Origin: Luteitalea sp. TBR-22
Lineage (GTDB): Bacteria; Acidobacteriota; Vicinamibacteria; Vicinamibacterales; Vicinamibacteraceae
NCBI RefSeq assembly: GCF_016865485.1
Contig: NZ_AP024452.1
Coordinates: 1,138,501-1,202,500 of the forward strand
DNA length: 64,000 nt
Direction of reading: 5' to 3'
A program made the translations under genes and the position numbers. The notes below the pieces were generated by a model. It had not been told where the DNA came from. It was given only the letters and a program-made list of their open reading frames with translations, and searched no databases. This document shows, piece by piece, positions 1-64,000 of this stretch (position 1 is the first letter of the stretch; every line of letters starts with the position of its first letter).

Positions 1-1
1 G

Positions 2-667
2 CTGTTCCCGGCGGGCGCGCGGGTCCTCGAGATCAACTGCGGCACCGGCGAGGATGCCGTCCACCTCGGACGGCGCGGCGTCCGCGTCGTCGCCACCGAC
101 GCCTCGCCCGCGATGGTGACGGTGGCCAGGCGGAAGGTCGAGGACGCGGGACTGGAGTCGGTCGTCGAGGTGGCGCTACGGCCCATCGAGGCCATCGGCG
201 ACGACCTCGGCGCCTTCGACGGCGTGTTGTCCAACTTCGGCGGCCTCAACTGCGTCGGCGACCTTGCGGCGGTGGCGACCCGGCTGGCCGGCGTGCTGCG
301 CCCGGGAGGTCGGGCGCTCCTGTGCGTGATGGGGCCGCGTGTGCCCTGGGAGTTCGCGTGGTTCGCGATCCGGGGCGACCTGGCGCGCGCCCGCCGGCGT
401 CGCCGCGGTGGCGTGACGTGGCGAGGCATGACCATCCACTACTACGCCGCGGCAGACGTGCGCGCCGCCTTTGCGCCGGGCTTCCGCGTGACGCGCACCT
501 GGGCGCTGGGCGCCGTGATGCCGCCGCCCTTCGCCGAGGCGTGGGCGGTGACGCACCCGCGGCTGTCGGCAGGACTGGCGCGCCTGGAGCGTCGTCTCGA
601 GACGGCCTGGCCGCTGCCCTCGCTCGCCGATCACGTGGTCGTCGAGCTCGAACGGAGGCCCGCGTGA
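2..667 (+). CDS. class I SAM-dependent methyltransferase (5' end missing)
   Basis: The reading frame is open from the first bases of the window, so the gene begins outside it. A Rossmann motif I (VLEINCGTGEDA) is seen near residue 10 of the visible part, followed by an acidic motif II region (VVATDASPAM), then a DGVLSNFGGLNC stretch and an LRPGGRALL motif typical of class I methyltransferases. The C-terminal part is Arg-rich with no membrane segment. The substrate cannot be told. The stop codon overlaps the next start (GTGA), so the two are translationally coupled. The neighbourhood of a second methyltransferase and a B12 radical SAM enzyme suggests a tailoring role in a small-molecule or glycan pathway; that is inference. 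Confidence 0.85.
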   Translation: MFPAGARVLEINCGTGEDAVHLGRRGVRVVATDASPAMVTVARRKVEDAGLESVVEVALRPIEAIGDDLGAFDGVLSNFGGLNCVGDLAAVATRLAGVLRPGGRALLCVMGPRVPWEFAWFAIRGDLARARRRRRGGVTWRGMTIHYYAAADVRAAFAPGFRVTRTWALGAVMPPPFAEAWAVTHPRLSAGLARLERRLETAWPLPSLADHVVVELERRPA

Positions 668-1356
668 ACGCCTGGCGCCGGCTCGCCGTGCGCGCGGCGC
701 TGCCCGTCCGCCGCCATTTCCTTCGTAAGCGGCTCGGCCGGTTGGTGTGCGAGGAGGTCGAAGGCATCAGCCTGGTCGTGCTGCCGACGGTCTTCAACGC
801 GGCGGTGTTCGGCAGCAGCGACGTGCTGGTGCGGGCGTTGCGCGCCCACGCCCGCGTCAGCGGCGGTCCTCGCGGGCGCCTGCTCGACATGGGCACGGGC
901 ACCGGGATCGGTGCCGTCGCCGCGGCGCAACTCGGGTACGAGGTGGTCGCCGTGGACGTGAACCCCGACGCCGTGCGATGTGCGCGAATCAACGCGCTGC
1001 AGCACCGCGTGGAGGACCGGGTGCGTGCCGTCGAAGGCGACCTGTTCGCGCCGCTCGACGGGGAGCGGTTCGACGTGGTGCTCTTCAATCCGCCCTTCTT
1101 CGACGGAGCGCCGCGCTCGACCCTCGATCGCGCGTGGCGGAGCGTCGACGTGCCCGAACGGTTCGGCGCCGGATTGCCGGGCGCCCTGGCCCCGGGCGGG
1201 GTGGGCCTCGTCATCGTCTCGAGCCATGGCGGCCGCGAGCGGACCGAAGGCGCGTTGCGGCAGGCGGGCCTGCACGTCGACGCGTTTCTGGTGGAGGATC
1301 TCGGCTACGAGGTCGTCACCGTGCTCGCGGCGCGAGCCGAGGGGAGCGCCGCATGA
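664..1356 (+). CDS. class I methyltransferase with NPPF motif (HemK/N6-methylase type fold)
   Basis: The start is the GTG that overlaps the upstream stop (GTGA), giving 230 residues. The domain order is an N-terminal basic helix, LLDMGTGTGIGAVAAA (SAM-binding motif I), VVAVDVNPDAVRCARIN (motif II), DLFAPL, and then FDVVLFNPPFF. The NPPF tetrapeptide is typical of methylases acting on planar nitrogens (HemK, TrmN6, DNA N6 methylases), although it also occurs in small-molecule enzymes. The C-terminal half carries the usual ALAPGGVGLVI strand. The gene ends in ATGA with the radical SAM gene, so three genes in a row are coupled by 4-bp overlaps. A glutamine, nucleobase or natural product could be the substrate; the sequence does not decide. 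Confidence 0.82.
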   Translation: MNAWRRLAVRAALPVRRHFLRKRLGRLVCEEVEGISLVVLPTVFNAAVFGSSDVLVRALRAHARVSGGPRGRLLDMGTGTGIGAVAAAQLGYEVVAVDVNPDAVRCARINALQHRVEDRVRAVEGDLFAPLDGERFDVVLFNPPFFDGAPRSTLDRAWRSVDVPERFGAGLPGALAPGGVGLVIVSSHGGRERTEGALRQAGLHVDAFLVEDLGYEVVTVLAARAEGSAA

Positions 1357-2888
1357 GCAGGCCACGCGTGCTCCTGGTCAACCCCCGGATGTGCTCCCGC
1401 CGGAGCATGCGCCTGCCGTTGTCGTTGCTGTCGCTCGCCGCCGTGCTCGACGGGCGGTACGAGTACGAGATCCTCGACGGCAACCGCATCGGCGATCTCG
1501 ACGCGGCCATCGCGGCCGCGCTGCAGCGGTCGCCGCGTGCCGTGGCCGCCGTCAGCGTGATGCCCGGGCCGCAGGTGGCGCCGGCGATCGCCGCGAGCGT
1601 GGCCATCCGCGCCCGGCGGCCCGACGTGCCGATCGTCTGGGGCGGGTACTTCCCGAGCCTCTACGCCGACGCTGCCATCAACGCGCCGTACGTGGATCAC
1701 GTGGTGCGTGGCGCCGGCGAGGACACGCTCCTCGACCTGCTGGCGGTGTTGCCCGAGGCCGGCGGCGGCACGCCGTCGCCAGCCGTGGCGTCCGGCCTGG
1801 CCGGCATCGCGGGGCTCACGTGGAAGGGCGACGGCCGCGTGGTGCACAACGCGGCGCGCGCCTTCGTCGACCCCGATGCGCGCCCTCCGCTCCCGTACCA
1901 CCGGCTCGAGGGCGTCCGCGAGTACCTGCGGCCCACGTACATGGGGGCGAGGACGGCGGTGCACCAGGCCGCCATCGGCTGTCGTTACCGCTGCAGTTTC
2001 TGCGGCGTCGTGTCGGTCTACAACGGGTTGACGCGGCTCGGCGGCGCGGCGCGGCTCGAGTCGGCCCTCGACACCCTTCGCGACGGCCTCGGCGCCGACG
2101 CGGTGCAGTTCTACGACAACAACTTCTTCGACAGCGAGGACGCCTCGATTGCGCTGCTCGAGGTGCTGGCGCGCGCCCGCCTGCCCTGGTGGTGCTACGC
2201 GCGGGCCGACACCATGGCGAAGTTCTCGGCGGCCACCTGGGGGCTGGTGCAGCGCAGCGGCCTCCGCATGGCCTACATCGGCGCCGAGGCGGGGAGCGAC
2301 GCCGTCCTCCGGTCGATGAAGAAGGGCACGCGGGTCGAGCACACGCTGGAGGTTGCGGCGCGCTGCCGCGAGGCCGGCGTGGTGCCCGAGTTCTCGTTCG
2401 TGCTCGGCGGCCCCGACGACCCGGAAGCCGAGATCGAGCGCACCTTCACCTTCATCAGGCAGGTCAAGGCGCTCCATCCGCGCTGCGAGGTGATCCTCTA
2501 CTTCTACAGTCCGACGCCGCAGCGCGACCGCGCCTGGGCCGATCGTGACGTCGCGCTGCTCCCCAGCCTGGCCAGCTACGGACCCGACGGCCCGCCGCTG
2601 CCGACGACGCCCGAGGAGTGGACGCAACCCGAGTGGATCCGCTACGTGTGCCACCAGGACGCGCCGTGGCTCACGCCCCGGATGCGGCGACGCGTCAGGG
2701 ACTTCGCGCAGGTCCTGGGGTGCCGGTTCCCGACCGTGCAGGACCACCGCACGCCGGCCTGGGGCCGCGCGGTGCTCGCGGCGTTGGCGTCGTGGCGCTA
2801 CGCGGGTCGGATCTACGGCCGCCCGGTCGAGCTCGAGCTGGCGCGCCGGCTCATTCCCCTGAAGCGGCCGGAGGTCGAGGGCCTGTGA
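1353..2888 (+). CDS. B12-binding domain radical SAM protein
   Basis: The protein has 511 residues and starts at the ATG overlapping the preceding stop. Residues 1-150 look like a cobalamin-binding Rossmann domain (start LLVNPRM, then a GGYFPSLYAD segment). The radical SAM cluster motif CxxxCxxC is complete at Cys210, Cys214 and Cys217 (GCRYRCSFCG), followed by the FYDNNFF and GAEAGSD strands of the partial TIM barrel. This arrangement is that of class B radical SAM enzymes, which methylate unactivated carbon or rearrange substrates using a 4Fe-4S cluster, SAM and often cobalamin. It closes a coupled three-gene set with two methyltransferases. Its last 38 bp overlap, tail to tail, the end of the opposite-strand gene. 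The product is unknown. Confidence 0.9.
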   Translation: MSRPRVLLVNPRMCSRRSMRLPLSLLSLAAVLDGRYEYEILDGNRIGDLDAAIAAALQRSPRAVAAVSVMPGPQVAPAIAASVAIRARRPDVPIVWGGYFPSLYADAAINAPYVDHVVRGAGEDTLLDLLAVLPEAGGGTPSPAVASGLAGIAGLTWKGDGRVVHNAARAFVDPDARPPLPYHRLEGVREYLRPTYMGARTAVHQAAIGCRYRCSFCGVVSVYNGLTRLGGAARLESALDTLRDGLGADAVQFYDNNFFDSEDASIALLEVLARARLPWWCYARADTMAKFSAATWGLVQRSGLRMAYIGAEAGSDAVLRSMKKGTRVEHTLEVAARCREAGVVPEFSFVLGGPDDPEAEIERTFTFIRQVKALHPRCEVILYFYSPTPQRDRAWADRDVALLPSLASYGPDGPPLPTTPEEWTQPEWIRYVCHQDAPWLTPRMRRRVRDFAQVLGCRFPTVQDHRTPAWGRAVLAALASWRYAGRIYGRPVELELARRLIPLKRPEVEGL

Positions 2889-4050
2889 GCCGGTCGAGCG
2901 CGCTGCGCACGTGCGTGCCCACCGCGCCGACAGCCGTCGCCTCGGCGCCGGACCCGAGGGCCACGCGGCCCGCCACCGCCTCGCGCAGGCGCCGCACCAC
3001 GTGACGCGTCCCGGCCAGGCGCCACTCGCCGACGGCGGTTCGCCAACGCAAGGCGTCGCCTTCCATGACCCCGGGACGGGAGCGGATGGCGCGCTGCAGG
3101 CGAGCCGGCGGCGCCACGTCTGCCAACGCCACGAGTAACGACGGCGAGACGAGTCCGGGCACGTCGCGCTCGGCCAGGGTGGCGACCGCCCATGCCTCGA
3201 CCGGCAGGTGCGCGCGCAGCGACGCGCGCGTCGAGTCGTCGGCGCCGAGGTGGCGCAGGTCGAGCAGCTGCGACACGCGCAGGCCCCGGCTGACCATCGC
3301 GGCCGCGCCGTGGAGCACGAGATGCAGCGCCAGCGCACCGGCCGACGGGGCGCGCAGCGAGAGGCCGTCCACCCGCGACGGCTGCAGGCCCTGGCGGTAC
3401 GCGGTCGTCACGTCCCGCGCCACACCGAAGACGACCTCGCTGATGCGCGTGTGGACCTCGACGGGGCGAGGGTGATCCGGATGATCGCCGGCGGCGTCGG
3501 CGGGTCCGGCCCCGGCGGGCATGTACATGGCGTGCCGATCGACGTCGATGCACGCGTACCCGAGGCTGCGGAGCAGCGCGTCCCATCGCGCGGCGTCGTC
3601 GGGATCGACGAGCAGGTCGATGTCGGCCGAGGGGCGCCGCTCGGGATGGGCGTCCGCCGCGAGCCGCAGCCACGTGCCCTTGAGCGGCGACCACGACAGG
3701 TCCTCCGCGGCGGCCGCGTGCGCGATGGCGCCGAGGTCGGACCGCAGGCGCGTGCTGCGCTGCGCGATGCGCGTGGCCTCGAGCTCGAGCGCGTCGAGCG
3801 TCGCGGCGGTCCACACGCCGGTGGCCTGGCCGAGCAGGGGCTGCAGGTGGCCGGCGACGCCCTGGCAGCGCACGGCGAACAGCAGGTCGTCCTCGGTGGC
3901 GCGCGACTCGGCCAGGGCCGTCGCGACCGGCGCGATGGTCGCGTGCAGCACCGCGCGTCCGAGCGCACGAGACAACGCGCGGAAGGCGGGTCGGGCCATG
4001 CGGCGCTCGAGGGCCGCGCGCGCCCGCCAGTCGAAGTGCATGCGGCGCAT
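2851..4050 (-). CDS. nucleotidyltransferase family protein (PF14907-like)
   Basis: About 399 residues from the ATG at 4050; a second ATG nine bases further in (4041) is equally possible. The recognisable core is SPLKGTWLRL followed by RRPSADIDLLVD, the Asp-x-Asp metal-binding pair of the nucleotidyltransferase fold seen in the uncharacterised NTP_transf_5 family. After it come LRSLGY and VEVHTRI, also usual for the family. Members often lie in capsule, lantibiotic or exopolysaccharide loci, and the transferred group is not known. It is the last gene of a minus-strand operon behind a glycosyltransferase and two FkbM-type genes (gap of 28 bp upstream). Its 3' end overlaps the convergent radical SAM gene by 38 bp, which must produce complementary transcript ends. 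Confidence 0.75.
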   Translation of the reverse strand: MRRMHFDWRARAALERRMARPAFRALSRALGRAVLHATIAPVATALAESRATEDDLLFAVRCQGVAGHLQPLLGQATGVWTAATLDALELEATRIAQRSTRLRSDLGAIAHAAAAEDLSWSPLKGTWLRLAADAHPERRPSADIDLLVDPDDAARWDALLRSLGYACIDVDRHAMYMPAGAGPADAAGDHPDHPRPVEVHTRISEVVFGVARDVTTAYRQGLQPSRVDGLSLRAPSAGALALHLVLHGAAAMVSRGLRVSQLLDLRHLGADDSTRASLRAHLPVEAWAVATLAERDVPGLVSPSLLVALADVAPPARLQRAIRSRPGVMEGDALRWRTAVGEWRLAGTRHVVRRLREAVAGRVALGSGAEATAVGAVGTHVRSALDRLTGPRPPAASGE

Positions 4051-4078
4051 TCTCGCACGCACGGCGTGAGGCCGCCCC

Positions 4079-4957
4079 TCAGCGCCGCGCGAGCCGACTG
4101 CGCCACCATGCGCGCCATCGCTCCCGACGGCCGGGGCGCGCCCAGTCCACCAGCCACGCGTCTGTCTGGCGCCGATCCCATCCCGCCTGACGATCGAGCA
4201 CCGTGGCCGCGGTGCTGCCGTAGCCGGCCTGCGCGAGCACGGCCGCGGCTGCGACAGCCCGGGGCAGTTGGCCCGCCTCGCCGGCCAGCAGGCTGCCATG
4301 CGCGTACGTGGCGACGCCCTCGATCGACCACCGCGCGGGCTGCCCGCCGGCCACGGCAGGATCGACCCGCCGGGGATGGTCCCACGGGAACCGGCAATCG
4401 ACGAGCCCGTAGCCGCGCGAGGCGAGCCACGCGTCGACATCGGCGTACACCGGCTGGTCGTGATAGACGGGGCGCAGCGCGACGGCTGTCCGCACGACCG
4501 TGATGCGGCCGGTGCGAAGCAGGCCGTCGGCGCCCCGCAGCGCGTCGAGCTCGCCGCCCTCGAGCGACAGCGACAGCAGCAGCACGTCGCGCACGCCTGC
4601 CTGCTCGGCCCACGCGTCGAGCGTGGTGGCCTGCACGTCGATGGCCTCGACGACCCGCCGTGCGTCGAGCCAGGCGGCGTGGTCGGCCATGTGGCCGTAG
4701 ATCTCGTCGCAGGCGTCGAGGTCGAGCGACAGTCGCGTGCCCAGTGCCGGATCCTGGGTGCGCTTCCACGGCACCGTCCCGACGTGCGAGGCCAGGAGCG
4801 TCGCGCCCCGGGCGTCGCCGTGGTTGGACGGATGGCACACGTGCCAGGCGAGCAGGTCCGCGAGCGCGGGCAGCGGCGGTATCGTGCGCGCCGCGCCGCC
4901 GTGCACGCACGTCCACGGCCCGCTCGCCGCCAGGAGGTCCCGCGCCGCGCGGCTCAT
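4079..4957 (-). CDS. FkbM-like methyltransferase paralogue, probably inactive
   Basis: 292 residues; the ATG overlaps the stop of the upstream FkbM gene (ATGA). It aligns along its length with that neighbour: shared ALDTWARQAGV-type and LDALRGADGLL segments and a common C-terminal VDWARPG-like region. But the SAM-binding residues are altered. The neighbour's VVDGGARGG is CVHGGAART here, its EVHAFEPDP is AWHVCHPSN, and the family signature LLKLDTQGTE is LLSLSLEGGE. Loss of the acidic ribose ligand and of the Lys-Asp pair makes catalysis unlikely. The frame is intact and codon use matches the neighbours, so it is not a decaying pseudogene. It may be a partner or regulatory subunit of the active paralogue. 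Confidence 0.72.
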   Translation of the reverse strand: MSRAARDLLAASGPWTCVHGGAARTIPPLPALADLLAWHVCHPSNHGDARGATLLASHVGTVPWKRTQDPALGTRLSLDLDACDEIYGHMADHAAWLDARRVVEAIDVQATTLDAWAEQAGVRDVLLLSLSLEGGELDALRGADGLLRTGRITVVRTAVALRPVYHDQPVYADVDAWLASRGYGLVDCRFPWDHPRRVDPAVAGGQPARWSIEGVATYAHGSLLAGEAGQLPRAVAAAAVLAQAGYGSTAATVLDRQAGWDRRQTDAWLVDWARPGRRERWRAWWRSRLARR

Positions 4958-5871
4958 GCCGACCGGCGCCGCAGCCAGCGCAGGGCTCGACGTGGCAGCG
5001 CGGCATGGCGTCGCGCGCTCGCCGTCCACGCCGCCAGCGCGAAATCCACGTCGCGACGCGACAGGCCCGCATGACGGGCCAGCCAGGTCGCGGCCGTCCG
5101 CGGTTGACCGAGGTGCGCCAGGACCCGTGCGCCGGCAGCAGCCAGGTCGACGCGATCGGACGCGTCCCAGCATTCGGGACGCCATGCGAAGACGGCGTCG
5201 CCCACGGCCGTCCACCGCGGCGGCTCGGCATAGCGCGCGCCCAGGTGGTGTCCCATGCGCCGGTGGGGATGGAAATGGCAGTCCACGAGGCTGAAGCCGG
5301 TGTCGCGCATGAAGCGGTGCACCTCGGGAAACAGCGCCTGCCCGCGATACACCGGCAGGAAGCTCACCTCGCAGTACACGACGGCCACGTCCCCTGACCC
5401 GAGCAGCCCGTGCGCGCCGCGGAGGATGTCGAGTTCGGTTCCCTGCGTGTCGAGCTTGAGCAGGTGAACGCGTCGGACGCCGGCCTGCCGCGCCCACGTG
5501 TCGAGTGCGATCGTCTCGACCTCGCACGTGGCCACCGTCTCGATGGCGCGTGCCCAGGCGGGGTAGTCGAGCATGCGGCCGAAGTGCCGAGCGTATGCCT
5601 CGAGGTCCGGCGCCAGCAGGGAACTCATGCTCGGGTGTCGCGCCAGGTGCAGCGTGCGCCGGCCGTCCGCCGCGTCGAGGGCCCACGGCCAGGCACGCAG
5701 CGTCATGTCGTCGCGGGTCGACACCAGCGCGGCGCAGGCGACCGGGTCGGGCTCGAACGCGTGCACCTCGAGGTGAGCCTGCACGCCGGGCAGCAGGTGC
5801 CATCCGCCGCGCGCGCCGCCGTCGACGACCACCAGGCGCGGACGTTCCGTCACGACGGCCGCGCCAGTCAC
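4954..5871 (-). CDS. FkbM family methyltransferase
   Basis: 305 residues starting at the GTG that overlaps the glycosyltransferase stop (GTGA); upstream in-frame codons would run deep into that gene. Motifs: VVVDGGARGGW (SAM motif I), HAFEPDP (acidic motif binding the ribose), and LLKLDTQGTELDILRGA, the hallmark of FkbM methyltransferases. FkbM enzymes usually O-methylate sugars or polyketides, and in bacteria they are common in O-antigen and exopolysaccharide clusters. The gene sits in the middle of a coupled operon (glycosyltransferase, this gene, its degenerate paralogue, nucleotidyltransferase). A sugar O-methylation step is therefore the best inference. Confidence 0.85.
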   Translation of the reverse strand: MTGAAVVTERPRLVVVDGGARGGWHLLPGVQAHLEVHAFEPDPVACAALVSTRDDMTLRAWPWALDAADGRRTLHLARHPSMSSLLAPDLEAYARHFGRMLDYPAWARAIETVATCEVETIALDTWARQAGVRRVHLLKLDTQGTELDILRGAHGLLGSGDVAVVYCEVSFLPVYRGQALFPEVHRFMRDTGFSLVDCHFHPHRRMGHHLGARYAEPPRWTAVGDAVFAWRPECWDASDRVDLAAAGARVLAHLGQPRTAATWLARHAGLSRRDVDFALAAWTASARRHAALPRRALRWLRRRSA

Positions 5872-7055
5872 GCCGAGCCTGCCTGCGAGTGCAGTGACCG
5901 CGCGAAGGCGACGAGCCGATCGGCGCGGGAGAACGTCGTGTGATCGCGCCAGGCGCGCCGCAGGGCGCGGCGGGCCACGGCCTGGCGTTCGTCGGGGCGC
6001 GGCAGGTACCAGGCGCACGCCCTGGCGAACCCCGCGTCGTCATCGGCCTGCACCAGTTCGTCGTCGGCGAAGAACCTGGCGGTCACCGGCGTGCGGTGCG
6101 TCACCTGGAATGCGCCGCAGGCGGCCGCAGCGAAGACGCGGTAGGTGATCTCGAGCGGTTGGTCGCGCAGGAACGGGACCAGGGGCGCCAGGGCGATCCG
6201 GCTCGCGGAGAAGAGCGCCGGGAGGTCGGCGGGCGCAACGCGTGGCGACCCGAAGCGCCAGCCGCTGCCGACCCAGAGCCCGGGGGAAGCCGAGAGCACC
6301 GGCCGCAGGACGTCGTAGGCGACGGCCAGGCGGTCGGCGGTGAGCGTCGAGGCCATGAACCAGGCGTGCGCACGCGCCACCGGCCGGGGGCCATCGCTGA
6401 ACGGATCGCAGGCCTGCGGCAAGGCGAGGTAGCGGAAGCCGGCCGCCGACAGGGGCGCGGCGTACCGCTGGAAGTACTCCGGCTCGTACAGCGAAAGGAA
6501 GGCGTCGGCCGTGCGGCCTGCCAGCGCGAGCCGCGTGCGCGCCTCGTCGTCGGCATCCATGCGCGCCGCGTGCGGGAAACCTGCCGGCGCCATGTGCACG
6601 AGCAGGCGGAGTCCGCGGCGCGTCGCCAGGTCGTCGCGCGCGCCTGCGTCGAGCCGCGCATGCACGGACGCGCGGTCCGGCGCCACCAGCAAGGTGGGGC
6701 AGACGGCGCGCCACTGGCTCTCCCAGTCGGGGGCGTCCTCGCTGACCACGGCGGTGGGGACGCCCATGTGCCTGAGGGCCGTGCCGAGGGTGTCGAACCA
6801 GATCAGGCCACTGATGGTGGGCGGCCGCACCAGGAACGCCCGGAGCCCCGTGCCTGCGTGGCGGTCGCGCGCGTCGGCGATGGCTGCAGCCCGTAGTGCG
6901 TCCGCCTCGGCGATCAGCCCGGCATCAGGCGGCTCGGCGGGCAGCGCAGGTCGTCGCTGCCCGGCGCGCCAGGCGGCGCGCACCGACAGCCACCGTGGGA
7001 TCTGTCGGGCACGAGCCATCCACCGCGCGGGCGTCACGAGCGATACGCCCCGCAT
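5868..7055 (-). CDS. glycosyltransferase, CgeB-like (Glyco_trans_1_2)
   Basis: 395 residues from the ATG at 7055. The middle has an FLSLYEPEYFQRY segment, and the C-terminal half carries LWVGSGWRFGSPRV, LPALFSASRIALAPLVPF and the FAAAACGAFQVT strand. These match GT-B fold glycosyltransferases of the CgeB/PF13524 type, in which the C-terminal Rossmann domain binds the sugar nucleotide. No membrane segment or signal peptide is evident, so a cytoplasmic enzyme is likely. It is the first gene of the four-gene minus-strand operon. A possible -10 box (TATACT on the minus strand) lies near 7080-7092, about 27 bases before the start, but no good ribosome binding site is seen. Acceptor unknown. Confidence 0.8.
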   Translation of the reverse strand: MRGVSLVTPARWMARARQIPRWLSVRAAWRAGQRRPALPAEPPDAGLIAEADALRAAAIADARDRHAGTGLRAFLVRPPTISGLIWFDTLGTALRHMGVPTAVVSEDAPDWESQWRAVCPTLLVAPDRASVHARLDAGARDDLATRRGLRLLVHMAPAGFPHAARMDADDEARTRLALAGRTADAFLSLYEPEYFQRYAAPLSAAGFRYLALPQACDPFSDGPRPVARAHAWFMASTLTADRLAVAYDVLRPVLSASPGLWVGSGWRFGSPRVAPADLPALFSASRIALAPLVPFLRDQPLEITYRVFAAAACGAFQVTHRTPVTARFFADDELVQADDDAGFARACAWYLPRPDERQAVARRALRRAWRDHTTFSRADRLVAFARSLHSQAGSA

Positions 7056-7101
7056 GCGGACGGTGAGGGAGGCGGCACGTTGCCGAGTATAGCCACGGGA
7101 C

Positions 7102-7995
7102 TCATCGTGGCCGTCGGAACGGTGCCTTCGGCCCGTACCTCGGCGCGCGCACGCCAGCGGCCCACAACAGGCGGATGACCCGGAACGCCTGCGGCGCGAA
7201 CGGCGCGAGCAGGGCCACCATGCGCTCGTCGGTGGCGCGTGGCTCGTTGGCCAGCGCCCAGGCCACGGTGCTGGGCAGGTGGAAGTCCCCGACGGGAACC
7301 GGCTCCGGTCGGCCCAGGCGCACCCCCAGCGCCATCGCCGACGTCCACGGCCCGACGCCCGGCACCGACTGCAGCAGCGCGTCCGCATCAGCGGTGGGCA
7401 GGTCCGCCGCGCGTTGCAGCGTCCGCGCGACGCGCGCGACGGCCACCAGCGTGCGCGCCTGCTGCCAGCCGATGCCGAGATCGGCGATCGTCTCCGGCCC
7501 CACCGCGCGAAGCTTGCGGGCCGTCGGTGGCAGCCGCAAGGGCATCGGTCCGGGAGCGACATCGCCCAGGCGATCGCAGAGCCGCCGCCACATGCCCGTC
7601 GCCTCTTCCCACGTCACCCGCTGCTGGAGGACGAATGTGACGAGCGCCTCGAACACGTCGCGCGTGTCGGCGAGGCGGAGCCCGCGATGCTGCTCGAGCA
7701 GTCGGTCGACCGCCGGATGCGCGGGCAGGCGCCAGGCCGGCTCGGCGAGCCCCACCCAGCGCGGGACGTCGCCGAGCGCCGTGGCGGCACCGGGTCCCCA
7801 CGCCTCGGCCTGCAGCGACTCGCCAATCGCCAGGCGCACCGCCGCGGGCCCGTCTGGCGTGTGCGTCGCCTTCCAGAGGCCGTCCGGCTCGCGTCGCAAC
7901 GTCGGGTCGTGAGGGCCCGTGCGCAGCAGCGCGGTGGTGGTGAAGAAGTCGTAGGCCGGAGGCAGGGGCCACTCGGCGCGTGCGTCCGGCGTCAT
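7102..7995 (-). CDS. alkA: DNA-3-methyladenine glycosylase 2 family protein (AlkA type)
   Basis: 297 residues. The HhH-GPD core is clear: the helix-hairpin-helix is [18 protein letters not shown], followed at about residue 240 by [10 protein letters not shown], whose Asp is the catalytic residue of this superfamily. Upstream segments [19 protein letters not shown] and [10 protein letters not shown] are typical of AlkA-like enzymes, which remove alkylated purines such as 3-methyladenine. The N-terminal AlkA_N-like domain ([14 protein letters not shown]) is present, as in DUF-type AlkA homologues of high-GC soil bacteria. There is no Ada-like domain. It stands alone between the glycan operon and the YhbY gene, with a heptamer repeat immediately before its start codon. 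Confidence 0.87.
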
Positions 7996-8001
7996 GAGGG
8001 C

Positions 8002-8044
8002 GCGGATCGGGGATCGGGGAAGGCGGATCGGGGACCGCGGGATC
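8002..8044. repeat. heptamer tandem array, GSGGATC family
   Basis: Six consecutive copies can be read: GCGGATC, GGGGATC, GGGGAAG, GCGGATC, GGGGACC and GCGGGATC (last copy one base longer). They fill most of the 55-bp spacer between the alkA start (7995) and the YhbY stop (8051). The same unit in reverse complement (GATCCCC/GATCCGC) recurs at 33345-33407 and 57172-57199. Confidence 0.85.
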
Positions 8045-8050
8045 GCTGCG

Positions 8051-8368
8051 TCACTCCTCGGGCCTGGGCAGCCAGAGCACGAGGACGCGCCCGACCTTCT
8101 GCACGAGCGCCGCGCCGGTCCGCTCGCAGATCGCCGTGCTCACCGCCGCGCGCTCCTCGCGCTCGCCCTCGCCGACCTTCACCTTGATCAGCTCGTGGGT
8201 CTCGAGGGCGCGGACGATGTCGGCGACGACGCCGTCGGTGAGGCCGGCGTGGCCGATACGCACGACCGGCTCGAGGGCATGGGCGCGCGCCTTCAGCGCG
8301 GCGCGCGCACGAGCGTCGAGCGCCGGGGCGCGGCGGGTGGGCGCGGGGTGGTCGGCAGCATCACTCAT
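8051..8368 (-). CDS. yhbY: YhbY/CRM-domain RNA-binding protein
   Basis: 105 residues. The pattern [20 protein letters not shown], then [19 protein letters not shown] and [11 protein letters not shown], is the complete CRM (CRS1/YhbY) fold, a small RNA-binding domain associated with the pre-50S ribosomal particle. In YhbY the GxxG loop contacts RNA, and here it corresponds to IGHAG. The short N-terminal extension (about 20 residues, Ala/Arg-rich) is the only addition over the usual 97-residue length. It is a single gene read on the minus strand and diverges from the carbonic anhydrase gene. Confidence 0.9.
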
Positions 8369-8563
8369 CGCAGCATCCTACGACAGGGGAATGGCGTGAT
8401 GCGGCGATGCCGGCACTGCAGCACGACGCCGAAGGGCGAAGGGTCACGGCCGCACCACGTGAGCGACGGCAGCGCCACGCGCGCTGTCGGACGACGCCTA
8501 CAGCCGTTTGGCCCACGTGGCGCCGCGCGCCATAATCGCGGCGGTCGTCCGTTGGAGGTGCGC

Positions 8564-9220
8564 GTGAGGAAGGCGTTGGTGCTGGGGTTGTCGCTGGTCG
8601 TGCTCGGAGCGCTCGCGTTCGTCGGCGCGAAGTTCACGGCCGGCGGTCGGCAGGCACAATTCGTGGTGGGCGGCGCGCTCGTCGACGTCGGCTACGGGTT
8701 GCAGGACGGGCTCGCGAGCTACGACTTCGAGCACGAGCACGACATCACCCCGGATCAGATCTGGGACGAGGTGCAGAAGCAGAACAAGCTGGCCGCCGAC
8801 CAGCGCCGCCGCTTCCCGCGCACGGCGCGGCACCCGCTGGTGGCGCTCGTGGTCTGCATGGACGCCCGGATCGACACCAACGAGCTGGTGGGCGACACGC
8901 GGCACTACTACTACATCATCCGCACCGCCGGCTCCGTGATGAGCGAACGTGAGCAGGAGATGCTGGAACTCGCGGTCGCCAACGGCGTCAAGCTCGTGCT
9001 GCTCACGACGCATTCCGACTGCGCGGCCGAGCGGGTGGCCAGGACCCCCGACCTGCGCGCGAAGTTCCCGGCGCTCGCCGCCGCGGTGGACGAGCGCACG
9101 ACGCGCGTCGACGAGTTCCTGGCGCGCCCCGCCATCGCCAGCGCCGTGGCCAAGGGGACGCTGGGCGTCAAGCGCGTCGCCATCGACACGCTGACCGACG
9201 AACTCGCAGCGCCCAGGTAG
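8564..9220 (+). CDS. membrane-anchored or exported beta-carbonic anhydrase-like protein
   Basis: The GTG at 8564 was chosen because GGAGG lies five bases before it; it gives 218 residues. Residues 4-22 are one hydrophobic helix (signal anchor or cleaved signal). The zinc site of beta-carbonic anhydrases is present: Cys98 in VCMDARI (with Asp100 and Arg102), then His150 and Cys153 in [14 protein letters not shown] corresponds to the usual R-N-A-G segment. The enzyme class interconverts CO2 and bicarbonate. Export of a beta-class enzyme is known but less usual than a cytoplasmic location. The insertion rich in charged residues between residues 45 and 90 has no assignment. The gene stands alone and ends at a strong palindrome. 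Confidence 0.82.
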
Positions 9221-9241
9221 GGCGCGGTGGCCCACCGCGCC
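9221..9241 (+). terminator. palindrome directly after the carbonic anhydrase stop
   Basis: GGCGCGGTGG and CCACCGCGCC form an almost perfect 21-base palindrome beginning at the first base after the TAG. There is no T run after it. It may end transcription or protect the 3' end. The rest of the 210-bp gap to 9432 shows no gene. Confidence 0.5.
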
Positions 9242-9431
9242 GCTACGCCCGGCTTGCGCTGGGGGCGAGCGTCTCGCCTTTCGCGGTGGTGTAGCGCGGC
9301 CACGCCGGCAGGCCCTTGCGTGCCGATCCGAGCGTCATGCCGGCAGCGCCGGCACCCACCGTCCTGAAGAAGCGGCGACGACTGCAAGCCATGCGGAATC
9401 CCTGCGCCGGATGTGGCACTCAGGGGCGGTG

Positions 9432-11198
9432 CTACCTCCTGCGTGGAAGAGCCCAGCGCTCGTCGTCGAAGCCGAACGCGTGGATGGTGCCGTCGGCGGT
9501 GCCGACGAAGACCTGCCCCAGACCGCTCCACAGGCTGCCGGGCGAGGCGGGCGAGGTCATCGCCGCGCCGCTCGTGAACAACCGCTTACCCGTGACGCCG
9601 TCGTAGGCCTGAAGCACGGCTCCTGACGCCGGGCGGGCGCCGGCAGCGGGCCTCCCTGCGCCGAGCGCGAAGACGACGCCGTTGACGACCAGTGGTGTCG
9701 CGGGCGCGGGCAGTGACCTCGACGCCCAGGCCGGCTCGACGGCGACCGTGTCGGCGGCCGCGCGCAGGCGCAGCGAGACCAGCGCGCCCGGCCCGGCAGG
9801 ACTGTTGGGCGACGCCAACCCGGCGGCGATCGGCCCATCCACCGGCACCAGCACGAACGCGTCGCCGCCATCGGCCTGCCGCCACGCGGCGATCGCATCC
9901 CGGCGCACCATGCCGCCGGCTCCCGCCACGGGTGCCGACGTCGCCAACGGCGTTGCGTGATCCGCGCCGCCGAGGGCGCCGGCATCCAGGACGACCACGC
10001 GGCCATCGCGGGTCGCCGCGGCGACGACGTCGCGCGTGCCGACGCGAATCACGGTCGGGCCGGTCACGAAGTCGGCGTCGGGGCGCGTGAACCAGTCCTT
10101 CACGGCGAGGGTCTGCGGGTCGAGCGCGACGATCGCGTTGGCCTTGCCGTCGCCAATCGCGGTTCCGGAGCCGACGGCGGCCAGCAACGTGCCGTCGGCC
10201 GTGAAGGCGACGGCGCCGACCACCGGGCCGCCGTTGGTCTTCCACGACACGACAGGCTTGGCCTCGCTGTCGAGGTCGATCGACCACACGCCGTCGGCGG
10301 TGCCGCCGCATCCGCCGGTGGTGGCCACGTAGAGTCGGGTGTCGACGCCGACCGGCGCGGTAAACCGTGCGCCACGCGGCAGGAACGTCGCCGGCTTCTG
10401 CAGGTCCTTGCCCGACGCCAGGCCGAGCACGCGCAGTCGGCCGTCGCGCCCGACCACGTAGACGACTCCTGAAGGGACGGCGAGGCCGCGTACTGGCGTC
10501 GCGCTGCGGGGCGCCCCGGGGATGTCGCCCGGCGACCGGGCCGGTGCGGCAGCGGTCGTGGCTGCTGCGCTCGCGGCGCCGGGCGCGGCGGGTGCCCCTG
10601 CTGCCGGCGCGGGCGTCGGGGCCGGCGTCGCCGGACGCGCTGCCTGCGACTGCCGACGCACGCTGTCCATCGGGTTGCCCTCGCCCGGCCTGCCGATCAG
10701 GCTGCGGTAGCCGACCCCCGGCGGGGCCGGCGGTCGTGCGAGAGGGTCGGCGGTCGCCGAGCCGTCGAGGGGGACGATGCGGGTGGCGGCGGAGGTGATG
10801 GCGCCGGCGCACGACGGCAGGCTGGCCCTGTCCTCCACGTCGAGCGCACGCTGCCAGACGACATGGGCGATGTCGTTGTCGAGCGCGTACACGCGATCGC
10901 CCGCGCCGGTCACCACCGACATCGGCACGAAGAGCGTCACACCGCTGGCCGTCACACCCTGCAGGAGCGGACCGCGGGCGCCGTGCTCGGCCCCCGGCGC
11001 CTTGGTCCACTGCAGGCGGAAGCCGGGCGCCGACATCGTCTCCGGCGTGATCTTCTGGTCGACGCGGATCCACGACGTGCGCTGCGCATCGGCCAGCGGC
11101 GCGAACCAGCGCGTGCCGCCGCGGCCGACCTGCGCGAGGCCGACGCTGCCCGCCGCCAGGCAGGCCAGTGCGGTGAACGTCCAGCGAGCCGGGCGCAT
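9432..11198 (-). CDS. secreted PQQ-like beta-propeller repeat protein
   Basis: 588 residues from the ATG overlapping the upstream stop (ATGA). A signal peptide is clear (MRPARW, then a hydrophobic stretch ending near LAQV). The rest is a series of eight-stranded-propeller blades of the PQQ-like type: VVYVVGRDGRLRVLGL, DGVWSIDLDSEA, VFVGTADGTIHAFGFDD. An Ala/Pro-rich low-complexity insert occupies roughly residues 190-240 (repeats such as PAPTPAPAAG) and probably forms a flexible surface linker between two propeller halves. There is no heme motif and no sign of PQQ ligands. It is paired with a second propeller protein upstream in the same operon, so the two may form a complex. The function is not known. 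Confidence 0.8.
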   Translation of the reverse strand: MRPARWTFTALACLAAGSVGLAQVGRGGTRWFAPLADAQRTSWIRVDQKITPETMSAPGFRLQWTKAPGAEHGARGPLLQGVTASGVTLFVPMSVVTGAGDRVYALDNDIAHVVWQRALDVEDRASLPSCAGAITSAATRIVPLDGSATADPLARPPAPPGVGYRSLIGRPGEGNPMDSVRRQSQAARPATPAPTPAPAAGAPAAPGAASAAATTAAAPARSPGDIPGAPRSATPVRGLAVPSGVVYVVGRDGRLRVLGLASGKDLQKPATFLPRGARFTAPVGVDTRLYVATTGGCGGTADGVWSIDLDSEAKPVVSWKTNGGPVVGAVAFTADGTLLAAVGSGTAIGDGKANAIVALDPQTLAVKDWFTRPDADFVTGPTVIRVGTRDVVAAATRDGRVVVLDAGALGGADHATPLATSAPVAGAGGMVRRDAIAAWRQADGGDAFVLVPVDGPIAAGLASPNSPAGPGALVSLRLRAAADTVAVEPAWASRSLPAPATPLVVNGVVFALGAGRPAAGARPASGAVLQAYDGVTGKRLFTSGAAMTSPASPGSLWSGLGQVFVGTADGTIHAFGFDDERWALPRRR

Positions 11199-12784
11199 CA
11201 CTTCGCCTCCTTGCGCGGGATGCCGAAGCAGTACAGCGTGCCGTCGAAGGTCGCGACGTAGGCCTTGCCGTTGGCCACGGTGAGCCCACTGAAGTGGTTC
11301 CACGACGTGATGGTGTCGCCGCTCGACCAGAGTTCCTTGCCGGTGCGGCCGTCGAGGGCGTACAGGGCGGCGCGTCGCGAACCGGCAATGCGTCGGACCG
11401 GTCCAGAGCTCAGGCCGCCGCCGTACACCGGGCCGCCGGGTTCATCCCAGCCTTTCTCGGGCATCACCTGCGAGGCGTCCTCGCCACCTGCGTAGGCGAA
11501 CACGATGCCGTTGGCGATGACGACCTCCTCGGCCAGGTCCATGTCGCGGGAGATCCACGCCGGCACCAGCCGCCATCCCTCGGGTCGCTGCCGCAGCGTG
11601 AACGCCGCCACGCCGCCGCCCTTGGGACGAGCATGCTCGATCGGCGCCTTGAAGCCCTTGCTCACCGGACCCCAGAACGGCGCGAGCACCCATTGCGTGC
11701 CCGCGCTGTCCTTCCAGCCGCCGAGCGCGCCCCAGATGCCCTGCGCATCGAAGGCCTGCTGGTCGTTGCAGATCAGCGGCGTGGTGTGCAGCGTGGTGCG
11801 GTGGTCCTCGCCGCCGAGCGCGTCACGATCGAGCAGCCACAGCCGGCACTCCTTGCTGGTGCCGACGAGGAACCGGCGCCCGCCGTGGTCGATGGCCATC
11901 GGTGTCGTGTTGACGTCGAGGTCGCGGCGCCACAGCCAGTTGGCATTGGGCGCGCCGAAGTAGTCGGCCAGCTGCAGGTTGCCGACCATGTCGAGCTTGA
12001 CGCCGACGATGCCGTTGCCGAGCCGACGGTTCAGCGGATCGAACATCGCGTCGCCGGTGCCCAGGAACACCCGGCCCTGCGCGTCGATCGAGGCGCCTCG
12101 TCGTCCCCACAGGCCGCCGCCCGCCGGGATGAACGCGCTCACGACCTTCGTGCCCAGGTTGAAGGAGTAGAAGGCATTGGTGAGGCCGCCACACCCCTGC
12201 GCGGTGGCGGTGTAGACCACGCCATCGTGGAGGTTGAGGGCGTACGGCTTGCCGCCGCCGGGGATGAACAGCTCGGGGGGCGCGGCGTCCTCGCCGTCGG
12301 CGAGGTTGATCTGGCGGAGACGCCCGTCCCACGACACCACGTAGATGGTGTACCGGCCCGGCGCGGTGCGCGCCATCACCGGCACGGCCGTCAGGCCCCC
12401 CGGGCAGAGCGTGTCGTCGGTACGGCCCTCGCTGGTGAGCGTGCTGTCGAACTTGCGGTGCCAGATCTCGCGGCCGGTCGCGACGTCGATGCCCCAGAGA
12501 TCGTCGGACACGCCGGTGACGACGGCCAGTTCACGCTCGCCGTCGGCGGTGGAGACCTTCTCGGCGACGAGCGGCGCGAAGAGGTTGTGCATCGCGCGCG
12601 GCTTGCTCGGCAGCTTCAGCGTCCAGAGCAGCGTCGTCGTGCCGACGTTGGCCGGCGTGAAGACGCGTTCGTCGCGCACCCAGCCCGTCCGCGCGGAATC
12701 GACGCCCTCGGTGAGGAAGTCGGAGGCCAGCCCCGTCATGCCCCCGGCCACCACCAGCACCGCCATCAGCTTCGCCACGTGCAT
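11198..12784 (-). CDS. secreted PQQ-binding-like beta-propeller protein
   Basis: 528 residues if translation begins at the ATG at 12784 (MHVAKLMAVLV, a good signal peptide). An ATG at 12799 is also in frame, but it lies within the proposed -10 box TATGAT (12800-12795). Blades are visible as VVTGVSDDLWGIDVATGREIW, IYVVSWDGRLRQINL, LYALDGRTGKELW and AYVATFDGTLYCFG, characteristic of PQQ-like repeat domains. CxGG (AQGCGGLTNAFYSF) matches the GCGGTADGVWSI segment of the next gene, so the two proteins are diverged paralogues. There are no heme motifs. They are probably periplasmic and structural or redox-associated; no enzymatic residues are recognisable. Confidence 0.8.
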   Translation of the reverse strand: MHVAKLMAVLVVAGGMTGLASDFLTEGVDSARTGWVRDERVFTPANVGTTTLLWTLKLPSKPRAMHNLFAPLVAEKVSTADGERELAVVTGVSDDLWGIDVATGREIWHRKFDSTLTSEGRTDDTLCPGGLTAVPVMARTAPGRYTIYVVSWDGRLRQINLADGEDAAPPELFIPGGGKPYALNLHDGVVYTATAQGCGGLTNAFYSFNLGTKVVSAFIPAGGGLWGRRGASIDAQGRVFLGTGDAMFDPLNRRLGNGIVGVKLDMVGNLQLADYFGAPNANWLWRRDLDVNTTPMAIDHGGRRFLVGTSKECRLWLLDRDALGGEDHRTTLHTTPLICNDQQAFDAQGIWGALGGWKDSAGTQWVLAPFWGPVSKGFKAPIEHARPKGGGVAAFTLRQRPEGWRLVPAWISRDMDLAEEVVIANGIVFAYAGGEDASQVMPEKGWDEPGGPVYGGGLSSGPVRRIAGSRRAALYALDGRTGKELWSSGDTITSWNHFSGLTVANGKAYVATFDGTLYCFGIPRKEAK

Positions 12785-12794
12785 ATGGGGCGGA

Positions 12795-12800
12795 ATCATA
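12795..12800 (-). promoter_or_regulatory. candidate -10 box of the propeller operon
   Basis: On the minus strand TATGAT ends ten bases before the ATG at 12784, so transcription would start only about three or four bases before it. No clear -35 hexamer is visible because the upstream DNA is the heptamer array. Confidence 0.4.
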
Positions 12801-12803
12801 GTG

Positions 12804-13056
12804 CAAGGGACAAGGGACAGGGGACGAGGGAACAGTCCCAAGGGCTGCGAGGGACGAGGGACAAGGACCGAGGGACGCGAGACAACGACGGCAAGGGAAG
12901 AGGGACGGGCCGTGAGGGACAAGCCTGGGCGCGCACGGAGGCTGTCGTACTCGCGGTCCGCGCTCAGGTCTTCCTTCTTGTCACCTCGTCGCTGGTCTTG
13001 CTTGCCCCCGTCCCTTGCCTCCCCTTGTGACTTGTCGCTCGTCCCTCCTCCCTTGG
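12804..13056. repeat. head-to-head heptamer arrays, CRAGGGA family
   Basis: From 12804 the sequence reads CAAGGGA, CAAGGGA, CAGGGGA, CGAGGGA and further degenerate copies to about 12930. After a short unique core, 12980-13056 carries the reverse complement (units like TCCCTTG, TCGTCCC, TCCTCCC). The two arms could form a long imperfect hairpin. The pair fills the divergent intergenic region between the propeller operon and the cytochrome-HhH gene. No gene is seen in it. Confidence 0.75.
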
Positions 13057-13057
13057 G

Positions 13058-13063
13058 TACAAT
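13058..13063 (+). promoter_or_regulatory. -10 box giving a probably leaderless mRNA
   Basis: TACAAT lies six bases before the ATG at 13070, so the expected transcription start falls on the start codon. No Shine-Dalgarno sequence is present. A TTG-containing element at 13032 is 20 bases upstream, a poor spacing for a -35. Confidence 0.5.
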
Positions 13064-13069
13064 CGCCGC

Positions 13070-13603
13070 ATGACGGTGAAGGGGCTCTGGTCGGGCGTGT
13101 TGGTCGCGGCGTGGGTGGCGTCGTTGGTCGTGGTGTCGGCGCGGCCTGCGCAGGAGCCGGCGGCCGGGCAGCCGCCGATGCTCGTGCCCTCCGGCGTCGG
13201 GTTGCCCGACGGGCCGGGCAAGGACGTGATGGTGCAATCGTGCGGGGCGTGCCACGAGGCGCGGCGCGCGGCGTCGGCCCGGCTCACGAAGGCGGGCTGG
13301 GCGGCGGTGATCGACAGCATGATCGGGCGGGGCGCGAAGATCGCCGAGGCCGACGTGCCGGTGGTGCTCGACTACCTGACGGCGAACTTCCTCGGCGAGG
13401 CGGCGCAGCCGATCAACATCAACATCGCGCCACAGATCGACTTCGAGGCGGCAGTCGGCCTGCTGCGGCGCGAGGCCGCGGCCATCGTGGCGTACCGCAA
13501 CACGCACGGACGCTTTGCCAGCGTCGACGATCTGAAGAAGGTGCCCGGCGTCGATCCGCGCAAGATCGAGGCCCGCAAGTCGGTGCTCGTGGTGCTCCAG
13601 TAA
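13070..13603 (+). CDS. exported c-type cytochrome fused to a ComEA-like HhH domain
   Basis: 177 residues. A signal peptide spans residues 1 to about 25. A single heme site, CGACH, is at Cys58-His62, followed by a helix with conserved WAAVIDSMIGRGA, as in the small cytochromes near sulfite or PQQ dehydrogenases. From about residue 110 a second domain begins: ININIAPQIDFEAA, IVAYRNTHGRFASVDDLKK and VPGVDPRKIEARK, the full helix-hairpin-helix pattern of ComEA. In ComEA this domain binds DNA; in a heme protein it may instead act as a protein-protein module. The TAA stop overlaps the first base of the 145-bp repeat. The gene diverges from the propeller operon and precedes a PQQ dehydrogenase, so an electron-transfer role is plausible. 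Confidence 0.82.
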   Translation: MTVKGLWSGVLVAAWVASLVVVSARPAQEPAAGQPPMLVPSGVGLPDGPGKDVMVQSCGACHEARRAASARLTKAGWAAVIDSMIGRGAKIAEADVPVVLDYLTANFLGEAAQPININIAPQIDFEAAVGLLRREAAAIVAYRNTHGRFASVDDLKKVPGVDPRKIEARKSVLVVLQ

Positions 13604-13746
13604 TTTGAAACTGGAGATTTGAAATTCACCGGCGGCCGGCCTGTCGGCCTTGCCGCTCGACACATCCCGAGGGGCGGCGGCGGAGCCGCGCCTCACGAGA
13701 ATTTCAAATTTCGAATCTCGAATTGCCACCTCAGGGGCGGATCACC
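13602..13746. mobile_element. 145-bp MITE-like element, copy 1
   Basis: The left end (from AATTTGAAACTGGAG) and right end (to AATTGCCACCTCAGG and GATCACC) carry inverted A+T-rich arms of about 25 bp that match at 20 of 25 positions, around a very GC-rich core. It is identical in length to 15975-16119, with seven mismatches in 145 bases. It begins inside the stop codon of the cytochrome-HhH gene. There is no coding capacity of its own. The remaining sequence 13747-13950 holds the promoter of the next gene. Confidence 0.8.
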
Positions 13747-13786
13747 CGGCGGCCACTCGCGCCCGTGCTGACGCGTAAGTTCGCGC

Positions 13787-13815
13787 TTGCCTCGGCGCGC
13801 GGAACTCATCTATAA
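13787..13815 (+). promoter_or_regulatory. sigma70-like promoter of the PQQ dehydrogenase gene
   Basis: TTGCCT at 13787-13792 and CTATAA at 13810-13815 are separated by 17 bases, the optimal spacing. It would give a leader of about 130 nucleotides before the start codon at 13951. Confidence 0.45.
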
Positions 13816-13950
13816 GGGGCTGAGCCCTTCAGCTCGAAGTCCCTCGCGCGTCGTCTCGCGGCGCGCCTCGACGAGTCGCGCCAGCGATCCGCCGCGGCGC
13901 GCAGCCTCCCACGCGTCACAGGTCGTGCCCTCTCGTCCGTGGAGGCTGCT

Positions 13951-15981
13951 GTGAAGCTGGTCCTCGTGTCGATCACCGTTGTCGCATGTTCGGCCACGCT
14001 CGCGGCCGGTTGGCTCCAGTCGTCCCCGTCAAGCGCCGATGGGCCGTTCACCGAGGCCCAGGCGACGCGCGGCAAGGAGGTCTATGCGCGCACGTGTGCC
14101 GCCTGCCATGGCCCCGACCTGCAGGGCGCGGCCTCGATCCCGCTGGTCGGCAGCAGCTTCCAGGCACGCTGGCGGTTCCCTGCGCTGACCGTCGACGACC
14201 TGTTCTACATCGTGCGCAAGACCATGCCGCCGCAGGCCGCCGGCACGGTGCCGGTCGACGATCTCTCGGACGCGGTCGCCTACCTGCTCCAGGCCAACGG
14301 GTACCGCCCCGGGCCGACGCCGCTGGCCGTCGGCGCGGCAGGACTGAAGCAACCCCTCGCGTGGGCCGGCAAGTACGCCAGTCCGACGGGGGACTCGGCG
14401 ATTGCGGGGCCCGACGTCCTGCCCGGCGACGCCGGGGCCACGCCGGGCACGACGGGGCCCGACCAGGCCGCGCTCGACGGTGCCGGGCGGTCCACCGACT
14501 GGCTGGTGCACACCCACGATTACGCCGGGACGCGCTACTCACCGCTCTCGCAGATCGACACCAGCAACGCCGCCCGTCTCGTGCCGACCTGCATGCTCCA
14601 GGTCGGGGAGGCGGACAGCTTCCAGACCGGGCCGATCGTGCACGCCGGCACGATGTACCTGGCGACGGCGAAGAGCACGATCGCCATCGACGCGGCGACC
14701 TGCCGGGTCAAGTGGCGTCACTCGTGGCGGTTGCGTGGCGACGCGTCCTGGAATCGCAACCGCGGGGTCGCGCTCAAGGACGGGCGGGTCGTGCGGGGCA
14801 CGCCCGACGGCTACCTGGTCGCCCTCAGCAGCGAGACCGGCGCGATGCTGTGGGCGCGGCGTGTGGCCGACTCCGCGGCCGGCGAGACGTTCACGATGGC
14901 GCCCGTCATCTACGACGATCTGATCCTGATCGGCCCGGCGGGCAGCGAGAACAACATCAAGGGCTGGGTGGGGGCCTTCCGGTTGGCCGACGGCACGCCC
15001 GTGTGGCGGTTCAACACCGTGCCGCGGCCTGGCGAGCCCGGCTACGACACCTGGCAGAACCCGACGAACATCCCGATGGCCGGGGGCGCGGTCTGGACGT
15101 CGTTCTCGCTCGACACCGCGACCGGCGACCTGCACGTCGCCGTCACCAATCCTGCACCGGACCTGCCCGCGCACCTGCGACCAGGCTCGAACCTCTACAC
15201 CAACTCGATCCTCGTGCTCGACGTGCGCACCGGCAAGCACCGGTGGCACCGGTCGATGGTGCCCGCCGACTCGCACGACTGGGACCTGTCGCACGCCATG
15301 CCCCTGTTCAGCGCCACCATCGGCGGCGCATCCCGGCGCCTCGTCGCGACGGTCGGCAAGGACGGCATCCTGCGGACGCTCGATCGCGAGACGCACGACA
15401 TCGTGTACGCAACGCCGGTCACCACCATCAAGAACGCCGACCTGCCGGTCACGACCACGCCGACGCACGCCTGTCCCGGCGTGCTCGGTGGCGTGGAGTG
15501 GAACGGCCCCTCGTACAGCGCCACCACCGGGATGCTGTACGTTCCCGCGGTGGACTGGTGCAGCACCTTCATCGCCGATCCCGAGCCACGGTACATCCCG
15601 GGGAAGAGCTACCTGGGTGGGACGGCCGCCCGTGACCCTGCGGAGAAGTCGCAGGGGTGGCTCACGGCGCTGGACGCGACGACGGGCGTGGTGCGCTGGA
15701 AGCACCGGTCGCCGCGTCCGATGGTCGCGGCGGTGACGTCCACCGCCGGTGGCCTCGTGCTGGCGGGCGAACTGACCGGCGACTTCCTCGCCCTCGACGG
15801 GCGCACCGGCGACGTGCTCTACCGGTTCAACACGGGCGGCTCGATGGGCGGGGGCATCGTGACGTACGAGACGGGCGGGCGGCAGTACATCGCGGTCGCC
15901 TCAGGCACGCCGTCGGCCTTCTGGGTGGACAGGAACGGCGGCGCACCCACGATCGTGGTGTTCGCCCTGCCCGCAATTTGA
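13951..15981 (+). CDS. PQQ-dependent dehydrogenase with N-terminal cytochrome c domain
   Basis: The GTG at 13951 follows GGAGG by five bases and gives 676 residues; a GTG at 13939 is in frame but has no such site. After a signal peptide, a cytochrome c domain has CAACH (Cys49-His53) and a Met ligand candidate in TMPPQAAG. Then an eight-bladed quinoprotein propeller begins with DWLVHTHDYAGTRYSPL, a standard entry segment, and includes DSHDWDLSHAMPLF (active-site Asp region) and GVEWNGPSYSATTGMLYVP. Quinohemoprotein dehydrogenases normally carry the cytochrome at the C terminus, so this is the reversed order. The substrate may be an alcohol or sugar. The final Ile codon and TGA stop lie inside the second 145-bp repeat copy. 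Confidence 0.87.
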   Translation: MKLVLVSITVVACSATLAAGWLQSSPSSADGPFTEAQATRGKEVYARTCAACHGPDLQGAASIPLVGSSFQARWRFPALTVDDLFYIVRKTMPPQAAGTVPVDDLSDAVAYLLQANGYRPGPTPLAVGAAGLKQPLAWAGKYASPTGDSAIAGPDVLPGDAGATPGTTGPDQAALDGAGRSTDWLVHTHDYAGTRYSPLSQIDTSNAARLVPTCMLQVGEADSFQTGPIVHAGTMYLATAKSTIAIDAATCRVKWRHSWRLRGDASWNRNRGVALKDGRVVRGTPDGYLVALSSETGAMLWARRVADSAAGETFTMAPVIYDDLILIGPAGSENNIKGWVGAFRLADGTPVWRFNTVPRPGEPGYDTWQNPTNIPMAGGAVWTSFSLDTATGDLHVAVTNPAPDLPAHLRPGSNLYTNSILVLDVRTGKHRWHRSMVPADSHDWDLSHAMPLFSATIGGASRRLVATVGKDGILRTLDRETHDIVYATPVTTIKNADLPVTTTPTHACPGVLGGVEWNGPSYSATTGMLYVPAVDWCSTFIADPEPRYIPGKSYLGGTAARDPAEKSQGWLTALDATTGVVRWKHRSPRPMVAAVTSTAGGLVLAGELTGDFLALDGRTGDVLYRFNTGGSMGGGIVTYETGGRQYIAVASGTPSAFWVDRNGGAPTIVVFALPAI

Positions 15982-16119
15982 AATTGGAAATTTGAAATTG
16001 ACCGGCGGCCGGCCTGTCGGCCTTGCCGCTCGACACGTCCCGAGGGGCGGCGGCGGAGCCGCGCCCCACGAGAATTTCAAATTTCCAATTTCGAATTGCC
16101 ACCTCAGGGGCGGATCACC
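15975..16119. mobile_element. 145-bp MITE-like element, copy 2
   Basis: This copy has nearly perfect arms: AATTTGAAATTGGAAATTTG on the left matches the reverse complement of the right arm at 24 of 25 positions over 25 bp. It differs from copy 1 at seven positions and has the same length. The left end supplies the last sense codon and stop of the plus-strand PQQ dehydrogenase. The right end supplies the last residues and TGA stop of the convergent minus-strand gene. Confidence 0.82.
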
Positions 16120-17471
16120 GTTCCGTCCCGCCGCCGCGTCTGGCCCCATGAGTAGTCGAAGTTCGGCGGCCCCGGCTTGAAGGGGAACTTCGCCGCGAGC
16201 GCCTCGTCGACCTCCACGCCGTGCCCGGGGGCGTCGTTGGCGACCATGTAGCCGTTGACCTGCTCGGGCGCGCCCTTGAACACCTCGCGCGTCCGGGCCG
16301 GGAACGCGCCGCCTTCGTGGATCCCGAAGTTGTAGGTCGACAGCTCCAGCGCCAGCTGCGCCGCGTGCGCCACCGGTGACGCGTCGCCCGGTCCGTGCCA
16401 CGCCGTGCGCACCCCGAAGAACTCCGACAGCGCCGCCACCTTGCGGGCCGGCGAGAGGCCGCCGATCTGCGAGATGTGGATGCGGATGAAGTCGATCAGC
16501 CGCTCGGAGATCAACGGCAGGTACTCCTGCACGGTGTTGAACAGCTCGCCCATCGCGATGGGCACACTGGTCTGCTGCCGCAACTGCCGGAACCACCCGT
16601 TGTCCTCGGGCGGGAACGGATCCTCGAGGAAGAACAGGTTGTACGGTTCGAGCGCCTTGCAGAGGTTGATCGCCTCGTTGAGCTGGACGCGCTCGTGCAC
16701 GTCGTGCAGCAACTGCACCTCGTCGCCGAGGGCGGTCCGCAGGTGCGCGAACAGCTTCGGCAGCATCCGCACGTACGGCGCCGACTCCCAGATGGCGCGC
16801 GGGTTGGTGGGACCGATGGGCTCGGCGGTGTCGCCGGCCGTCGCCGCGTCGCTGCGCGCGCCGTAGGTGGCCAGGCCCGGGACGCCGCCCTGCACGCGCA
16901 CGTGACGGAAGCCGGCGGCGATGCCCTTGCGCGCGTTCTCGGTGACCTCGGCGAAGTCGCGGCCGCTGGCGTGGTAGTAGCAGTCGGCACCGTGGCGCAC
17001 CTTGCCGCCGAGCAACTGGTAGAGCGGCAGGCCGGCGCGCTTGCCGAGGATGTCCCACAGCGCGATGTCGACGCCGCTCATGGCGTTGAACAGCACCGGG
17101 CCGTTGCGCCAGTACGAGGACATGTACATCGACTGCCAGATGTCCTCGATCTCGTCGACGCGCCGTCCGATGAGGAACGGCCGCAGGTACTCGTCGACGG
17201 CGGTCTTGACGACGAGCGCGCGCTGCGTGAACGTCGCGCAGCCCCAGCCGTGCAGTCCCGGCTGGTCGGTGAGCACCTTCACGACCACCAGGCGGATGTT
17301 GTCGGGTGCCGTGAGGATCACCTGCACGTCGCGAATCCGGATGGCCGGCAGTCCCCGCGGCGCCGCGGGCACCGTCGGCGCCTGCGCCAGCGCCGCGGCC
17401 TCCGTCAGCACACCTGTCCCTACCAGCGCCGAGCCCTGCGCGAGCCGGCGCAGCACGTCACGTCGATGCAT
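16104..17471 (-). CDS. Tat-exported enolase-superfamily protein, D-mannonate dehydratase/RspA-like
   Basis: 455 residues. The N terminus MHRRDVLRRLAQGS is a twin-arginine signal; AGGAGG lies a few bases upstream. The enolase-superfamily barrel has its three metal ligands in DVHERV, FFLEDPFPP and AMGELFN, followed by RIHISQIGG and the TAWHGPGDASPVAH segment typical of mannonate dehydratases and RspA-like proteins. Known members are cytoplasmic and dehydrate D-mannonate or gluconate; a Tat-exported form is unusual but recurrent in sugar-acid-degrading soil bacteria (inference). Its 3' end is formed by the 145-bp repeat. The PQQ dehydrogenase converges on it, so the two are not co-transcribed. 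Confidence 0.8.
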   Translation of the reverse strand: MHRRDVLRRLAQGSALVGTGVLTEAAALAQAPTVPAAPRGLPAIRIRDVQVILTAPDNIRLVVVKVLTDQPGLHGWGCATFTQRALVVKTAVDEYLRPFLIGRRVDEIEDIWQSMYMSSYWRNGPVLFNAMSGVDIALWDILGKRAGLPLYQLLGGKVRHGADCYYHASGRDFAEVTENARKGIAAGFRHVRVQGGVPGLATYGARSDAATAGDTAEPIGPTNPRAIWESAPYVRMLPKLFAHLRTALGDEVQLLHDVHERVQLNEAINLCKALEPYNLFFLEDPFPPEDNGWFRQLRQQTSVPIAMGELFNTVQEYLPLISERLIDFIRIHISQIGGLSPARKVAALSEFFGVRTAWHGPGDASPVAHAAQLALELSTYNFGIHEGGAFPARTREVFKGAPEQVNGYMVANDAPGHGVEVDEALAAKFPFKPGPPNFDYSWGQTRRRDGTVIRP

Positions 17472-17545
17472 GCGGCCTCCTGTGCGCCGCATCCTGTGGG
17501 GCCGGCCGCCGCGTGTCAAGTCGCCGGCCGACCCCTGCCGACGGG

Positions 17546-18847
17546 CTAACGGATCTCGTGCATCCTGCGCACCGACTTGTCGCGGCCTGGCCCGTGGCAC
17601 CGGACGCAGCGCTCGACGACGAGGCCCTGGTCGAGTGCCAACTGGGTGGTGTCGAAGGAGGCGCCGCCGTCGCGCACCATGTGGTCGATCTCCTCGCCCT
17701 CGTCATGGCACGACGAGCAGACGGCGGCCGTCGGGCTGACCTTGCGGTCGTCGGCCGGGTTCATGTCGATCGTCACCGTGCCGGTCGGGCTGATGCTGCG
17801 GGTGTCGAAGGTGGTGCCCAGCACGCCCGGCTTCAGCGGCAGCTCGAACGTGCCGCGCTTGCCGTCGTCGACGTGGCAGGCGACGCAGTTGCGCAGCTCG
17901 CCGGGATACTTGGTGAGCGTGCCTGCGTCGAAGACCGTGTGGTTGAAGCCGATCGCCACGAGCGGCCGCGTGCGGAACCCCGTGGTGCTCGCGTGGATGC
18001 CGTGGACCAGGCTCTTGAAGTCGAGGCTCTGCTCGGGCAGCGTGTAGCGCCCGAGGCGCACCTGCGGGTCGGTGGGCAGCCGGTACACGATGTCGGTGTT
18101 GTTCGGGTTGTGGCACATCACGCACACCTGCGTCTCCTCGGTGCGGTTGTTGCCGTGCAGCGTCAGTTGCGGCGCGGCGCCGGTGCCGTCGGAGCGATGG
18201 CAGCCCAGGCACTTGGTGACGGTCACCACGGTGCGGCGCGGCACCACGGCCGGGCCCGTGATCAGGAACGTCCGGTACGCACTGCGCACCGGCACGCGCA
18301 CGGTCCACGCGCCGGTGGCGTCCTGGCCGGCCGGGTGCCCCTCGAGCGCGACCTGGCCCGTGCCGGTCGCCGTCACCGGGATCGGCAGCGGTGAGGTGGC
18401 GGTGTAGGTGCCGTCGCCATTGGGCACCACGCTCGGCGCCAGCGCATTGATCGGGATGGGCATCGCGGCGCCGCGCGCGCCCGCGGTGTTGGCGTGGCTG
18501 TCGGTGTTGGTGAAGTCACGCGTGCTCCACCCGACCTGCAGGAACAACCGGCTCACGCCGCCGCCTGTCGTCCAGGCGGGATCGGTCTTGAGGTCGTACG
18601 CCGCGCCGGTCAGCGGGTTGGTCACCGAGAAGGTGATGACCGGGTACTCGCCCGGCGCCACCGTGGCCGACCCGGTGGTGAGGCTCCTCACGGCGAGCAC
18701 GTTGAAGCGGTAGGGCGGTGGCGCGGTGGCGGCCCTGGTGCCGATCGTGGTCGCGGCGGCGGCGATCACGAGGCCCGCGGCGATCCAGGCCGCGCCGGCG
18801 CGGCCGAGGGGTGGTGGTGCCTTTCGTCCTGTTGCTGCTCCTGACAT
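17546..18847 (-). CDS. OmcA/MtrC-family pentaheme cytochrome c
   Basis: 433 residues from the ATG at 18847; a hydrophobic segment near residues 18-40 acts as signal or anchor. The N-terminal half (to about residue 200) is a beta-rich domain with VNGDGTYT-like and PVITFSVTNPLTG segments. The C-terminal half carries five heme motifs: CLGCH, CVMCH, CVACH, CSSCH and CVRCH. Further His residues (VHGIHAST, FNHTVFD) are distal ligand candidates. This matches half of a decaheme OmcA/MtrC cytochrome, a family that moves electrons across or outside the outer membrane. No porin or decaheme partner (MtrB/MtrA type) is in the window. It likely serves periplasmic or surface electron transfer. Confidence 0.85.
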   Translation of the reverse strand: MSGAATGRKAPPPLGRAGAAWIAAGLVIAAAATTIGTRAATAPPPYRFNVLAVRSLTTGSATVAPGEYPVITFSVTNPLTGAAYDLKTDPAWTTGGGVSRLFLQVGWSTRDFTNTDSHANTAGARGAAMPIPINALAPSVVPNGDGTYTATSPLPIPVTATGTGQVALEGHPAGQDATGAWTVRVPVRSAYRTFLITGPAVVPRRTVVTVTKCLGCHRSDGTGAAPQLTLHGNNRTEETQVCVMCHNPNNTDIVYRLPTDPQVRLGRYTLPEQSLDFKSLVHGIHASTTGFRTRPLVAIGFNHTVFDAGTLTKYPGELRNCVACHVDDGKRGTFELPLKPGVLGTTFDTRSISPTGTVTIDMNPADDRKVSPTAAVCSSCHDEGEEIDHMVRDGGASFDTTQLALDQGLVVERCVRCHGPGRDKSVRRMHEIR

Positions 18848-19211
18848 GGCACGTCCTTGTTCGTTGTGGCGCGGATCGCATCGACGGATTGTCGGCGCCA
18901 GACGAAGGCGGAGTCCCTCCCGGGCCACCCGGGCACGCGGGACGCCCGCCGCGATCCGCACCTCGACAGTGCAAGCGATGGTCCGCGGGCGGGGCGCGCG
19001 GAATCGGCGGAATGCAGCGGCGAGGTCGCGCTGCGTCGCATTCGAAGACACGCGCGCCATGTCGAAACTACCGGGCGTGCGCCGTTGGTCGGCGCGCGCG
19101 ACACGCGACGTCGGTGGGGCGCTCGTGCCGGGTGAGCGCGATCCCACCGGAAAATGAGTATCCTCACGCGGGGATCGCCGGTTTCCCGGCACCCACGGAG
19201 ACGCGCCCCTC
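18848..19211. other. divergent intergenic region (364 bp) without a gene
   Basis: The spacer separates the pentaheme cytochrome (minus) from the symporter (plus). It has the same base composition as coding DNA and several overlapping open frames, none with a family match or start signal. A possible -10-like GAGTATCCT lies near 19157. No palindrome or repeat stands out. Confidence 0.5.
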
Positions 19212-21020
19212 ATGCAGCTCGCCTTGATCGACTGGGTGATTCTGGTCGTCACCCTCGCCATCTGTTTCGCGCCCGCGCTGTTCTTCGGGCGACGCGCCAG
19301 CCAGAGCACGTCGGAGTTCTTCGCCTCCGGACGGTCGGTGCCCTGGTGGCTGGCCGGGCTCTCGATGGTCGCCACCACCTTCAGCAGCGACACCCCCAAC
19401 CTGGTGACCGACATCGTCCGCCGCAACGGCGTGGCCGGCAACTGGGTGTGGTGGGCGTTCGTGCTCACCGGCGTGTCGACGGTGTTCTTCTACGCGCGGC
19501 TGTGGCGACGCTCGGGGGTGATGACCGACCTCGAGTTCTACGAGATGCGCTACTCCGGGCAGGCGGCGGGCGTGGTGCGCGGCTTCCGCGCCGTGTACCT
19601 CGGGTTCTTCTTCAACTGCATGATCATGGCGACGGTCAACCTGGCCGCCTGCAAGATCGCCGCGATCCTGTTCGGCCTCGAGCGCTGGCAGACGCTCACC
19701 TTCGTCGGGCTGCTCAACGTCGCCTTCGCGGCCCACAGCGGGTTGTGGGGCGTGCTCGTCATCGACATGATCCAGTTCTTCATCAAGATGACGGCGGTCA
19801 TCGCGGCGGCGTACTACGCGCTGCACGCGCCGGGCGTCGGCGGGCTGGACGGCCTGGTGACGCAGCTGTCGGCGCGGCCCGGCCCGGGCGGCCTCGACTA
19901 CCTCGCCATCCTTCCCGACTTCTCCAACAACTGGGAACTCGCCGTCGCCGTGTTCATCATGCCGGTGGCGGTGCAGTGGTGGGCCGTGTGGTACCCGGGC
20001 GCCGAGCCCGGCGGCGGCAGCTACATCGCCCAGCGGATGCTCGCCTCACGGTCGGAGAAGGACGCGCTCGGCGCCGTGCTGTTCTTCAACGTCGCGCACT
20101 ACGTGCTGCGTCCGTGGCCCTGGATCCTGGTCGGCCTGGCCTCGCTCATCGTCTATCCCCAGCTGTCGGACATCCAGGCGGCGTTCCCGAACCTGGACCC
20201 CAAGCTGCTCGGGCACGACATCGCGTACCCGGCGATGCTCAAGTTCCTGCCGGCCGGCTTCGTCGGCCTGATGGTCGGCGGCCTGATCGCCGCCAATTCC
20301 TCGACGATCCTCACGCACCTGAACTGGGGCGCGTCGTACCTGGTGCACGACTTCTACCGCCGCTTCATCAACCGCACGCAGACCGAGGATCACTACGTGC
20401 TGATGGGCCGATACGCGACGGTCCTCCTGTTCATCTGCTCGTCGGCCACGGTGTACCTGCTCGACACGGCCAAGGATGCCTTCGACATCATCCTGCAGGT
20501 GGGCGCCGGCACCGGCCTGCTGTACCTGGTCCGGTGGTTCTGGTGGCGGGTCAACGCCTGGTGCGAGGTCGTCGCGATGGTCAGTTCCTTCGCCATCTCG
20601 ATGGTGTTCCTGGTGCTGGCGCGCAGCGGATCGCCGGTGAGCACCCACGTCGCGCTGGTGTTGACGGCGGCCTTCACCACGCTGTGCTGGGTGGTCACGG
20701 CCTACGTGACCACGCCCACCGACATGGCCGTGCTGGTCGACTTCTACAAGCGCGTGCGCCCGGTGGGCCCGGGCTGGAAGCCGGTCGCCGCCATCGCGGG
20801 CGCCCACGAGCGCGTCGCCGCCCCGGGCGACAACATCCCGTTGGGCCTGCTCGGGTGGGCCGCCGGCTGCAGCCTGATCTGGTCGGCGCTGTTCGCCGTC
20901 GGCAACGTCCTGTACGGGCGCCGCGCGTATGCGGCCATCCTCATCGCCACCTGCCTGGTGAGCACCGCCCTCGTGATCTGGGTGATGCGCGTGCAGTGGC
21001 CGGAGCAAGAGCAAGAGTAG
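19212..21020 (+). CDS. sodium:solute symporter family protein (SSS)
   Basis: 602 residues with about 13-14 hydrophobic segments, starting at LALIDWVILVVTLAIC. The early part SEFFASGRSVPWWLAGLSM followed by TFSSDTPNLV is the SSS-family core (Na2-site helix 1), and GLMVGGLIAANSSTILTHLNW is the conserved TM8-like stretch with the Ser residues of the sodium site. These carriers take up sugars, organic acids or other solutes with Na+. The C-terminal tail is basic and cytoplasmic. It faces, divergently, the pentaheme cytochrome. The last codons (Glu-Gln-Glu-Gln-Glu) and the TAG stop form part of the inverted repeat that follows. Confidence 0.9.
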   Translation: MQLALIDWVILVVTLAICFAPALFFGRRASQSTSEFFASGRSVPWWLAGLSMVATTFSSDTPNLVTDIVRRNGVAGNWVWWAFVLTGVSTVFFYARLWRRSGVMTDLEFYEMRYSGQAAGVVRGFRAVYLGFFFNCMIMATVNLAACKIAAILFGLERWQTLTFVGLLNVAFAAHSGLWGVLVIDMIQFFIKMTAVIAAAYYALHAPGVGGLDGLVTQLSARPGPGGLDYLAILPDFSNNWELAVAVFIMPVAVQWWAVWYPGAEPGGGSYIAQRMLASRSEKDALGAVLFFNVAHYVLRPWPWILVGLASLIVYPQLSDIQAAFPNLDPKLLGHDIAYPAMLKFLPAGFVGLMVGGLIAANSSTILTHLNWGASYLVHDFYRRFINRTQTEDHYVLMGRYATVLLFICSSATVYLLDTAKDAFDIILQVGAGTGLLYLVRWFWWRVNAWCEVVAMVSSFAISMVFLVLARSGSPVSTHVALVLTAAFTTLCWVVTAYVTTPTDMAVLVDFYKRVRPVGPGWKPVAAIAGAHERVAAPGDNIPLGLLGWAAGCSLIWSALFAVGNVLYGRRAYAAILIATCLVSTALVIWVMRVQWPEQEQE

Positions 21021-21170
21021 AAGAGCAGAAGAACAGAAGGCAGAGCGGGAAGTGGCGAAGCTGGAAGTCTTCAAGCCTTCAAGCCTTCAAGCCTTGAAGC
21101 CTTCCTTGACCTTCTTCCTTTCCTTCTGCCTTCCTCCTTCCCGCCCTGCCTTCTTTCCTTCTACTCTTCT
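21019..21170. terminator. 34-bp inverted repeat between convergent genes
   Basis: The arm 21019-21052 (AGAAGAGCAGAAG and on) is the reverse complement, at about 30 of 34 positions, of 21137-21170 (ending CTACTCTTCT). The loop contains three CCTTCAAG octamers and one variant (CCTTGAAG). It can form a long hairpin in either transcript, and it begins in the stop codon of the symporter and ends just before the maeA stop. It is probably a bidirectional terminator or 3' stabiliser. Confidence 0.7.
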
Positions 21171-21187
21171 ACCCTTCTTTCCTTCGT

Positions 21188-22858
21188 TCACGCGTATTCC
21201 CGGTAAACGGGCCGGAACATCCGCGCGCGGATGTCGGCCATCAGGTCGTCGGGCCGCGCCGCCTGCGCCAGGCCCTTCGCGTGCGCCTCCTCGGCGACGG
21301 CGGTCGCGATGCGGAGCGACACCTCGCGGATCTGCGTGAGCGCCGGGTACACGCGCCCGAGCTCGAGGTCGCCCTGGGCCACCATCCCGGCCAGGGTCCG
21401 CGCCGCCGCGAGGAACATCGCGTCGGTCACCTCGCGCGACTCGGCCGCCAGCGCGCCGAGCCCGACGCCGGGGAAGATGTAGATGTTGTTGCCCTGCCCG
21501 GGCACGTGCCGTCGGCCCTTGAACTCGACCTCGGCGAACGGGCTGCCGGAGGCGAAGATCGCGCGGCCGTCGGACCACTGGTACGCCTGCTCCGCGGTGC
21601 ACTCGGCCTTCGACGTCGGGTTGGACAGCGCAAACACCATCGGCCGCGGGTTGAATGCCGCCATCTGCTCGACGATGGGCTGCGTGAACGTCTGCGGCAT
21701 GCCCGAGACGCCGATCAGCGCGGTCGGCTTCAGCGTCCGCACCGCCTCGTCGAGCGTCGCGATGAACGGGTGGTCGTGCGCGTAGGGGAGCTTGTGGTGC
21801 GCGAGGTCGGCCTCGCGGGCCTTCACCACCAGGCCCTTCGAGTCGACGAACCAGCAGCGTGCCCGCGCCTCGGCCTCGTTCAGCCCCTCGGACCGCGCCG
21901 CCTCGACGTAGAGGTCGGCGATGCCCGTGCCCGCTTCGCCCGCGCCCAGGAACAGGAGGCGCTGGTCGCGCAGCGTGCCACCGGTCAGCCGCAGGCCCGC
22001 GATGACGCCCGCGAGCGCGACCGCCGCCGTGCCCTGGATGTCGTCGTTGAAGCTCAGGAGGCGGCTGCGGTACTGCGTGAGCAGGCGGAACGCGTTGGTG
22101 TTGCCGAAGTCCTCCCACTGCAGCAGCGCCTTGGGGAAGACCATCGACACCGCCTGCACCAGTTCCTCGATGAACGAGTCGTACTCCTCCCCGCGGGCGC
22201 GCTTGCGGCGCAAGCCGATGTAGGCCGGCCCCTCGAGCAACTCCTGGTTGTCGGTGCCCACGTCCAGGGTGATGGGCAGCGTGTACGACGGGTGCACGCC
22301 GGCACACGCCGTGTAGAGCGACAGCTTGCCCACCGGGATGCCCATGCCGAGCGCGCCGAGGTCACCGAGGCCGAGGATGCGCTCGCCGTCGGTCACGACG
22401 ATGAGGCGCACCTGGTGCGGCCACTGCGACAGGATGTCGGCCAGGTGGCCGCGGTCGCGCAGCGACAGGAACAGGCCGCGCGGACGGCGGTAGATGGCGC
22501 CGTACTCGAGGCACGCCTGGCCGACGGTCGGCGTGTAGATGAGCGGCACCATCTCCTCGATGTTGTCCATCACCAGCCGGTAGAACAGCACCTCGTTCCG
22601 GTTCTGGAGGTTGGTCAGGTAGATGTACTTCTCGAGGCTGTCCGGCTTGCGGTGCACGGCCGCCAGGCTGCGCTGCACCTGCTCGTCGAGCGTGAACACC
22701 CGGGGCGGCAGCAGGCCGCGGAGCCCGAGGACGTCGCGCTCACGCTCGGTGAAGGCAGTGCCCTTGTTCAAGAGAGGATCGGTGAGGAGCGCGGCGCCGC
22801 GGGGTTGCTGCGGGGCGCCCCACGCGGACAGGTCGGCCGGCGAGGCGGGTGACGTCAT
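21188..22858 (-). CDS. maeA: NAD-dependent malic enzyme
   Basis: 556 residues, the usual length for the E. coli MaeA type. Diagnostic segments are KYIYLTNLQNRNEVLFYRL, MVPLIYTPTVGQACLEY (catalytic Tyr), SRLLSFNDDIQGTAAVALAG (metal Asp pair) and LFLGAGEAGTGIADL (dinucleotide fold), then FALSNPTSKAECTAEQAY. It converts malate to pyruvate, CO2 and NADH in the cytoplasm and so links the TCA cycle to gluconeogenesis. A -10-like TATGCT (minus strand, 22873-22868) lies nine bases before the ATG, suggesting an almost leaderless transcript. It is divergent from the sulfatase gene. Confidence 0.95.
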   Translation of the reverse strand: MTSPASPADLSAWGAPQQPRGAALLTDPLLNKGTAFTERERDVLGLRGLLPPRVFTLDEQVQRSLAAVHRKPDSLEKYIYLTNLQNRNEVLFYRLVMDNIEEMVPLIYTPTVGQACLEYGAIYRRPRGLFLSLRDRGHLADILSQWPHQVRLIVVTDGERILGLGDLGALGMGIPVGKLSLYTACAGVHPSYTLPITLDVGTDNQELLEGPAYIGLRRKRARGEEYDSFIEELVQAVSMVFPKALLQWEDFGNTNAFRLLTQYRSRLLSFNDDIQGTAAVALAGVIAGLRLTGGTLRDQRLLFLGAGEAGTGIADLYVEAARSEGLNEAEARARCWFVDSKGLVVKAREADLAHHKLPYAHDHPFIATLDEAVRTLKPTALIGVSGMPQTFTQPIVEQMAAFNPRPMVFALSNPTSKAECTAEQAYQWSDGRAIFASGSPFAEVEFKGRRHVPGQGNNIYIFPGVGLGALAAESREVTDAMFLAAARTLAGMVAQGDLELGRVYPALTQIREVSLRIATAVAEEAHAKGLAQAARPDDLMADIRARMFRPVYREYA

Positions 22859-22867
22859 GGCAGCCCA

Positions 22868-22943
22868 AGCATATGCCCCGATACACCGCAGTGTCGTGCC
22901 GCGACGCATGCCCGCATCAGCGGCTGCACATGGGCGCTATGCT
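22868..22943. promoter_or_regulatory. divergent pair of -10 boxes for maeA and the sulfatase
   Basis: The same hexamer TATGCT appears on the minus strand at 22873-22868 (nine bases before the maeA ATG) and on the plus strand at 22938-22943 (seven bases before the GTG at 22951). Both positions imply very short or absent leaders. No -35 is obvious. Confidence 0.4.
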
Positions 22944-22950
22944 TGCGCCC

Positions 22951-24396
22951 GTGCCTGCCATACGTTGCCCGGTCCCGGAGAGCCGGCTCCCCCGGCCATG
23001 TCACGTGCGCCGCGGCCGCCGGATCGTGGCGTTGGCCCTGGCGTGCCTGCTCGCGGTGCTGGCGTGGCCGGCCCGTGAGGCGCCGGTGGAGGCGGCCGCG
23101 CCCGGGCTGAACGTGGTGCTGCTGGTCGTCGACGACATCCGCTGGGACTCGATTGGTGCGGCAGGGAACCGGGTGGTGCGGACGCCCCGCCTCGACCGGA
23201 TAGCCGCCGAGGGCGTGCGCTTCGAGCAGGCGCGCGTCACGACCGCGATCTGCATGGTGAGCCGCGCGACCCTGCTGACCGGCCAGTACATGTCGCGCCA
23301 CGGCGTCACCGCGTTCGGTCGCCCCCTGTCGCCGGAGGCATTCGCCGAGACATGGCCCGGCGTGCTCCGTCGCGCCGGCTACTGGACCGGTCTGGTCGGC
23401 AAGTACGACGTCGGCCCAGCCCGCGCCTCCGACTTCGACGTGCTGCATGCCTATCACGGCCGCCACTGGATCGAGGGCCCCGACGGCACGCGGACGCACG
23501 TCACCGAGCGGAACCGCGAGGACGCGCTCGCCTTCCTGCGCGATCGGCCGCGTGACCGGCGCTTTGCGCTCACCGTCGGCTTCTTCGCCCCGCACGCCGA
23601 GGACAACGCCAAGGATCAATACCTGCCGCAGCCATGGAGCGCAGCGGCCTACGAGGGCGTGACGATCCCCGCGCCCCGCCACGGCGATCCGGCGTACCTC
23701 CGCGCGCTCCCACCGTTCCTGTCGGCCGAGGCCAACGAGGGACGGGTGCGGTACCACTGGCGCTTCGACACTCCAGCCGACTACCAGGCATACATGCGCC
23801 GCTACTACCGCCTGATCACCGAGGTCGACGCGGCCATCGGCGCCATCGTCGACCTGCTGCGCGCTCAGGGCGAGCTCGAGCGGACGATGATCGTCGTGAT
23901 CGGCGACAACGGCTACTTTCACGGCGATCGCGGCCTGGCCGACAAGTGGTACCCGTACGAGGAGGCCCTTCGCGTGCCGCTGCTGGTGCGCGATCCGCGA
24001 CTGCCGCGGGCGCGCCGCGGCGGTGCCCCTGGCGCGCGCGTGCTCAACCTCGACGTCGCCCCGACCCTGGTCGCGGCGGCGGGGCTCCCCGTGCCTGCCC
24101 GGATGCAGGGGCGCGACATGGCGCCCCTCTACCTGCAGGCGCGACCGCCGGCCTGGCGGGACGCGTTCTTCTACGAGCACCCGACGATTACCAGTCGCGA
24201 CCGCATTCCCTCGTCGGTCGGCGTGATCGGGTCTGCGTGGAAGTACGTGGAGTACCCCGAGCACGGCCATCGGCAGCTGTTCTCGCTGCGCGACGACCCC
24301 GACGAACTGCACGACCTGGCACGCGATCCCGCGCACGCCGGCCGCGTCGCGTCGATGGCCGCGGAACTCGAAGCCTGGCGCGCTCGGGCCAGGTAG
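22951..24396 (+). CDS. exported sulfatase
   Basis: About 481 residues from the GTG at 22951, preferred because it sits one -10 spacing after TATGCT; ATG 22939 and GTG 23005 are alternatives. A signal peptide follows VRRGRR. Sulfatase hallmarks: VVDDIRWDS (metal Asp pair), the modification site AICMVSRATLLTGQ, LVGKYD, and GDNGYFHGDRG with the metal-site Asp-Asn near the C-terminal third. The modified Cys lies in CMVSR, with Val where the textbook motif has Pro; this variant is, to my knowledge, common in one environmental subfamily. The substrate is probably a sulfated glycan or aryl sulfate. A maturase is not in the window. Confidence 0.87.
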   Translation: MPAIRCPVPESRLPRPCHVRRGRRIVALALACLLAVLAWPAREAPVEAAAPGLNVVLLVVDDIRWDSIGAAGNRVVRTPRLDRIAAEGVRFEQARVTTAICMVSRATLLTGQYMSRHGVTAFGRPLSPEAFAETWPGVLRRAGYWTGLVGKYDVGPARASDFDVLHAYHGRHWIEGPDGTRTHVTERNREDALAFLRDRPRDRRFALTVGFFAPHAEDNAKDQYLPQPWSAAAYEGVTIPAPRHGDPAYLRALPPFLSAEANEGRVRYHWRFDTPADYQAYMRRYYRLITEVDAAIGAIVDLLRAQGELERTMIVVIGDNGYFHGDRGLADKWYPYEEALRVPLLVRDPRLPRARRGGAPGARVLNLDVAPTLVAAAGLPVPARMQGRDMAPLYLQARPPAWRDAFFYEHPTITSRDRIPSSVGVIGSAWKYVEYPEHGHRQLFSLRDDPDELHDLARDPAHAGRVASMAAELEAWRARAR

Positions 24397-24491
24397 CAAG
24401 GGGCTCCGACCGTGCCGCCGCCGATCGGCGAACGGCGGGATGCCCCCGCCCTATCTGTGGTACGAGTAACCGTCCGGAGGATCGACACGAC

Positions 24492-25268
24492 ATGCAACTG
24501 CGCACGACGATGACCGCCGCGCTGGCGGCACTGCTGGTGGCCGGGTGGGCTGGCGAGGTGGGGGCGCAGACGTTGCCCAGGGCTCCCAGGGGATTCACCG
24601 TCGCCTTCAACGGCAAGGATCTGAGCGGCTGGCGCGGGCGGCCGGGCGGCGGCGGCGTGTACAGCCCCTACGTCGAGGCGAAGTTCACTCCCGAGGAGCG
24701 AGCCGCGCGGCAGGCCGAGTGGAACGCCGACCGTGACGCCCACTGGAAGGTCGATGCGGCGACAGGTGAGCTCGTGTCCGACGGCCATGGCGTGCATCTG
24801 GCCACCGAGAAGGCCTATGGCGACTTCGAGTTCCTGGTGGACTGGAAGCTGACGCAGCCGGGCGGCGACTCCGGCATCTACCTGCGCGACTTCCCGCAGG
24901 TGCAGATCTGGGACCCGAACAGCGGCAGGGACAAGAAGAACGGCGCGGAGAAGGGCTCGGGCGGGCTCTGGAACAACAACCCCGACAATCCCGGCCGCTG
25001 GCCGCTGGCGTTGGCCGACAAGCCGATCGGCGAGTGGAACACCATGGCCGTGAAGATGGTCGGCACCCGTGTGTGGGTCACCCTCAACGGCACGCCCGTC
25101 GTCGTCGGGCAGGTGCTCGACAACTTCTTCGACCGCGCGCAGCCGGTGTTGCCGACCGGATCCATCGAGTTGCAGACGCACGGCTCCGAGGTGCGCTTCC
25201 GCAACGTCTACGTGCGCGAGATCGGCAAGGCCGAGGGCGAGAAGTTGCTCGCCACGGTGGCGAAGTAG
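24492..25268 (+). CDS. secreted DUF1080 protein (3-keto-disaccharide hydrolase type)
   Basis: 258 residues, starting at the ATG 11 bases after GGAGG. A signal peptide ends near VGAQT. The single jelly-roll domain has GFTVAFNGKDLSGWRG, FEFLVDWKL, GDSGIYLRD and IELQTHGSEVRFRNVYVREI, all typical of DUF1080/PF06439, some members of which hydrolyse 3-keto-glucosides. The insert between the N-terminal strand and DFEFLV (YVEAKFTPEERAARQAEWN) is longer than in the minimal domain. It follows the sulfatase on the same strand with a 95-bp gap, so the pair may act together on a sulfated or modified glycan. Confidence 0.88.
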   Translation: MQLRTTMTAALAALLVAGWAGEVGAQTLPRAPRGFTVAFNGKDLSGWRGRPGGGGVYSPYVEAKFTPEERAARQAEWNADRDAHWKVDAATGELVSDGHGVHLATEKAYGDFEFLVDWKLTQPGGDSGIYLRDFPQVQIWDPNSGRDKKNGAEKGSGGLWNNNPDNPGRWPLALADKPIGEWNTMAVKMVGTRVWVTLNGTPVVVGQVLDNFFDRAQPVLPTGSIELQTHGSEVRFRNVYVREIGKAEGEKLLATVAK

Positions 25269-25278
25269 GCGCCCGACG

Positions 25279-26196
25279 GTGCACGCGCCGCGCGTCATTG
25301 CCGTGGTCGGCGCCGGCCTGATGGGGCACGGCATCGCGCAGGCCTTCGCGGAGGCCGGGTGGGTGGTTCGCGTCACCGATGCCGATCCGGCCGTGCGCGA
25401 CACGGTCCACGCGCGCATCGCGCGCAACCTCGAGGAGGCGGGCGGGTCGCCGCCTGACGTGCTCGCGCGCGTGGACGTCGCCGCGACGCTCGCCGACACG
25501 GTCGGCGACGCCGACCTCGTGATCGAGTCGGTGTTCGAGGACGTCGGTCTGAAGCAGTCGCTCCTCGTTGAACTGGCCGGTCTGGCCCCGGCGGGCGCCA
25601 TCCTCGCCAGCAACACCTCCGTCATCCCGATCTCGCGGCTCGGGGAGCGCCTCGTCGAGGAGGACCGGGGCCGGTTGCTGGGGACGCACTGGTGGAACCC
25701 GCCGCACCTGATGCCACTGGTGGAGGTCGTGCGCACGGCCGACACGCGGCAGGACGTGGTCGAAGCGGTGGTGGCGCTGCTGCGCGACGTCGGGAAGGAG
25801 CCCGTGGTCGTGCACAAGGACGTGACGGGCTTCATCGGCAACCGCCTCAACCAGGCCATGTGGCGTGAGGCGCTGGCGCTGATCGACGCCGGCGTCTGCG
25901 ATGCCGCGACCATCGACACGGTGGTGAAGTCATCGTTCGGGCTGCGACTGCCGGTGCTCGGGCCGATGGAGAACGCCGACCTCATCGGCCTCGACCTCAC
26001 GCGGTCGCTGCACGCGCTGCTGTTCCCCGACCTCGACAGGTCCACCGCGCCGTCGCCCGTGCTCGATGCCGCGATTGCCCGCGGCGCCACCGGCATGAAG
26101 GCCGGCGCCGGCCTGCGTCGCTGGACGGGCGCGGAGGCCGAGGCGGTGCGTCGGCGGCTCGACGCGCACCTGCGAAGGCTGAACGCCGAACGCTGA
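25279..26196 (+). CDS. 3-hydroxyacyl-CoA dehydrogenase family protein (HWWNP type)
   Basis: 305 residues from GTG 25279, ten bases after the DUF1080 stop. The NAD-binding motif VVGAGLMGHGIAQAFAEAG opens the protein. DLVIESVFED, ILASNTSVIPI and THWWNPPHLMPLVEVV follow, then the C-terminal helical domain with GFIGNRLNQAMWREAL. The HWWNPPH form, rather than HFFNP, is found in lambda-crystallin, carnitine dehydrogenase and related hydroxyacid dehydrogenases, so a hydroxy acid or 3-hydroxyacyl-CoA could be the substrate. One catalytic domain only, as in 3-hydroxybutyryl-CoA dehydrogenase. The stop codon falls inside a GCYGAAC heptamer triplet. Confidence 0.85.
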   Translation: MHAPRVIAVVGAGLMGHGIAQAFAEAGWVVRVTDADPAVRDTVHARIARNLEEAGGSPPDVLARVDVAATLADTVGDADLVIESVFEDVGLKQSLLVELAGLAPAGAILASNTSVIPISRLGERLVEEDRGRLLGTHWWNPPHLMPLVEVVRTADTRQDVVEAVVALLRDVGKEPVVVHKDVTGFIGNRLNQAMWREALALIDAGVCDAATIDTVVKSSFGLRLPVLGPMENADLIGLDLTRSLHALLFPDLDRSTAPSPVLDAAIARGATGMKAGAGLRRWTGAEAEAVRRRLDAHLRRLNAER

Positions 26197-26198
26197 AC
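26178..26198 (+). repeat. heptamer triplet, GCYGAAC family, at a gene end
   Basis: GCTGAAC, GCCGAAC and GCTGAAC run in direct order through the last codons and TGA stop (26194-26196) of the dehydrogenase gene. The same unit occurs three times without change at 28957-28977. Confidence 0.7.
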
Positions 26199-26251
26199 GG
26201 CCGCTCGACTGGAAGTGGTGCGCGCTCGCTGTCCGACCGGATTTCCAAACC

Positions 26252-26509
26252 ATGCCTCCACGTGTTCCTACCCGCATCCACCTTGCCGCCGACCGGCGCG
26301 CGTCGCTGCTCGCGGCGCTGCAACGGCACTTCGACGCGGAGTTCGACGAGCCCCTCAGCGAGTTCCGAGGCAACCAGCTCATCGACTTCTTCCTGCAGCG
26401 CCTCGGCCCTCCGGTCTACAACCAGGGCGTGCACGACGCCGCGGGGTTCATGCAGGAGCGGCTCGCCGACATCGAGGGCGAGATCCACGAGCACGACGAG
26501 GGGCGGTGA
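26252..26509 (+). CDS. DUF2164 family protein
   Basis: 85 residues. The pattern IHLAADRRASLLAALQRHFD, then FRGNQLIDFFLQRLGPPVYN and QGVHDAAGFMQERLADIEG, matches the small DUF2164 proteins of Proteobacteria and others. The predicted structure is entirely helical with no signal or membrane segment. The family's role is unknown, and genes near it vary between genomes. The acidic His-rich tail (IHEHDEGR) is unremarkable. It stands alone on the plus strand, 56 bases after the dehydrogenase gene, and could be co-transcribed with it. Confidence 0.8.
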   Translation: MPPRVPTRIHLAADRRASLLAALQRHFDAEFDEPLSEFRGNQLIDFFLQRLGPPVYNQGVHDAAGFMQERLADIEGEIHEHDEGR

Positions 26510-26562
26510 GGGCGGGCTGGGCCGGCAGCCCGGCTCGCTCGGGCCGTGTCGCGGCGAAGACC

Positions 26563-26599
26563 CTTACGACGCGTGTAAGCCCGTTACGTCGCCGGTAAC
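26563..26599. promoter_or_regulatory. two tandem dyads spaced 20 bp (operator-like)
   Basis: CTTAC-N7-GTAAG (26563-26579) and GTTAC-N7-GTAAC (26583-26599) are perfect 5-bp inverted repeats whose centres are exactly 20 bp apart, two helix turns. They precede the YceI start at 26680 by about 80 bases. This geometry suggests cooperative binding of a dimeric regulator on one DNA face. I cannot name the regulator. Confidence 0.6.
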
Positions 26600-26679
26600 G
26601 GTGGCACGGCCATCGCCGTCCGACTCACGCGTCGTTGCGATGGCAGGTCGACGGCGCGTCCATTGCATCGGTCCCGGGC

Positions 26680-27288
26680 ATGATCTCCCTCCCCTGGCAC
26701 GACCTGCCGTTGCGCGCCCTGCTGGTCACCGCGGCGCTCTGGCCCGGGGCTGCCGGACTGGCGCCGCTCACCGAGGCCCAGTCGTACGCCGTGACTGGCG
26801 GTCGCGCCGTTGTCATCTGTCCGCTAAGGTCGGGCGGGCGTCTCGAGGGCCGCACGCAGACGGTGCGCGGGCTCGTGGCACTGCTCCCCGGGGCGCGGGA
26901 AGTGGCCGGCACACTGGTGGCCGATGTACGCGACCTCGAGGCGGGCAGCGCCATGGCGACCTCGCAAGTGCGGGAGAACCTCCTCGAGGTCTATCGGGGC
27001 GATGGGTACGCGTCGATCACGCTGGGTGATCTCGTGCTCGACGTGCCGGTGCAGGCCGCCAACCGGCAGGGCGCCTTTCGTGGGCAGCTCACCGTGCACG
27101 GCCAGGCCCGCGCGGTGACCGGGACGTACGCGCTGCGTCACCGCGGCCGGGCGCTCGACCTGCAGCTGTCGCTCGACCTGCGCCTCGACGACTACGGCAT
27201 GGCGCCGCCGTCACACCCGGCGCTCCGGGTGACCGGCACGATGCAGTACGCGCTGAAGGTCACGCTGCAGCCGACCAGCGCGCCATGA
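26680..27288 (+). CDS. exported YceI-like lipocalin-fold protein
   Basis: The ATG at 26680 gives 202 residues and a signal peptide (MISLPWHDLPLRALLVTAAL); a TTG at 26635 would add 15 hydrophilic residues. The body reads SYAVTGGRAVVICPLRSGG, TVRGLVALL, VAGTLVADVRDLEAG and the closing VTGTMQYALKVTLQP strands of the YceI beta-barrel, which binds isoprenoid or lipid ligands in the periplasm. The DGVRDxHL-like motif of classical YceI is reduced to SQVRENLL. Upstream lies the tandem dyad described separately, which probably controls it. It is convergent with the adenylate cyclase gene, 27 bp away. Confidence 0.72.
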   Translation: MISLPWHDLPLRALLVTAALWPGAAGLAPLTEAQSYAVTGGRAVVICPLRSGGRLEGRTQTVRGLVALLPGAREVAGTLVADVRDLEAGSAMATSQVRENLLEVYRGDGYASITLGDLVLDVPVQAANRQGAFRGQLTVHGQARAVTGTYALRHRGRALDLQLSLDLRLDDYGMAPPSHPALRVTGTMQYALKVTLQPTSAP

Positions 27289-27315
27289 CGCCCCCGGCGA
27301 CCTGACGACCGGGGA

Positions 27316-28935
27316 TCAGTCTTCCACCGCATACACCTCGATCACCGACTGGCGGCCGCGGAGCGTGACCGGCCCGAGCGGCGTCGTCCGGAACCGTCCG
27401 CCGGCCCGCTCCAGGGTCGCCAGCGACACGACGATCTGCCCTGGCGCCGCGACCGTGCTCTCGAGGCGCGAGGCGGTGTTCACCGCGTCGCCCAGCACCG
27501 TGAACTCCCGCCGCATCGGCGAGCCGATGTCGCCGGTCAGCGCCCGGCCCGTGTGGATCGCGATGCGCATCCGCAGCGGCAGCCGGTCGGGATGGCGCGC
27601 ATTCAGCGCGGCCAGCTCCCGACGCATCGCCAGCGCCGCATCGACGGCCTTGGCCGCGTGATCCTCCTGCGGCAGCGGCGCGCCGAAGACCGCGAGGATC
27701 GCGTCGCCGATGAACTTGTCGAGGGTGCCCTGGTGGTCGAACAGCACGTCGGCCATCTCGTGGAAGAACTCGTTCAGCAAGGCCGCGACCGCGTCGGGCT
27801 CGAGTCCCTCGGAGAGCGTCGTGAAGCCCACGAGGTCGACGAACATGACCGTCACCTCGCGGACCTGGGTGTCGAACGCGCCCGCCTCGGTGTCGCTGCG
27901 CAGGATGCGCTCGACGACGCCGGGCGAGTGGTAGCGCTGCAGGCGCTCGCGCTGGCGCGACTCCTCGAACAGGCGCGCCGTGAGTCGGGCATGCTCGATG
28001 GCCACGGCCGCGTAGTTGGCCAGCGCGACGAACACGGCGAGGTCATCCTCGGAGAACTTCCGCGAACGCGGCGTGTCGGCGTACAGCACGCCGATCACCT
28101 CGTTGCGGTTCCACAGGGGCGCGCACATGAACGACCTGATGCTCAGCGCGCGGACGCTGTGGGCCAGGTCGAGCCGGCTGTCCACCAGGGCATCGTCGGC
28201 CAGCATCGCCACCCGATCGCGGATCACGATGTTGACGACCGTGCGGCTCAGGCGGGCGTCGTGCAGCGTCTGGCCGTCGGCGCCGCGCGCCACCCGCACC
28301 GTGAGCGGGTCGAACGAGGACTCGCGGAGCAGCAGGATGGCGCGCTCTGCCGACACCGCCTGGAAGACCAGGTCGACCACCGTCTCGAGCACCTTGGGCA
28401 GGTCGCGCTGCTGGACGAGCGTCGTGCTGATCTGCGAGAGCAGCCTGACCAGGCGCGAGGCCTGCGTCGCCTCGGCGGCCTGAGCCTCCGTGGTCACGCC
28501 AGCGACGGCCGGCGTTGGCGCGGTCGGCGGCGCGATCGGACGCACGATGGTCGTGGCCATGTCGATCTCGTGCCCGTCATCGGTCAGCCCGTCGGCGGCC
28601 GTCATGACCTCGGTGCGCTGGCCCAGCGTGAAGCGCACGCCGCCCAGCATGAACGCGTCGCCCGGGGCCACGCGTGCCTCGCCGACGACGCGGGCGCCGT
28701 TGAGCCGGGTGCCATAGGTGCTGTCGAGATCGCGGAGCGTGCACGAGCCGAGGCCGACGACCAGGTCGGCATGCCGACGCGACACCGTGGGATGGTCGAC
28801 GGCCACGTCGTTGGCGGTGGCGCGCCCCAACGTCACGACCTGGCCGGCATCCGGGAGGTCGCGCAGCTGCTCGGCCTCGTCGCGCACCTGCCAGGCGAGC
28901 GTCAACACGGTGCGCACCTGATCGTCGGTCGCCAC
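27316..28935 (-). CDS. FHA-GAF-class III adenylate/guanylate cyclase
   Basis: 539 residues from GTG 28935. Domains in order are FHA (VVTLGRATANDVAVDHPTV, SRRHADLVV, LRDLDSTYGTRLNG) at about residues 25-100, a linker of about 60, a GAF domain at about 165-320 (RAILLLRESS to LANYAAVAIEHARL), then a class III cyclase domain from about residue 345. In it VTVMFVDLVGFTTLSEG and KFIGDAILAVFGAP hold the two metal-binding Asp residues, and LGDAVNTASRLE holds the Asn-Arg transition-state pair, so it looks active. FHA binds phosphothreonine, so a partner Ser/Thr kinase, two of which lie within 20 kb, may recruit it. No membrane segment is present. Confidence 0.9.
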   Translation of the reverse strand: MATDDQVRTVLTLAWQVRDEAEQLRDLPDAGQVVTLGRATANDVAVDHPTVSRRHADLVVGLGSCTLRDLDSTYGTRLNGARVVGEARVAPGDAFMLGGVRFTLGQRTEVMTAADGLTDDGHEIDMATTIVRPIAPPTAPTPAVAGVTTEAQAAEATQASRLVRLLSQISTTLVQQRDLPKVLETVVDLVFQAVSAERAILLLRESSFDPLTVRVARGADGQTLHDARLSRTVVNIVIRDRVAMLADDALVDSRLDLAHSVRALSIRSFMCAPLWNRNEVIGVLYADTPRSRKFSEDDLAVFVALANYAAVAIEHARLTARLFEESRQRERLQRYHSPGVVERILRSDTEAGAFDTQVREVTVMFVDLVGFTTLSEGLEPDAVAALLNEFFHEMADVLFDHQGTLDKFIGDAILAVFGAPLPQEDHAAKAVDAALAMRRELAALNARHPDRLPLRMRIAIHTGRALTGDIGSPMRREFTVLGDAVNTASRLESTVAAPGQIVVSLATLERAGGRFRTTPLGPVTLRGRQSVIEVYAVED

Positions 28936-28956
28936 GGGGACAGGGTAACGCGTGAC

Positions 28957-28977
28957 GCCGAACGCCGAACGCCGAAC
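28957..28977. repeat. perfect heptamer triplet, GCCGAAC
   Basis: Three identical GCCGAAC units in direct order lie 22 bases before the cyclase start on the opposite strand. The flanks hold no gene. Confidence 0.75.
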
Positions 28978-29058
28978 CACGAGCGACGAAGGCCAGACGT
29001 CGGACGGCGATCACTGGCGTGCGGTGCCGTCGCCAACGTGTCGAGGGAAGCCGTTACC

Positions 29059-29913
29059 ATGTGCCCCATGCGAGTGGCCCTGGTGGCACTGTTGGCGTGG
29101 ATGGCGGGCGTGGCCGCGGCGGGCGCGCAGGACGGGGCGGCCTGGCGGCGGCAGGAGAACGTGGTCTTCGGGTTGGCCTCGGGCGTCGGGCTCGTGATGG
29201 ACGTGTTCACGCCCACGGGCACGCCCAACGGCCTCGGCATCATCGACGTGCTCTCGGGCGCGTGGTACTCCGAGGAGGCGCAGGTGCGCGACCACCTGCG
29301 CGCGAAGATCTTCGACATCCATTGCGCGCGCGGCTACACCGTGTTCATGGTGCGGCCCGGGTCACGCACGGCGTTCACCGCCGACGCGATGGCCGCGCAC
29401 GTCGGGCGGGCGGTGGCCTACATCCGCGCGCACGCGACCGAGTACCGCGTCGACCCGGATCGCCTCGGGATGACGGGGGCCTCGGCCGGCGCGCACCTGG
29501 CCCTGCTTGCCCTTGCCACCCAGCCCGACCTAGGTATCCGCGCCGCGGCCCTCTTCTTCCCACCCACCGACTTCCTCGAGTTCGGCACCGGCGCGCCGCC
29601 CCTCGACCGGCTCGGGGGCCTGCTGTTTGCCGGAGGCGTGGCGGGGCGGACCGCCGAGGAGGTGACGCGCAAGGCCGGCGAGATCTCGCCGGCCCGACGC
29701 GTCACGCGGGCGCTGCCGCCCGTGCTGTTGATTCACGGCGACGCCGACGCCACGGTGCCGTTGCAACAGTCCGAGAAGATGGTCCGCGTGCTCAAGGACG
29801 CCGGGGGAGAGGCCCGCCTGATCGTGAAACCCGGGGGCGGCCACCCGTGGCCGACCCTGCCGGAGGAAGTCGCCGTCATGGCGGACTGGTTCGGGGAGCG
29901 TCTGCGGCAGTGA
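29059..29913 (+). CDS. exported alpha/beta hydrolase (esterase, BD-FAE type)
   Basis: 284 residues from ATG 29059; GAGGGA lies ten bases upstream, and an ATG at 29068 is the alternative. A signal peptide runs to GAAGAQ. The oxyanion and nucleophile region is LGMTGASAGAHLALLAL (Ser in GASAG). The catalytic Asp lies in LLIHGDADATVPL and the His in GGGHPWPTLPEEV. The fold and spacing are those of prolyl-oligopeptidase-like esterases and feruloyl or acetylxylan esterases. The N-terminal VVFGLASGVGLVMDVFTP matches the start of the domain in that group. Probably periplasmic or secreted; the substrate ester is unknown. Followed after 90 bp by a kinase gene on the same strand. Confidence 0.82.
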   Translation: MCPMRVALVALLAWMAGVAAAGAQDGAAWRRQENVVFGLASGVGLVMDVFTPTGTPNGLGIIDVLSGAWYSEEAQVRDHLRAKIFDIHCARGYTVFMVRPGSRTAFTADAMAAHVGRAVAYIRAHATEYRVDPDRLGMTGASAGAHLALLALATQPDLGIRAAALFFPPTDFLEFGTGAPPLDRLGGLLFAGGVAGRTAEEVTRKAGEISPARRVTRALPPVLLIHGDADATVPLQQSEKMVRVLKDAGGEARLIVKPGGGHPWPTLPEEVAVMADWFGERLRQ

Positions 29914-30003
29914 ACGGTGTTCGTACCCGGTCCCGCTCGCGTTGGACCTGACATAAGATCCCGTGTGGCCGGTTGCGTCCTCGTGGCCGACCATCCACCG
30001 AAC

Positions 30004-33273
<3,270 letters not shown>

Positions 33274-33344
33274 GGCGCCGCACCCGATCACTGCCCCTCA
33301 GCTGGGACCCGACCGCGACGTGCCGGACGCCAACCGCGTTCCGC

Positions 33345-33407
33345 GATCCCCGACGCCGATCCCGACCCGCGATCCCCGATCCGCGATCCGCGATCCCCGA
33401 TCCCCGA
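33345..33407. repeat. heptamer tandem array, GATCCSC family
   Basis: Nine units follow in order: GATCCCC, two 6-base units GACGCC and GATCCC, then GACCCGC, GATCCCC, GATCCGC twice and GATCCCC twice. It lies 70 bases after the kinase stop, before a strong terminator. The same unit is at 8002-8044 (inverted) and 57172-57199. Confidence 0.88.
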
Positions 33408-33413
33408 GACAAC

Positions 33414-33449
33414 ACGACCCCGCCCCTCGAGTCCGAGGAGCGGGGTCGT
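33414..33449. terminator. bidirectional hairpin terminator
   Basis: A perfect 10-bp stem, ACGACCCCGC with GCGGGGTCGT, encloses a second 5-bp stem (CCTCG/CGAGG). It lies between convergent genes: the kinase ends at 33273 and the metzincin gene ends at 33508. Confidence 0.75.
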
Positions 33450-33458
33450 GTCCATTCC

Positions 33459-33500
33459 GTAGGCCGTGGCCCGCAGGCCGCAGGCCATGAGCCTTGCGGC
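33459..33500. repeat. heptamer tandem array, NNNGGCC family
   Basis: GTAGGCC, GTGGCCC, GCAGGCC, GCAGGCC, ATGAGCC and TTGCGGC are six consecutive 7-base units ending eight bases before the TAG of the metzincin gene. Confidence 0.65.
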
Positions 33501-33507
33501 CCTTTGC

Positions 33508-36500
33508 CTACTTCACCAACGTCACCGTGAACGTCGGGCTCGGCGCGTAGCGCGGGTCGTTCGGGGTGATGGTCACCTCGTACGTCCCCGGCGCGAGGCC
33601 GCGGCCCGTGCTCAGGTCCTTGGTCTGCAGGTTGAACTGCCAGCTCTTGCTGGAGTTCGAGTACCGGAAGTTGCTGTTGCCGGTGTCGGTGTTCACCTGT
33701 GTCTTGAGCGGCAGCGGACCCGCGAACCGGATCGTGTACGTCAGGTTGGCGCTGTCGACGACGGTCGAGCCGCGCTGGTATCGCCACGACATCGGGATGG
33801 CGCTGCCGGCCTTGAACGTGGCGCCGGTCGGCGGCGGCGCGTTCTTCAGCCCGACGAAGGTGTACGCGCCGTTGGCGTTCACCGTCAGCGCGAAGGCCGC
33901 CGTCGCCCACAGGCCGTCCGGGTCGGTGGCCCGCACGGTGATCGTCGCCGTGCCCGCCTGGCCTGCCGCCGGCGTCACCGTGATGGTGCGCGACGCGCCT
34001 GCGCCGCCGAACACGATGTTGCCGTTGGGCACCAGCGCCGTGTTGCTCGACGATCCGGTGAGCGACAGCGCGCCCGCGCCCTCGGCGTCGGCCACCGTGA
34101 ACGCGATCGGGCCGGCCACCGCGCCCTGCTCGATGGTCACCTGGGGCGGCAGGCCGCTGATGGTCGGCGTGTCGTTGACCGACCGCACGGTGATGGACAC
34201 CGTGCCGGTCACGCTGCTGCCCGCCGCCGGGCGGTACGTGAAGCCATCGACGCCGCTGAAGTTCGGGTTCGGCGTGTACGTGAACGCGCCGTTGGCGTTG
34301 AGCACGAGCGTGCCGTTGGCCGGCCCGGACATCAGCGAGGCCGACAGCGTCACCGGGCTGTCCTCGTCCTTGTCGTTGCCGAGCACGCCGGGCGCCGCCA
34401 CCACGAGGGCGGTGTCCTCGTCGGTGCCGTAGGTGTCGGCACCGGCGACGAGCGGCAGGTTGCGGCCGGTGATCGTGCGCAGGTTCGACGGGTCGCTGTC
34501 GATGCCGCCCTGGAACGCGTCGGCCTGGTAGTTGGCCACCGCGAAGTAGGTGTACCTGGCGCCGTCCACCAGTTCGCTGGCGTCGATGACGACGTAGTCC
34601 TCGTCCTGCGGCTTGTCCGGGTCGGCGGGCACGACGTTCACCTGCGTCCACCTGGCCTGCGGCGTCAGCGTGGCGCCATCGACACGGAACAACTTGAACG
34701 CTGCCACGCCGCCGATGTTGGGGGCGTTGAAGCGCGCCACCACGTCGCTCGGGCCCGCCCCTGGTGCTGCGCAGCCGGCGTCCACGCCCACGACACACAC
34801 CCGGAACTCGTTGGGCGGCGTGCGCGCGAGGTCGGCGGCCATCGAGGCATCAATCTCGCCGAGCGGGTTCTCGGGGTCGTTGACGAACAGGTCGCCGCCG
34901 CCGAAGTCGCCACGGCCGATGTCGCCGCTGCCCTCCTGTGCCGCGCCGAGGTCGAGATCGAGCTTGCCGAGATCGAGCTTGCCGAGATCCAGCTTGCCCA
35001 GGCTCAGGTCGAGCTTGCCGAGATCGAGCTTGCCCGCGTCCAGATCCAGCTTGCCGGCATCCAGATCGAGCTTGCCCGCGTCGAGATCGAGCTTGCCGAG
35101 GTCGGTCAGGCCCAGATCGAGCTTGCCCATCGACAGCGACAGCGCGCCGACGGCGAGCGTCCCGTTGGCCTTGCGGTACTGACCGCCGACGTTGCGGCGC
35201 GAGCCCACCTGGTTCAACTTCAGGTTCGACCAGTCGTCGGAGGCCGCCTTGAGCGGAGCGGACCCGGTCGGCGAGTCGGAGCCGTTGACGAAGCCGTTGA
35301 AGTTGACGTCCTGCGCGAAGGTCGCCGTCTCGAGCGTGCCGTTGGCATTCCAGTCGATCGGGTCAGCGGAGGCGCGCGCGTCGATGCGAATCATGCGCTC
35401 GCCGTTCTGCAGCGGCGACCCGTCGCAGCGCGACCGCGCCGGGTGGCGCTGTCCTGCGAGGTAGCTGAAGTCGAGCGGCGCATACCAGCCGAGGCGATAC
35501 GGGGTGGTGTTGTACACGCCGTCCTGCACGGCCGACTCGTCGATGGTCACAAACGGCGTGCCATCGGAGAAGTCCATGTGCGGCGTACCGTTGTCGTCCA
35601 CCAGCCCGCGCAGCTGGTACAGGTAGTTCATCACGCTCAGGTAGCCCGGCTTGCAGTTGGGCTCGAACGGCTCGCCGCCGTGACGACGCTCCGCGGTGTG
35701 GCCGAACTCGTGGGCCAGGGTCGCCGCCTGCATGAACGGCGTGCCGATCGGCAGCCCCTGGGCGTCCTTGAAGCCGCCGAGAGCGACGATGAGGTCGCCG
35801 CCGGGGAAGTCGGCGATGCCGCTGTAGGTGCGCGGCACGTTGAAATCGGGATTGCGCTGGCTGCCCGCCGGGCAGGCGCCGCCGACGTCCTCGAGCAGTG
35901 CGCCGGTGGTCGGGTTCACGCAGGGGCGCGTCGACTTCGGGATGCCGATGTGGTGTGCGAAGAGCGCGTACCGGAAGATGTCGCGACGCACGTCGTCGAA
36001 GCGACGCTCACAGCTGTTGCCGGGCAGGTCGCAAGCGTTCGGAGTCTCGGCGGGCGGGTCGACGAGGACGGAGTCGCGGACGCGCCGCAGGCCGGTCTTC
36101 CAGCCGATCGTGCCGGGGTAGGCGCCGAACTGGCACGTCCAGGGGGGCGATCCGGCCGGCGGCGTGCACGCGGTGACGCCTTCGTCGAGCCACTCGCCGC
36201 CTCGCGCCAGGCCTTCACCCGCCACGGTGTCGCGCACGAGGTACTGCTCGGCCAAGGTCTCCGTGCCGACGTTGTAGTCCTGGCCCAGGTCGATGTGGAC
36301 GTTGATGCCCCTGGCCTTGAACATGTCGCCGAACAGGCGCACCGCCTGCGGTGAGGGCAGGTGCGAATGGGCCGGCAGCGGCTCGGTGCCGTAGGTGCGC
36401 TCGGTGTCGGTCTTGAAGTAGTTGACCTCGAGGAAGATGTCGGGCGTGGTGGCGCTGGCGCCCATCTTCGACAGCAGTGGCAGCTCGCGCCCGTACGGGT

Positions 36501-37530
36501 CGACCACCGGCGTCGTCGAGGTCTCCCACAGGTTGAGCAGGCCGTCCTTGTCGTCGTCGTTGACCGGGGTCTTGTAGACGACGGCGGCCCAGGTGAGGCA
36601 GTCGAAGCTGCCGGTGCCGCCCGGTCGCCCGCCCGTCACGATGCTGCGGCGCGAGGGATCGACGGTGACGTTGAACGTCGGGTTGTCCCAGTTCGGGCCG
36701 GCGCTGCCGGTCAGCGGGTTCAGCCAGGTGGTGTCGTTGTAGAACAGCGTCTCGCCCTTGTTGGCCTGGCCGCTGCCGACGATGTGGGTGAGCTTGCCCG
36801 CCAGGTTCACGTCGTCGGCGTCGTAGAAGCCGACGACGGGCAGCGTCATCGACGGCGTGTCGTTGGCCATCGAGTACGTGCCGTCGTAGAGCACGATGGC
36901 GCTGTAGGGCAGCGACGAGTCGCGGTAGATCACCACGAGGCTGGCGCCGAGGGCCGACGCACGGCGCGTGTCGGGCAGCGAGACGCGGTGCGTGCCGTAG
37001 CCGGCGGTCTTGCCGGTCTGCGGATCGACGTCCAGGAAGCGCAGCACGTCGGCGCGGTAGGTGAACGTCAGGTTGTTCTGGCCGCTGCCGCTGCCGGTGC
37101 CGCCGCCACCCGACCAGCAGGGCGGGCTGCCGAGCCCGAGGTTCTTCCCGAACAGGACCTCGACGCTGTCGGCCGACTGCGGGAGGCTGAGGGGCTGGCC
37201 CCGGAACGTCACCCCGCGACCGCCCGAGAGCGGGTCGCTGCTGTCGGCGATCTCCTGCCAGTACAGGAAGGCCGCGACGACGTCGACGCCCCTGGGCACG
37301 CAGCCGGTGCGCTCGGTGTCGCCGTCGGCGCAGGGCGCGATGACGATGTCACCGGTCGCGACGCCGTTGACGCCGGTGCCACGCAGGCCGATGCCCTGGA
37401 CCGCGTAGTCGCCGGTGATGAAGAAGTTCTTGAAGAAATTGAGGGGGGCGGGGGACTGCGCCTCGAGCTGCGAGGACGCCTGGCCCAGGGCTGCGCACAG
37501 CGCCAGGGCCGCCAACAGGGCACGCTTCAT
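33508..37530 (-). CDS. large secreted metzincin-like metalloprotease with GKLDL repeat, Ig-like and PxKF domains
   Basis: 1340 residues with a signal peptide (MKRALLAALALCAALG). The zinc site is HEFGHTAERRH (residues 607-617): His, Glu, His and His at metzincin spacing but with Glu where Gly is usual. SVMNYLYQ some 25 residues on is a fitting Met-turn. Residues 801-860 carry nine copies of GKLDL. Then come a VDGARYTYFAVANYQADAF segment, a bacterial Ig-like or cadherin-like domain (DTYGTDEDTALVVAAPG to NGAFTYTPNPNFSG) and a C-terminal PxKF-like domain beginning FVGLKNAPPPTGATFK. The N-terminal third (beta-rich, no family seen) has calcium-like motifs (DDDKDGLLN). It probably degrades or binds extracellular polymers. 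Active-site residues make a true protease likely. Confidence 0.82.
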   Translation of the reverse strand: MKRALLAALALCAALGQASSQLEAQSPAPLNFFKNFFITGDYAVQGIGLRGTGVNGVATGDIVIAPCADGDTERTGCVPRGVDVVAAFLYWQEIADSSDPLSGGRGVTFRGQPLSLPQSADSVEVLFGKNLGLGSPPCWSGGGGTGSGSGQNNLTFTYRADVLRFLDVDPQTGKTAGYGTHRVSLPDTRRASALGASLVVIYRDSSLPYSAIVLYDGTYSMANDTPSMTLPVVGFYDADDVNLAGKLTHIVGSGQANKGETLFYNDTTWLNPLTGSAGPNWDNPTFNVTVDPSRRSIVTGGRPGGTGSFDCLTWAAVVYKTPVNDDDKDGLLNLWETSTTPVVDPYGRELPLLSKMGASATTPDIFLEVNYFKTDTERTYGTEPLPAHSHLPSPQAVRLFGDMFKARGINVHIDLGQDYNVGTETLAEQYLVRDTVAGEGLARGGEWLDEGVTACTPPAGSPPWTCQFGAYPGTIGWKTGLRRVRDSVLVDPPAETPNACDLPGNSCERRFDDVRRDIFRYALFAHHIGIPKSTRPCVNPTTGALLEDVGGACPAGSQRNPDFNVPRTYSGIADFPGGDLIVALGGFKDAQGLPIGTPFMQAATLAHEFGHTAERRHGGEPFEPNCKPGYLSVMNYLYQLRGLVDDNGTPHMDFSDGTPFVTIDESAVQDGVYNTTPYRLGWYAPLDFSYLAGQRHPARSRCDGSPLQNGERMIRIDARASADPIDWNANGTLETATFAQDVNFNGFVNGSDSPTGSAPLKAASDDWSNLKLNQVGSRRNVGGQYRKANGTLAVGALSLSMGKLDLGLTDLGKLDLDAGKLDLDAGKLDLDAGKLDLGKLDLSLGKLDLGKLDLGKLDLDLGAAQEGSGDIGRGDFGGGDLFVNDPENPLGEIDASMAADLARTPPNEFRVCVVGVDAGCAAPGAGPSDVVARFNAPNIGGVAAFKLFRVDGATLTPQARWTQVNVVPADPDKPQDEDYVVIDASELVDGARYTYFAVANYQADAFQGGIDSDPSNLRTITGRNLPLVAGADTYGTDEDTALVVAAPGVLGNDKDEDSPVTLSASLMSGPANGTLVLNANGAFTYTPNPNFSGVDGFTYRPAAGSSVTGTVSITVRSVNDTPTISGLPPQVTIEQGAVAGPIAFTVADAEGAGALSLTGSSSNTALVPNGNIVFGGAGASRTITVTPAAGQAGTATITVRATDPDGLWATAAFALTVNANGAYTFVGLKNAPPPTGATFKAGSAIPMSWRYQRGSTVVDSANLTYTIRFAGPLPLKTQVNTDTGNSNFRYSNSSKSWQFNLQTKDLSTGRGLAPGTYEVTITPNDPRYAPSPTFTVTLVK
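34951..35130 (-). repeat. coding tandem repeat (GKLDL units) inside the metzincin gene
   Basis: Nine GKLDL pentapeptides occur, several spaced by Asp-Ala or Ser-Leu to make 7-residue units. The DNA repeats GATCGAGCTTGCC-like blocks in 15- and 21-base steps, so both unit lengths coexist. It is in frame throughout. Confidence 0.85.
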
Positions 37531-37762
37531 TCGTCGCTCCAGTCCCGACACGAGCCGTCAGGGACACGAAAACTTCGATGCTCAGACCTAACCAACGCTC
37601 GCGTCCGGCGCGTCGAACGTGCGCGACGAGCCGCTTGATCGTTGTCCTGCAATTGCCAAGATAGGAAGACTATAGTCCGCTTTACAGCCGCCCGAGTGGC
37701 CCGACCTCGCTTGTAAGTCACTCTGATTGACGGCAGGAGCGTTCAGACCATGGAAGCAGAGC

Positions 37763-37768
37763 AATAAT
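37763..37768 (+). promoter_or_regulatory. -10 box giving a probably leaderless mRNA (GH127 gene)
   Basis: AATAAT ends seven bases before the ATG at 37776, so the start codon would be the first transcribed bases. The 245-bp gap 37531-37775 also holds a minus-strand candidate (TGTAAA, 17 bases, TATCTT, near 37650-37690) for the metzincin gene. Nothing else is seen there. Confidence 0.45.
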
Positions 37769-37775
37769 CGCGCCC

Positions 37776-39638
37776 ATGCATCGTCGCGCCTTTCTTGCGG
37801 GAGTGACGGCGGGCATGGCGGGTTCCGCCCTGGCCGCCCCGGCCTCGTCCTCGACGGAGGTCGAGAGCGTTGACGCCGACCGGCAGGGCAGGTCGCGGCC
37901 GGCCCCCGTCGGCGCGCCCCTGTTCCGCCCCCTGCCGGTCGGCGCCATCCGGCCGGCGGGGTGGCTGGCCCGCCAGTTGCGCATCCAGGCCGACGGCCTC
38001 ACCGGGCACCTCGACGAGTTCTGGCCCGACGTCGGGCGCAGTCGCTGGTTCGGCGGCGACGCGGAAGGGTGGGAGCGGGCCATCCTCCTCGCCAACAAGG
38101 TCCTCGCGCAGTACCACGACGCCACCGGCGATCGGCGCGTGCTCGAGGCCGTGACGCGCAGCCTCCGTGCGCTCGACGGTGGCCTCGACCGCACCCCGCT
38201 CTACGACTGGGGGCGCTTCCGCTGGTTCGAGGGGCTGGTGCCGATCTTCCACGTCCACGCGCACGCGCCCGAGCCGTGGCTGCTCGCGCTCGCCCGCAAG
38301 CTGCGGGCGCAGGGCATCGACTTCCGCGCCCTGGCCCAATCAGGCGCCCTCGACGTCCCCACGCCTCGTCGGGGCCTCTGGACCTGGTCCCGACACGTCG
38401 TCAACCTCGCCATGGCGACCAAGGCGGCGGCACTCTCCTGGCGCCTCGACGGACGGCCCGAGGACCGGGCGTTCGCCACGGCGTTCATCGAGCGCCTCGA
38501 TCGCCATCACGGCCAGGTGACGGGGATGTTCTCCGGCGACGAGTGCCTGTCGGGACGCAACCCGCTGCAGGGCACCGAGCTGTGTGCGGTCGTCGAGTAC
38601 ATGTACTCGCTGGAGCACCTGTTCGCGACGTTCGGCGAGGTCGCCTTCGCCGATCGGCTGGAGCGCCTCGCGTTCAACGCGTTGCCGGCCGCCGTCGCCC
38701 CCGACGGCTGGACGCACCAGTACGACCAGCAGGTCAACCAGGTGCAGTGCACGATCAACCACGAACACGGCTGGTCGACCAACGGCCCCGAGTCCAACCT
38801 GTTCGGCCTCGAACCCAACTTCGGCTGCTGCACGGCCAACATGCACCAGGGCTGGCCGAAGTTCGTGGCGCACCTGTGGATGCGCACCAGCGACGAGGGG
38901 CTCGTGGCGGCGGCATGGGCGCCGTGCGACGTGCGGACCGAGGTCCGCGGCGTGCCCGTGCGCATCGAGGTCGCCACCGACTACCCGTTCCGCGAGACGA
39001 TCGACGTCACGGTGACCGCCTCGCGGCCCGTGCGCTTCCCGCTGGCGCTGCGCGTCCCGGGCTGGGCGCGCGGGGCGACGTGCCGCGTCGCCGGAGCCGC
39101 CGCCGTCGCGATGACGCCTGGCGCGCTGCACCGGGTCGAGCGCGCGTGGGAGGGCGCGGTGACGATGACGCTGCGGTTGCCGATGGCCGCCCGGGTCACC
39201 GAGCGCTACCAGCAGGCCGTGGCCATCGAGCGCGGGCCGCTGGTGTATGCGCTCGGCATCGGCGAGCAGTGGACGCGCGTCAACGCCGACAAGCCGCACC
39301 GCGAGCCGCCGCACGCCGACCACGAGGTGCGCCCGACGACGCCGTGGAACTACGGCCTGGTGCTCGACGAGGCGAGTCCGGCTTCCTCCCTCCGGTTCGA
39401 GGAGCGGCCCGTGGGGGCGCAGCCGTTCTCGCCCGACGGCGCGGGGATGATCGCGAGGACCACGGGCAGGCGCATCCCGGACTGGAAGCTGGTGCGGGGC
39501 TGGGCCGGTGAGTTCTCGGTGGCGGAGCGGCGGCTGTCCGACCCGGCGCGCCCCATCACCACCGAGCCCGTCGAGGAGGTGACGCTCCTGCCGTACGGCT
39601 GCACCAACCTGCGGGTGACCGAGTTCCCGAAGCTCTGA
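37776..39638 (+). CDS. Tat-exported GH127 (beta-L-arabinofuranosidase family) protein
   Basis: 620 residues; MHRRAFLAGVTAG is a twin-arginine signal. The GH127 (former DUF1680) domain is recognisable from PVGAIRPAGWLARQLRIQADG onward. LQGTELCAVVEYMYSLEHLF holds the catalytic acid region, and FGCCTANMHQGWPKF carries the conserved Cys pair that includes the unusual nucleophile cysteine of this family. The C-terminal jelly-roll region (VPGWARGATCRVAG, ERGPLVYALG) is complete. It removes beta-L-arabinofuranose or related residues from plant or microbial glycans. Next to it lie a two-component system and, 5 kb on, a GH43, both consistent with hemicellulose use. Confidence 0.85.
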   Translation: MHRRAFLAGVTAGMAGSALAAPASSSTEVESVDADRQGRSRPAPVGAPLFRPLPVGAIRPAGWLARQLRIQADGLTGHLDEFWPDVGRSRWFGGDAEGWERAILLANKVLAQYHDATGDRRVLEAVTRSLRALDGGLDRTPLYDWGRFRWFEGLVPIFHVHAHAPEPWLLALARKLRAQGIDFRALAQSGALDVPTPRRGLWTWSRHVVNLAMATKAAALSWRLDGRPEDRAFATAFIERLDRHHGQVTGMFSGDECLSGRNPLQGTELCAVVEYMYSLEHLFATFGEVAFADRLERLAFNALPAAVAPDGWTHQYDQQVNQVQCTINHEHGWSTNGPESNLFGLEPNFGCCTANMHQGWPKFVAHLWMRTSDEGLVAAAWAPCDVRTEVRGVPVRIEVATDYPFRETIDVTVTASRPVRFPLALRVPGWARGATCRVAGAAAVAMTPGALHRVERAWEGAVTMTLRLPMAARVTERYQQAVAIERGPLVYALGIGEQWTRVNADKPHREPPHADHEVRPTTPWNYGLVLDEASPASSLRFEERPVGAQPFSPDGAGMIARTTGRRIPDWKLVRGWAGEFSVAERRLSDPARPITTEPVEEVTLLPYGCTNLRVTEFPKL

Positions 39639-39663
39639 GCGACAGCATCGCCCGCGCGGTGCC

Positions 39664-40428
39664 TCAGCGGCGCCTGGGCGCGGCCGGCCCTTCCTCGCGC
39701 GGCGGATCGACGGGATCGGCGATGAACTTGTAGCCGATCCCGCGCACCGTCAGCACGTGGCGCGGCCGCGAGGGGTCCTCGTTGAGGAATCGCCGCAGGC
39801 GCACGATGAAGTTGTCGATCGCGCGCGTATCGGTCTCCTCGTGCAGGTCCCACACGTCCTCGAGGATCGCCTTGCGCGACACGACCGTGCCGGCATTGCG
39901 CAGCAGGTACTGCAGCAGGTCGGCCTCCATCGCCGTCAGGTGGTAGGGCAGCGACCCGACGCGCAGTTCCAACGTGGCGGGATCGAACGAGTTGCCGCCG
40001 AAGCGGAGGACCTCGGCGCGCTTCTCGGCTGGCGGCGCCGGCGTCGTCGCGCGTGCCCAACTGTTGCGGCGCAGCAGGCTGCGCACCCGCGCCAGCAGGA
40101 TCGGCAGCTCGAACGGCTTGGGCAGGTAGTCGTCCACGCCGGCGTCGAAGCCCTCGAGGACGTCCTCCGGGCGGCCGCGCGCGGTCAGCATCAGGATGGG
40201 GACGTAGTCGCCCCGCTCGCGCAGCGTCCGCGCGACCTGGAAGCCGTCGATGCCCGGCAGCATCACGTCGAGCACCACGGCGTCGAAGGCGGCCCCATCC
40301 TCACGCACCTGTGCCAGGCCGCTCTCGCCGTCGGTCGCGACGGTCACCTCGTGGCCGTCCGCCTCGAGGTTGAAGCGCAGGCCCATCGCGAGGTGCGGCT
40401 CGTCCTCGATCACCAGCAGGCGCGCCAT
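39664..40428 (-). CDS. OmpR/PhoB-type response regulator
   Basis: 254 residues. The receiver domain has Asp54 (VVLDVMLPG) as phosphoacceptor, Thr82 in LTAR and Lys104 in YLPKPFEL. A Trans_reg_C winged-helix domain follows from about residue 145, with LTAMEADLLQYLLRNAG, AILEDVWDLHEETDTRAIDNF and VRGIGYKF. A 25-residue Ala/Pro linker joins the two. The ATG overlaps the histidine kinase stop (ATGA), so the pair is translated in step. The GH127 gene converges on it 25 bp away. The stimulus is not recognisable. Confidence 0.93.
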   Translation of the reverse strand: MARLLVIEDEPHLAMGLRFNLEADGHEVTVATDGESGLAQVREDGAAFDAVVLDVMLPGIDGFQVARTLRERGDYVPILMLTARGRPEDVLEGFDAGVDDYLPKPFELPILLARVRSLLRRNSWARATTPAPPAEKRAEVLRFGGNSFDPATLELRVGSLPYHLTAMEADLLQYLLRNAGTVVSRKAILEDVWDLHEETDTRAIDNFIVRLRRFLNEDPSRPRHVLTVRGIGYKFIADPVDPPREEGPAAPRRR

Positions 40429-41324
40429 CAGGGACGTCCCATCCGCGGCAGCTCGATCGTGAACGTCGAGCCGCGGCCCTCGCCCTCGCTGGCGGCGAAC
40501 ACCCGCCCGCCATGGCGCCTGACGATGGATCGCACGATGTACAGGCCGAGCCCGGTGCCCTTGACCTTCGAGCCGCGCCACTGGAACCGGTGGAAGCGGC
40601 GGAAGATCCGCTTGAGCTGCGACTGGGGAATGCCCACACCCTGGTCGGAGACGCGGATGCGCACGCGGTCGGATTCGGGCACGTCGACGTCGAGCGTCAC
40701 GCGCACCAGGCCGCGCGAGTACTTGACGGCGTTGTCGAGCAGGTTGGACAGCACGCTGCGGAGGTCCTCGGCGTCGCCCTCGACCCACGCGCCCTCGGCG
40801 GCCCTGGTGTCCAGCGTCATGGCGTCGGGGCCGAGGTGGTGCCGCAGGCGGGCCACGTCGAGCACCTCGGCAGCGAGCGCGGCGAGGTCGACGGGGTGCC
40901 GCTCGTGCAGCGCGAGTCGCTGGCCGGCGGCGCCGGCCTTCAGCACCAGCTCCACGGTCTGCTGCAGGCGATCGGCGTCGGCGAGCATGATCCGGTAGAA
41001 GTCGGCGCGCTGCGCCTCGCTCACCTCGCGCGCCTGCAGCGTCTGCAGGTACAGGCGAATCGAGGCGATGGGCGTCTTCAGCTCGTGCGTGACGGCGTTG
41101 AGGAAGGCGTCCTGCTGGTCGTTGCGGTGCAGTTCCCGCACGAGGAACACGGTGTACACGATGATGCCGGCGATGATCAGCGCGAAGGCCAGCACGCCGA
41201 GCACCAGCGGCAGCACCCGCCGGCCGTGGAGGTAGATCCAGCCGACGTTGAGGGTGACCGCGGCGGCAACGAGGACGACGCAGAGCGAGACGAAGACGAT
41301 CGTCGCGGTGTTGCGGCGGGTCAC
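40428..41324 (-). CDS. sensor histidine kinase
   Basis: 298 residues. Two membrane helices (about 8-32 and 38-62) enclose only a very short periplasmic loop, so the input is probably sensed in the membrane or by a partner. HisKA: LNAVTHELKTPIASIRLYL with His80 as phosphorylation site. HATPase: LSNLLDNAVKYS (N box), IRVSDQGVGIP (G1 box) and VKGTGLGLYIVRSIVRRHGG (G2 box), all complete. Partner of the overlapping OmpR-type regulator. A heptamer array (GGCTCAG) begins 17 bases before its start codon. Confidence 0.92.
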   Translation of the reverse strand: MTRRNTATIVFVSLCVVLVAAAVTLNVGWIYLHGRRVLPLVLGVLAFALIIAGIIVYTVFLVRELHRNDQQDAFLNAVTHELKTPIASIRLYLQTLQAREVSEAQRADFYRIMLADADRLQQTVELVLKAGAAGQRLALHERHPVDLAALAAEVLDVARLRHHLGPDAMTLDTRAAEGAWVEGDAEDLRSVLSNLLDNAVKYSRGLVRVTLDVDVPESDRVRIRVSDQGVGIPQSQLKRIFRRFHRFQWRGSKVKGTGLGLYIVRSIVRRHGGRVFAASEGEGRGSTFTIELPRMGRP

Positions 41325-41340
41325 ACGGCGATTCTAGAAC

Positions 41341-41375
41341 GGCTCAGGGCTCGAGGCTCATGGCTCAGGGCTGCG
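41341..41375. repeat. heptamer tandem array, GGCTCAG family
   Basis: Five units read GGCTCAG, GGCTCGA, GGCTCAT, GGCTCAG, GGCTGCG. They lie in the 217-bp spacer between the histidine kinase start and the desaturase end. Confidence 0.8.
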
Positions 41376-41398
41376 GAAGGGGAAGGTGGAAGGTGCAG

Positions 41399-41502
41399 GC
41401 GTCGCCCTTGGGCGACGCACCCGACGGCCCAGGGCCGAATGACGAAGGCCGCCGGTGGGCGCGCCAGAAACACGAACGGCCCCGTTGCCGGGGCCGTTCG
41501 TG
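41399..41502 (-). terminator. intrinsic hairpins after the desaturase gene
   Basis: A perfect 14-bp stem (CACGAACGGCCCCG with TTGC loop) occupies 41471-41502, 40 bases past the desaturase stop. A second palindrome, GCGTCGCCC/GGGCGACGC, is at 41399-41418. No T run follows on the minus strand, but the first stem alone is very stable. Confidence 0.75.
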
Positions 41503-41541
41503 GGTGGGCGGTGTGCCACCGCGGCGTCGCGATGTCCGGCG

Positions 41542-42468
41542 CTACGACTTCTCGAGCGCCAGGGGTTCCGCCGACGAGATGTCGATGGCGTCGTCGGTCT
41601 GCTGCGGCATGCGGTGCACGTGCTCGAGGCGCGCGACCTTGACGTCCCAGACCAGGCCGAGGGCGCGCAGGATGCTGATGTTGATGTAGTTGATGTCCAC
41701 TTCGTACCAGGCCAGGCCGTGGCGCGCCGACACCGGGTGAGCGTGGTGGTTGTTGTGCCAGCCCTCGCCGAACGTGAGCAGGGCCACCCACCACAGGTTC
41801 GTCGAGTCGTCCTTGGTCTTGAAGCGGCGCGAGCCCCAGAGGTGGGTCGCCGAGTTCACGAGCCAGGTCGCGTGCAGCCCGTAGGTGGTGCGGAAGAACA
41901 CGGCCCACAGCACGTACGGAATGCCACCGAAGGCGAGGAACGCCAGGCCGACGACCACCTGCGGCACCCAGTGCCAGGTCGTCAGCCAGACGTGCACGGG
42001 ATCGCGGCTCAGGTCCGGCACGTAGCGGCGCAGCACGGCGGTGTCGTGGTGCATCGCCTTGCCCATGAAGATCCAGCCCATGTGCGCCCAGAAGGTGCCC
42101 TCACGCGGCGTGTGCGGGTCGCCCTCGTGGTCGGAATGCTGGTGGTGGATGCGGTGCGTGGCGACCCAGAAAATCGGACCACCCTCGAGCGCGAGCGTGC
42201 CGCAGATCGTCAGGAAGTACTCGACCCACTTGTAGGTCTTGTAGCCGCGGTGGGTCAGCAGGCGGTGATACGCCATGCCGATGCCGAGGCTGCCGGCGAC
42301 GAACCACATCACCGCGGCGGCGAGCATCGCGCCGAGGTCGATGTAGAAGAACGCAGCCACGGCCCCGATGTGGAACGCGGTCATCGCGATGACCGTGATC
42401 CAGTTGACGCCATGGCCCTGGGCGGCCTTTCGGCCGTAGATGGAAGCGATCTTGACGGGTGCGCTCAT
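41542..42468 (-). CDS. acyl-CoA (fatty acid) desaturase
   Basis: 308 residues with four to five hydrophobic segments. The eight-histidine di-iron site is split over three boxes, HRLLTHRGY, HRIHHQHSDHEGDPH and GEGWHNNHHAHP, as in membrane stearoyl-CoA delta-9 desaturases. FFRTTYGLHATWLVNSATHLWG is the segment before the third box. The protein inserts a double bond in acyl chains and so adjusts membrane fluidity. Its 3' end is marked by a strong hairpin. A pair of TTACAGA-like steps about 35-50 bases upstream of the start may belong to its promoter. The start MSAPVKIASIY was chosen because upstream in-frame residues are repeat-derived. Confidence 0.92.
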   Translation of the reverse strand: MSAPVKIASIYGRKAAQGHGVNWITVIAMTAFHIGAVAAFFYIDLGAMLAAAVMWFVAGSLGIGMAYHRLLTHRGYKTYKWVEYFLTICGTLALEGGPIFWVATHRIHHQHSDHEGDPHTPREGTFWAHMGWIFMGKAMHHDTAVLRRYVPDLSRDPVHVWLTTWHWVPQVVVGLAFLAFGGIPYVLWAVFFRTTYGLHATWLVNSATHLWGSRRFKTKDDSTNLWWVALLTFGEGWHNNHHAHPVSARHGLAWYEVDINYINISILRALGLVWDVKVARLEHVHRMPQQTDDAIDISSAEPLALEKS

Positions 42469-42553
42469 TGAGCATTCACGATGCCACGGGACCCCGTCGG
42501 CCTTCTGTAATAGTTCTGTAAGACTGCCCAGGGGATAGGGGGGATGTCCCACC

Positions 42554-42656
42554 TCGCCGTTGGGCGAAACGGTAGGGCGGGGTGTCCCTACCCCGCCGTT
42601 GGCTGACTAACGGCGCGGTCGGAGACCGCGCCCTACCTCTCGCGGTCGGAGACCGC
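42554..42656. repeat. REP-like palindromic unit cluster
   Basis: Four stems in a row: TCGCC-GTTG-GGCGA (42554-42567), GGCGGGGT/ACCCCGCC (42576-42597), GCGCGGTC-GGA-GACCGCGC (42613-42631) and GCGGTC-GGA-GACCGC (42642-42656). The last two are the same unit repeated at 28 bp. It fills the 223-bp space between the GH43 end and the desaturase start; no gene is present. Confidence 0.7.
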
Positions 42657-42691
42657 ACCCTGCCCTCGACGGCCGACAGCGACGGGCAGAT

Positions 42692-43744
42692 TCAGCCCGT
42701 CGTGCGGTACGGGACGATGGTCTCGATGGCGCCGTCGGGGCGGTGGGTGAGGCGCGTCACCTTCATGTTGCGCAGGTGGGTCTGCCCGCCCGAGGCCTGC
42801 GCGTCGTGGTAGAAGAGGTACCACTGTCCCTGGTGCTCGACGATCGAGTGATGGGTCGTCCAGCCGAGCACCGGCTCCATCAGGCGCCCGCGATAGGTGA
42901 AGGGGCCGTACGGCGAGTCTGCCGTCGCGTACACGAGGTAGTGCGTGTCGCCGGTCGAGTAGGACAGGTAGTACTTGCCGCCGTACCGGTGCACCCAGGA
43001 GCCCTCGAAGAAGCGGCGCGCGGTGTCGCCAGCCTTCAACGGCGTGCCGTCGGCGTCGAGGATGCGCACGTCGCGCGGCGCCTCGGCGAGCGTCTTCATG
43101 TCGGCGCCCAGCCGCGCCACCTTCGGCATGAGGGCCGGCGCGCCCGCCGCCGGGTACGTGTCCTCGCGCTTGTAGGTACCGGTCGCCCAGCGCTGCAACT
43201 GCCCGCCCCAGATGCCGCCGAAGTACATGTAGTGCGCGCCGTCGGTGTCGCGGAACACCGCCGGATCGATGCTGTACGTGCCGGCGACCGGCGCGGGGTC
43301 GGCGGTGAACGGGCCGCTGGGGCTCGTGCCCGCCGCGACGCCGATGCGGAACACGTCGTCGGCGTCCTTGGCGGGGAAGTACAGGTAGTACCGTCCGTCG
43401 CGCTCGGCGGCGTCAGGCGCCCACATCTGGCGCCTGGCCCACTTGACCTGCTCGATGGCCAGCGCCACGCCGTGATCCTTCACCGGGGCGCCCACCCGAT
43501 CCATCGAGTACACGTGGTAGTCGCGCATCGCGAAGTGGCTGCCCAGGTCGTCCTGCGGCACGCCGGCGTCGATGTCGTGCGAGGGATACACGTACAGGCG
43601 GCCGCCGAACACGTGCGCCGACGGGTCGGCAGTATGGATGCCCGGCAGCAGCGGTTGGTCCTTGAACCACGGCGACTGGGCGGTCAGCCCCATCGTCGCG
43701 ACGGCGGTCGTGGCGAGGGCGAAAGCAATCGTGCGGTAGGTCAT
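42692..43744 (-). CDS. secreted glycoside hydrolase family 43 protein
   Basis: 350 residues with a signal peptide ending near MGLTAQ. The five-bladed propeller of GH43 shows its three catalytic acids: Asp40 in HTADPSAH (base), Asp160 in SIDPAVF (pKa modulator) and Glu247 in RFFEGSW (acid). GIWGGQLQRW and GWTTHHSIVE are other conserved blades. The family splits arabinofuranosyl or xylosyl links in hemicellulose. The nearby GH127 would act on related side chains. It lies 103 bases downstream of the WD40-type kinase gene on the same strand, with a stem of 9 bp in between. Confidence 0.88.
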   Translation of the reverse strand: MTYRTIAFALATTAVATMGLTAQSPWFKDQPLLPGIHTADPSAHVFGGRLYVYPSHDIDAGVPQDDLGSHFAMRDYHVYSMDRVGAPVKDHGVALAIEQVKWARRQMWAPDAAERDGRYYLYFPAKDADDVFRIGVAAGTSPSGPFTADPAPVAGTYSIDPAVFRDTDGAHYMYFGGIWGGQLQRWATGTYKREDTYPAAGAPALMPKVARLGADMKTLAEAPRDVRILDADGTPLKAGDTARRFFEGSWVHRYGGKYYLSYSTGDTHYLVYATADSPYGPFTYRGRLMEPVLGWTTHHSIVEHQGQWYLFYHDAQASGGQTHLRNMKVTRLTHRPDGAIETIVPYRTTG

Positions 43745-43761
43745 GGCACGTCTCCGACTGT

Positions 43762-43783
43762 GAGGGGCGCGGCTGCGCCCCTC
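43762..43783 (-). terminator. 9-bp stem between the kinase and GH43 genes
   Basis: GAGGGGCGC and GCGCCCCTC pair around a GGCT loop, 63 bases past the kinase stop and 17 bases before the GH43 start. It may terminate the kinase transcript or shield the GH43 start. Confidence 0.5.
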
Positions 43784-43846
43784 GAGATGAGAGTACTGCG
43801 GTCGCGGGTGCAGCCCGCAGTGGCCGTTCGCCCTGCGTGTCCGCGC

Positions 43847-46489
43847 TCAGTCGCGCGGCACCAGGCGCTTCAGTTCCTCGAACCAGTTCTGCACGACGAC
43901 GAGCGATGGGGCCGTGCCGTCGCCGGGCGCCCGTGCCTTGATCATCAGGAAGCGGCCGTCGCGGCCGACGTCGTACGTCATGCCCCCGCCAACCGACCCG
44001 CCCCCGGCGTACGCGGCCCCGTCGAGGAGTCTGCTCGGCGTGCCCGGCGTGAAGGCCGGCCCTGCCGGAATCCGGCAGCCCATCACGTCGCCGGCGAAGC
44101 TCCGGTAGTAGAGATCACGGCCGTCCCTCCCCCAGGCTGGCTGCCGCCCACCACCTGCGGAGACCTGCCACTGTCGTCCTGACGTCGTGTCCGGATACGG
44201 GCGTACGTAGACCTCGAACTGCCCTGACGCGTTCGAGTCGTACGCAATCCAGCGTCCGTCAGGCGACACTTGCGCGTTGAGTTCGGCCGCGGGCGAGGCG
44301 ATCACCGGCGAGACCTCGCGAGTCGCGAGCGTCAGCGCGTGGATGTCGCGAACACGTTCAGGGACGTCGGCCGAGAAGAGCAGGCGACCATCGGGCGTGA
44401 ACGCCAGTGGCTGGTTCAGGCGGTCGCTCACGCGGAGACGCTCCGGTTCACCGCTGCCGTCGGCGTGCTGCCAGAAGAGATTCGCCGTACCGAACCGATC
44501 GCTCGAGAACGCGAGGCGTGTCCCATCCGGGCTCCAGGCGACGAGTCCGTTGTCGGCAGGGTCGGCGGTGAACCTGACGAGCGTCCGACGACGCGCGTCC
44601 CACACTTCGACGTCGCGGGTCTGGGCGTTGTAGACGACCGTGGCGACTCGAGTGCCGTCCGGGGACAGCCTGACGTAGACGTAGTCGCGCGGTGGTGCGC
44701 CCAGTGGCTCCTCGTGGCCGGCGCGGTCCGCCCAGACGAGCGTCGCCGGACCTCGCGAGCCGGATGGGAAGACCAGGGTGCCTTCCTCGGACACCGCGTA
44801 CTCGTCGACGCCGGTGGACTCGATCTCGACTGGTGTCCCGGTGACTTCGAGCCGCCGCTCGTCGAACCTCACCGCGAAGAGCCGCTGACCCGTCTGGTAC
44901 ACGAGGTGTCCCGTGGTGAGCACCCTGGCGCGGATCCCGCCGTGCAGCAGCGTCTTCCGCGCGCCGGTGCGAAGGTCGACGGCGTCGATGCGTGCGCCAG
45001 CAGGCTCACTCGATCCGCGCCACACGAGGGCGTGGGCCGGAAGCACGGTGAACACGACGCGCTCCCCGCCGGGAAGCAACTGGGGGTAGGCCGGGTGCTC
45101 GCCGGCCCGGAAGGAGGCCGTCGTCACCTGCCGCGGATCGCCTCCGTCGGGCGACACCAGGAACAGCCCCCGCGCGTCGGCCACGACGATCGCGTCGTCG
45201 CCCCAGGCTGCCGTCGCGCCGTGGCCGACCGCGGCGACGACCGTCGCCGCACCTCCCGTCACGGGGACGCGCTTCAGTTCTGATCCGTCGAGGAAGCCGA
45301 GCCAGGAGCCGTCGCGAGAGAAGAACGGTGCGGTGGCAAACGTCCCGATGTCCTGCAGGACGTCGACGGCCAGCCGGTCACGCGATCGGACCGCCAGGCC
45401 ACGGGGCGTGGCGTAGGCGATCCGGGCGCCGTCCCTGGCAATCGCCACGCTTTGCCAGGACCGTCGGTCGTGCTGCGCAGAAGCCGGGAGGACGACCGAC
45501 AGTCGGCTGATCGGCGCCGGGGGAGCCCGCCGAGGCCCCGCAATCGTCAGCGCCAGGGCCGTCGCCGCTGCAGCCAGCGCCAGGACCGCGCCAAGGCTCC
45601 AGAGCATTGGCCTCGTGACGCGCCGGTCTTCGGCGATCGGTTCACGAGCCTCGAGGGCATCATCGATCTCCAGTCGCGCGTCACCGAGGTCGCGCAGGCG
45701 TTCCCTCGGGTCCTTCTGCAGGCAGCGGCGAACGAGCCGACGGATGCTGGCCCCGGCGGCAACGGGCAGGATGTCGAGGTCGGGTTCGCGGGTCAGCACG
45801 CTGGCGATCGCGTCCGAGGCGGTGGCGCCGTCGAACGCGCGTCGGCCCACGAGCATCTCGTATAGCACGCACCCGAATGCCCACACGTCCGCCTGCCGAT
45901 CGACCTCGGCGCCGCGCGCCTGCTCCGGGCTCAGGTAGGCCGGGGTGCCGACGACGGCCGCGCGGCCATCGCTGGCGGTGACCGTGGGCGAGGTCGCGCC
46001 TGCGCCGGCCTCGGCGAGGGGCCTGGCCAGGCCGAAGTCGACCACCTTGATCACGCCATCGCGGCGGATCATGACGTTGGCGGGCTTGAGGTCGCGATGG
46101 ACGATGCCGTGGTCGTGCGCCGTCTGGAGTGCGTCGGCGATCTGGCGCGCGATCCGCAGCGCGTCGGGCACGGGCAGCGCGCCGTTCGCGAGACGCGCCG
46201 CCAGCGATTCGCCCTCGACGAACTCCATGGCCAGCGCCGCCAGGCCATCGGCGAACTCGATCCCAAAGAGGGTGGCGATGTTGGGGTGATTGATCAGCCC
46301 GAGGGCGTGAGCCTCACGCTCGAGCCGGGCGCGCCGCCGTTGGTCGAAGCGCTCGCCCGACACGACCTTGAGCGCGACGTCGCGCGACAGGCGGACGTCA
46401 CGCGCCAGGAACACGTCGCCCTGTCCGCCGCTGTCCACCAGCGCCGTCACTTCGTACGGACCGATGCGGTCCCCGTGGCCGATGGTCAT
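43847..46489 (-). CDS. membrane Ser/Thr protein kinase with TolB-like propeller
   Basis: 880 residues. Kinase domain: VDSGGQGDVF loop, Lys41 in ALKVVSG, HRDLKPANVM with Asp133, DFGLARP with Asp151, and YLSPEQARGAEVD. After residue 290 comes one membrane helix (MLWSLGAVLALAAAATALAL). The C-terminal 540 residues form a TolB/WD40-like (PD40) propeller, visible in IAYDSNASGQFEVYVRPYP, WSPDGTRLAFSSDRFG and FTPDGRLLFSADV. In the family the propeller faces the periplasm and probably senses a ligand or binds other proteins. All catalytic residues are present. A gene for a wHTH-FHA protein lies 55 bases upstream on the same strand, so the FHA protein may be a phospho-target. Confidence 0.9.
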   Translation of the reverse strand: MTIGHGDRIGPYEVTALVDSGGQGDVFLARDVRLSRDVALKVVSGERFDQRRRARLEREAHALGLINHPNIATLFGIEFADGLAALAMEFVEGESLAARLANGALPVPDALRIARQIADALQTAHDHGIVHRDLKPANVMIRRDGVIKVVDFGLARPLAEAGAGATSPTVTASDGRAAVVGTPAYLSPEQARGAEVDRQADVWAFGCVLYEMLVGRRAFDGATASDAIASVLTREPDLDILPVAAGASIRRLVRRCLQKDPRERLRDLGDARLEIDDALEAREPIAEDRRVTRPMLWSLGAVLALAAAATALALTIAGPRRAPPAPISRLSVVLPASAQHDRRSWQSVAIARDGARIAYATPRGLAVRSRDRLAVDVLQDIGTFATAPFFSRDGSWLGFLDGSELKRVPVTGGAATVVAAVGHGATAAWGDDAIVVADARGLFLVSPDGGDPRQVTTASFRAGEHPAYPQLLPGGERVVFTVLPAHALVWRGSSEPAGARIDAVDLRTGARKTLLHGGIRARVLTTGHLVYQTGQRLFAVRFDERRLEVTGTPVEIESTGVDEYAVSEEGTLVFPSGSRGPATLVWADRAGHEEPLGAPPRDYVYVRLSPDGTRVATVVYNAQTRDVEVWDARRRTLVRFTADPADNGLVAWSPDGTRLAFSSDRFGTANLFWQHADGSGEPERLRVSDRLNQPLAFTPDGRLLFSADVPERVRDIHALTLATREVSPVIASPAAELNAQVSPDGRWIAYDSNASGQFEVYVRPYPDTTSGRQWQVSAGGGRQPAWGRDGRDLYYRSFAGDVMGCRIPAGPAFTPGTPSRLLDGAAYAGGGSVGGGMTYDVGRDGRFLMIKARAPGDGTAPSLVVVQNWFEELKRLVPRD

Positions 46490-46543
46490 CCGACATCGGC
46501 GTCCGGCCGGCGAGGGGGCGGGACAGGAAGGGCGCGTGGGGGC

Positions 46544-47248
46544 TCAGGCGCCACGGTGCGTCTCGGTCGGCATTCCGGTCACGGAGGTCCGATAGACCAT
46601 TCGGATCGCGCCGACATGAACCACGTCACCCTCTTGCAAGCGCACCTGGCCGAGGACCGTCGTCGTCCCGACACGCGTGCCGTTCTTGCTGCCGAGATCC
46701 TCGAGCATGGCGCCCGTCGCGTCGACGAGGATGGACGCGTGGCGCCGCGAGACACTCGCGAAGTCCAGCCAGACCCGCGACGCCGGGTCCCGACCGATCG
46801 CGTTGTCGCCGGTCGCCAGGCGGATGCGCCGACCGTCGATCTCGACCCAGTGCAGGGCATCGGGCTCGGTGACAGGCGCCGCTTCGACAACCGTCCCGAC
46901 GGCGTAGCCGATGCCGTGCACCGTCCGGATCAGGTCCACGGCGTGGTCCTTCTCTCGCAGCTCTCGCCGCACCTCCTTCACGAGGCTCGCGAGCGCGGCG
47001 TCCGAGACGAACGTGTCTGGCCAGAGTGCCCGGTGCAGCTCCGCCTTGGGTACCACTCGTGGTGCTTCCCGCACGAGGAAGGCGAGCAGGTCGAATGCCT
47101 TGGGTGTCAGGTGCAGGGGGGTGCCGTCGCACGAGACCCGGCGCGCGACTACGTCCAGCGTCACGGGGCCGAAACGCGCATGAGCGCGATCCCCCGTTTC
47201 TCCCTCGGAATTCCCCCGAGTTGCCCCAGACATCGGCGATGCGGCCAT
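46544..47248 (-). CDS. winged-helix DNA-binding protein with C-terminal FHA domain
   Basis: 234 residues from ATG 47248 (47233 is the alternative). An OmpR-type winged helix spans about residues 25-110: LHLTPKAFDLLAFLVREAP, LWPDTFVSDAALASLVKEVR and IRTVHGIGYAVGT. The FHA domain follows at about 135-225: NAIGRDPASRVWLDFASVS, SRRHASILV and LEDLGSKNGTRVG, with the conserved Gly-Arg, Ser-x-x-His and Asn-Gly residues. There is no receiver domain. So it is a transcription factor that probably joins phosphothreonine binding to DNA binding, a plausible output for the adjacent Ser/Thr kinase (inference from position). Confidence 0.83.
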   Translation of the reverse strand: MAASPMSGATRGNSEGETGDRAHARFGPVTLDVVARRVSCDGTPLHLTPKAFDLLAFLVREAPRVVPKAELHRALWPDTFVSDAALASLVKEVRRELREKDHAVDLIRTVHGIGYAVGTVVEAAPVTEPDALHWVEIDGRRIRLATGDNAIGRDPASRVWLDFASVSRRHASILVDATGAMLEDLGSKNGTRVGTTTVLGQVRLQEGDVVHVGAIRMVYRTSVTGMPTETHRGA

Positions 47249-47358
47249 CCTACGCTCCGCTCCATCAATCGGGCAAGTCGGCCAGAGCTGGAACCGGCGT
47301 CTCGAGGCCCGATGGCCTCGCGGGCGCATTCGGGCGCGAGCCCACCGTGGGAAGAGCC

Positions 47359-47838
47359 ATGCGCACGATGCACACCACGAAGACCCTCAGTCTCCCGGGC
47401 GCCGCCGTCGCCCTGCTCGTTCTCGCTGCGCTCCATCATCAGTTCACCGTCGAGGCCGCCCCTCCCAGGAACGCGGACCCGCGACGCGCCTACTACATGA
47501 CCGGGACGACCCACACCGGAAGCCAGGTGCTGACCGCGTGCGCCGCCGGGTTCCACACGGCGTCGGTCTTCGAGATCTTCGTCCCCTCGGTGCTGCGGTA
47601 CGACACCGCACTGGGCGCGGCGACCTTCGACTCGGGCGTCGGTCCGCCGTCCGGAGAGGCCGGCGTCGCGTGGGTGCGCACGGGTGATTCCCTCGGGCCG
47701 CACTGCGATGCATGGACGAGCGAGGTGGGATTGGGGGCGGCGGCGACCTTGAATCCCGACTACGAATCCAGAGCCCTTCTACAGATGGGCACTCACGACT
47801 GCGCGGCCCCGGCCTCTGTCTGGTGCATCCAGGACTGA
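47359..47838 (+). CDS. small secreted protein, C-type-lectin-like, paralogue 1
   Basis: 159 residues; GGGAAGAG lies shortly before the ATG. A signal peptide (TLSLPGAAVALLVLAAL) ends near VEAAP. The body shares RRAYYMTxTTHTGSQ, LTACAAG, HxASVFEIxVP and SGxGPPSG with the next gene (about 60-65 percent of aligned positions by eye). Four Cys are kept in the mature part: TACAAG, HCDAW, DCAAP and VWCIQD. The pattern of a Cys-Trp with later Cys and a final VWCI resembles the C-type-lectin/endostatin-like fold, but I do not recognise a named family. Probably disulfide-bonded and outside the cell. Function unknown. Confidence 0.7.
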   Translation: MRTMHTTKTLSLPGAAVALLVLAALHHQFTVEAAPPRNADPRRAYYMTGTTHTGSQVLTACAAGFHTASVFEIFVPSVLRYDTALGAATFDSGVGPPSGEAGVAWVRTGDSLGPHCDAWTSEVGLGAAATLNPDYESRALLQMGTHDCAAPASVWCIQD

Positions 47839-47878
47839 ACGAGCGCAGTGGGCGGGGACGCCGCCCGTCGGAGGAGCC

Positions 47879-48373
47879 ATGCACGCCAGGCCCGATACGA
47901 AGACCATGACGATCCCGGGCGTTGCCTTCGCCTGCCTCGTCGTCGCAGCGGCACTCCATCATCAGTTCGCCGTGGAGGCGGCTCCCCCGAAGAACGCAGA
48001 CCCGCGTCGCGCCTACTACATGACCAGGACGACACACACGGGTAGCCAGGCCCTGACCGCGTGCGCCGCCGGGTATCACATGGCATCGGTCTTCGAGATC
48101 TCCGTGCCAGCGATGCTGCGCTACGAACGCACACTGGGCGTGACCAACGTGGACTCGGGCGCCGGTCCCCCGTCGGGCTCCACCTCAGGCCGGGCGTGGG
48201 TGCGAAGCGGCCTGTTCGAATACGGTCCCAATCACTGCGGCGGCTGGACGAGCGAGGAAGGAGGGGGACTGGTGGCGTCGTTCGACCAGGAACCAGGACC
48301 GAGGACGCCGCGGCTGTTCGTGGGCGGCCAGTGGTGCACATCCCTGGCCGCCGTCTGGTGCGTGCAGGACTGA
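47879..48373 (+). CDS. small secreted protein, C-type-lectin-like, paralogue 2
   Basis: 164 residues; starts 40 bases after the first copy with a similar signal peptide (IPGVAFACLVVAAALHHQ). It keeps the Cys framework (TACAAG, HCGGW, WCTSL, VWCVQD) but differs in the loops: a DSGAGPPSGSTSGRAWVR stretch is longer and a GLVASFDQEPG loop is added. The strong conservation of the N-terminal half against divergence of the loop before the third Cys suggests a fixed scaffold with variable binding surfaces. Tandem duplication is certain from the sequence; the role as lectin or inhibitor is inference only. Confidence 0.7.
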   Translation: MHARPDTKTMTIPGVAFACLVVAAALHHQFAVEAAPPKNADPRRAYYMTRTTHTGSQALTACAAGYHMASVFEISVPAMLRYERTLGVTNVDSGAGPPSGSTSGRAWVRSGLFEYGPNHCGGWTSEEGGGLVASFDQEPGPRTPRLFVGGQWCTSLAAVWCVQD

Positions 48374-48445
48374 ACGCAGCCGGCCGCGGGCTGCATCGTG
48401 AAGATCACGGAGATTGACTCACCGACGACCCGGAGGGAATCCGCC

Positions 48446-49342
48446 ATGTCCGTCAGGCACACCATCATTCCAGCCGTCCTGTCCTGCCTCGTATTGTCGG
48501 TGGCCGCGCCACCGATCCACGCACAAGGGGTCTACGAGGGCTTTCAGCCGACGTTTCCGCAGTTTGCGACCGGACAGGGACTGGCCGGCGCCTGGACGCA
48601 GGGCGGCTTCAACGTCCTGGCGGCTGGATACACCGTGCAGGTCGACTCGCTGGCCTTCCAGGGGCTGCAGACCAGTGGTGGCCGGGTGTCCGGCGGAGCC
48701 TTCACGACCTTGAACGGCGCCGTCCGCAACCTCCTGCAGGCGGGTGGCGCGGACTACTCGACCATGTACATCAGTTTCCTCGTGCGCCCGCTCGGGACAC
48801 TGAACGCGGGCATCTACAGTGGCTATTTCGGCGTGACCGTCGCCGGTGGGCCTGCCAACGAACTGTTCATCGGCAAGGGCGGCGGCGGCGACACCGGGAG
48901 CTATGTCCTCGAAACCCGCGGAGGAAGCGGACAGGTCAGTTCTGGCGTACCTGTCGTGGTCGGGCAGACGGCCCTGCTGGTCGTGCGTGCGGACTTCCTG
49001 CCTGGCAACGACGTCTTCACGCTGTACGTCAACCCGACCCCGGGTGGTGGCGAACCGTCGACCGGCACCGTCAAGTCCGACATCAACGTCGGTGCCGTGA
49101 CCCGGTTGGGCATCTACTCGTCGGGTGCCTATTCGGTCGACGAAATCAGGGTCGGGGCGAGCTTTGCGGAGGTGACGCCTCGTGTCGCGTTTGCCGGGAG
49201 TCCCGGCGCTGCCAATTGCACGGGGCAGTCGGTGTCGGCGCTGGCCAGCCAGTACAAGGGCATCGCCAAGGCCGCCGCCGCGCTGGGCTACGACGACGTG
49301 ACGGCACTGCAGGGAGCCATCGCCGACCACTGCACGCCGTAG
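48446..49342 (+). CDS. secreted protein with laminin-G/concanavalin-like fold
   Basis: 298 residues from ATG 48446, seven bases after a GGAGGGA Shine-Dalgarno. A signal peptide ends at PIHAQ. Gly-rich beta segments such as YISFLVRPLGTLNAGIYSGY, FIGKGGGGDTGSYVLETR and LLVVRADFLPGNDVFTLYV are consistent with a concanavalin-like lamin-G jelly roll, of the sort seen in surface and PEP-CTERM proteins. The C-terminal 45 residues (NCTGQSVSALASQYKGIAKAA, ADHCTP) form a helical Cys-bounded tail of unknown type. It follows the two small lectin-like genes and might be co-expressed with them (gap 72 bp). Confidence 0.6.
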   Translation: MSVRHTIIPAVLSCLVLSVAAPPIHAQGVYEGFQPTFPQFATGQGLAGAWTQGGFNVLAAGYTVQVDSLAFQGLQTSGGRVSGGAFTTLNGAVRNLLQAGGADYSTMYISFLVRPLGTLNAGIYSGYFGVTVAGGPANELFIGKGGGGDTGSYVLETRGGSGQVSSGVPVVVGQTALLVVRADFLPGNDVFTLYVNPTPGGGEPSTGTVKSDINVGAVTRLGIYSSGAYSVDEIRVGASFAEVTPRVAFAGSPGAANCTGQSVSALASQYKGIAKAAAALGYDDVTALQGAIADHCTP

Positions 49343-49362
49343 TGACCAACGGTGCGGCCTCC

Positions 49363-51530
49363 TCAGTGCGTGGCTGTCGTCGGCGACGCCTGCTCGTCCT
49401 GGTACAGCAGCGCGGCCTGCCTGGCCACGTAGGCGCGGATCAACTCCGCGTCGGCCGGGGAGATCTGCTTGCCGAACCGCGGCATGCCGCGCGTCGACAG
49501 GGCTTCCTCGACGACCGCGGCCTTCCACAGCGCGGCGTCCTGCAGGCGCCCGGACTTGCGCAGGTCCGGCAGCACGCCGCCGGTGATCGCGGCGATGCCG
49601 TGGCACTGCAGGCAGTACGTGTCGTACAGGAGACCGCCGCGGCGGTACTCCGCCTCGCTCACCGGGAGGGATGGCGGCTTCGGCGTCGGGACACGCGTGA
49701 AGCGGAACACCGGCGCCGGCGCCGAACCTCCGAGCTTGAACGTGTACACGTGCGCATTGGTCGGCGAGCCTTCCCGGGGCAGGAACAGGCCGTTGATCAG
49801 GAAGAACACGCCGCCGTAGCCGGCCGGCACCGACACGTACTGCTCGCCATCGATCTCGTAGCTCACCGGGCCGGCGAGCGTCGCGGCCTGGTTGTCGAAC
49901 GACCAGAGCTCCTTGCCCGTCTTGGCGTCCATGGCGAGGAAGTGCCCGTCGACGGTGCCCTGGAACACGACGTCGCCGGCCACGGCCAGCGTGCCGCCGT
50001 TGTACGGCCCGCGCCGCGCCGCGCGCCATGCCACCTTGCGCGCCACGGGATCCCATGCGAGCAGGGCGCCGCGATAGCTGTTGCGGATCGCCTTGCGCAC
50101 TTGCAGGTCGTCGGGCAGCGTGCCGATGAGGACCCCGAGGTTCTGGAAGCCCTCGAGGCGCCTGTAGGCCGTGTCGTGGGTGTAGTCGATGGCGCCGTCC
50201 TGGATCGGGATGTAGACCAGCCCGGTCCGGGGGCTGTACGCCATCGGGTGCCAGTTGTGCCCGCCGTCAGGGTTGGGGTGGATGAGCGCGGTCCCCGCCT
50301 TGAAGCGCGCCTCGGGGTTCTCGATCGGCCGGCCGGTCTTCATGTCCACGGCGTGCGCCCAGGCAATCGGCGCGCCGGCCGGCGTGTCCGTGGCTGGCTT
50401 GAGGTCCAGGTACGGGTCGGCGGAGATCAGCTGGCCGTTGGCGCGGTCGATGACGTAGAAGAACCCGTTCTTGGGCGCCTGCATCGCGACCTTGCGCGGC
50501 ACGCCGCCGATGGTGAGGTCGGCCAGCATGATCGGCTGCGTGGCGGTGTAGTCCCACGTCTCGCCGGGCGTGGTCTGGTAGTGCCACTTGTAGGCGCCCG
50601 TCTTCGCGTCCAGGGCGACGATCGAGGCGAGGAACAGGTTGTCGCCGCCGCCCGGGGATCGCACCTGCTGGTTCCACGGCGAGCCATTGCCGACGCCGAC
50701 CAGCACCTGCTCGAACTCCGGGTCGTAGACGATGGCGTCCCAGACCGTGCCGCCACCCCCGTCCTTCCACCACGCGCCGGTCCACGTTGCGCGCATCCGC
50801 TCGAGCACCGCGTCGGACGCCGCGCCGTCAGGCCCCTTCGCCGGGTCGCCGGGCACGGTATAGAAGCGCCAGCGGAGCGCGCCCGTCTGGGCGTCGTAGG
50901 CCGACACGTAGCCGCGCACGCCGTACTCGGCGCCGCCGTTGCCGATGAACACCAGCCCGTCGGCGACGCGCGGCGCACCGGTGATCGTGTAGGGCTGCGA
51001 CTGGTCGACGGTGACCGTCTCCCACGCGACGCGGCCCGATGCGGCATCGAGGGCCACGAGCCGGCCGTCGATCACGCCCACGTACACGCGGTCGCCGTGC
51101 ACCGCGACGCCGCGGTTCACCACGTCGCAGCAGGCCTTCGGTCCGACCTCGCGACTCACCTTCGGGTCGTACACCCACCGCTTCGCGCCGGTCCTCGCGT
51201 CGATGGCGTGGACGATGCTCCACGCCGAGGTGACGTACATCACGCCGTCGCGGACGATCGGCGTGGCCTCGGCCCCGCGGTTCATGCCGAGGTCGTACGA
51301 CCACGCGAGCCCCAGCCTGCCGACGTTGGCCGTGGTGATCCGCGCGAGCGGGCTGTAGCGCTGCTCGCTGTACGTGCGGCCGTGCGACAGCCAGCTGCCG
51401 GGCTCGGTGTCGGCCGCAACCACGCGCGCGGTGGCGGCATCGTGCCGGGACGGTGCGGGACCGCATGCGGCAAGGGCGCTGACGCCGAGCGCCAGTCCGA
51501 CGCGTTGCAGGGCGGTGATGGCGCAGATGC

Positions 51531-51534
<4 letters not shown>
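49363..51534 (-). CDS. PQQ-dependent quinohemoprotein dehydrogenase (alcohol dehydrogenase type)
   Basis: 723 residues. The signal peptide ends in LGVSALAAC, a lipobox, so it is probably a lipoprotein. The eight-bladed propeller begins with [27 protein letters not shown] is the adjacent-Cys disulfide ring that stacks on PQQ, and [15 protein letters not shown] holds the catalytic Asp region. The C-terminal cytochrome c domain carries CLQCH near residue 640 and a Met candidate in STRGMPRFG. It thus has the classical quinohemoprotein order, unlike the gene at 13951. It oxidises alcohols or aldehydes in the periplasm and passes electrons through its heme. It shares an ATGA overlap with the upstream methyltransferase. 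Confidence 0.9.
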
Positions 51535-52544
<1,010 letters not shown>

Positions 52545-52653
52545 GGCGACGCTCTCGTGAGGGCGGCGAGACCGCGCCGCACGGCAAGGCAGTGGATGGA
52601 ACGCCCCAAGGTTATCTCACAAGCTCTGCCTTTCGTGGGGCGCGGCCAGGACC

Positions 52654-53640
52654 TCATTCGCGGACCCGCAAGGGCATGGCGATGGGCCGGAAGGGCGCCG
52701 CCGATGCGCCACGGAACTTCAGCGAGGCGGCGACGAATGCGAACTCGTGGACGCCGTCGCGGGCAAGCGCCTCGAGATCGACCACCTCCACGATCGGGAT
52801 CCCACGCTGCGCCAGCAGGTATGTGTGGACAGGCACCCACGATGGGCCGGGCTCGACGGGGAAGTGCTCGAGACTCAGGTTGTCACCCCCGATGACCATG
52901 GCCTGCCGCTCTTCGGCGAGCCAGCGCGCCGCCTCCAGCGACAACCCGGGCTGGTTCAGGACGTACCTGTCCACGTCTGGCCACGTCGTCATGCGTCCGC
53001 CCCGGATCAGCACGACGTCGCCGGGCTCGACGTCGACCCGCTGCCGTCGCAGGGCTGCCTGCAGGTCGGCCGCGGAGATGCGATAGCCGTCGGGCAGCAC
53101 CGGCAGGCCCTTCAGGCCGGCCACGTCGATCAGCACGCCGCGCGCGACGATTGGCGGGAACTGCTCGACGCCGGCCTTGCGCCAGCCGCGGTCGCCGAGG
53201 TGCTGGTCGGCGGTGAACCCGTTCCAGATCGCGCCGCGCAAGCCGAAGTGGTTCAGCGCGTCGATGTGCGTGCCGGTGTGCGTGTACATCGACACCGCAT
53301 CGCCGGTGTAGGCGACCAGGGCGTTCTTCGCGGCGCCGACACCCGCCGGATCGTCGACGGCCGTGCCACGCGGGGTGTGGGTCAGCCAGTACTGGTAGCG
53401 GGGGTCGCCCAGCAGGTGCCAGCTCGGCATGCCGACGAAGTACTCCACCGAGAGGTCGTACAGCCGACCGGCATCGGCGCGGGCCATGACGGCCTGCCGC
53501 GACGCTGGCGTCATCATGTTCAGCGTCCCGATCTGGTCGTCGGGGCCCCACGGACTGCGGGCCGGTTGCGGAAGGGTGGTGGCGGCGTGCACGGCCACCG
53601 AGACGATGGCGAGGGTGAGGGCGAGGGACCGGAACAGCAC
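52654..53640 (-). CDS. exported cyclase-family (kynurenine formamidase-like) hydrolase
   Basis: 328 residues from GTG 53640, which is preceded by AGGAG at seven bases. A signal peptide (LFRSLALTLAIVSVAVHA) is present. The metal-dependent hydrolase core has THTGTHIDALNHF (His and Asp metal ligands), GGRMTTWPDVD and VIGGDNLSLEHFPV, the cyclase/KynB fold. Members open N-formylkynurenine, isatin or cyclic amides. Unlike the family norm it is exported. A perfect 13-base dyad lies 66 bases before the start and matches the one before the neighbouring MarR gene, so the gene is probably MarR-regulated, perhaps induced by an aromatic compound that the enzyme degrades. Confidence 0.83.
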   Translation of the reverse strand: MLFRSLALTLAIVSVAVHAATTLPQPARSPWGPDDQIGTLNMMTPASRQAVMARADAGRLYDLSVEYFVGMPSWHLLGDPRYQYWLTHTPRGTAVDDPAGVGAAKNALVAYTGDAVSMYTHTGTHIDALNHFGLRGAIWNGFTADQHLGDRGWRKAGVEQFPPIVARGVLIDVAGLKGLPVLPDGYRISAADLQAALRRQRVDVEPGDVVLIRGGRMTTWPDVDRYVLNQPGLSLEAARWLAEERQAMVIGGDNLSLEHFPVEPGPSWVPVHTYLLAQRGIPIVEVVDLEALARDGVHEFAFVAASLKFRGASAAPFRPIAMPLRVRE

Positions 53641-53705
53641 GGGACGCTCCTGTGGGGACGGTCGTCGGGCAGGCGACCGACGTTCATGTGTGTGCCAAAC
53701 AAAAC

Positions 53706-53718
53706 GTGTTGGCAACAC
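53706..53718. promoter_or_regulatory. MarR-type operator before the cyclase gene
   Basis: GTGTTGGCAACAC is a perfect inverted repeat (6 + 1 + 6). A related sequence stands before the marR gene (54236-54248). It lies next to a -35-like TTGCCA on the minus strand. Confidence 0.65.
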
Positions 53719-53762
53719 ATGATACGTGCGCCACACCGCGAGGTTCCCTGCGGCCGCGTGGG

Positions 53763-54221
53763 TCAGGGCGTGAGCACGTCGAGGATGCCGACGAGCGACT
53801 CCACCTGCGGACCCGTGAGCGCCCCCAGGGTCTCGTCCTGGAGCGCGGCGATCTCGGGGTCGACGGCCGCCAGCAGCGCGCGGCCCTCGTCGGTGATGCG
53901 GGCGACCGACAGCCGTCGGTTGTCGGGCGCCCAGCCCCGCTCGATGAAGCCGAGCCGGTCGAGCCGATCCAGCAGCCGGGTGACGTCAGGGGCGCGGCTC
54001 ACCAGCCGGTTGGCGATCTCGTAACGCGGATGGCCTTCGGGGGGCGCGCCGCGCAGGATCCGCAGCAGGTTGTACTGCGTGTGGGTGATGCCGTGGCGCT
54101 CGCAGACCGCCTCCAGCCTGACGCGGAGGTGCTCACCCACCACCAGCAGTCCGACGAAGGCCGCCTCGCGCCGACTGCGGAACCGGCGCTGCCGAACCCG
54201 GGCCTCGAGGCGCTGTGGCAT
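53763..54221 (-). CDS. MarR family transcriptional regulator
   Basis: 152 residues from ATG 54221. The winged-helix core is VCERHGITHTQYNLLRILRG, then RYEIANRLVSRAPDVTRLLDRLDRLGFIERG (helix 3 to recognition helix) and the wing RRLSVARITDEGRALL. The dimerisation helices are at both ends. The usual mode is to repress and to release DNA on binding an aromatic ligand. A 13-base dyad 14 bases before its start and a matching perfect dyad before the downstream cyclase gene are probably its own sites, so it would be self-regulating. The gene lies 122 bp upstream of the cyclase on the same strand. Confidence 0.9.
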   Translation of the reverse strand: MPQRLEARVRQRRFRSRREAAFVGLLVVGEHLRVRLEAVCERHGITHTQYNLLRILRGAPPEGHPRYEIANRLVSRAPDVTRLLDRLDRLGFIERGWAPDNRRLSVARITDEGRALLAAVDPEIAALQDETLGALTGPQVESLVGILDVLTP

Positions 54222-54235
54222 GGTGCCGACGATAT

Positions 54236-54248
54236 GTGTCGCCAACAC
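54236..54248. promoter_or_regulatory. MarR-type operator before its own gene
   Basis: GTGTCGCCAACAC matches GTGTTGGCAACAC at 11 of 13 positions and is a dyad with two mismatches. It lies 14 bases before the marR start codon, where binding would block initiation. Confidence 0.55.
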
Positions 54249-54315
54249 GCGCGTCAAGCCGGGCGACTCGGGCCTGGCCGCCGACGGACGCATCGGCGGC
54301 CGGCCCCAGGTCCGA

Positions 54316-55386
54316 TCAGAGACTCCCGGCGATTGCGATCAGGCCGTCGGCCTGCACCGCGGGCAGGGCCGTGCCGCGTCCCTGCTGGAGCCGCGCGATG
54401 ACCGTCGCCAGCAGGCTCTCCTTCAACGGCGTCTGCCCGGCCTTGGCGGCCGCCGCCGCGTCCTTTACCAGCGCCAGCAGTTCCCTGCGCAGCGGCGCGT
54501 CGATCACCATCGCGCTGATCCCCTGGCGCAGTTCCGTGAACGTGAACGCGCCCGGGTGCCCGATTCCCTGGGGCAACTGGACGGCCGGCAGCAGCAGGCC
54601 GTTCTCGCCGTTGGCCCCGATCTGCATGGCCCGAAGCACCTCGGCGACGAACCGCGCGAAGATCGGCCGGACCGACCCGTCGCAGAACACGCGCACCGAT
54701 CCGTCGCAGAACGCCGGATTCCCCACGTACTGCAGGTCGCTGATCGCGAGCGTCTTCCCGTTGTCGGAGAGGGAACGCAGCGCCGCGTCGACGTCCGCGC
54801 CCGGATGCGCGAGGATGGCCGGGAGCAGCAACCCGAAGTCGGTCTGCTCGACGTACGGCAGGAGCCCGAACAACGCGCCGATCGCCTCGATCTGCGCCCG
54901 ATCGATCAGCGCGAACATGCGTTGCCGCGCGGCGCCCGCGCCGGGTGTCGGGAACGACCGGATGTCGGACGCCACCAGGCGGCCCTCGACCATGTCGATG
55001 TCGAGTACCAGGCTGTCGCTCCCGGTGATCCCGGGCACCGGCTCGGCCAGCAGCGACACGCCTGTGCGCGACAGCCGAAGCGCCACGAACTTGTACCCGT
55101 CGCGGGCGTCCCCAAACGGGGCGGCGCCGTCGGCGACGAGGATGTCCTCGAGGCTGTCCGGCAGGCGCCCCTGGCGCGCGTGGTAGTTGTGCACCGCGAG
55201 TCCGAGTTGCTTGAGGTTGTTGCTCGCCTGGGATCGATTGGCCGCCTCGCGCACCTTCTGCACGGCAGGCAGCAGCAACCCGATGAGAATCGCGATGATC
55301 GCGATGACGACGAGCAGTTCGATGAGGGTGAAGCCGCGCGCGCTGCGGGCGCGCGCGCCGAGTATGCGGGGGTGACCGATGGACAT
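54316..55386 (-). CDS. prepilin-type DUF1559-like protein
   Basis: 356 residues. The N terminus carries a type IV pilin leader, [27 protein letters not shown], with cleavage after Gly and the Glu at +5; only the first part is quoted in short form here. After the hydrophobic helix comes the [20 protein letters not shown] segment typical of DUF1559 proteins of Planctomycetes and others. Near the C-terminal half the family hallmark F-x-DGSVR appears twice in a row ([16 protein letters not shown], about residues 223-238), a small internal duplication. The family probably forms pseudopilin-like surface structures. No secretion partner genes lie nearby. Confidence 0.78.
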
Positions 55387-55511
55387 GAACGTACCTCCAC
55401 GGCGAGGCGCTGGGAGGTGGCGACTCGGCCTTCAGGGCGACTGGAACGGGCGAACAGATTCAAGAACGACGGACGGCGGACGGGCGCACAAGGACGAGCC
55501 GGGGAGGCCGG

Positions 55512-55532
55512 GGAGACGCGATGCGCGTCTCC
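55512..55532 (-). terminator. 9-bp hairpin after the FAD oxidoreductase gene
   Basis: GGAGACGCG and CGCGTCTCC pair around ATG, 64 bases past the stop at 55596. The rest of the 209-bp gap down to 55386 holds no gene. Confidence 0.6.
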
Positions 55533-55595
55533 GTCGTCGGGGCGGTGCGGCCGCTGCCGGTCCGAAGCTCCCGCGCGGGGCCGTCCCGTCCCGCG

Positions 55596-57113
55596 CTACC
55601 GACGATGCTGGCCCGAGAGGGCGGCCAGCGCACGGTCTGCAGCCTCGACGCCACGGGCCTGCGCTTCCTCGAAGAGCGGCAGGGCGCTTAGATCCGAGTG
55701 CGCGAAGAACAGCCGATCCAGGCCGCGTCGGGCCGCCTGCCACGCCGGGTCGGACAGCAATCCCGGCGTCGGGCGGACCATCGCGTGCCCGAACCGCATG
55801 ATGTCGACGCGCGACACGCACTCACGAATGTCGGGATGGGCCCGGGAGAGGTCGCCGAGGATCCTGTCGCGAAGCGTCCCGTACTCCTGCGCCAGGAGCC
55901 ACCGTCGCGCGTCGATCGCCGGCTGGTGCGCGAGCGCCCAGTAGTACGTCCAGACGGTACGCGGAACGTGCCGCCGCAGGGCCTGGTGCGTGGCGACGAC
56001 GTACCCGAGGGCCGGCGAGTCGTAGAGCACGTTGTCCCAGGCCACAGGGAACCAGCGCTCGGCGGGCCAGCGATCGAGGGTCAGGTTGGCGGTCACCCAC
56101 GGCGACGAGGTCACCCTGGCGGGCGGCGCGCCCTCGACGACGCGCGTCGCGACGTGCAGCGGCGCGGCGACGATCACCGCCTCGGCAGACCAGGTCGCGG
56201 CCGTCGACTGCACCAGCCAGCCGCGACCGGACCGCGTGACGCGATACGTCGCCTCGTCCGTGCGGACGCGAGCGCCCAATCGCTGCAGCAGCCGGCGTGC
56301 AATCCAGCCGTTGCCTTCGGGCCAGGTGAGCGGCCCGGTGTCGTCGGCGTCGCGGGCGGCGAAGTACAGCAGGCCGGCCCATGCCGAGACGTCGCGGGCC
56401 AGGCCGCCGTAGTCGTCGCGGCACGCGTAGTCGACCTGCCAGCGGAGCCACGGCGAGTCGAACCCCTCGCGATCGAGCCAGGCGGCCATCGACAGCGCAT
56501 CCTCGGGTGGCGGATGCGCCGGGTCGAACGACGCGGCCATCGGGATCGTGAAGCGCCCGGTACCGCGCAGCGCTTCCATGCGGGCTGCGAAGCGCGCGAA
56601 CTGGTCGCGGTCGCGCCGCGTCGGCCCGACCTGCGGCTCGAGCCCTTCCTGCCACCGGCCGTGGATGAAGAGGCGCTCGTCGGGGGCGTGGACCAGGTGA
56701 CGCTCGTCCCAGTTCGTGCCGTCGTAGACGCCCAGGTCGCTGAAGATCTCGCGCACGAGACCGGCCGCGGCGCCGGGGACGGGCACGTAGTGGGCACCCC
56801 AGGGGTAGGCCGACACCTCGTTCTCGCCGAACCGTGCGTTGCCGCCGGCCTCGGGCTCCATCTCGAGGATCACGAAGTCCGTGAATCCCCGCTTCAGCAG
56901 GCGCCAGCCGGCGCACAGTCCCGCCATCCCGCCGCCGACGATGACGACGCCGGCGCGGCGGGAGTCGCGCCCCGCCGGCAGCCCGACGCCGTCGCGCAGT
57001 CGGTGACCGCGCACCTGCGACTCGTTGACGAAGCCGCCCGCGATGGCGCGCCCCGCCTTGCGCGTGAGCCCGACGAGGGCTGCCGACAGGAAGGTACGGC
57101 GATCTGTGATCAC
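55596..57113 (-). CDS. Tat-exported FAD-dependent amine-oxidase-like protein
   Basis: 505 residues. ITDRRTFLSAALVG is a twin-arginine signal. The FAD-binding motif VVIVGGGMAGLCAGWRLLKRG follows at about residue 56, and VILEMEPEAGGNARFGENE is the second FAD segment with the usual GGNAR. YPWGAHYVPVP and a terminal DRLFFAHSDLSALPLFEEAQ motif fit the NAD(P)-binding flavin amine oxidase group. It is the last gene of the polyamine-like operon after a spermidine-synthase-type gene, so the substrate may be a polyamine made or transferred by it. The GC-rich gap before the upstream gene holds repeats. Confidence 0.8.
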   Translation of the reverse strand: MITDRRTFLSAALVGLTRKAGRAIAGGFVNESQVRGHRLRDGVGLPAGRDSRRAGVVIVGGGMAGLCAGWRLLKRGFTDFVILEMEPEAGGNARFGENEVSAYPWGAHYVPVPGAAAGLVREIFSDLGVYDGTNWDERHLVHAPDERLFIHGRWQEGLEPQVGPTRRDRDQFARFAARMEALRGTGRFTIPMAASFDPAHPPPEDALSMAAWLDREGFDSPWLRWQVDYACRDDYGGLARDVSAWAGLLYFAARDADDTGPLTWPEGNGWIARRLLQRLGARVRTDEATYRVTRSGRGWLVQSTAATWSAEAVIVAAPLHVATRVVEGAPPARVTSSPWVTANLTLDRWPAERWFPVAWDNVLYDSPALGYVVATHQALRRHVPRTVWTYYWALAHQPAIDARRWLLAQEYGTLRDRILGDLSRAHPDIRECVSRVDIMRFGHAMVRPTPGLLSDPAWQAARRGLDRLFFAHSDLSALPLFEEAQARGVEAADRALAALSGQHRR

Positions 57114-57124
57114 GAGGGTGCCGC

Positions 57125-57199
57125 GATGCCGCGAATGCCGCTCTGCCGCAGCGACGGCCGGAGGTGAGCCCGATCCCCGCTCCGCGATCCCCGATCCGC
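57125..57199. repeat. mixed short tandem repeats: GCCGCGAT/GAATGCCGC units and a GATCCSC heptamer array
   Basis: 57125-57150 has four GCCGC-based units of 8-9 bases. 57172-57199 has GATCCCC, GCTCCGC, GATCCCC and GATCCGC, exact 7-base steps, ending five bases from the stop of the downstream spermidine-synthase-like gene (57204). Confidence 0.75.
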
Positions 57200-57203
57200 G
57201 GAC

Positions 57204-58706
57204 CTACTTGTTGATCGCATTCCACTCGCGCTCGTAGTAGCGCACGAGCGCCTGCGTGTGCAGCCGGTTGGGCTCGACCGGCACGCGCGCCATGTCGAGC
57301 GGGAAGTCGAACAGCTCCGGCAGCGAGCGGACGTCGAGGAATCGCAGGCCCGGCGGCAGCGACGTCGGCACCGCCGGCCGCTGCGCGCCCGCCAGCACGT
57401 AGCCCCATTCCCCGAACGACGGCACGTACACGTGGTAGGGCGCCGTCACCAGTCCCGCCTGCTCGATGGTCGCGACGATGCACCAGTACGCCTGTCGCGC
57501 GAAGAGCGGCGAGGTCGCCTGCACCACGAACGTGGCGCCGGGCGACAGCCGCGCCGCGAGCATCCGGTAGAACGTCGTGGTGTACAGCTTGCCGAGCGAG
57601 AAGTTCGACGGGTCGGGAAAGTCGACGATGGCGAAGTCGAACGACTCGCCTGGCGTGTCGAGCCACGAGAACGCGTCGGCGTTGACGATCCGCACGCGGG
57701 GATCGCGCAAGGCGCCGCCATTGAGCCGGCGCAGCTCGTTGTGCGTCGAGAACAGGCGGGTCATCTCGGGATCGAGGTCGACCAGCGTCACCTGCTGCAC
57801 CCCGGGGTGGCGCAGCACCTCGCGCAGGGCCAGGCCGTCGCCGCCGCCCAGGATCAGCACCCGCCGCGCCGAGGGCAGCGCCGCCAGGCCCGGGTGCACC
57901 AGCGCCTCGTGGTAGCGGTACTCGTCGCGTGAGCTGAACTGCAGGTTGGCGTTGAGGAACAGCCGCAGGTCGCCCTTCCAGGCGGTGAGCACGATGCGCT
58001 GGTACGGCGTCGTGCGGGCGAGCACCACCTCGTCGGCGTACAGGTTGGCCTCGGCCAGGTCCAGGATGTCGTTGGCGCGCCACAGGCCGATGCCCAGGGC
58101 GGCCAGGGCGATGGCGCAGGTCGCCTGCAGGACGCGGCGCGTCGCTGCCCCGATCGAGTCGCGCAGGACCGACGTGGTCCACAGGGCGACGAGCACGTTG
58201 AGCGCGCCGAACAGCATCGGCGCGCGTACGAGCCCCAGCCTGGGCACCAGGACGATGGGGAAGAGCAGCGAGGCACCGAGCGCCCCGAGGTAGTCGAAGG
58301 TGAGGACGTTGGCGACCACGTCCTTGAACTCGAAGCGGTCGCGCAGCAGCCGCATCAGGAGCGGGATCTCGAGGCCGACCAGCGTGCCGACCACGAGCAC
58401 CAGCACGTAGAGCAGCAGCCGGAACGCGTCGGTGTAGGCGAAGGCGAGGAAGAGGATGGCCGACGAGAAGCCGCCGACCACGCCCACCATGATCTCCACG
58501 AGGACGAAGCGGGCGGCGAGGCCGCGACCGACGAAGCGCGAGAGCCAGGAGCCGACGCCCATCGCGAACAGGTACGTGCCGATGACGGTGGAGAACTGCG
58601 TGACGCTGTCGCCGAGCAGGTAACTGGCGAGCGCGCCGGCCACGAGCTCGTAGATGAGCCCGCAGGCGGCGATCAGCAGGACGGAGGCGAGGAGGGCAGC
58701 GGTCAC
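57204..58706 (-). CDS. membrane spermidine-synthase-like protein
   Basis: 500 residues. The first 220 residues contain about seven hydrophobic helices (LLASVLLIAACGLIYELVAGA, VEIMVGVVGGFSSAILFLAFAY, LLYVLVLVVGTLVGLEIPLLM). The C-terminal half is an aminopropyltransferase fold: LFLNANLQFSSRDEYRYHEALVHPGL, RRVLILGGGDGLALREVL (SAM or decarboxylated SAM site), VDLDPEMTRL and IVDFPDPSN with the catalytic Asp. The soluble enzyme makes spermidine from putrescine; the membrane form is found in several bacteria with SpeD and DUF350 genes. It is thus likely to modify a lipid or membrane amine (inference). Its promoter-side spacer holds short repeats. Confidence 0.85.
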   Translation of the reverse strand: MTAALLASVLLIAACGLIYELVAGALASYLLGDSVTQFSTVIGTYLFAMGVGSWLSRFVGRGLAARFVLVEIMVGVVGGFSSAILFLAFAYTDAFRLLLYVLVLVVGTLVGLEIPLLMRLLRDRFEFKDVVANVLTFDYLGALGASLLFPIVLVPRLGLVRAPMLFGALNVLVALWTTSVLRDSIGAATRRVLQATCAIALAALGIGLWRANDILDLAEANLYADEVVLARTTPYQRIVLTAWKGDLRLFLNANLQFSSRDEYRYHEALVHPGLAALPSARRVLILGGGDGLALREVLRHPGVQQVTLVDLDPEMTRLFSTHNELRRLNGGALRDPRVRIVNADAFSWLDTPGESFDFAIVDFPDPSNFSLGKLYTTTFYRMLAARLSPGATFVVQATSPLFARQAYWCIVATIEQAGLVTAPYHVYVPSFGEWGYVLAGAQRPAVPTSLPPGLRFLDVRSLPELFDFPLDMARVPVEPNRLHTQALVRYYEREWNAINK

Positions 58707-58708
58707 GA

Positions 58709-58744
58709 GGATGCCGGATTGCCGCGATGCCGGAATGCCGCGGG
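58709..58744. repeat. short tandem repeat, GGATGCC/GGAATGCC family
   Basis: Units GGATGCC, GGATTGCC, GCGATGCC, GGAATGCC (7-8 bases) lie directly before the spermidine-synthase-like start codon, in the spacer of 90 bases to the DUF350 gene. Confidence 0.6.
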
Positions 58745-58796
58745 GGCCCGGCTCTCGGCCGCATGCCCGCCGGAGCGCCGCACGCGCGACGGCGGG

Positions 58797-59009
58797 TCAG
58801 TGGATCGCGGCGGCGATGATGATCGACATGCCGAGCGCGAACGCGCCGACGAGGATCGCCAGCGCGACGTTGTGCTTCTCGACGATCTCCTTCCACAGCT
58901 CGTAGGGCGTCAGCAGGTCGGCGACGACGAACGTGGCGAAGAGGGTGAAGATGCCGAGTGCCGCGAAGACGACGGCGGCGATCAGGTTGGTGAGCAGCGT
59001 GGCTTCCAT
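58797..59009 (-). CDS. DUF350 membrane protein
   Basis: 70 residues with two hydrophobic helices: LLTNLIAAVVFAALGIFTLFATFVV and, after a short charged loop, AILVGAFALGMSIIIAAAI. IVEKHNVALAILVGAFALGM is the DUF350 signature (Asn-Val-Ala and Gly-Met). Family members are usually found with PspA-like, DUF4178 or polyamine-type genes and may form a small pore or scaffold. Spaced only three bases from the small membrane protein gene upstream. Confidence 0.85.
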   Translation of the reverse strand: MEATLLTNLIAAVVFAALGIFTLFATFVVADLLTPYELWKEIVEKHNVALAILVGAFALGMSIIIAAAIH

Positions 59010-59012
59010 CGA

Positions 59013-59198
59013 TCACTTCCCTCCGAAGTAGCGGGGCGCGCCGTTGTAGAGCGAGCGGTAGGCGCCGGGGTTGTCACGGATCGAGCGCGGCACGTTGCGC
59101 ACCACCGTGGCGCCGGTCAGCCAGCCCGATCGGTCGGCGTTGACGGCCCAGCCCGTGGTGAGCAGGCCGAACACGAGGTAGATCACTGCGCGGCGCAT
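59013..59198 (-). CDS. small single-helix protein of the polyamine-like cassette
   Basis: 61 residues, spaced 12 bases from the DUF4178 gene and three from DUF350. One hydrophobic segment (IYLVFGLLTTGWAV) opens the protein, followed by a soluble WLTGATVVRNVPRSIRDNPGAYR part. It ends in YFGGK. No family is recognised, but the Asn-Pro-Gly-Ala-Tyr-Arg stretch could be a lasting motif. Its place inside a tightly packed operon makes it a real gene rather than a chance frame. Confidence 0.7.
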   Translation of the reverse strand: MRRAVIYLVFGLLTTGWAVNADRSGWLTGATVVRNVPRSIRDNPGAYRSLYNGAPRYFGGK

Positions 59199-59210
59199 GC
59201 GGCCTCCCGC

Positions 59211-61136
59211 CTACTCGTCATCGTCATCGTCGTCGTCGGAGCCCGAGGAGGCGTAGTCGCTCTCCTGGTCGCGCTTGTGCTCGAAGATGTTCTTGCGGAA
59301 CCAGATCCACAGGGGCCGGATCAACAGCAGCACGATCCCGAGCAGGTACGGGGTCGGGTCGGGCACGTCGCGACGGACGCTGATCGTGTAGGGCACCGTG
59401 ACCCCGGCCGGCCCTTCCGGCTCGACGCGCAGGTAGTACTGGCCGGCGGGCATGCGCGGCAGGGTCATCAGCGCCGACCTGCTGCCCTCGGTCCACGACT
59501 CGCCGCCCTCGACGCCGGCGTAGTAGCCGATCTCGGCGTCGACGTTCTGAGCCTCGCCCGTGTCGAGGTTGACCAGCGCGACGTCGAAGCCGATCCAGGA
59601 GTTCGTGATGCTGGTGAGGATCTTCACGTCCACCGTGCCGGCGCTCTTCAGCGTGAAGGTGGGCGTGACGAACGACGACTCGGGCTGGCCCGGGACGTAC
59701 GTGTAGCCTCCCGAGAACACCTGCTCGCTGCCGCCGCTGATCAGCCGCCACAGCATCAGCACCAGCAGCAGGCCGGCGAGCCAGCGGAAGGCCCGCCAGA
59801 GCGCCCGCGACTTCTCGACGTACGGATTGGGCTGGTTGGCGAAGACGCCCTCGGGCACGGGGGGATCCCCGGGCACCTGGAACGCCTGCCAGATCTGCTT
59901 CGGGTCCGTGTAGACGCCGCGCGACCACGTGCGCTCCTGCGCCGTCCCCTCGGCCGAGAGCATGAAGGGCGGATCGACGTAGTCGTCGGTCTCGACCGAT
60001 TCGCCGGCCTGCGCGCGCCACGGGAACTCGCCGAGCACGTAGTCGGTGCGCGCCGTCGCGCGCTGGAAGTGCTTGAACGTGTTGCCGCCCTGCGACTGGC
60101 CGATGCCGCGCGAGGTCATCGCCTGGGCGGGCAGCTCGCGCACCGGGGTGACGTCGTTCCAGTGGCCGTTGTAGGCCGTGAGGTACCGGAAGCCGTGGTA
60201 CGGGTTGAACAGCACGTACTCGTCCCACGGGTAGCGCGTGCCGTCCACGGTGACCGACCGCTGCTGGAAGCCGATCACGTCGTAGGGCTGGCCGGCCCAC
60301 TGCCCGCGGCTGCCGAGCGGGATCACGGGCCGGATCCACTCGCGCGCCGCCGCATCCTGCAGGGCCACGACGTTGCGGTCCCTGGCGTCGATCACCGCGC
60401 CGCAACTGGTGCACGCGACCGAGAGGGTATGCGACAGCGCGCGCAGCTCCACCGCCGCGCCGCAGTTGGCGCAGTTGAAGCCGGCGAGCCCCTTCGACGC
60501 GTCGCTGGCGTCGAAGGTCCGCAGGTTGCGGAGGTTCAGTTCCTCGAAGGCCACCAGCCGACCGATGAACAGCAACGGCGCGTCGTCGCTGTAGTCGATG
60601 GTGCCGAACGTCGCGTCGTGTCCCCGCAGGTCCACGAACGACACGTCGTCCTTGCCCCAGTACTCGAACGGCAGCTCGCCCTCGACGCCCTTGTAGTGGG
60701 CGACGGTCATCGTCGTGACCTTCAGGGGGCGGCCGTTCCACGTGTAATCGACGCCGACCGTGACACGGTCGAGCGGCGGGAGCGGCTGGTCCGGCGTCAC
60801 CACGCTGGACACGGCGAACTCGAGCTGGGCGTCCGACAGCCATCCGCTCGTGCCGTTGTCGTACACGAGGTGCCACTCGTTCCACCTGCCCTGCTCGTAC
60901 TCGTAGACGATGCGGCCGACGACGGTGAAGGCCTGCCCGTCGAGTGAGCCCTGGGTGCCGAGCTGGATGGGCGAGGCGTCCGGCGGCAGGTCGGCGATCT
61001 CGCCAATCGTCTCGATGTCGACGTCGTGGCGGACGATGACCGAGCGGCAGCTCTCGCAGGTGGTCTGCACGGCGCTCGACCAGCGGTACCGCACCGGCGC
61101 GCCGCAGTTGGGACAGCGTCCCGCCGGGCCCCTCAT
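59211..61136 (-). CDS. DUF4178 domain membrane protein with two zinc-ribbon pairs
   Basis: 641 residues from the ATG overlapping the speD stop (ATGA). It starts with CPNCGAPVRYRW and CESCRSVIV (first zinc ribbon), then a DUF4178 domain (YEYEQGRWNEWHLVYDNGTS). A second ribbon (CANCGAAVEL, CTSCGAVI) and a second DUF4178-like domain (RWQ- or YPWDEYVLFNPYHGFRYL) follow. One membrane helix near residues 455-475 (LLLVLMLWRLISGG) and one near 605 (YLLGIVLLLIRPLWIWF) frame a beta-rich extracytoplasmic part. The tail is poly-Asp (DDDDDDDE). DUF4178 genes are typical companions of DUF350 and spermidine-synthase-like genes. Function unknown. Confidence 0.82.
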   Translation of the reverse strand: MRGPAGRCPNCGAPVRYRWSSAVQTTCESCRSVIVRHDVDIETIGEIADLPPDASPIQLGTQGSLDGQAFTVVGRIVYEYEQGRWNEWHLVYDNGTSGWLSDAQLEFAVSSVVTPDQPLPPLDRVTVGVDYTWNGRPLKVTTMTVAHYKGVEGELPFEYWGKDDVSFVDLRGHDATFGTIDYSDDAPLLFIGRLVAFEELNLRNLRTFDASDASKGLAGFNCANCGAAVELRALSHTLSVACTSCGAVIDARDRNVVALQDAAAREWIRPVIPLGSRGQWAGQPYDVIGFQQRSVTVDGTRYPWDEYVLFNPYHGFRYLTAYNGHWNDVTPVRELPAQAMTSRGIGQSQGGNTFKHFQRATARTDYVLGEFPWRAQAGESVETDDYVDPPFMLSAEGTAQERTWSRGVYTDPKQIWQAFQVPGDPPVPEGVFANQPNPYVEKSRALWRAFRWLAGLLLVLMLWRLISGGSEQVFSGGYTYVPGQPESSFVTPTFTLKSAGTVDVKILTSITNSWIGFDVALVNLDTGEAQNVDAEIGYYAGVEGGESWTEGSRSALMTLPRMPAGQYYLRVEPEGPAGVTVPYTISVRRDVPDPTPYLLGIVLLLIRPLWIWFRKNIFEHKRDQESDYASSGSDDDDDDDE

Positions 61137-61576
61137 GCCAGGACCGTCCCGGCCGGCGCATAGGCGCGGTCCACCCGGCGCACCAGCGTGTCGGTGGCGC
61201 CGAGCTCCTCGGCCATCACCGCCGCGGCATCGAAGTCGGCGCGGGCGCGGCAGCAGAACACGTTCACGCAGATGGAGCCGTGCTCCGGAAACGTGTGACA
61301 GGCCAGGTGCGATTCGGCCAGGACGACGAACCCCGTGAGGCCGCCCGGACCCGGGAAGCGGTGCCACACCGCCGGCGCCACCGGCGTCAGGCGGAGGTCG
61401 GCGATCAGGCGGTCGAACAGCGCGGCGAGACGGGCGCCATCGCGCAGCACGTCGGCGTCGCAGCCGCGGGCGTCGATGATCCACTCCGCGCCCCCATGTG
61501 CAAGCTGGGGGGCGTGGCCGGCGCCGTCGGGCGCAGGGGCACGGGAGGAGTCGCGGTCCGGGGGGAGGACGGCCAT
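61133..61576 (-). CDS. speD: S-adenosylmethionine decarboxylase (pyruvoyl proenzyme)
   Basis: 147 residues. The signature AESHLACHTFPEHGSICVNVF holds the self-cleavage site: Glu88-Ser89-His90, where the Ser becomes the pyruvoyl group, His94 and Cys in the second part. This is the short bacterial SpeD of the Thermotoga type that works as a (alpha-beta)2 dimer. It supplies the aminopropyl donor, decarboxylated SAM, to aminopropyltransferases. It is the first gene of the operon and shares ATGA with the DUF4178 gene. It gives the cassette a logical start: donor synthesis, transfer by the spermidine-synthase-like protein, and perhaps oxidation by the FAD enzyme. Confidence 0.88.
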   Translation of the reverse strand: MAVLPPDRDSSRAPAPDGAGHAPQLAHGGAEWIIDARGCDADVLRDGARLAALFDRLIADLRLTPVAPAVWHRFPGPGGLTGFVVLAESHLACHTFPEHGSICVNVFCCRARADFDAAAVMAEELGATDTLVRRVDRAYAPAGTVLA

Positions 61577-61653
61577 GGCGCGCGTGGCCCCGGATTATAC
61601 GGCAGCGGTGCGACGGCTGCGCAGGCTATGCTTCGCCATCCGGAGAGCGAGGT

Positions 61654-62886
61654 GTGTCGTTGGAGACGGGCCAGTCAAGGCTGAAGGTGACGCTGTCGAC
61701 GTTCATGTTCCTGCAGTACTTCATCTGGGGGTGCTGGTACGCCAGCATGGGGACCTACCTCGCGCACACGCTCGGCTTCGACGGCGGGCAGGTGGGCCTG
61801 GCGTACGGCGCGTTCGCCATCGGCGCGATGATCTCGCCGTTCTTCGTCGGCCTGGTGGCCGACCGGTACTTCGCCACCGAGCGGATCCTGGCGGTGCTCG
61901 GGTTGGCCGGCGGGGTGGTGCTCTGCCTGCTGCCGCGGATGCGCACGTTTGCCACCTTCTACCCGGCGCTGATCCTGTACTGCGCCATCTTCGTGCCGAC
62001 GCTGGCGCTCGGCAACTCGCTCTCGATGCACCACCTGGCCGACGCGGCCCGCGACTTCCCGCGCGTCAAGGTCTTCTCGGCGGTGGGGTGGTTCGTCGCC
62101 GGCGTCGTGCTCAGCCTGCTGGCCGCCGAGCAGCGCGCGCTGCAGTTCTACCTGGCCGGCGCGAGTTCGATCGCCTTCGGGCTCTTCGCCCTCACGCTGC
62201 CGCACACGCCGCCGAAGAAGACGGGCGCCGACGTGTCGCTCGGCGAGGTGCTGGGGCTGGATGCCCTGGCGCTGCTCGGCAAGCCGGCCTTCGCGATCTT
62301 CATCGCCTGCATGTTCCTGATCTGCATCCCGCTCTACTTCTACTTCGTGATGCTCAGCATCTACCTCACGGACCTGCAGTGGCAGGGCATCGCCGCCAAG
62401 ATGACGCTGGCGCAGGTGTCCGACGTGGTGTTCCTGTTCCTGCTGCCGGTGTTCCTGAAGACGCTGGGGTACAAGCGGACGATCGTCGTCGGCATCCTCG
62501 CGTGGGTGGCACGGTACTTCGCCCTGTCGGCGAGCGTGCACGCGCCGGCGGCCCAGACGCTGCTCGTGTTCCTCGCGATCGGCGTGCACGGGGTGTGCTA
62601 CGACTTCCTGTTCATCGCCGGGCAGTTGTACGTCGACGAGGAAGCCAACGCGCGGATCCGCGGCGCGGCGCAGGGGTTGATCGCCTTCATCCTGTGGGGC
62701 GCGGGGGCGTTCGTCGGCACCCTGCTGGCCGGCCGGGTGCTGGCCGCGCATGCGCTCCCTGGCGTCGGCGGCAGCCACGGCGGGTACGACTGGGCGGCGA
62801 TCTGGCGCCTGCCCGCATGGGGCGCCGTCGCGGTGCTCGTGCTGTTCCTGCTCTTCTTCCGCGATCCGGCGCGAAAGGCAGCATGA
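61654..62886 (+). CDS. MFS transporter, nucleoside:H+ symporter type
   Basis: 410 residues from GTG 61654; CGGAGAG is 8-12 bases upstream and a TATGCT -10 near 61626. Twelve hydrophobic helices. The start LKVTLSTFMFLQYFIWGCWYASMGTYLAHTLG is the conserved first helix of NupG/XapB-like transporters, and the second helix segment GLAYGAFAIGAMISPFFVGLVADRYF and the YFYFVMLSIYLTDLQW region fit. It probably imports nucleosides or a related compound. It diverges from speD and ends at a pair of hairpins shared with the convergent oxidoreductase gene. Confidence 0.88.
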   Translation: MSLETGQSRLKVTLSTFMFLQYFIWGCWYASMGTYLAHTLGFDGGQVGLAYGAFAIGAMISPFFVGLVADRYFATERILAVLGLAGGVVLCLLPRMRTFATFYPALILYCAIFVPTLALGNSLSMHHLADAARDFPRVKVFSAVGWFVAGVVLSLLAAEQRALQFYLAGASSIAFGLFALTLPHTPPKKTGADVSLGEVLGLDALALLGKPAFAIFIACMFLICIPLYFYFVMLSIYLTDLQWQGIAAKMTLAQVSDVVFLFLLPVFLKTLGYKRTIVVGILAWVARYFALSASVHAPAAQTLLVFLAIGVHGVCYDFLFIAGQLYVDEEANARIRGAAQGLIAFILWGAGAFVGTLLAGRVLAAHALPGVGGSHGGYDWAAIWRLPAWGAVAVLVLFLLFFRDPARKAA

Positions 62887-62903
62887 CCGCTCACCACGGC
62901 GGT

Positions 62904-62969
62904 CGGTCGAACTGAAGTTCGACCGCCACGAACTCGTCAGTCCGTGGGCGTCGACCTTCAGGTCGACGC
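62904..62969. terminator. two palindromes between convergent genes
   Basis: CGGTCGAACT-GA-AGTTCGACCG (62904-62925) and GCGTCGACCT-TC-AGGTCGACGC (62948-62969) are perfect 10-bp stems. The second overlaps the stop codon of the oxidoreductase gene. Both share a GTCGA core and could pair with each other. Confidence 0.65.
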
Positions 62970-64000
62970 ATCCCCCGGCTCCAGGACGACGACGGCGTTG
63001 TAGTCAGGCTCCATCGACGCGTGGTCGATGGCCGACGAGGACAGCAGCACGTTGCCCTCGGGCCAGTGCACCTCGAGGTTGCCGGGCAGGATGGCCGCCG
63101 CCTTGAGCCGCCCCTGATAACTCCCGGCCCTCGCGCGCAGGCGCACCGCGTCGCCGTCGCGCAGCCCGAGCCGGGCCAGGTCGTCCTCGCTGATCAGGAT
63201 CTCGTCGCGGCTCGCGCCGGTCAGCGGGTCCACCTCGCGCTGGATCATCGAGTTGAACTGCTTGCCGCGCCGCGTCGAGACACGGAAGGCCCGCGACGTG
63301 TCGGGCAGTCCCTCGATCTCCATGACGGCGGCGTGGGCCGGACGCGCGACGTCGACCGGCGCGAACCGCGCCTTTCCGTCGGCGGTGGCGAAGCGGCCGT
63401 CGGCATATAGCGTCGGCCCGCCCCACTGGAACTGGTCGCCCTGGCGCGCGAGGTGTTCGATCCCGGCGTAGAGGGGAATCGCGCGGGCGATCTCCTCGCG
63501 GATGGCCGCCGCGCTCGCGAACCGCACGTGCGGCGCCCGGTCCGGGAACGCGCGTGCCACGGCCTCGCCGATGACCTGCCACTCGGGCCGCGCCGATCCG
63601 ATGCGCCGCCCCTCGATCTCCGGCGAGAAGATGACGCGGCGCTCGGTGGAGGTCTCGGTGCCGCCACCCGGTGACTCGTACCGGGTGGTCGCCGGCAGGA
63701 TCAGCACGTCGCCTTCGCCGTCAGCGAGCATGCCCGACGACAGCACGATGTCCTGGTGCACGCGCAGCCGCGGCCGACGCAAGGCGGCGCGCGTGCGCGC
63801 CTGGTCGGGCAGCGTCTCGAGGAAGTTGCCGCCGACGATCCAGAACAGGTCGACGTCACCGTCGGCCGCGTGCTCGATCATCTCTGCCGTGGTCCAGCCA
63901 GGCGTGTCGGGCACCTGAACTCCCCACACCTGCTGCCATCGCGCGCGCGTCGCGGCCTCGACGGTCGGCACGCAGCCCATCTCGGCGCCGCCCTGCACGC
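62958..64000 (-). CDS. molybdopterin oxidoreductase, FdhF-like (C-terminal part only)
   Basis: The frame is open to the end of the window, so the gene begins outside; 346 residues are visible. QGGAEMGCVPT, LFWIVGGNFLETLPD and RVHQDIVLSSGMLADGEGDVLILPATTRYE are features of the pterin-binding part of FdhF-like formate dehydrogenases (YdeP type), followed by the C-terminal Molydop_binding domain (KQFNSMIQREVDPLTGASRD, LGLRDGDAVRLRA). The [4Fe-4S] Cys and the catalytic Cys/SeCys would lie in the missing N-terminal part. It probably oxidises formate or reduces an unknown substrate. The stop codon lies inside a palindrome. Confidence 0.85.
   Translation of the reverse strand, partial: VQGGAEMGCVPTVEAATRARWQQVWGVQVPDTPGWTTAEMIEHAADGDVDLFWIVGGNFLETLPDQARTRAALRRPRLRVHQDIVLSSGMLADGEGDVLILPATTRYESPGGGTETSTERRVIFSPEIEGRRIGSARPEWQVIGEAVARAFPDRAPHVRFASAAAIREEIARAIPLYAGIEHLARQGDQFQWGGPTLYADGRFATADGKARFAPVDVARPAHAAVMEIEGLPDTSRAFRVSTRRGKQFNSMIQREVDPLTGASRDEILISEDDLARLGLRDGDAVRLRARAGSYQGRLKAAAILPGNLEVHWPEGNVLLSSSAIDHASMEPDYNAVVVLEPGDAST

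Follow-up and report, generated by a model that had tools for sequence, protein, structure and literature searches.

A dispersed palindromic repeat family at gene 3' ends in Luteitalea sp. TBR-22

Introduction

REP elements are a natural point of comparison for short palindromes found next to stop codons. Most published REPs between convergent genes (PMC3733652) lie within 20 bp of both gene 3' ends, and REP ends provide stop codons. Inverted repeats that directly follow stop codons in E. coli are mostly parts of intrinsic terminators (PMC6060812). Here we describe a repeat in the genome of Luteitalea sp. TBR-22 that occupies comparable positions and is built from inverted seven-base words. 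A limited literature search, by title or abstract start, returned no description of this family. The analysis began from a window of 64,000 nt (NZ_AP024452.1, positions 1,138,501 to 1,202,500, forward strand), whose numbering is used in Table 1 and for the two copies discussed first.

Results

Two copies in the window and a family in the genome

The preliminary description of the window reported two 145-bp elements of equal length and 95% identity, each with 25-bp inverted arms around a GC-rich core, placed as direct repeats on both sides of a PQQ-type gene. Our alignment of 13602–13746 with 15975–16119, a pair also recovered by a repeat search of the window, bears this out: there is no gap, 7 of 145 positions mismatch, the arms are complementary at 20 of 25 positions in copy 1 and 24 of 25 in copy 2, and the two copies flank the gene in direct orientation. 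The length of 145 bp stands for the pairwise match but not for the family, whose element is shorter and ends near base 126–127. Among the blastn matches listed, 38 other places show at least 80% identity; one of them reaches base 141 and none reaches 145. The 19-bp tail that lies beyond the family element is identical in, and common only to, the window copies, and in copy 2 it holds the final codons, stop included, of the mandelate racemase/enolase-superfamily gene. The word AATTTGAAATT preceded by A, with at most one mismatch, occurs seven times in the window, always in or overlapping the arms of the two copies (mean of 0.00 in 100 shuffles). For positions 13400–16400, Rfam yielded no match with an E value of 1 or less, and the phage collection searched gave no match.

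Table 1. Coordinates of the two repeat copies and the adjacent genes in the window
Feature	Position	Strand	Remarks
Helix-hairpin-helix domain gene	13070..13603	+	TAA stop (13601-13603) borrows first two bases of copy 1
Copy 1 of family element	13602..13727	+	Subfamily A core, + orientation; model R1 142.2 bits; blastn
Copy 1 left heptad arm	13602..13626	+	
Copy 1 GC-rich core	13627..13699	+	
Copy 1 right heptad arm	13700..13724	-	
19-bp tail after copy 1	13728..13746	no strand	Identical to copy 2 tail
PQQ-dehydrogenase-like gene with cytochrome domain	13951..15981	+	Pfam PF01011; between the two copies
Copy 2 of family element	15975..16100	+	153.3 bits, the genome's best match to model R1
Copy 2 left heptad arm	15975..15999	+	TGA stop (15979-15981) of PQQ-type gene lies in arm
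Copy 2 GC-rich core	16000..16072	+	
Copy 2 right heptad arm	16073..16097	-	
19-bp tail after copy 2	16101..16119	no strand	Identical to copy 1 tail
Mandelate racemase/enolase-superfamily gene	16104..17411	-	Convergent with PQQ-type gene; stop starts 9 nt outside copy 2 arm

The possibility raised earlier that these might be the only two copies does not hold, as the family is genome-wide, with at least 93 copies in 6,468,984 bp. This count, which takes in a few copies with a damaged arm, comprises 89 distinct model loci (92 places, merged, drawn from the 150 candidates that the model search scored), three further model-scored loci (L142, L143 and L145) and an arm-pair match at 550102–550174. 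A weak match (L137, E 0.006) was left out, as were six heptad loci that are one-armed or minimal hairpins (285085, 952783, 1300102, 2619275, 2628002 and 2734685). Being near-palindromic, the element also gave opposite-strand matches for many copies.

The family element is about 126 bp long, with inverted arms of three and a half repeats each of the 7-bp word AATTYGA, and a core of GC-rich hairpins. AATTYGAAATT has 107 + 113 matches in the genome and the reversed pattern 0 + 0. The arms are complementary at a median of 20 of 25 positions, and at 18 or more in 79 of the 89 copies. A rough text classification of the 89 cores gave 30 AA, 11 BB, 9 BA and 4 AB, leaving 35 short or unclassified, and GTAG-type hairpins lie inside the core of a few copies (4223263, 584136). 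Searching a genome contig collection that may omit this genome with the arm-plus-core pattern gave two matches, in unrelated bacteria (L160 and L161); on reading, neither contained the element.

The window copies are the most similar pair among all 89 copies (0.944), and with their common 19-bp flank they suit an origin together by local duplication that calls for no dispersed family. Neighbouring pairs also fit local copying: those less than 3 kb apart (n = 9) have a mean similarity of 0.820 versus 0.759 for random pairs, a value reached by 13 of 5000 random sets, and there are 9 such gaps versus 3.5 expected (maximum of 10 in 2000 trials). Local copying accounts for the window pair but not for a genome-wide family, and as the whole explanation it is refuted.

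Placement at gene ends

Gene context was scored for 94 loci, namely the 89 copies and five pattern-only loci that were left out of the distance lists, with genes called by our own simple script. The loci divide into 56 convergent, 33 tandem and 5 divergent, compared with 19, 108 and 63, respectively, for the 190 element-free gaps of at least 30 bp in the same stretches (Fisher p = 2e-18). On convergent sides, the element lies within 24 nt of the gene end in 103 of 106 cases. In tandem cases (n = 31), the stop side ranges from -24 to +23 nt (median -1) and the start side from -21 to +353 nt (median 32).

A called gene stop falls between -80 and +40 nt at 136 of the 178 arm ends of the 89 copies, with stops more than 80 nt from the arm not scored as reading in; 69 of these stops are in the arm, 52 start within 13 nt outside it and 15 are farther away. 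The in-arm stops occupy positions -1 (29), +4 (23), +11 (7) and +18 (8), with one each at +3 and +8. A C-to-T change at -1 that gives TAA is present in 29 of the 36 cases where it is needed versus 11 of 142 elsewhere. The TAA-making T follows a G in 29 of 29 instances. The element itself ends with this G, and the T therefore seems to have arisen within the element and not to belong to the target. Because 7 mod 3 is 1, the TGA triplets of successive words fall in every frame, and a gene entering from either side is stopped. These observations support the conclusion that the element is a three-frame translation stop in both directions.

Folding and probable transcript ends

Whole-element folding of the window copies gave z values of -3.6 to -6.3 against dinucleotide shuffles on either strand. 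The cores fold modestly against base shuffles, with a median z of -1.39 and 27 of 89 below -2. Of the 31 predicted pairs, seven show changes at both positions in one or more sequences, and RNAalifold gives a covariation term of 0.17, which is nil or unfavourable. Arm co-variation was absent across the 89 copies: an element's own arms are complementary at 19.775 of 25 positions and swapped arms at 19.777. Arm pairing therefore carries no sign of selection, which weakens a role for the arms as an RNA stem.

The T run of a standard intrinsic terminator is absent after the GC hairpin (consensus AATTTCAAATTTC, T runs of at most 3), which sets the TBR-22 elements apart from the E. coli post-stop inverted repeats of PMC6060812. 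Stable core hairpins on either strand, together with the AT-rich arms, probably mark the transcript end of convergent genes, with the element as a two-way terminator or a barrier at the 3' end. Judged from the sequence, transcripts probably end at the element in both directions.

The same hairpin could instead act as a translation brake, stalling ribosomes beside the stop and lowering the output of the upstream gene, with transcript ending as a secondary effect. Such an effect has been reported in E. coli where a REP lies no more than 15 nt from the stop codon (cited in PMC12306157), and 121 of the 136 gene stops start in the arm or at most 13 nt outside it. However, at an in-arm stop the ribosome would be able to open part of the palindrome, and arm covariation is absent; we regard a brake as rather unlikely.

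Related species

Nine sites were compared with species of about 78–88% flank DNA identity. None gave a clean empty site, because the flanks are too diverged, and there is none at the PQQ locus owing to rearrangement of that site in TBR-22; the best match to the PQQ-type gene among four relatives is 39% identical. Loss of this gene by recombination between copies 1 and 2, as suggested in the preliminary description, is possible.

At the three complete sites that two related species have in common, reversing one core improves the alignment (3 of 3), and model bits agree; a fourth common site, cut by a contig end, gives a weaker signal in the same direction. The chance expectation for opposite core orientation is 1 in 8 or 1 in 16. 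By eye, the core is also of a different type in three of the four. A third species has a lone arm at one address, and several addresses are occupied in relatives by other repeats or by none. With considerable reservation, we suggest that gene ends in the genus may be fixed addresses with exchangeable occupants, where a portable two-way cassette, with a three-frame stop in each direction around a hairpin core, keeps its arms while the core is exchanged, either way round, by copying from other sites.

The presence of other repeats, or none, at the same addresses implies that the particular sequence is not needed, and this, like the lack of arm covariation, is what would be expected of functionless debris that inserts anywhere and survives where it is least harmful, at gene ends. 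Neutral survival does not readily explain why the tandem stop side stays within 24 nt although as much as 353 nt is available on the start side, or why the TAA-making T is present where needed, and we consider it an unlikely but credible alternative.

Routes of dispersal

The preliminary description called the elements MITE-like, and a classical MITE would derive by deletion from a DDE-transposase element, be mobilised in trans, and either prefer gene ends or survive there. Terminal inverted arms, many copies and the absence of coding capacity agree with this, as does the occurrence of copies in related species, where six of ten examined had no match among the G000 element stretches. Yet no target duplication, scored as direct repeats of 3–9 bp at offsets 0–12, rises above shuffled pairings in the 89 copies, and the positions are tied to stop codons, not scattered through intergenic DNA. 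Outward extension of the inverted arms does not exceed that of shuffled flanks, and no autonomous parent with the same ends was seen among the 98 loci read. The sole ISL3 insertion sequence met has different ends and takes the element arms as targets, inserting into them with 8-bp duplications; it was rejected as the mobiliser. The MITE reading is improbable on this evidence, and the processed palindromic repeat offered as its alternative comes close to what the data support.

A second candidate is a REPIN-like element moved by RAYT, a single-strand Y1 transposase, whose core would be a REP dimer within a long AT-rich palindrome. The positions match those of published REPs (PMC3733652), the core has two hairpins, and the genome contains two Y1/RAYT-type genes (PF01797), which score 97.4 and 76.8 bits with the RAYT model (cut-off 80). 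However, no GTAG or CGTC tag was seen by eye at the hairpin feet, either in a 30-copy alignment or in the 89 copies, and both genes adjoin different, GTAG-tagged repeats (GTAGGGCGCGG and GTAGGCGTCGACC), about 98 kb and 26 kb from the nearest element copy among those listed. Finding no link between these genes and the family, we rejected them as the mobiliser and hold a RAYT-moved origin to be a minority possibility. Copies may instead be made or homogenised by site-to-site copying, perhaps through ectopic gene conversion via the arms; an HUH-type mover would be another route, and neither is MITE cut-and-paste.

Discussion

With slightly more confidence than doubt, we read the family as a REP-like palindromic repeat, non-coding and amplified in this species, that caps the 3' ends of genes, acting as a two-way translation stop and probable transcript end, and spreading by copying from site to site rather than as a MITE. 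If this reading holds, one genome from a little-studied phylum contains a natural portable gene-end module at roughly a hundred sites; genes use its stop codons, and its sequence carries a signature of selection for these stops. One could then test how, in GC-rich bacteria, repeats take on the role of gene boundaries, and by what means they disperse with no transposase in view. The element is also a landing pad between genes for an insertion sequence.

The likeness to a MITE lies in short length, lack of coding sequence, inverted arms and copy number; the TBR-22 element differs in having no target duplication seen and no parent element found in the loci read. REP dimers and REPINs with RAYT (PMC3733652, PMC3116915) are likewise dispersed, palindromic, intergenic two-hairpin units, mostly in convergent or tandem gaps near gene 3' ends, where they often supply stops. 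Unlike them, the TBR-22 element is about 126 bp long with arms of inverted heptads, and has no visible GTAG/CGTC tag and no RAYT found alongside. The Anabaena variabilis GTAG-15 dimers (PMC3733652) similarly place a hairpin pair within an AT-rich palindrome with ATTTGA/TCAAAT-like words, but their inner unit is a tagged REP, whereas the usual TBR-22 core is untagged. The TAACTGA heptads of Beggiatoaceae (PMC4679880) are also seven-base intergenic repeats with stops in three frames. Those heptads run as direct arrays, usually immediately upstream of start codons, whereas the TBR-22 heptads are paired in inverted orientation on both sides of a GC core and lie at gene ends.

A repeat family with heptad arms

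The preliminary description paired two 145-bp copies at window positions 13602–13746 and 15975–16119, which indeed align without a gap and with 7 mismatches. The alternative that only these two exist, as a local duplication, is refuted by at least 93 copies genome-wide (one contig of 6,468,984 bases, with the window at 1,138,501–1,202,500), a few with a damaged arm. blastn with the 145-bp query listed 60 matches, at least 40 of them separate places at ≥80% identity (the best 40 of 154 candidates); the remaining 20 are weaker and mostly the same places on the opposite strand. A covariance model built on 30 aligned copies gave at least 150 matches, and 92 places taken from that list merge to 89 loci. 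Three further loci were scored with the model (L142, L143 and L145) and one was found by an arm-pair pattern (550102–550174); the true copy number is probably above 93. Among the matches listed, the 473 kb from 1845376 to 2318756 hold no model copy, and 1.5–2.0 Mb holds 2 copies versus 5–11 in the other full 0.5-Mb bins.

The family is thus real and large, and its unit is redefined: 145 bp holds for the window pair but not for the family, whose copies mostly match bases ~1–127 (one match among those listed by blastn extends to base 141). The window copies are the closest pair among all 89 loci. Their final 19 bp are identical, and those of copy 2 contain the end of the mandelate racemase/enolase-superfamily gene (16104–17411), its last codons and the stop; one copy was therefore made or overwritten from the other, some flank included.

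Each arm comprises three and a half heptads (AATTTGA-AATTNGA-AATTTGA-AATT), with an inverted copy at the other end. The outer bases are GG[C/T] (G at 121/178 and 159/178 ends, then C at 127/178 or T at 40/178). The core usually consists of two GC-rich hairpins and, by eye, occurs in three or more forms, A, B and a short type (element ~106 bp in total). Rough text matching classed the core halves of the 89 as A-A (30), B-B (11), B-A (9) or A-B (4), with 35 short or unclassified; given the mixed cores, copies seem to have traded core halves. Other repeats occupy part of the core in a few copies: GTAG-type hairpins at 584136 and 4223263, and further kinds at 5052981 and 6063824.

Element ends and stop codons

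With genes called by a codon-usage script, neighbors are convergent at 56 of 94 loci, tandem at 33 and divergent at 5, whereas for 190 gaps of ≥30 bp that lack the element the counts are 19, 108 and 63 (p = 2e-18); in the window as a whole, 9 of 48 adjacent pairs are convergent. In 31 tandem cases the element lies −24 to +23 nt from the stop and −21 to +353 nt from the start. A called stop falls within −80 to +40 nt of 136 of 178 arm ends: 69 inside the arm, 52 beginning ≤13 nt outside and 15 farther. Stops peak at −1, a TAA using the arm's first AA, and at +4, +11 and +18, the TGAs of heptads one, two and three, which cover all three frames, one each.

A T precedes the arm at 29 of 36 ends where the TAA-forming frame is entered without an earlier stop and at 11 of 142 other ends. 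Because the base before it is G in 29/29, as at the element's own end, this T looks like a change within the element, retained for immediate translation stop. We regard its presence where needed as the strongest sign of use. Elements near a stop may stall ribosomes, an effect cited for REPs of E. coli that lie no more than 15 nt from the stop (PMC12306157, excerpt). A translation-stop function is well supported.

Folding and mobility

The arms show no covariation: own-arm complementarity is 19.775/25, versus 19.777/25 for arms of other copies. The RNAalifold covariation term is 0.17, and 7 of 31 pairs show any double change. What seems to count in the arms is their sequence rather than a co-evolving stem. 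As whole elements, both window copies far exceed dinucleotide shuffles in folding stability; for the 89 cores, the margin over base shuffles is modest (median z −1.39). No run of T follows the hairpin in the family element, which rules out a textbook intrinsic terminator. With no sign of selection on arm pairing, core folding modest and the T run absent, a terminator or transcript-end role is one we infer only from position and symmetry.

Of the two identities first proposed, MITE or processed palindromic repeat, the family is REP-like; it is not shown to be a MITE, as no target duplication is visible at element ends. No transposase with matching arms emerged among the Y1 genes and the insertion sequence examined. 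Two RAYT-like Y1 transposase genes (PF01797; one exceeds the NCBIfam cut-off and the other falls just short of it) adjoin repeats that differ in sequence from the family element. An ISL3-family element (~1.36 kb, 410-aa transposase, three near-identical copies in this genome) takes the arms as targets: two copies are inserted in family arms with 8-bp duplications (CAAATTTC and ACAATTTG), and the third lies at an AT-rich site. Two ISL3 copies in G004, another genome of the genus, also adjoin AATTTC/AATTTTG words.

Coordinates of transposase genes, insertion sequences and tandem arrays (L, individual loci)
Feature	Location	Strand	Remark
RAYT-type gene	L041 1423-1860	+	adjoins own GTAG-tagged hairpin repeat
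RAYT-type gene	L042 1450-1926	-	adjoins own GTAG-tagged hairpin repeat
ISL3-family insertion sequence copies	L092 4498-5856; L109 about 637-2015; L235		
Seven-base arrays	window 8004-8045, 12804-12906, 26173-26199, 33340-33407, 41341-41372, 57169-57200		also G001 and G004 stretches

Sites shared with related genomes

Across 60 genomes, blastn placed the element in TBR-22 and G004 only. G004 has 17 model matches counting both strands (10 distinct loci examined); three other relatives (G001, G002 and G003) gave no covariance-model match. The heptad pattern occurs in 51 of 162 genomes of the order, with counts of 220 in TBR-22, 24 in G012, 16 in G001, 13 in G004 and ≤6 in all others. The twenty stretches read in G001 and G012 contain isolated arrays, small hairpins or palindromes whose cores differ. 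The G012 loci (L182–L191; another family of the order) carry AATTTGA arrays as well as hairpins that lack GC cores, several directly after stop codons. Tandem arrays of period 7, built from many different words, are frequent in the genus, several directly after stop codons (17/103 arrays in the window, 75/324 in 340 kb of G001 and 62/444 in 376 kb of G004); period 9 outnumbers period 7 in the window (19) and G004 (105).

Compared with TBR-22 element stretches alone, four of the ten G004 loci have a counterpart and six have none. Three pairs are complete (451440, 467812 and 4574435); in each, reversing the TBR-22 core improves its alignment with the G004 core (38.5, 26.5 and 36.0, versus 15.0, 8.5 and 7.5 the same way), and model scores agree. 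The fourth (617222), cut by a G004 contig end, is reversed by model score and weakly by alignment (16.5 versus 13.0). Three or all four cores being reversed would happen by chance with a probability of 1/8 or 1/16. By eye, core type also differs in three of the four pairs. At 2855410, a lone heptad arm directly follows the stop codon in G001, and the core is absent; by eye, relatives hold other repeats at 344960, 469307, 825749 and 1245456 and none at 444346. Because shared sites differ in core, repeat type or presence, gene-end addresses apparently can persist while their occupants change, which gene conversion through the arms or repeated insertion at the same spot would both give.

At the window's own two sites, GTAG-type hairpins occur at both in G001 and at one in G004. 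The genes resembling the helix-hairpin-helix gene (13070–13603) and the enolase-superfamily gene lie ~17 kb apart in G004 and ~19 kb in G001, in reverse order, with no match to the PQQ-type protein between them; its best match among four relatives is 39% identical. From these differences in order and spacing and this distant match, the window arrangement is probably derived in TBR-22; the repeats possibly took part. Within 9432–17411, two relatives have the genes of block 9432–13603 elsewhere and reordered, and no close match to the PQQ-type gene (13951–15981) exists within the genus.

Comparison with known repeats

Literature searches found no description of this family. In the excerpted text of PMC3733652, most convergent REPs lie no more than 20 bp from each of the two 3′ ends and tandem ones near the upstream gene, a gene-3′-end pattern that our family shares; GTAG REP ends often supply stop codons, and in Anabaena variabilis REP dimers are lodged in long AT-rich palindromes. 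Excerpts elsewhere describe TAACTGA repeats, heptads giving three-frame stops (PMC4679880), and REPINs, mobile REP doublets (PMC3116915). Relative to these excerpts, the family is set apart by its combination of an untagged core, inverted heptad arms, an apparently selected stop and cores of opposite orientation where two genomes share a site.
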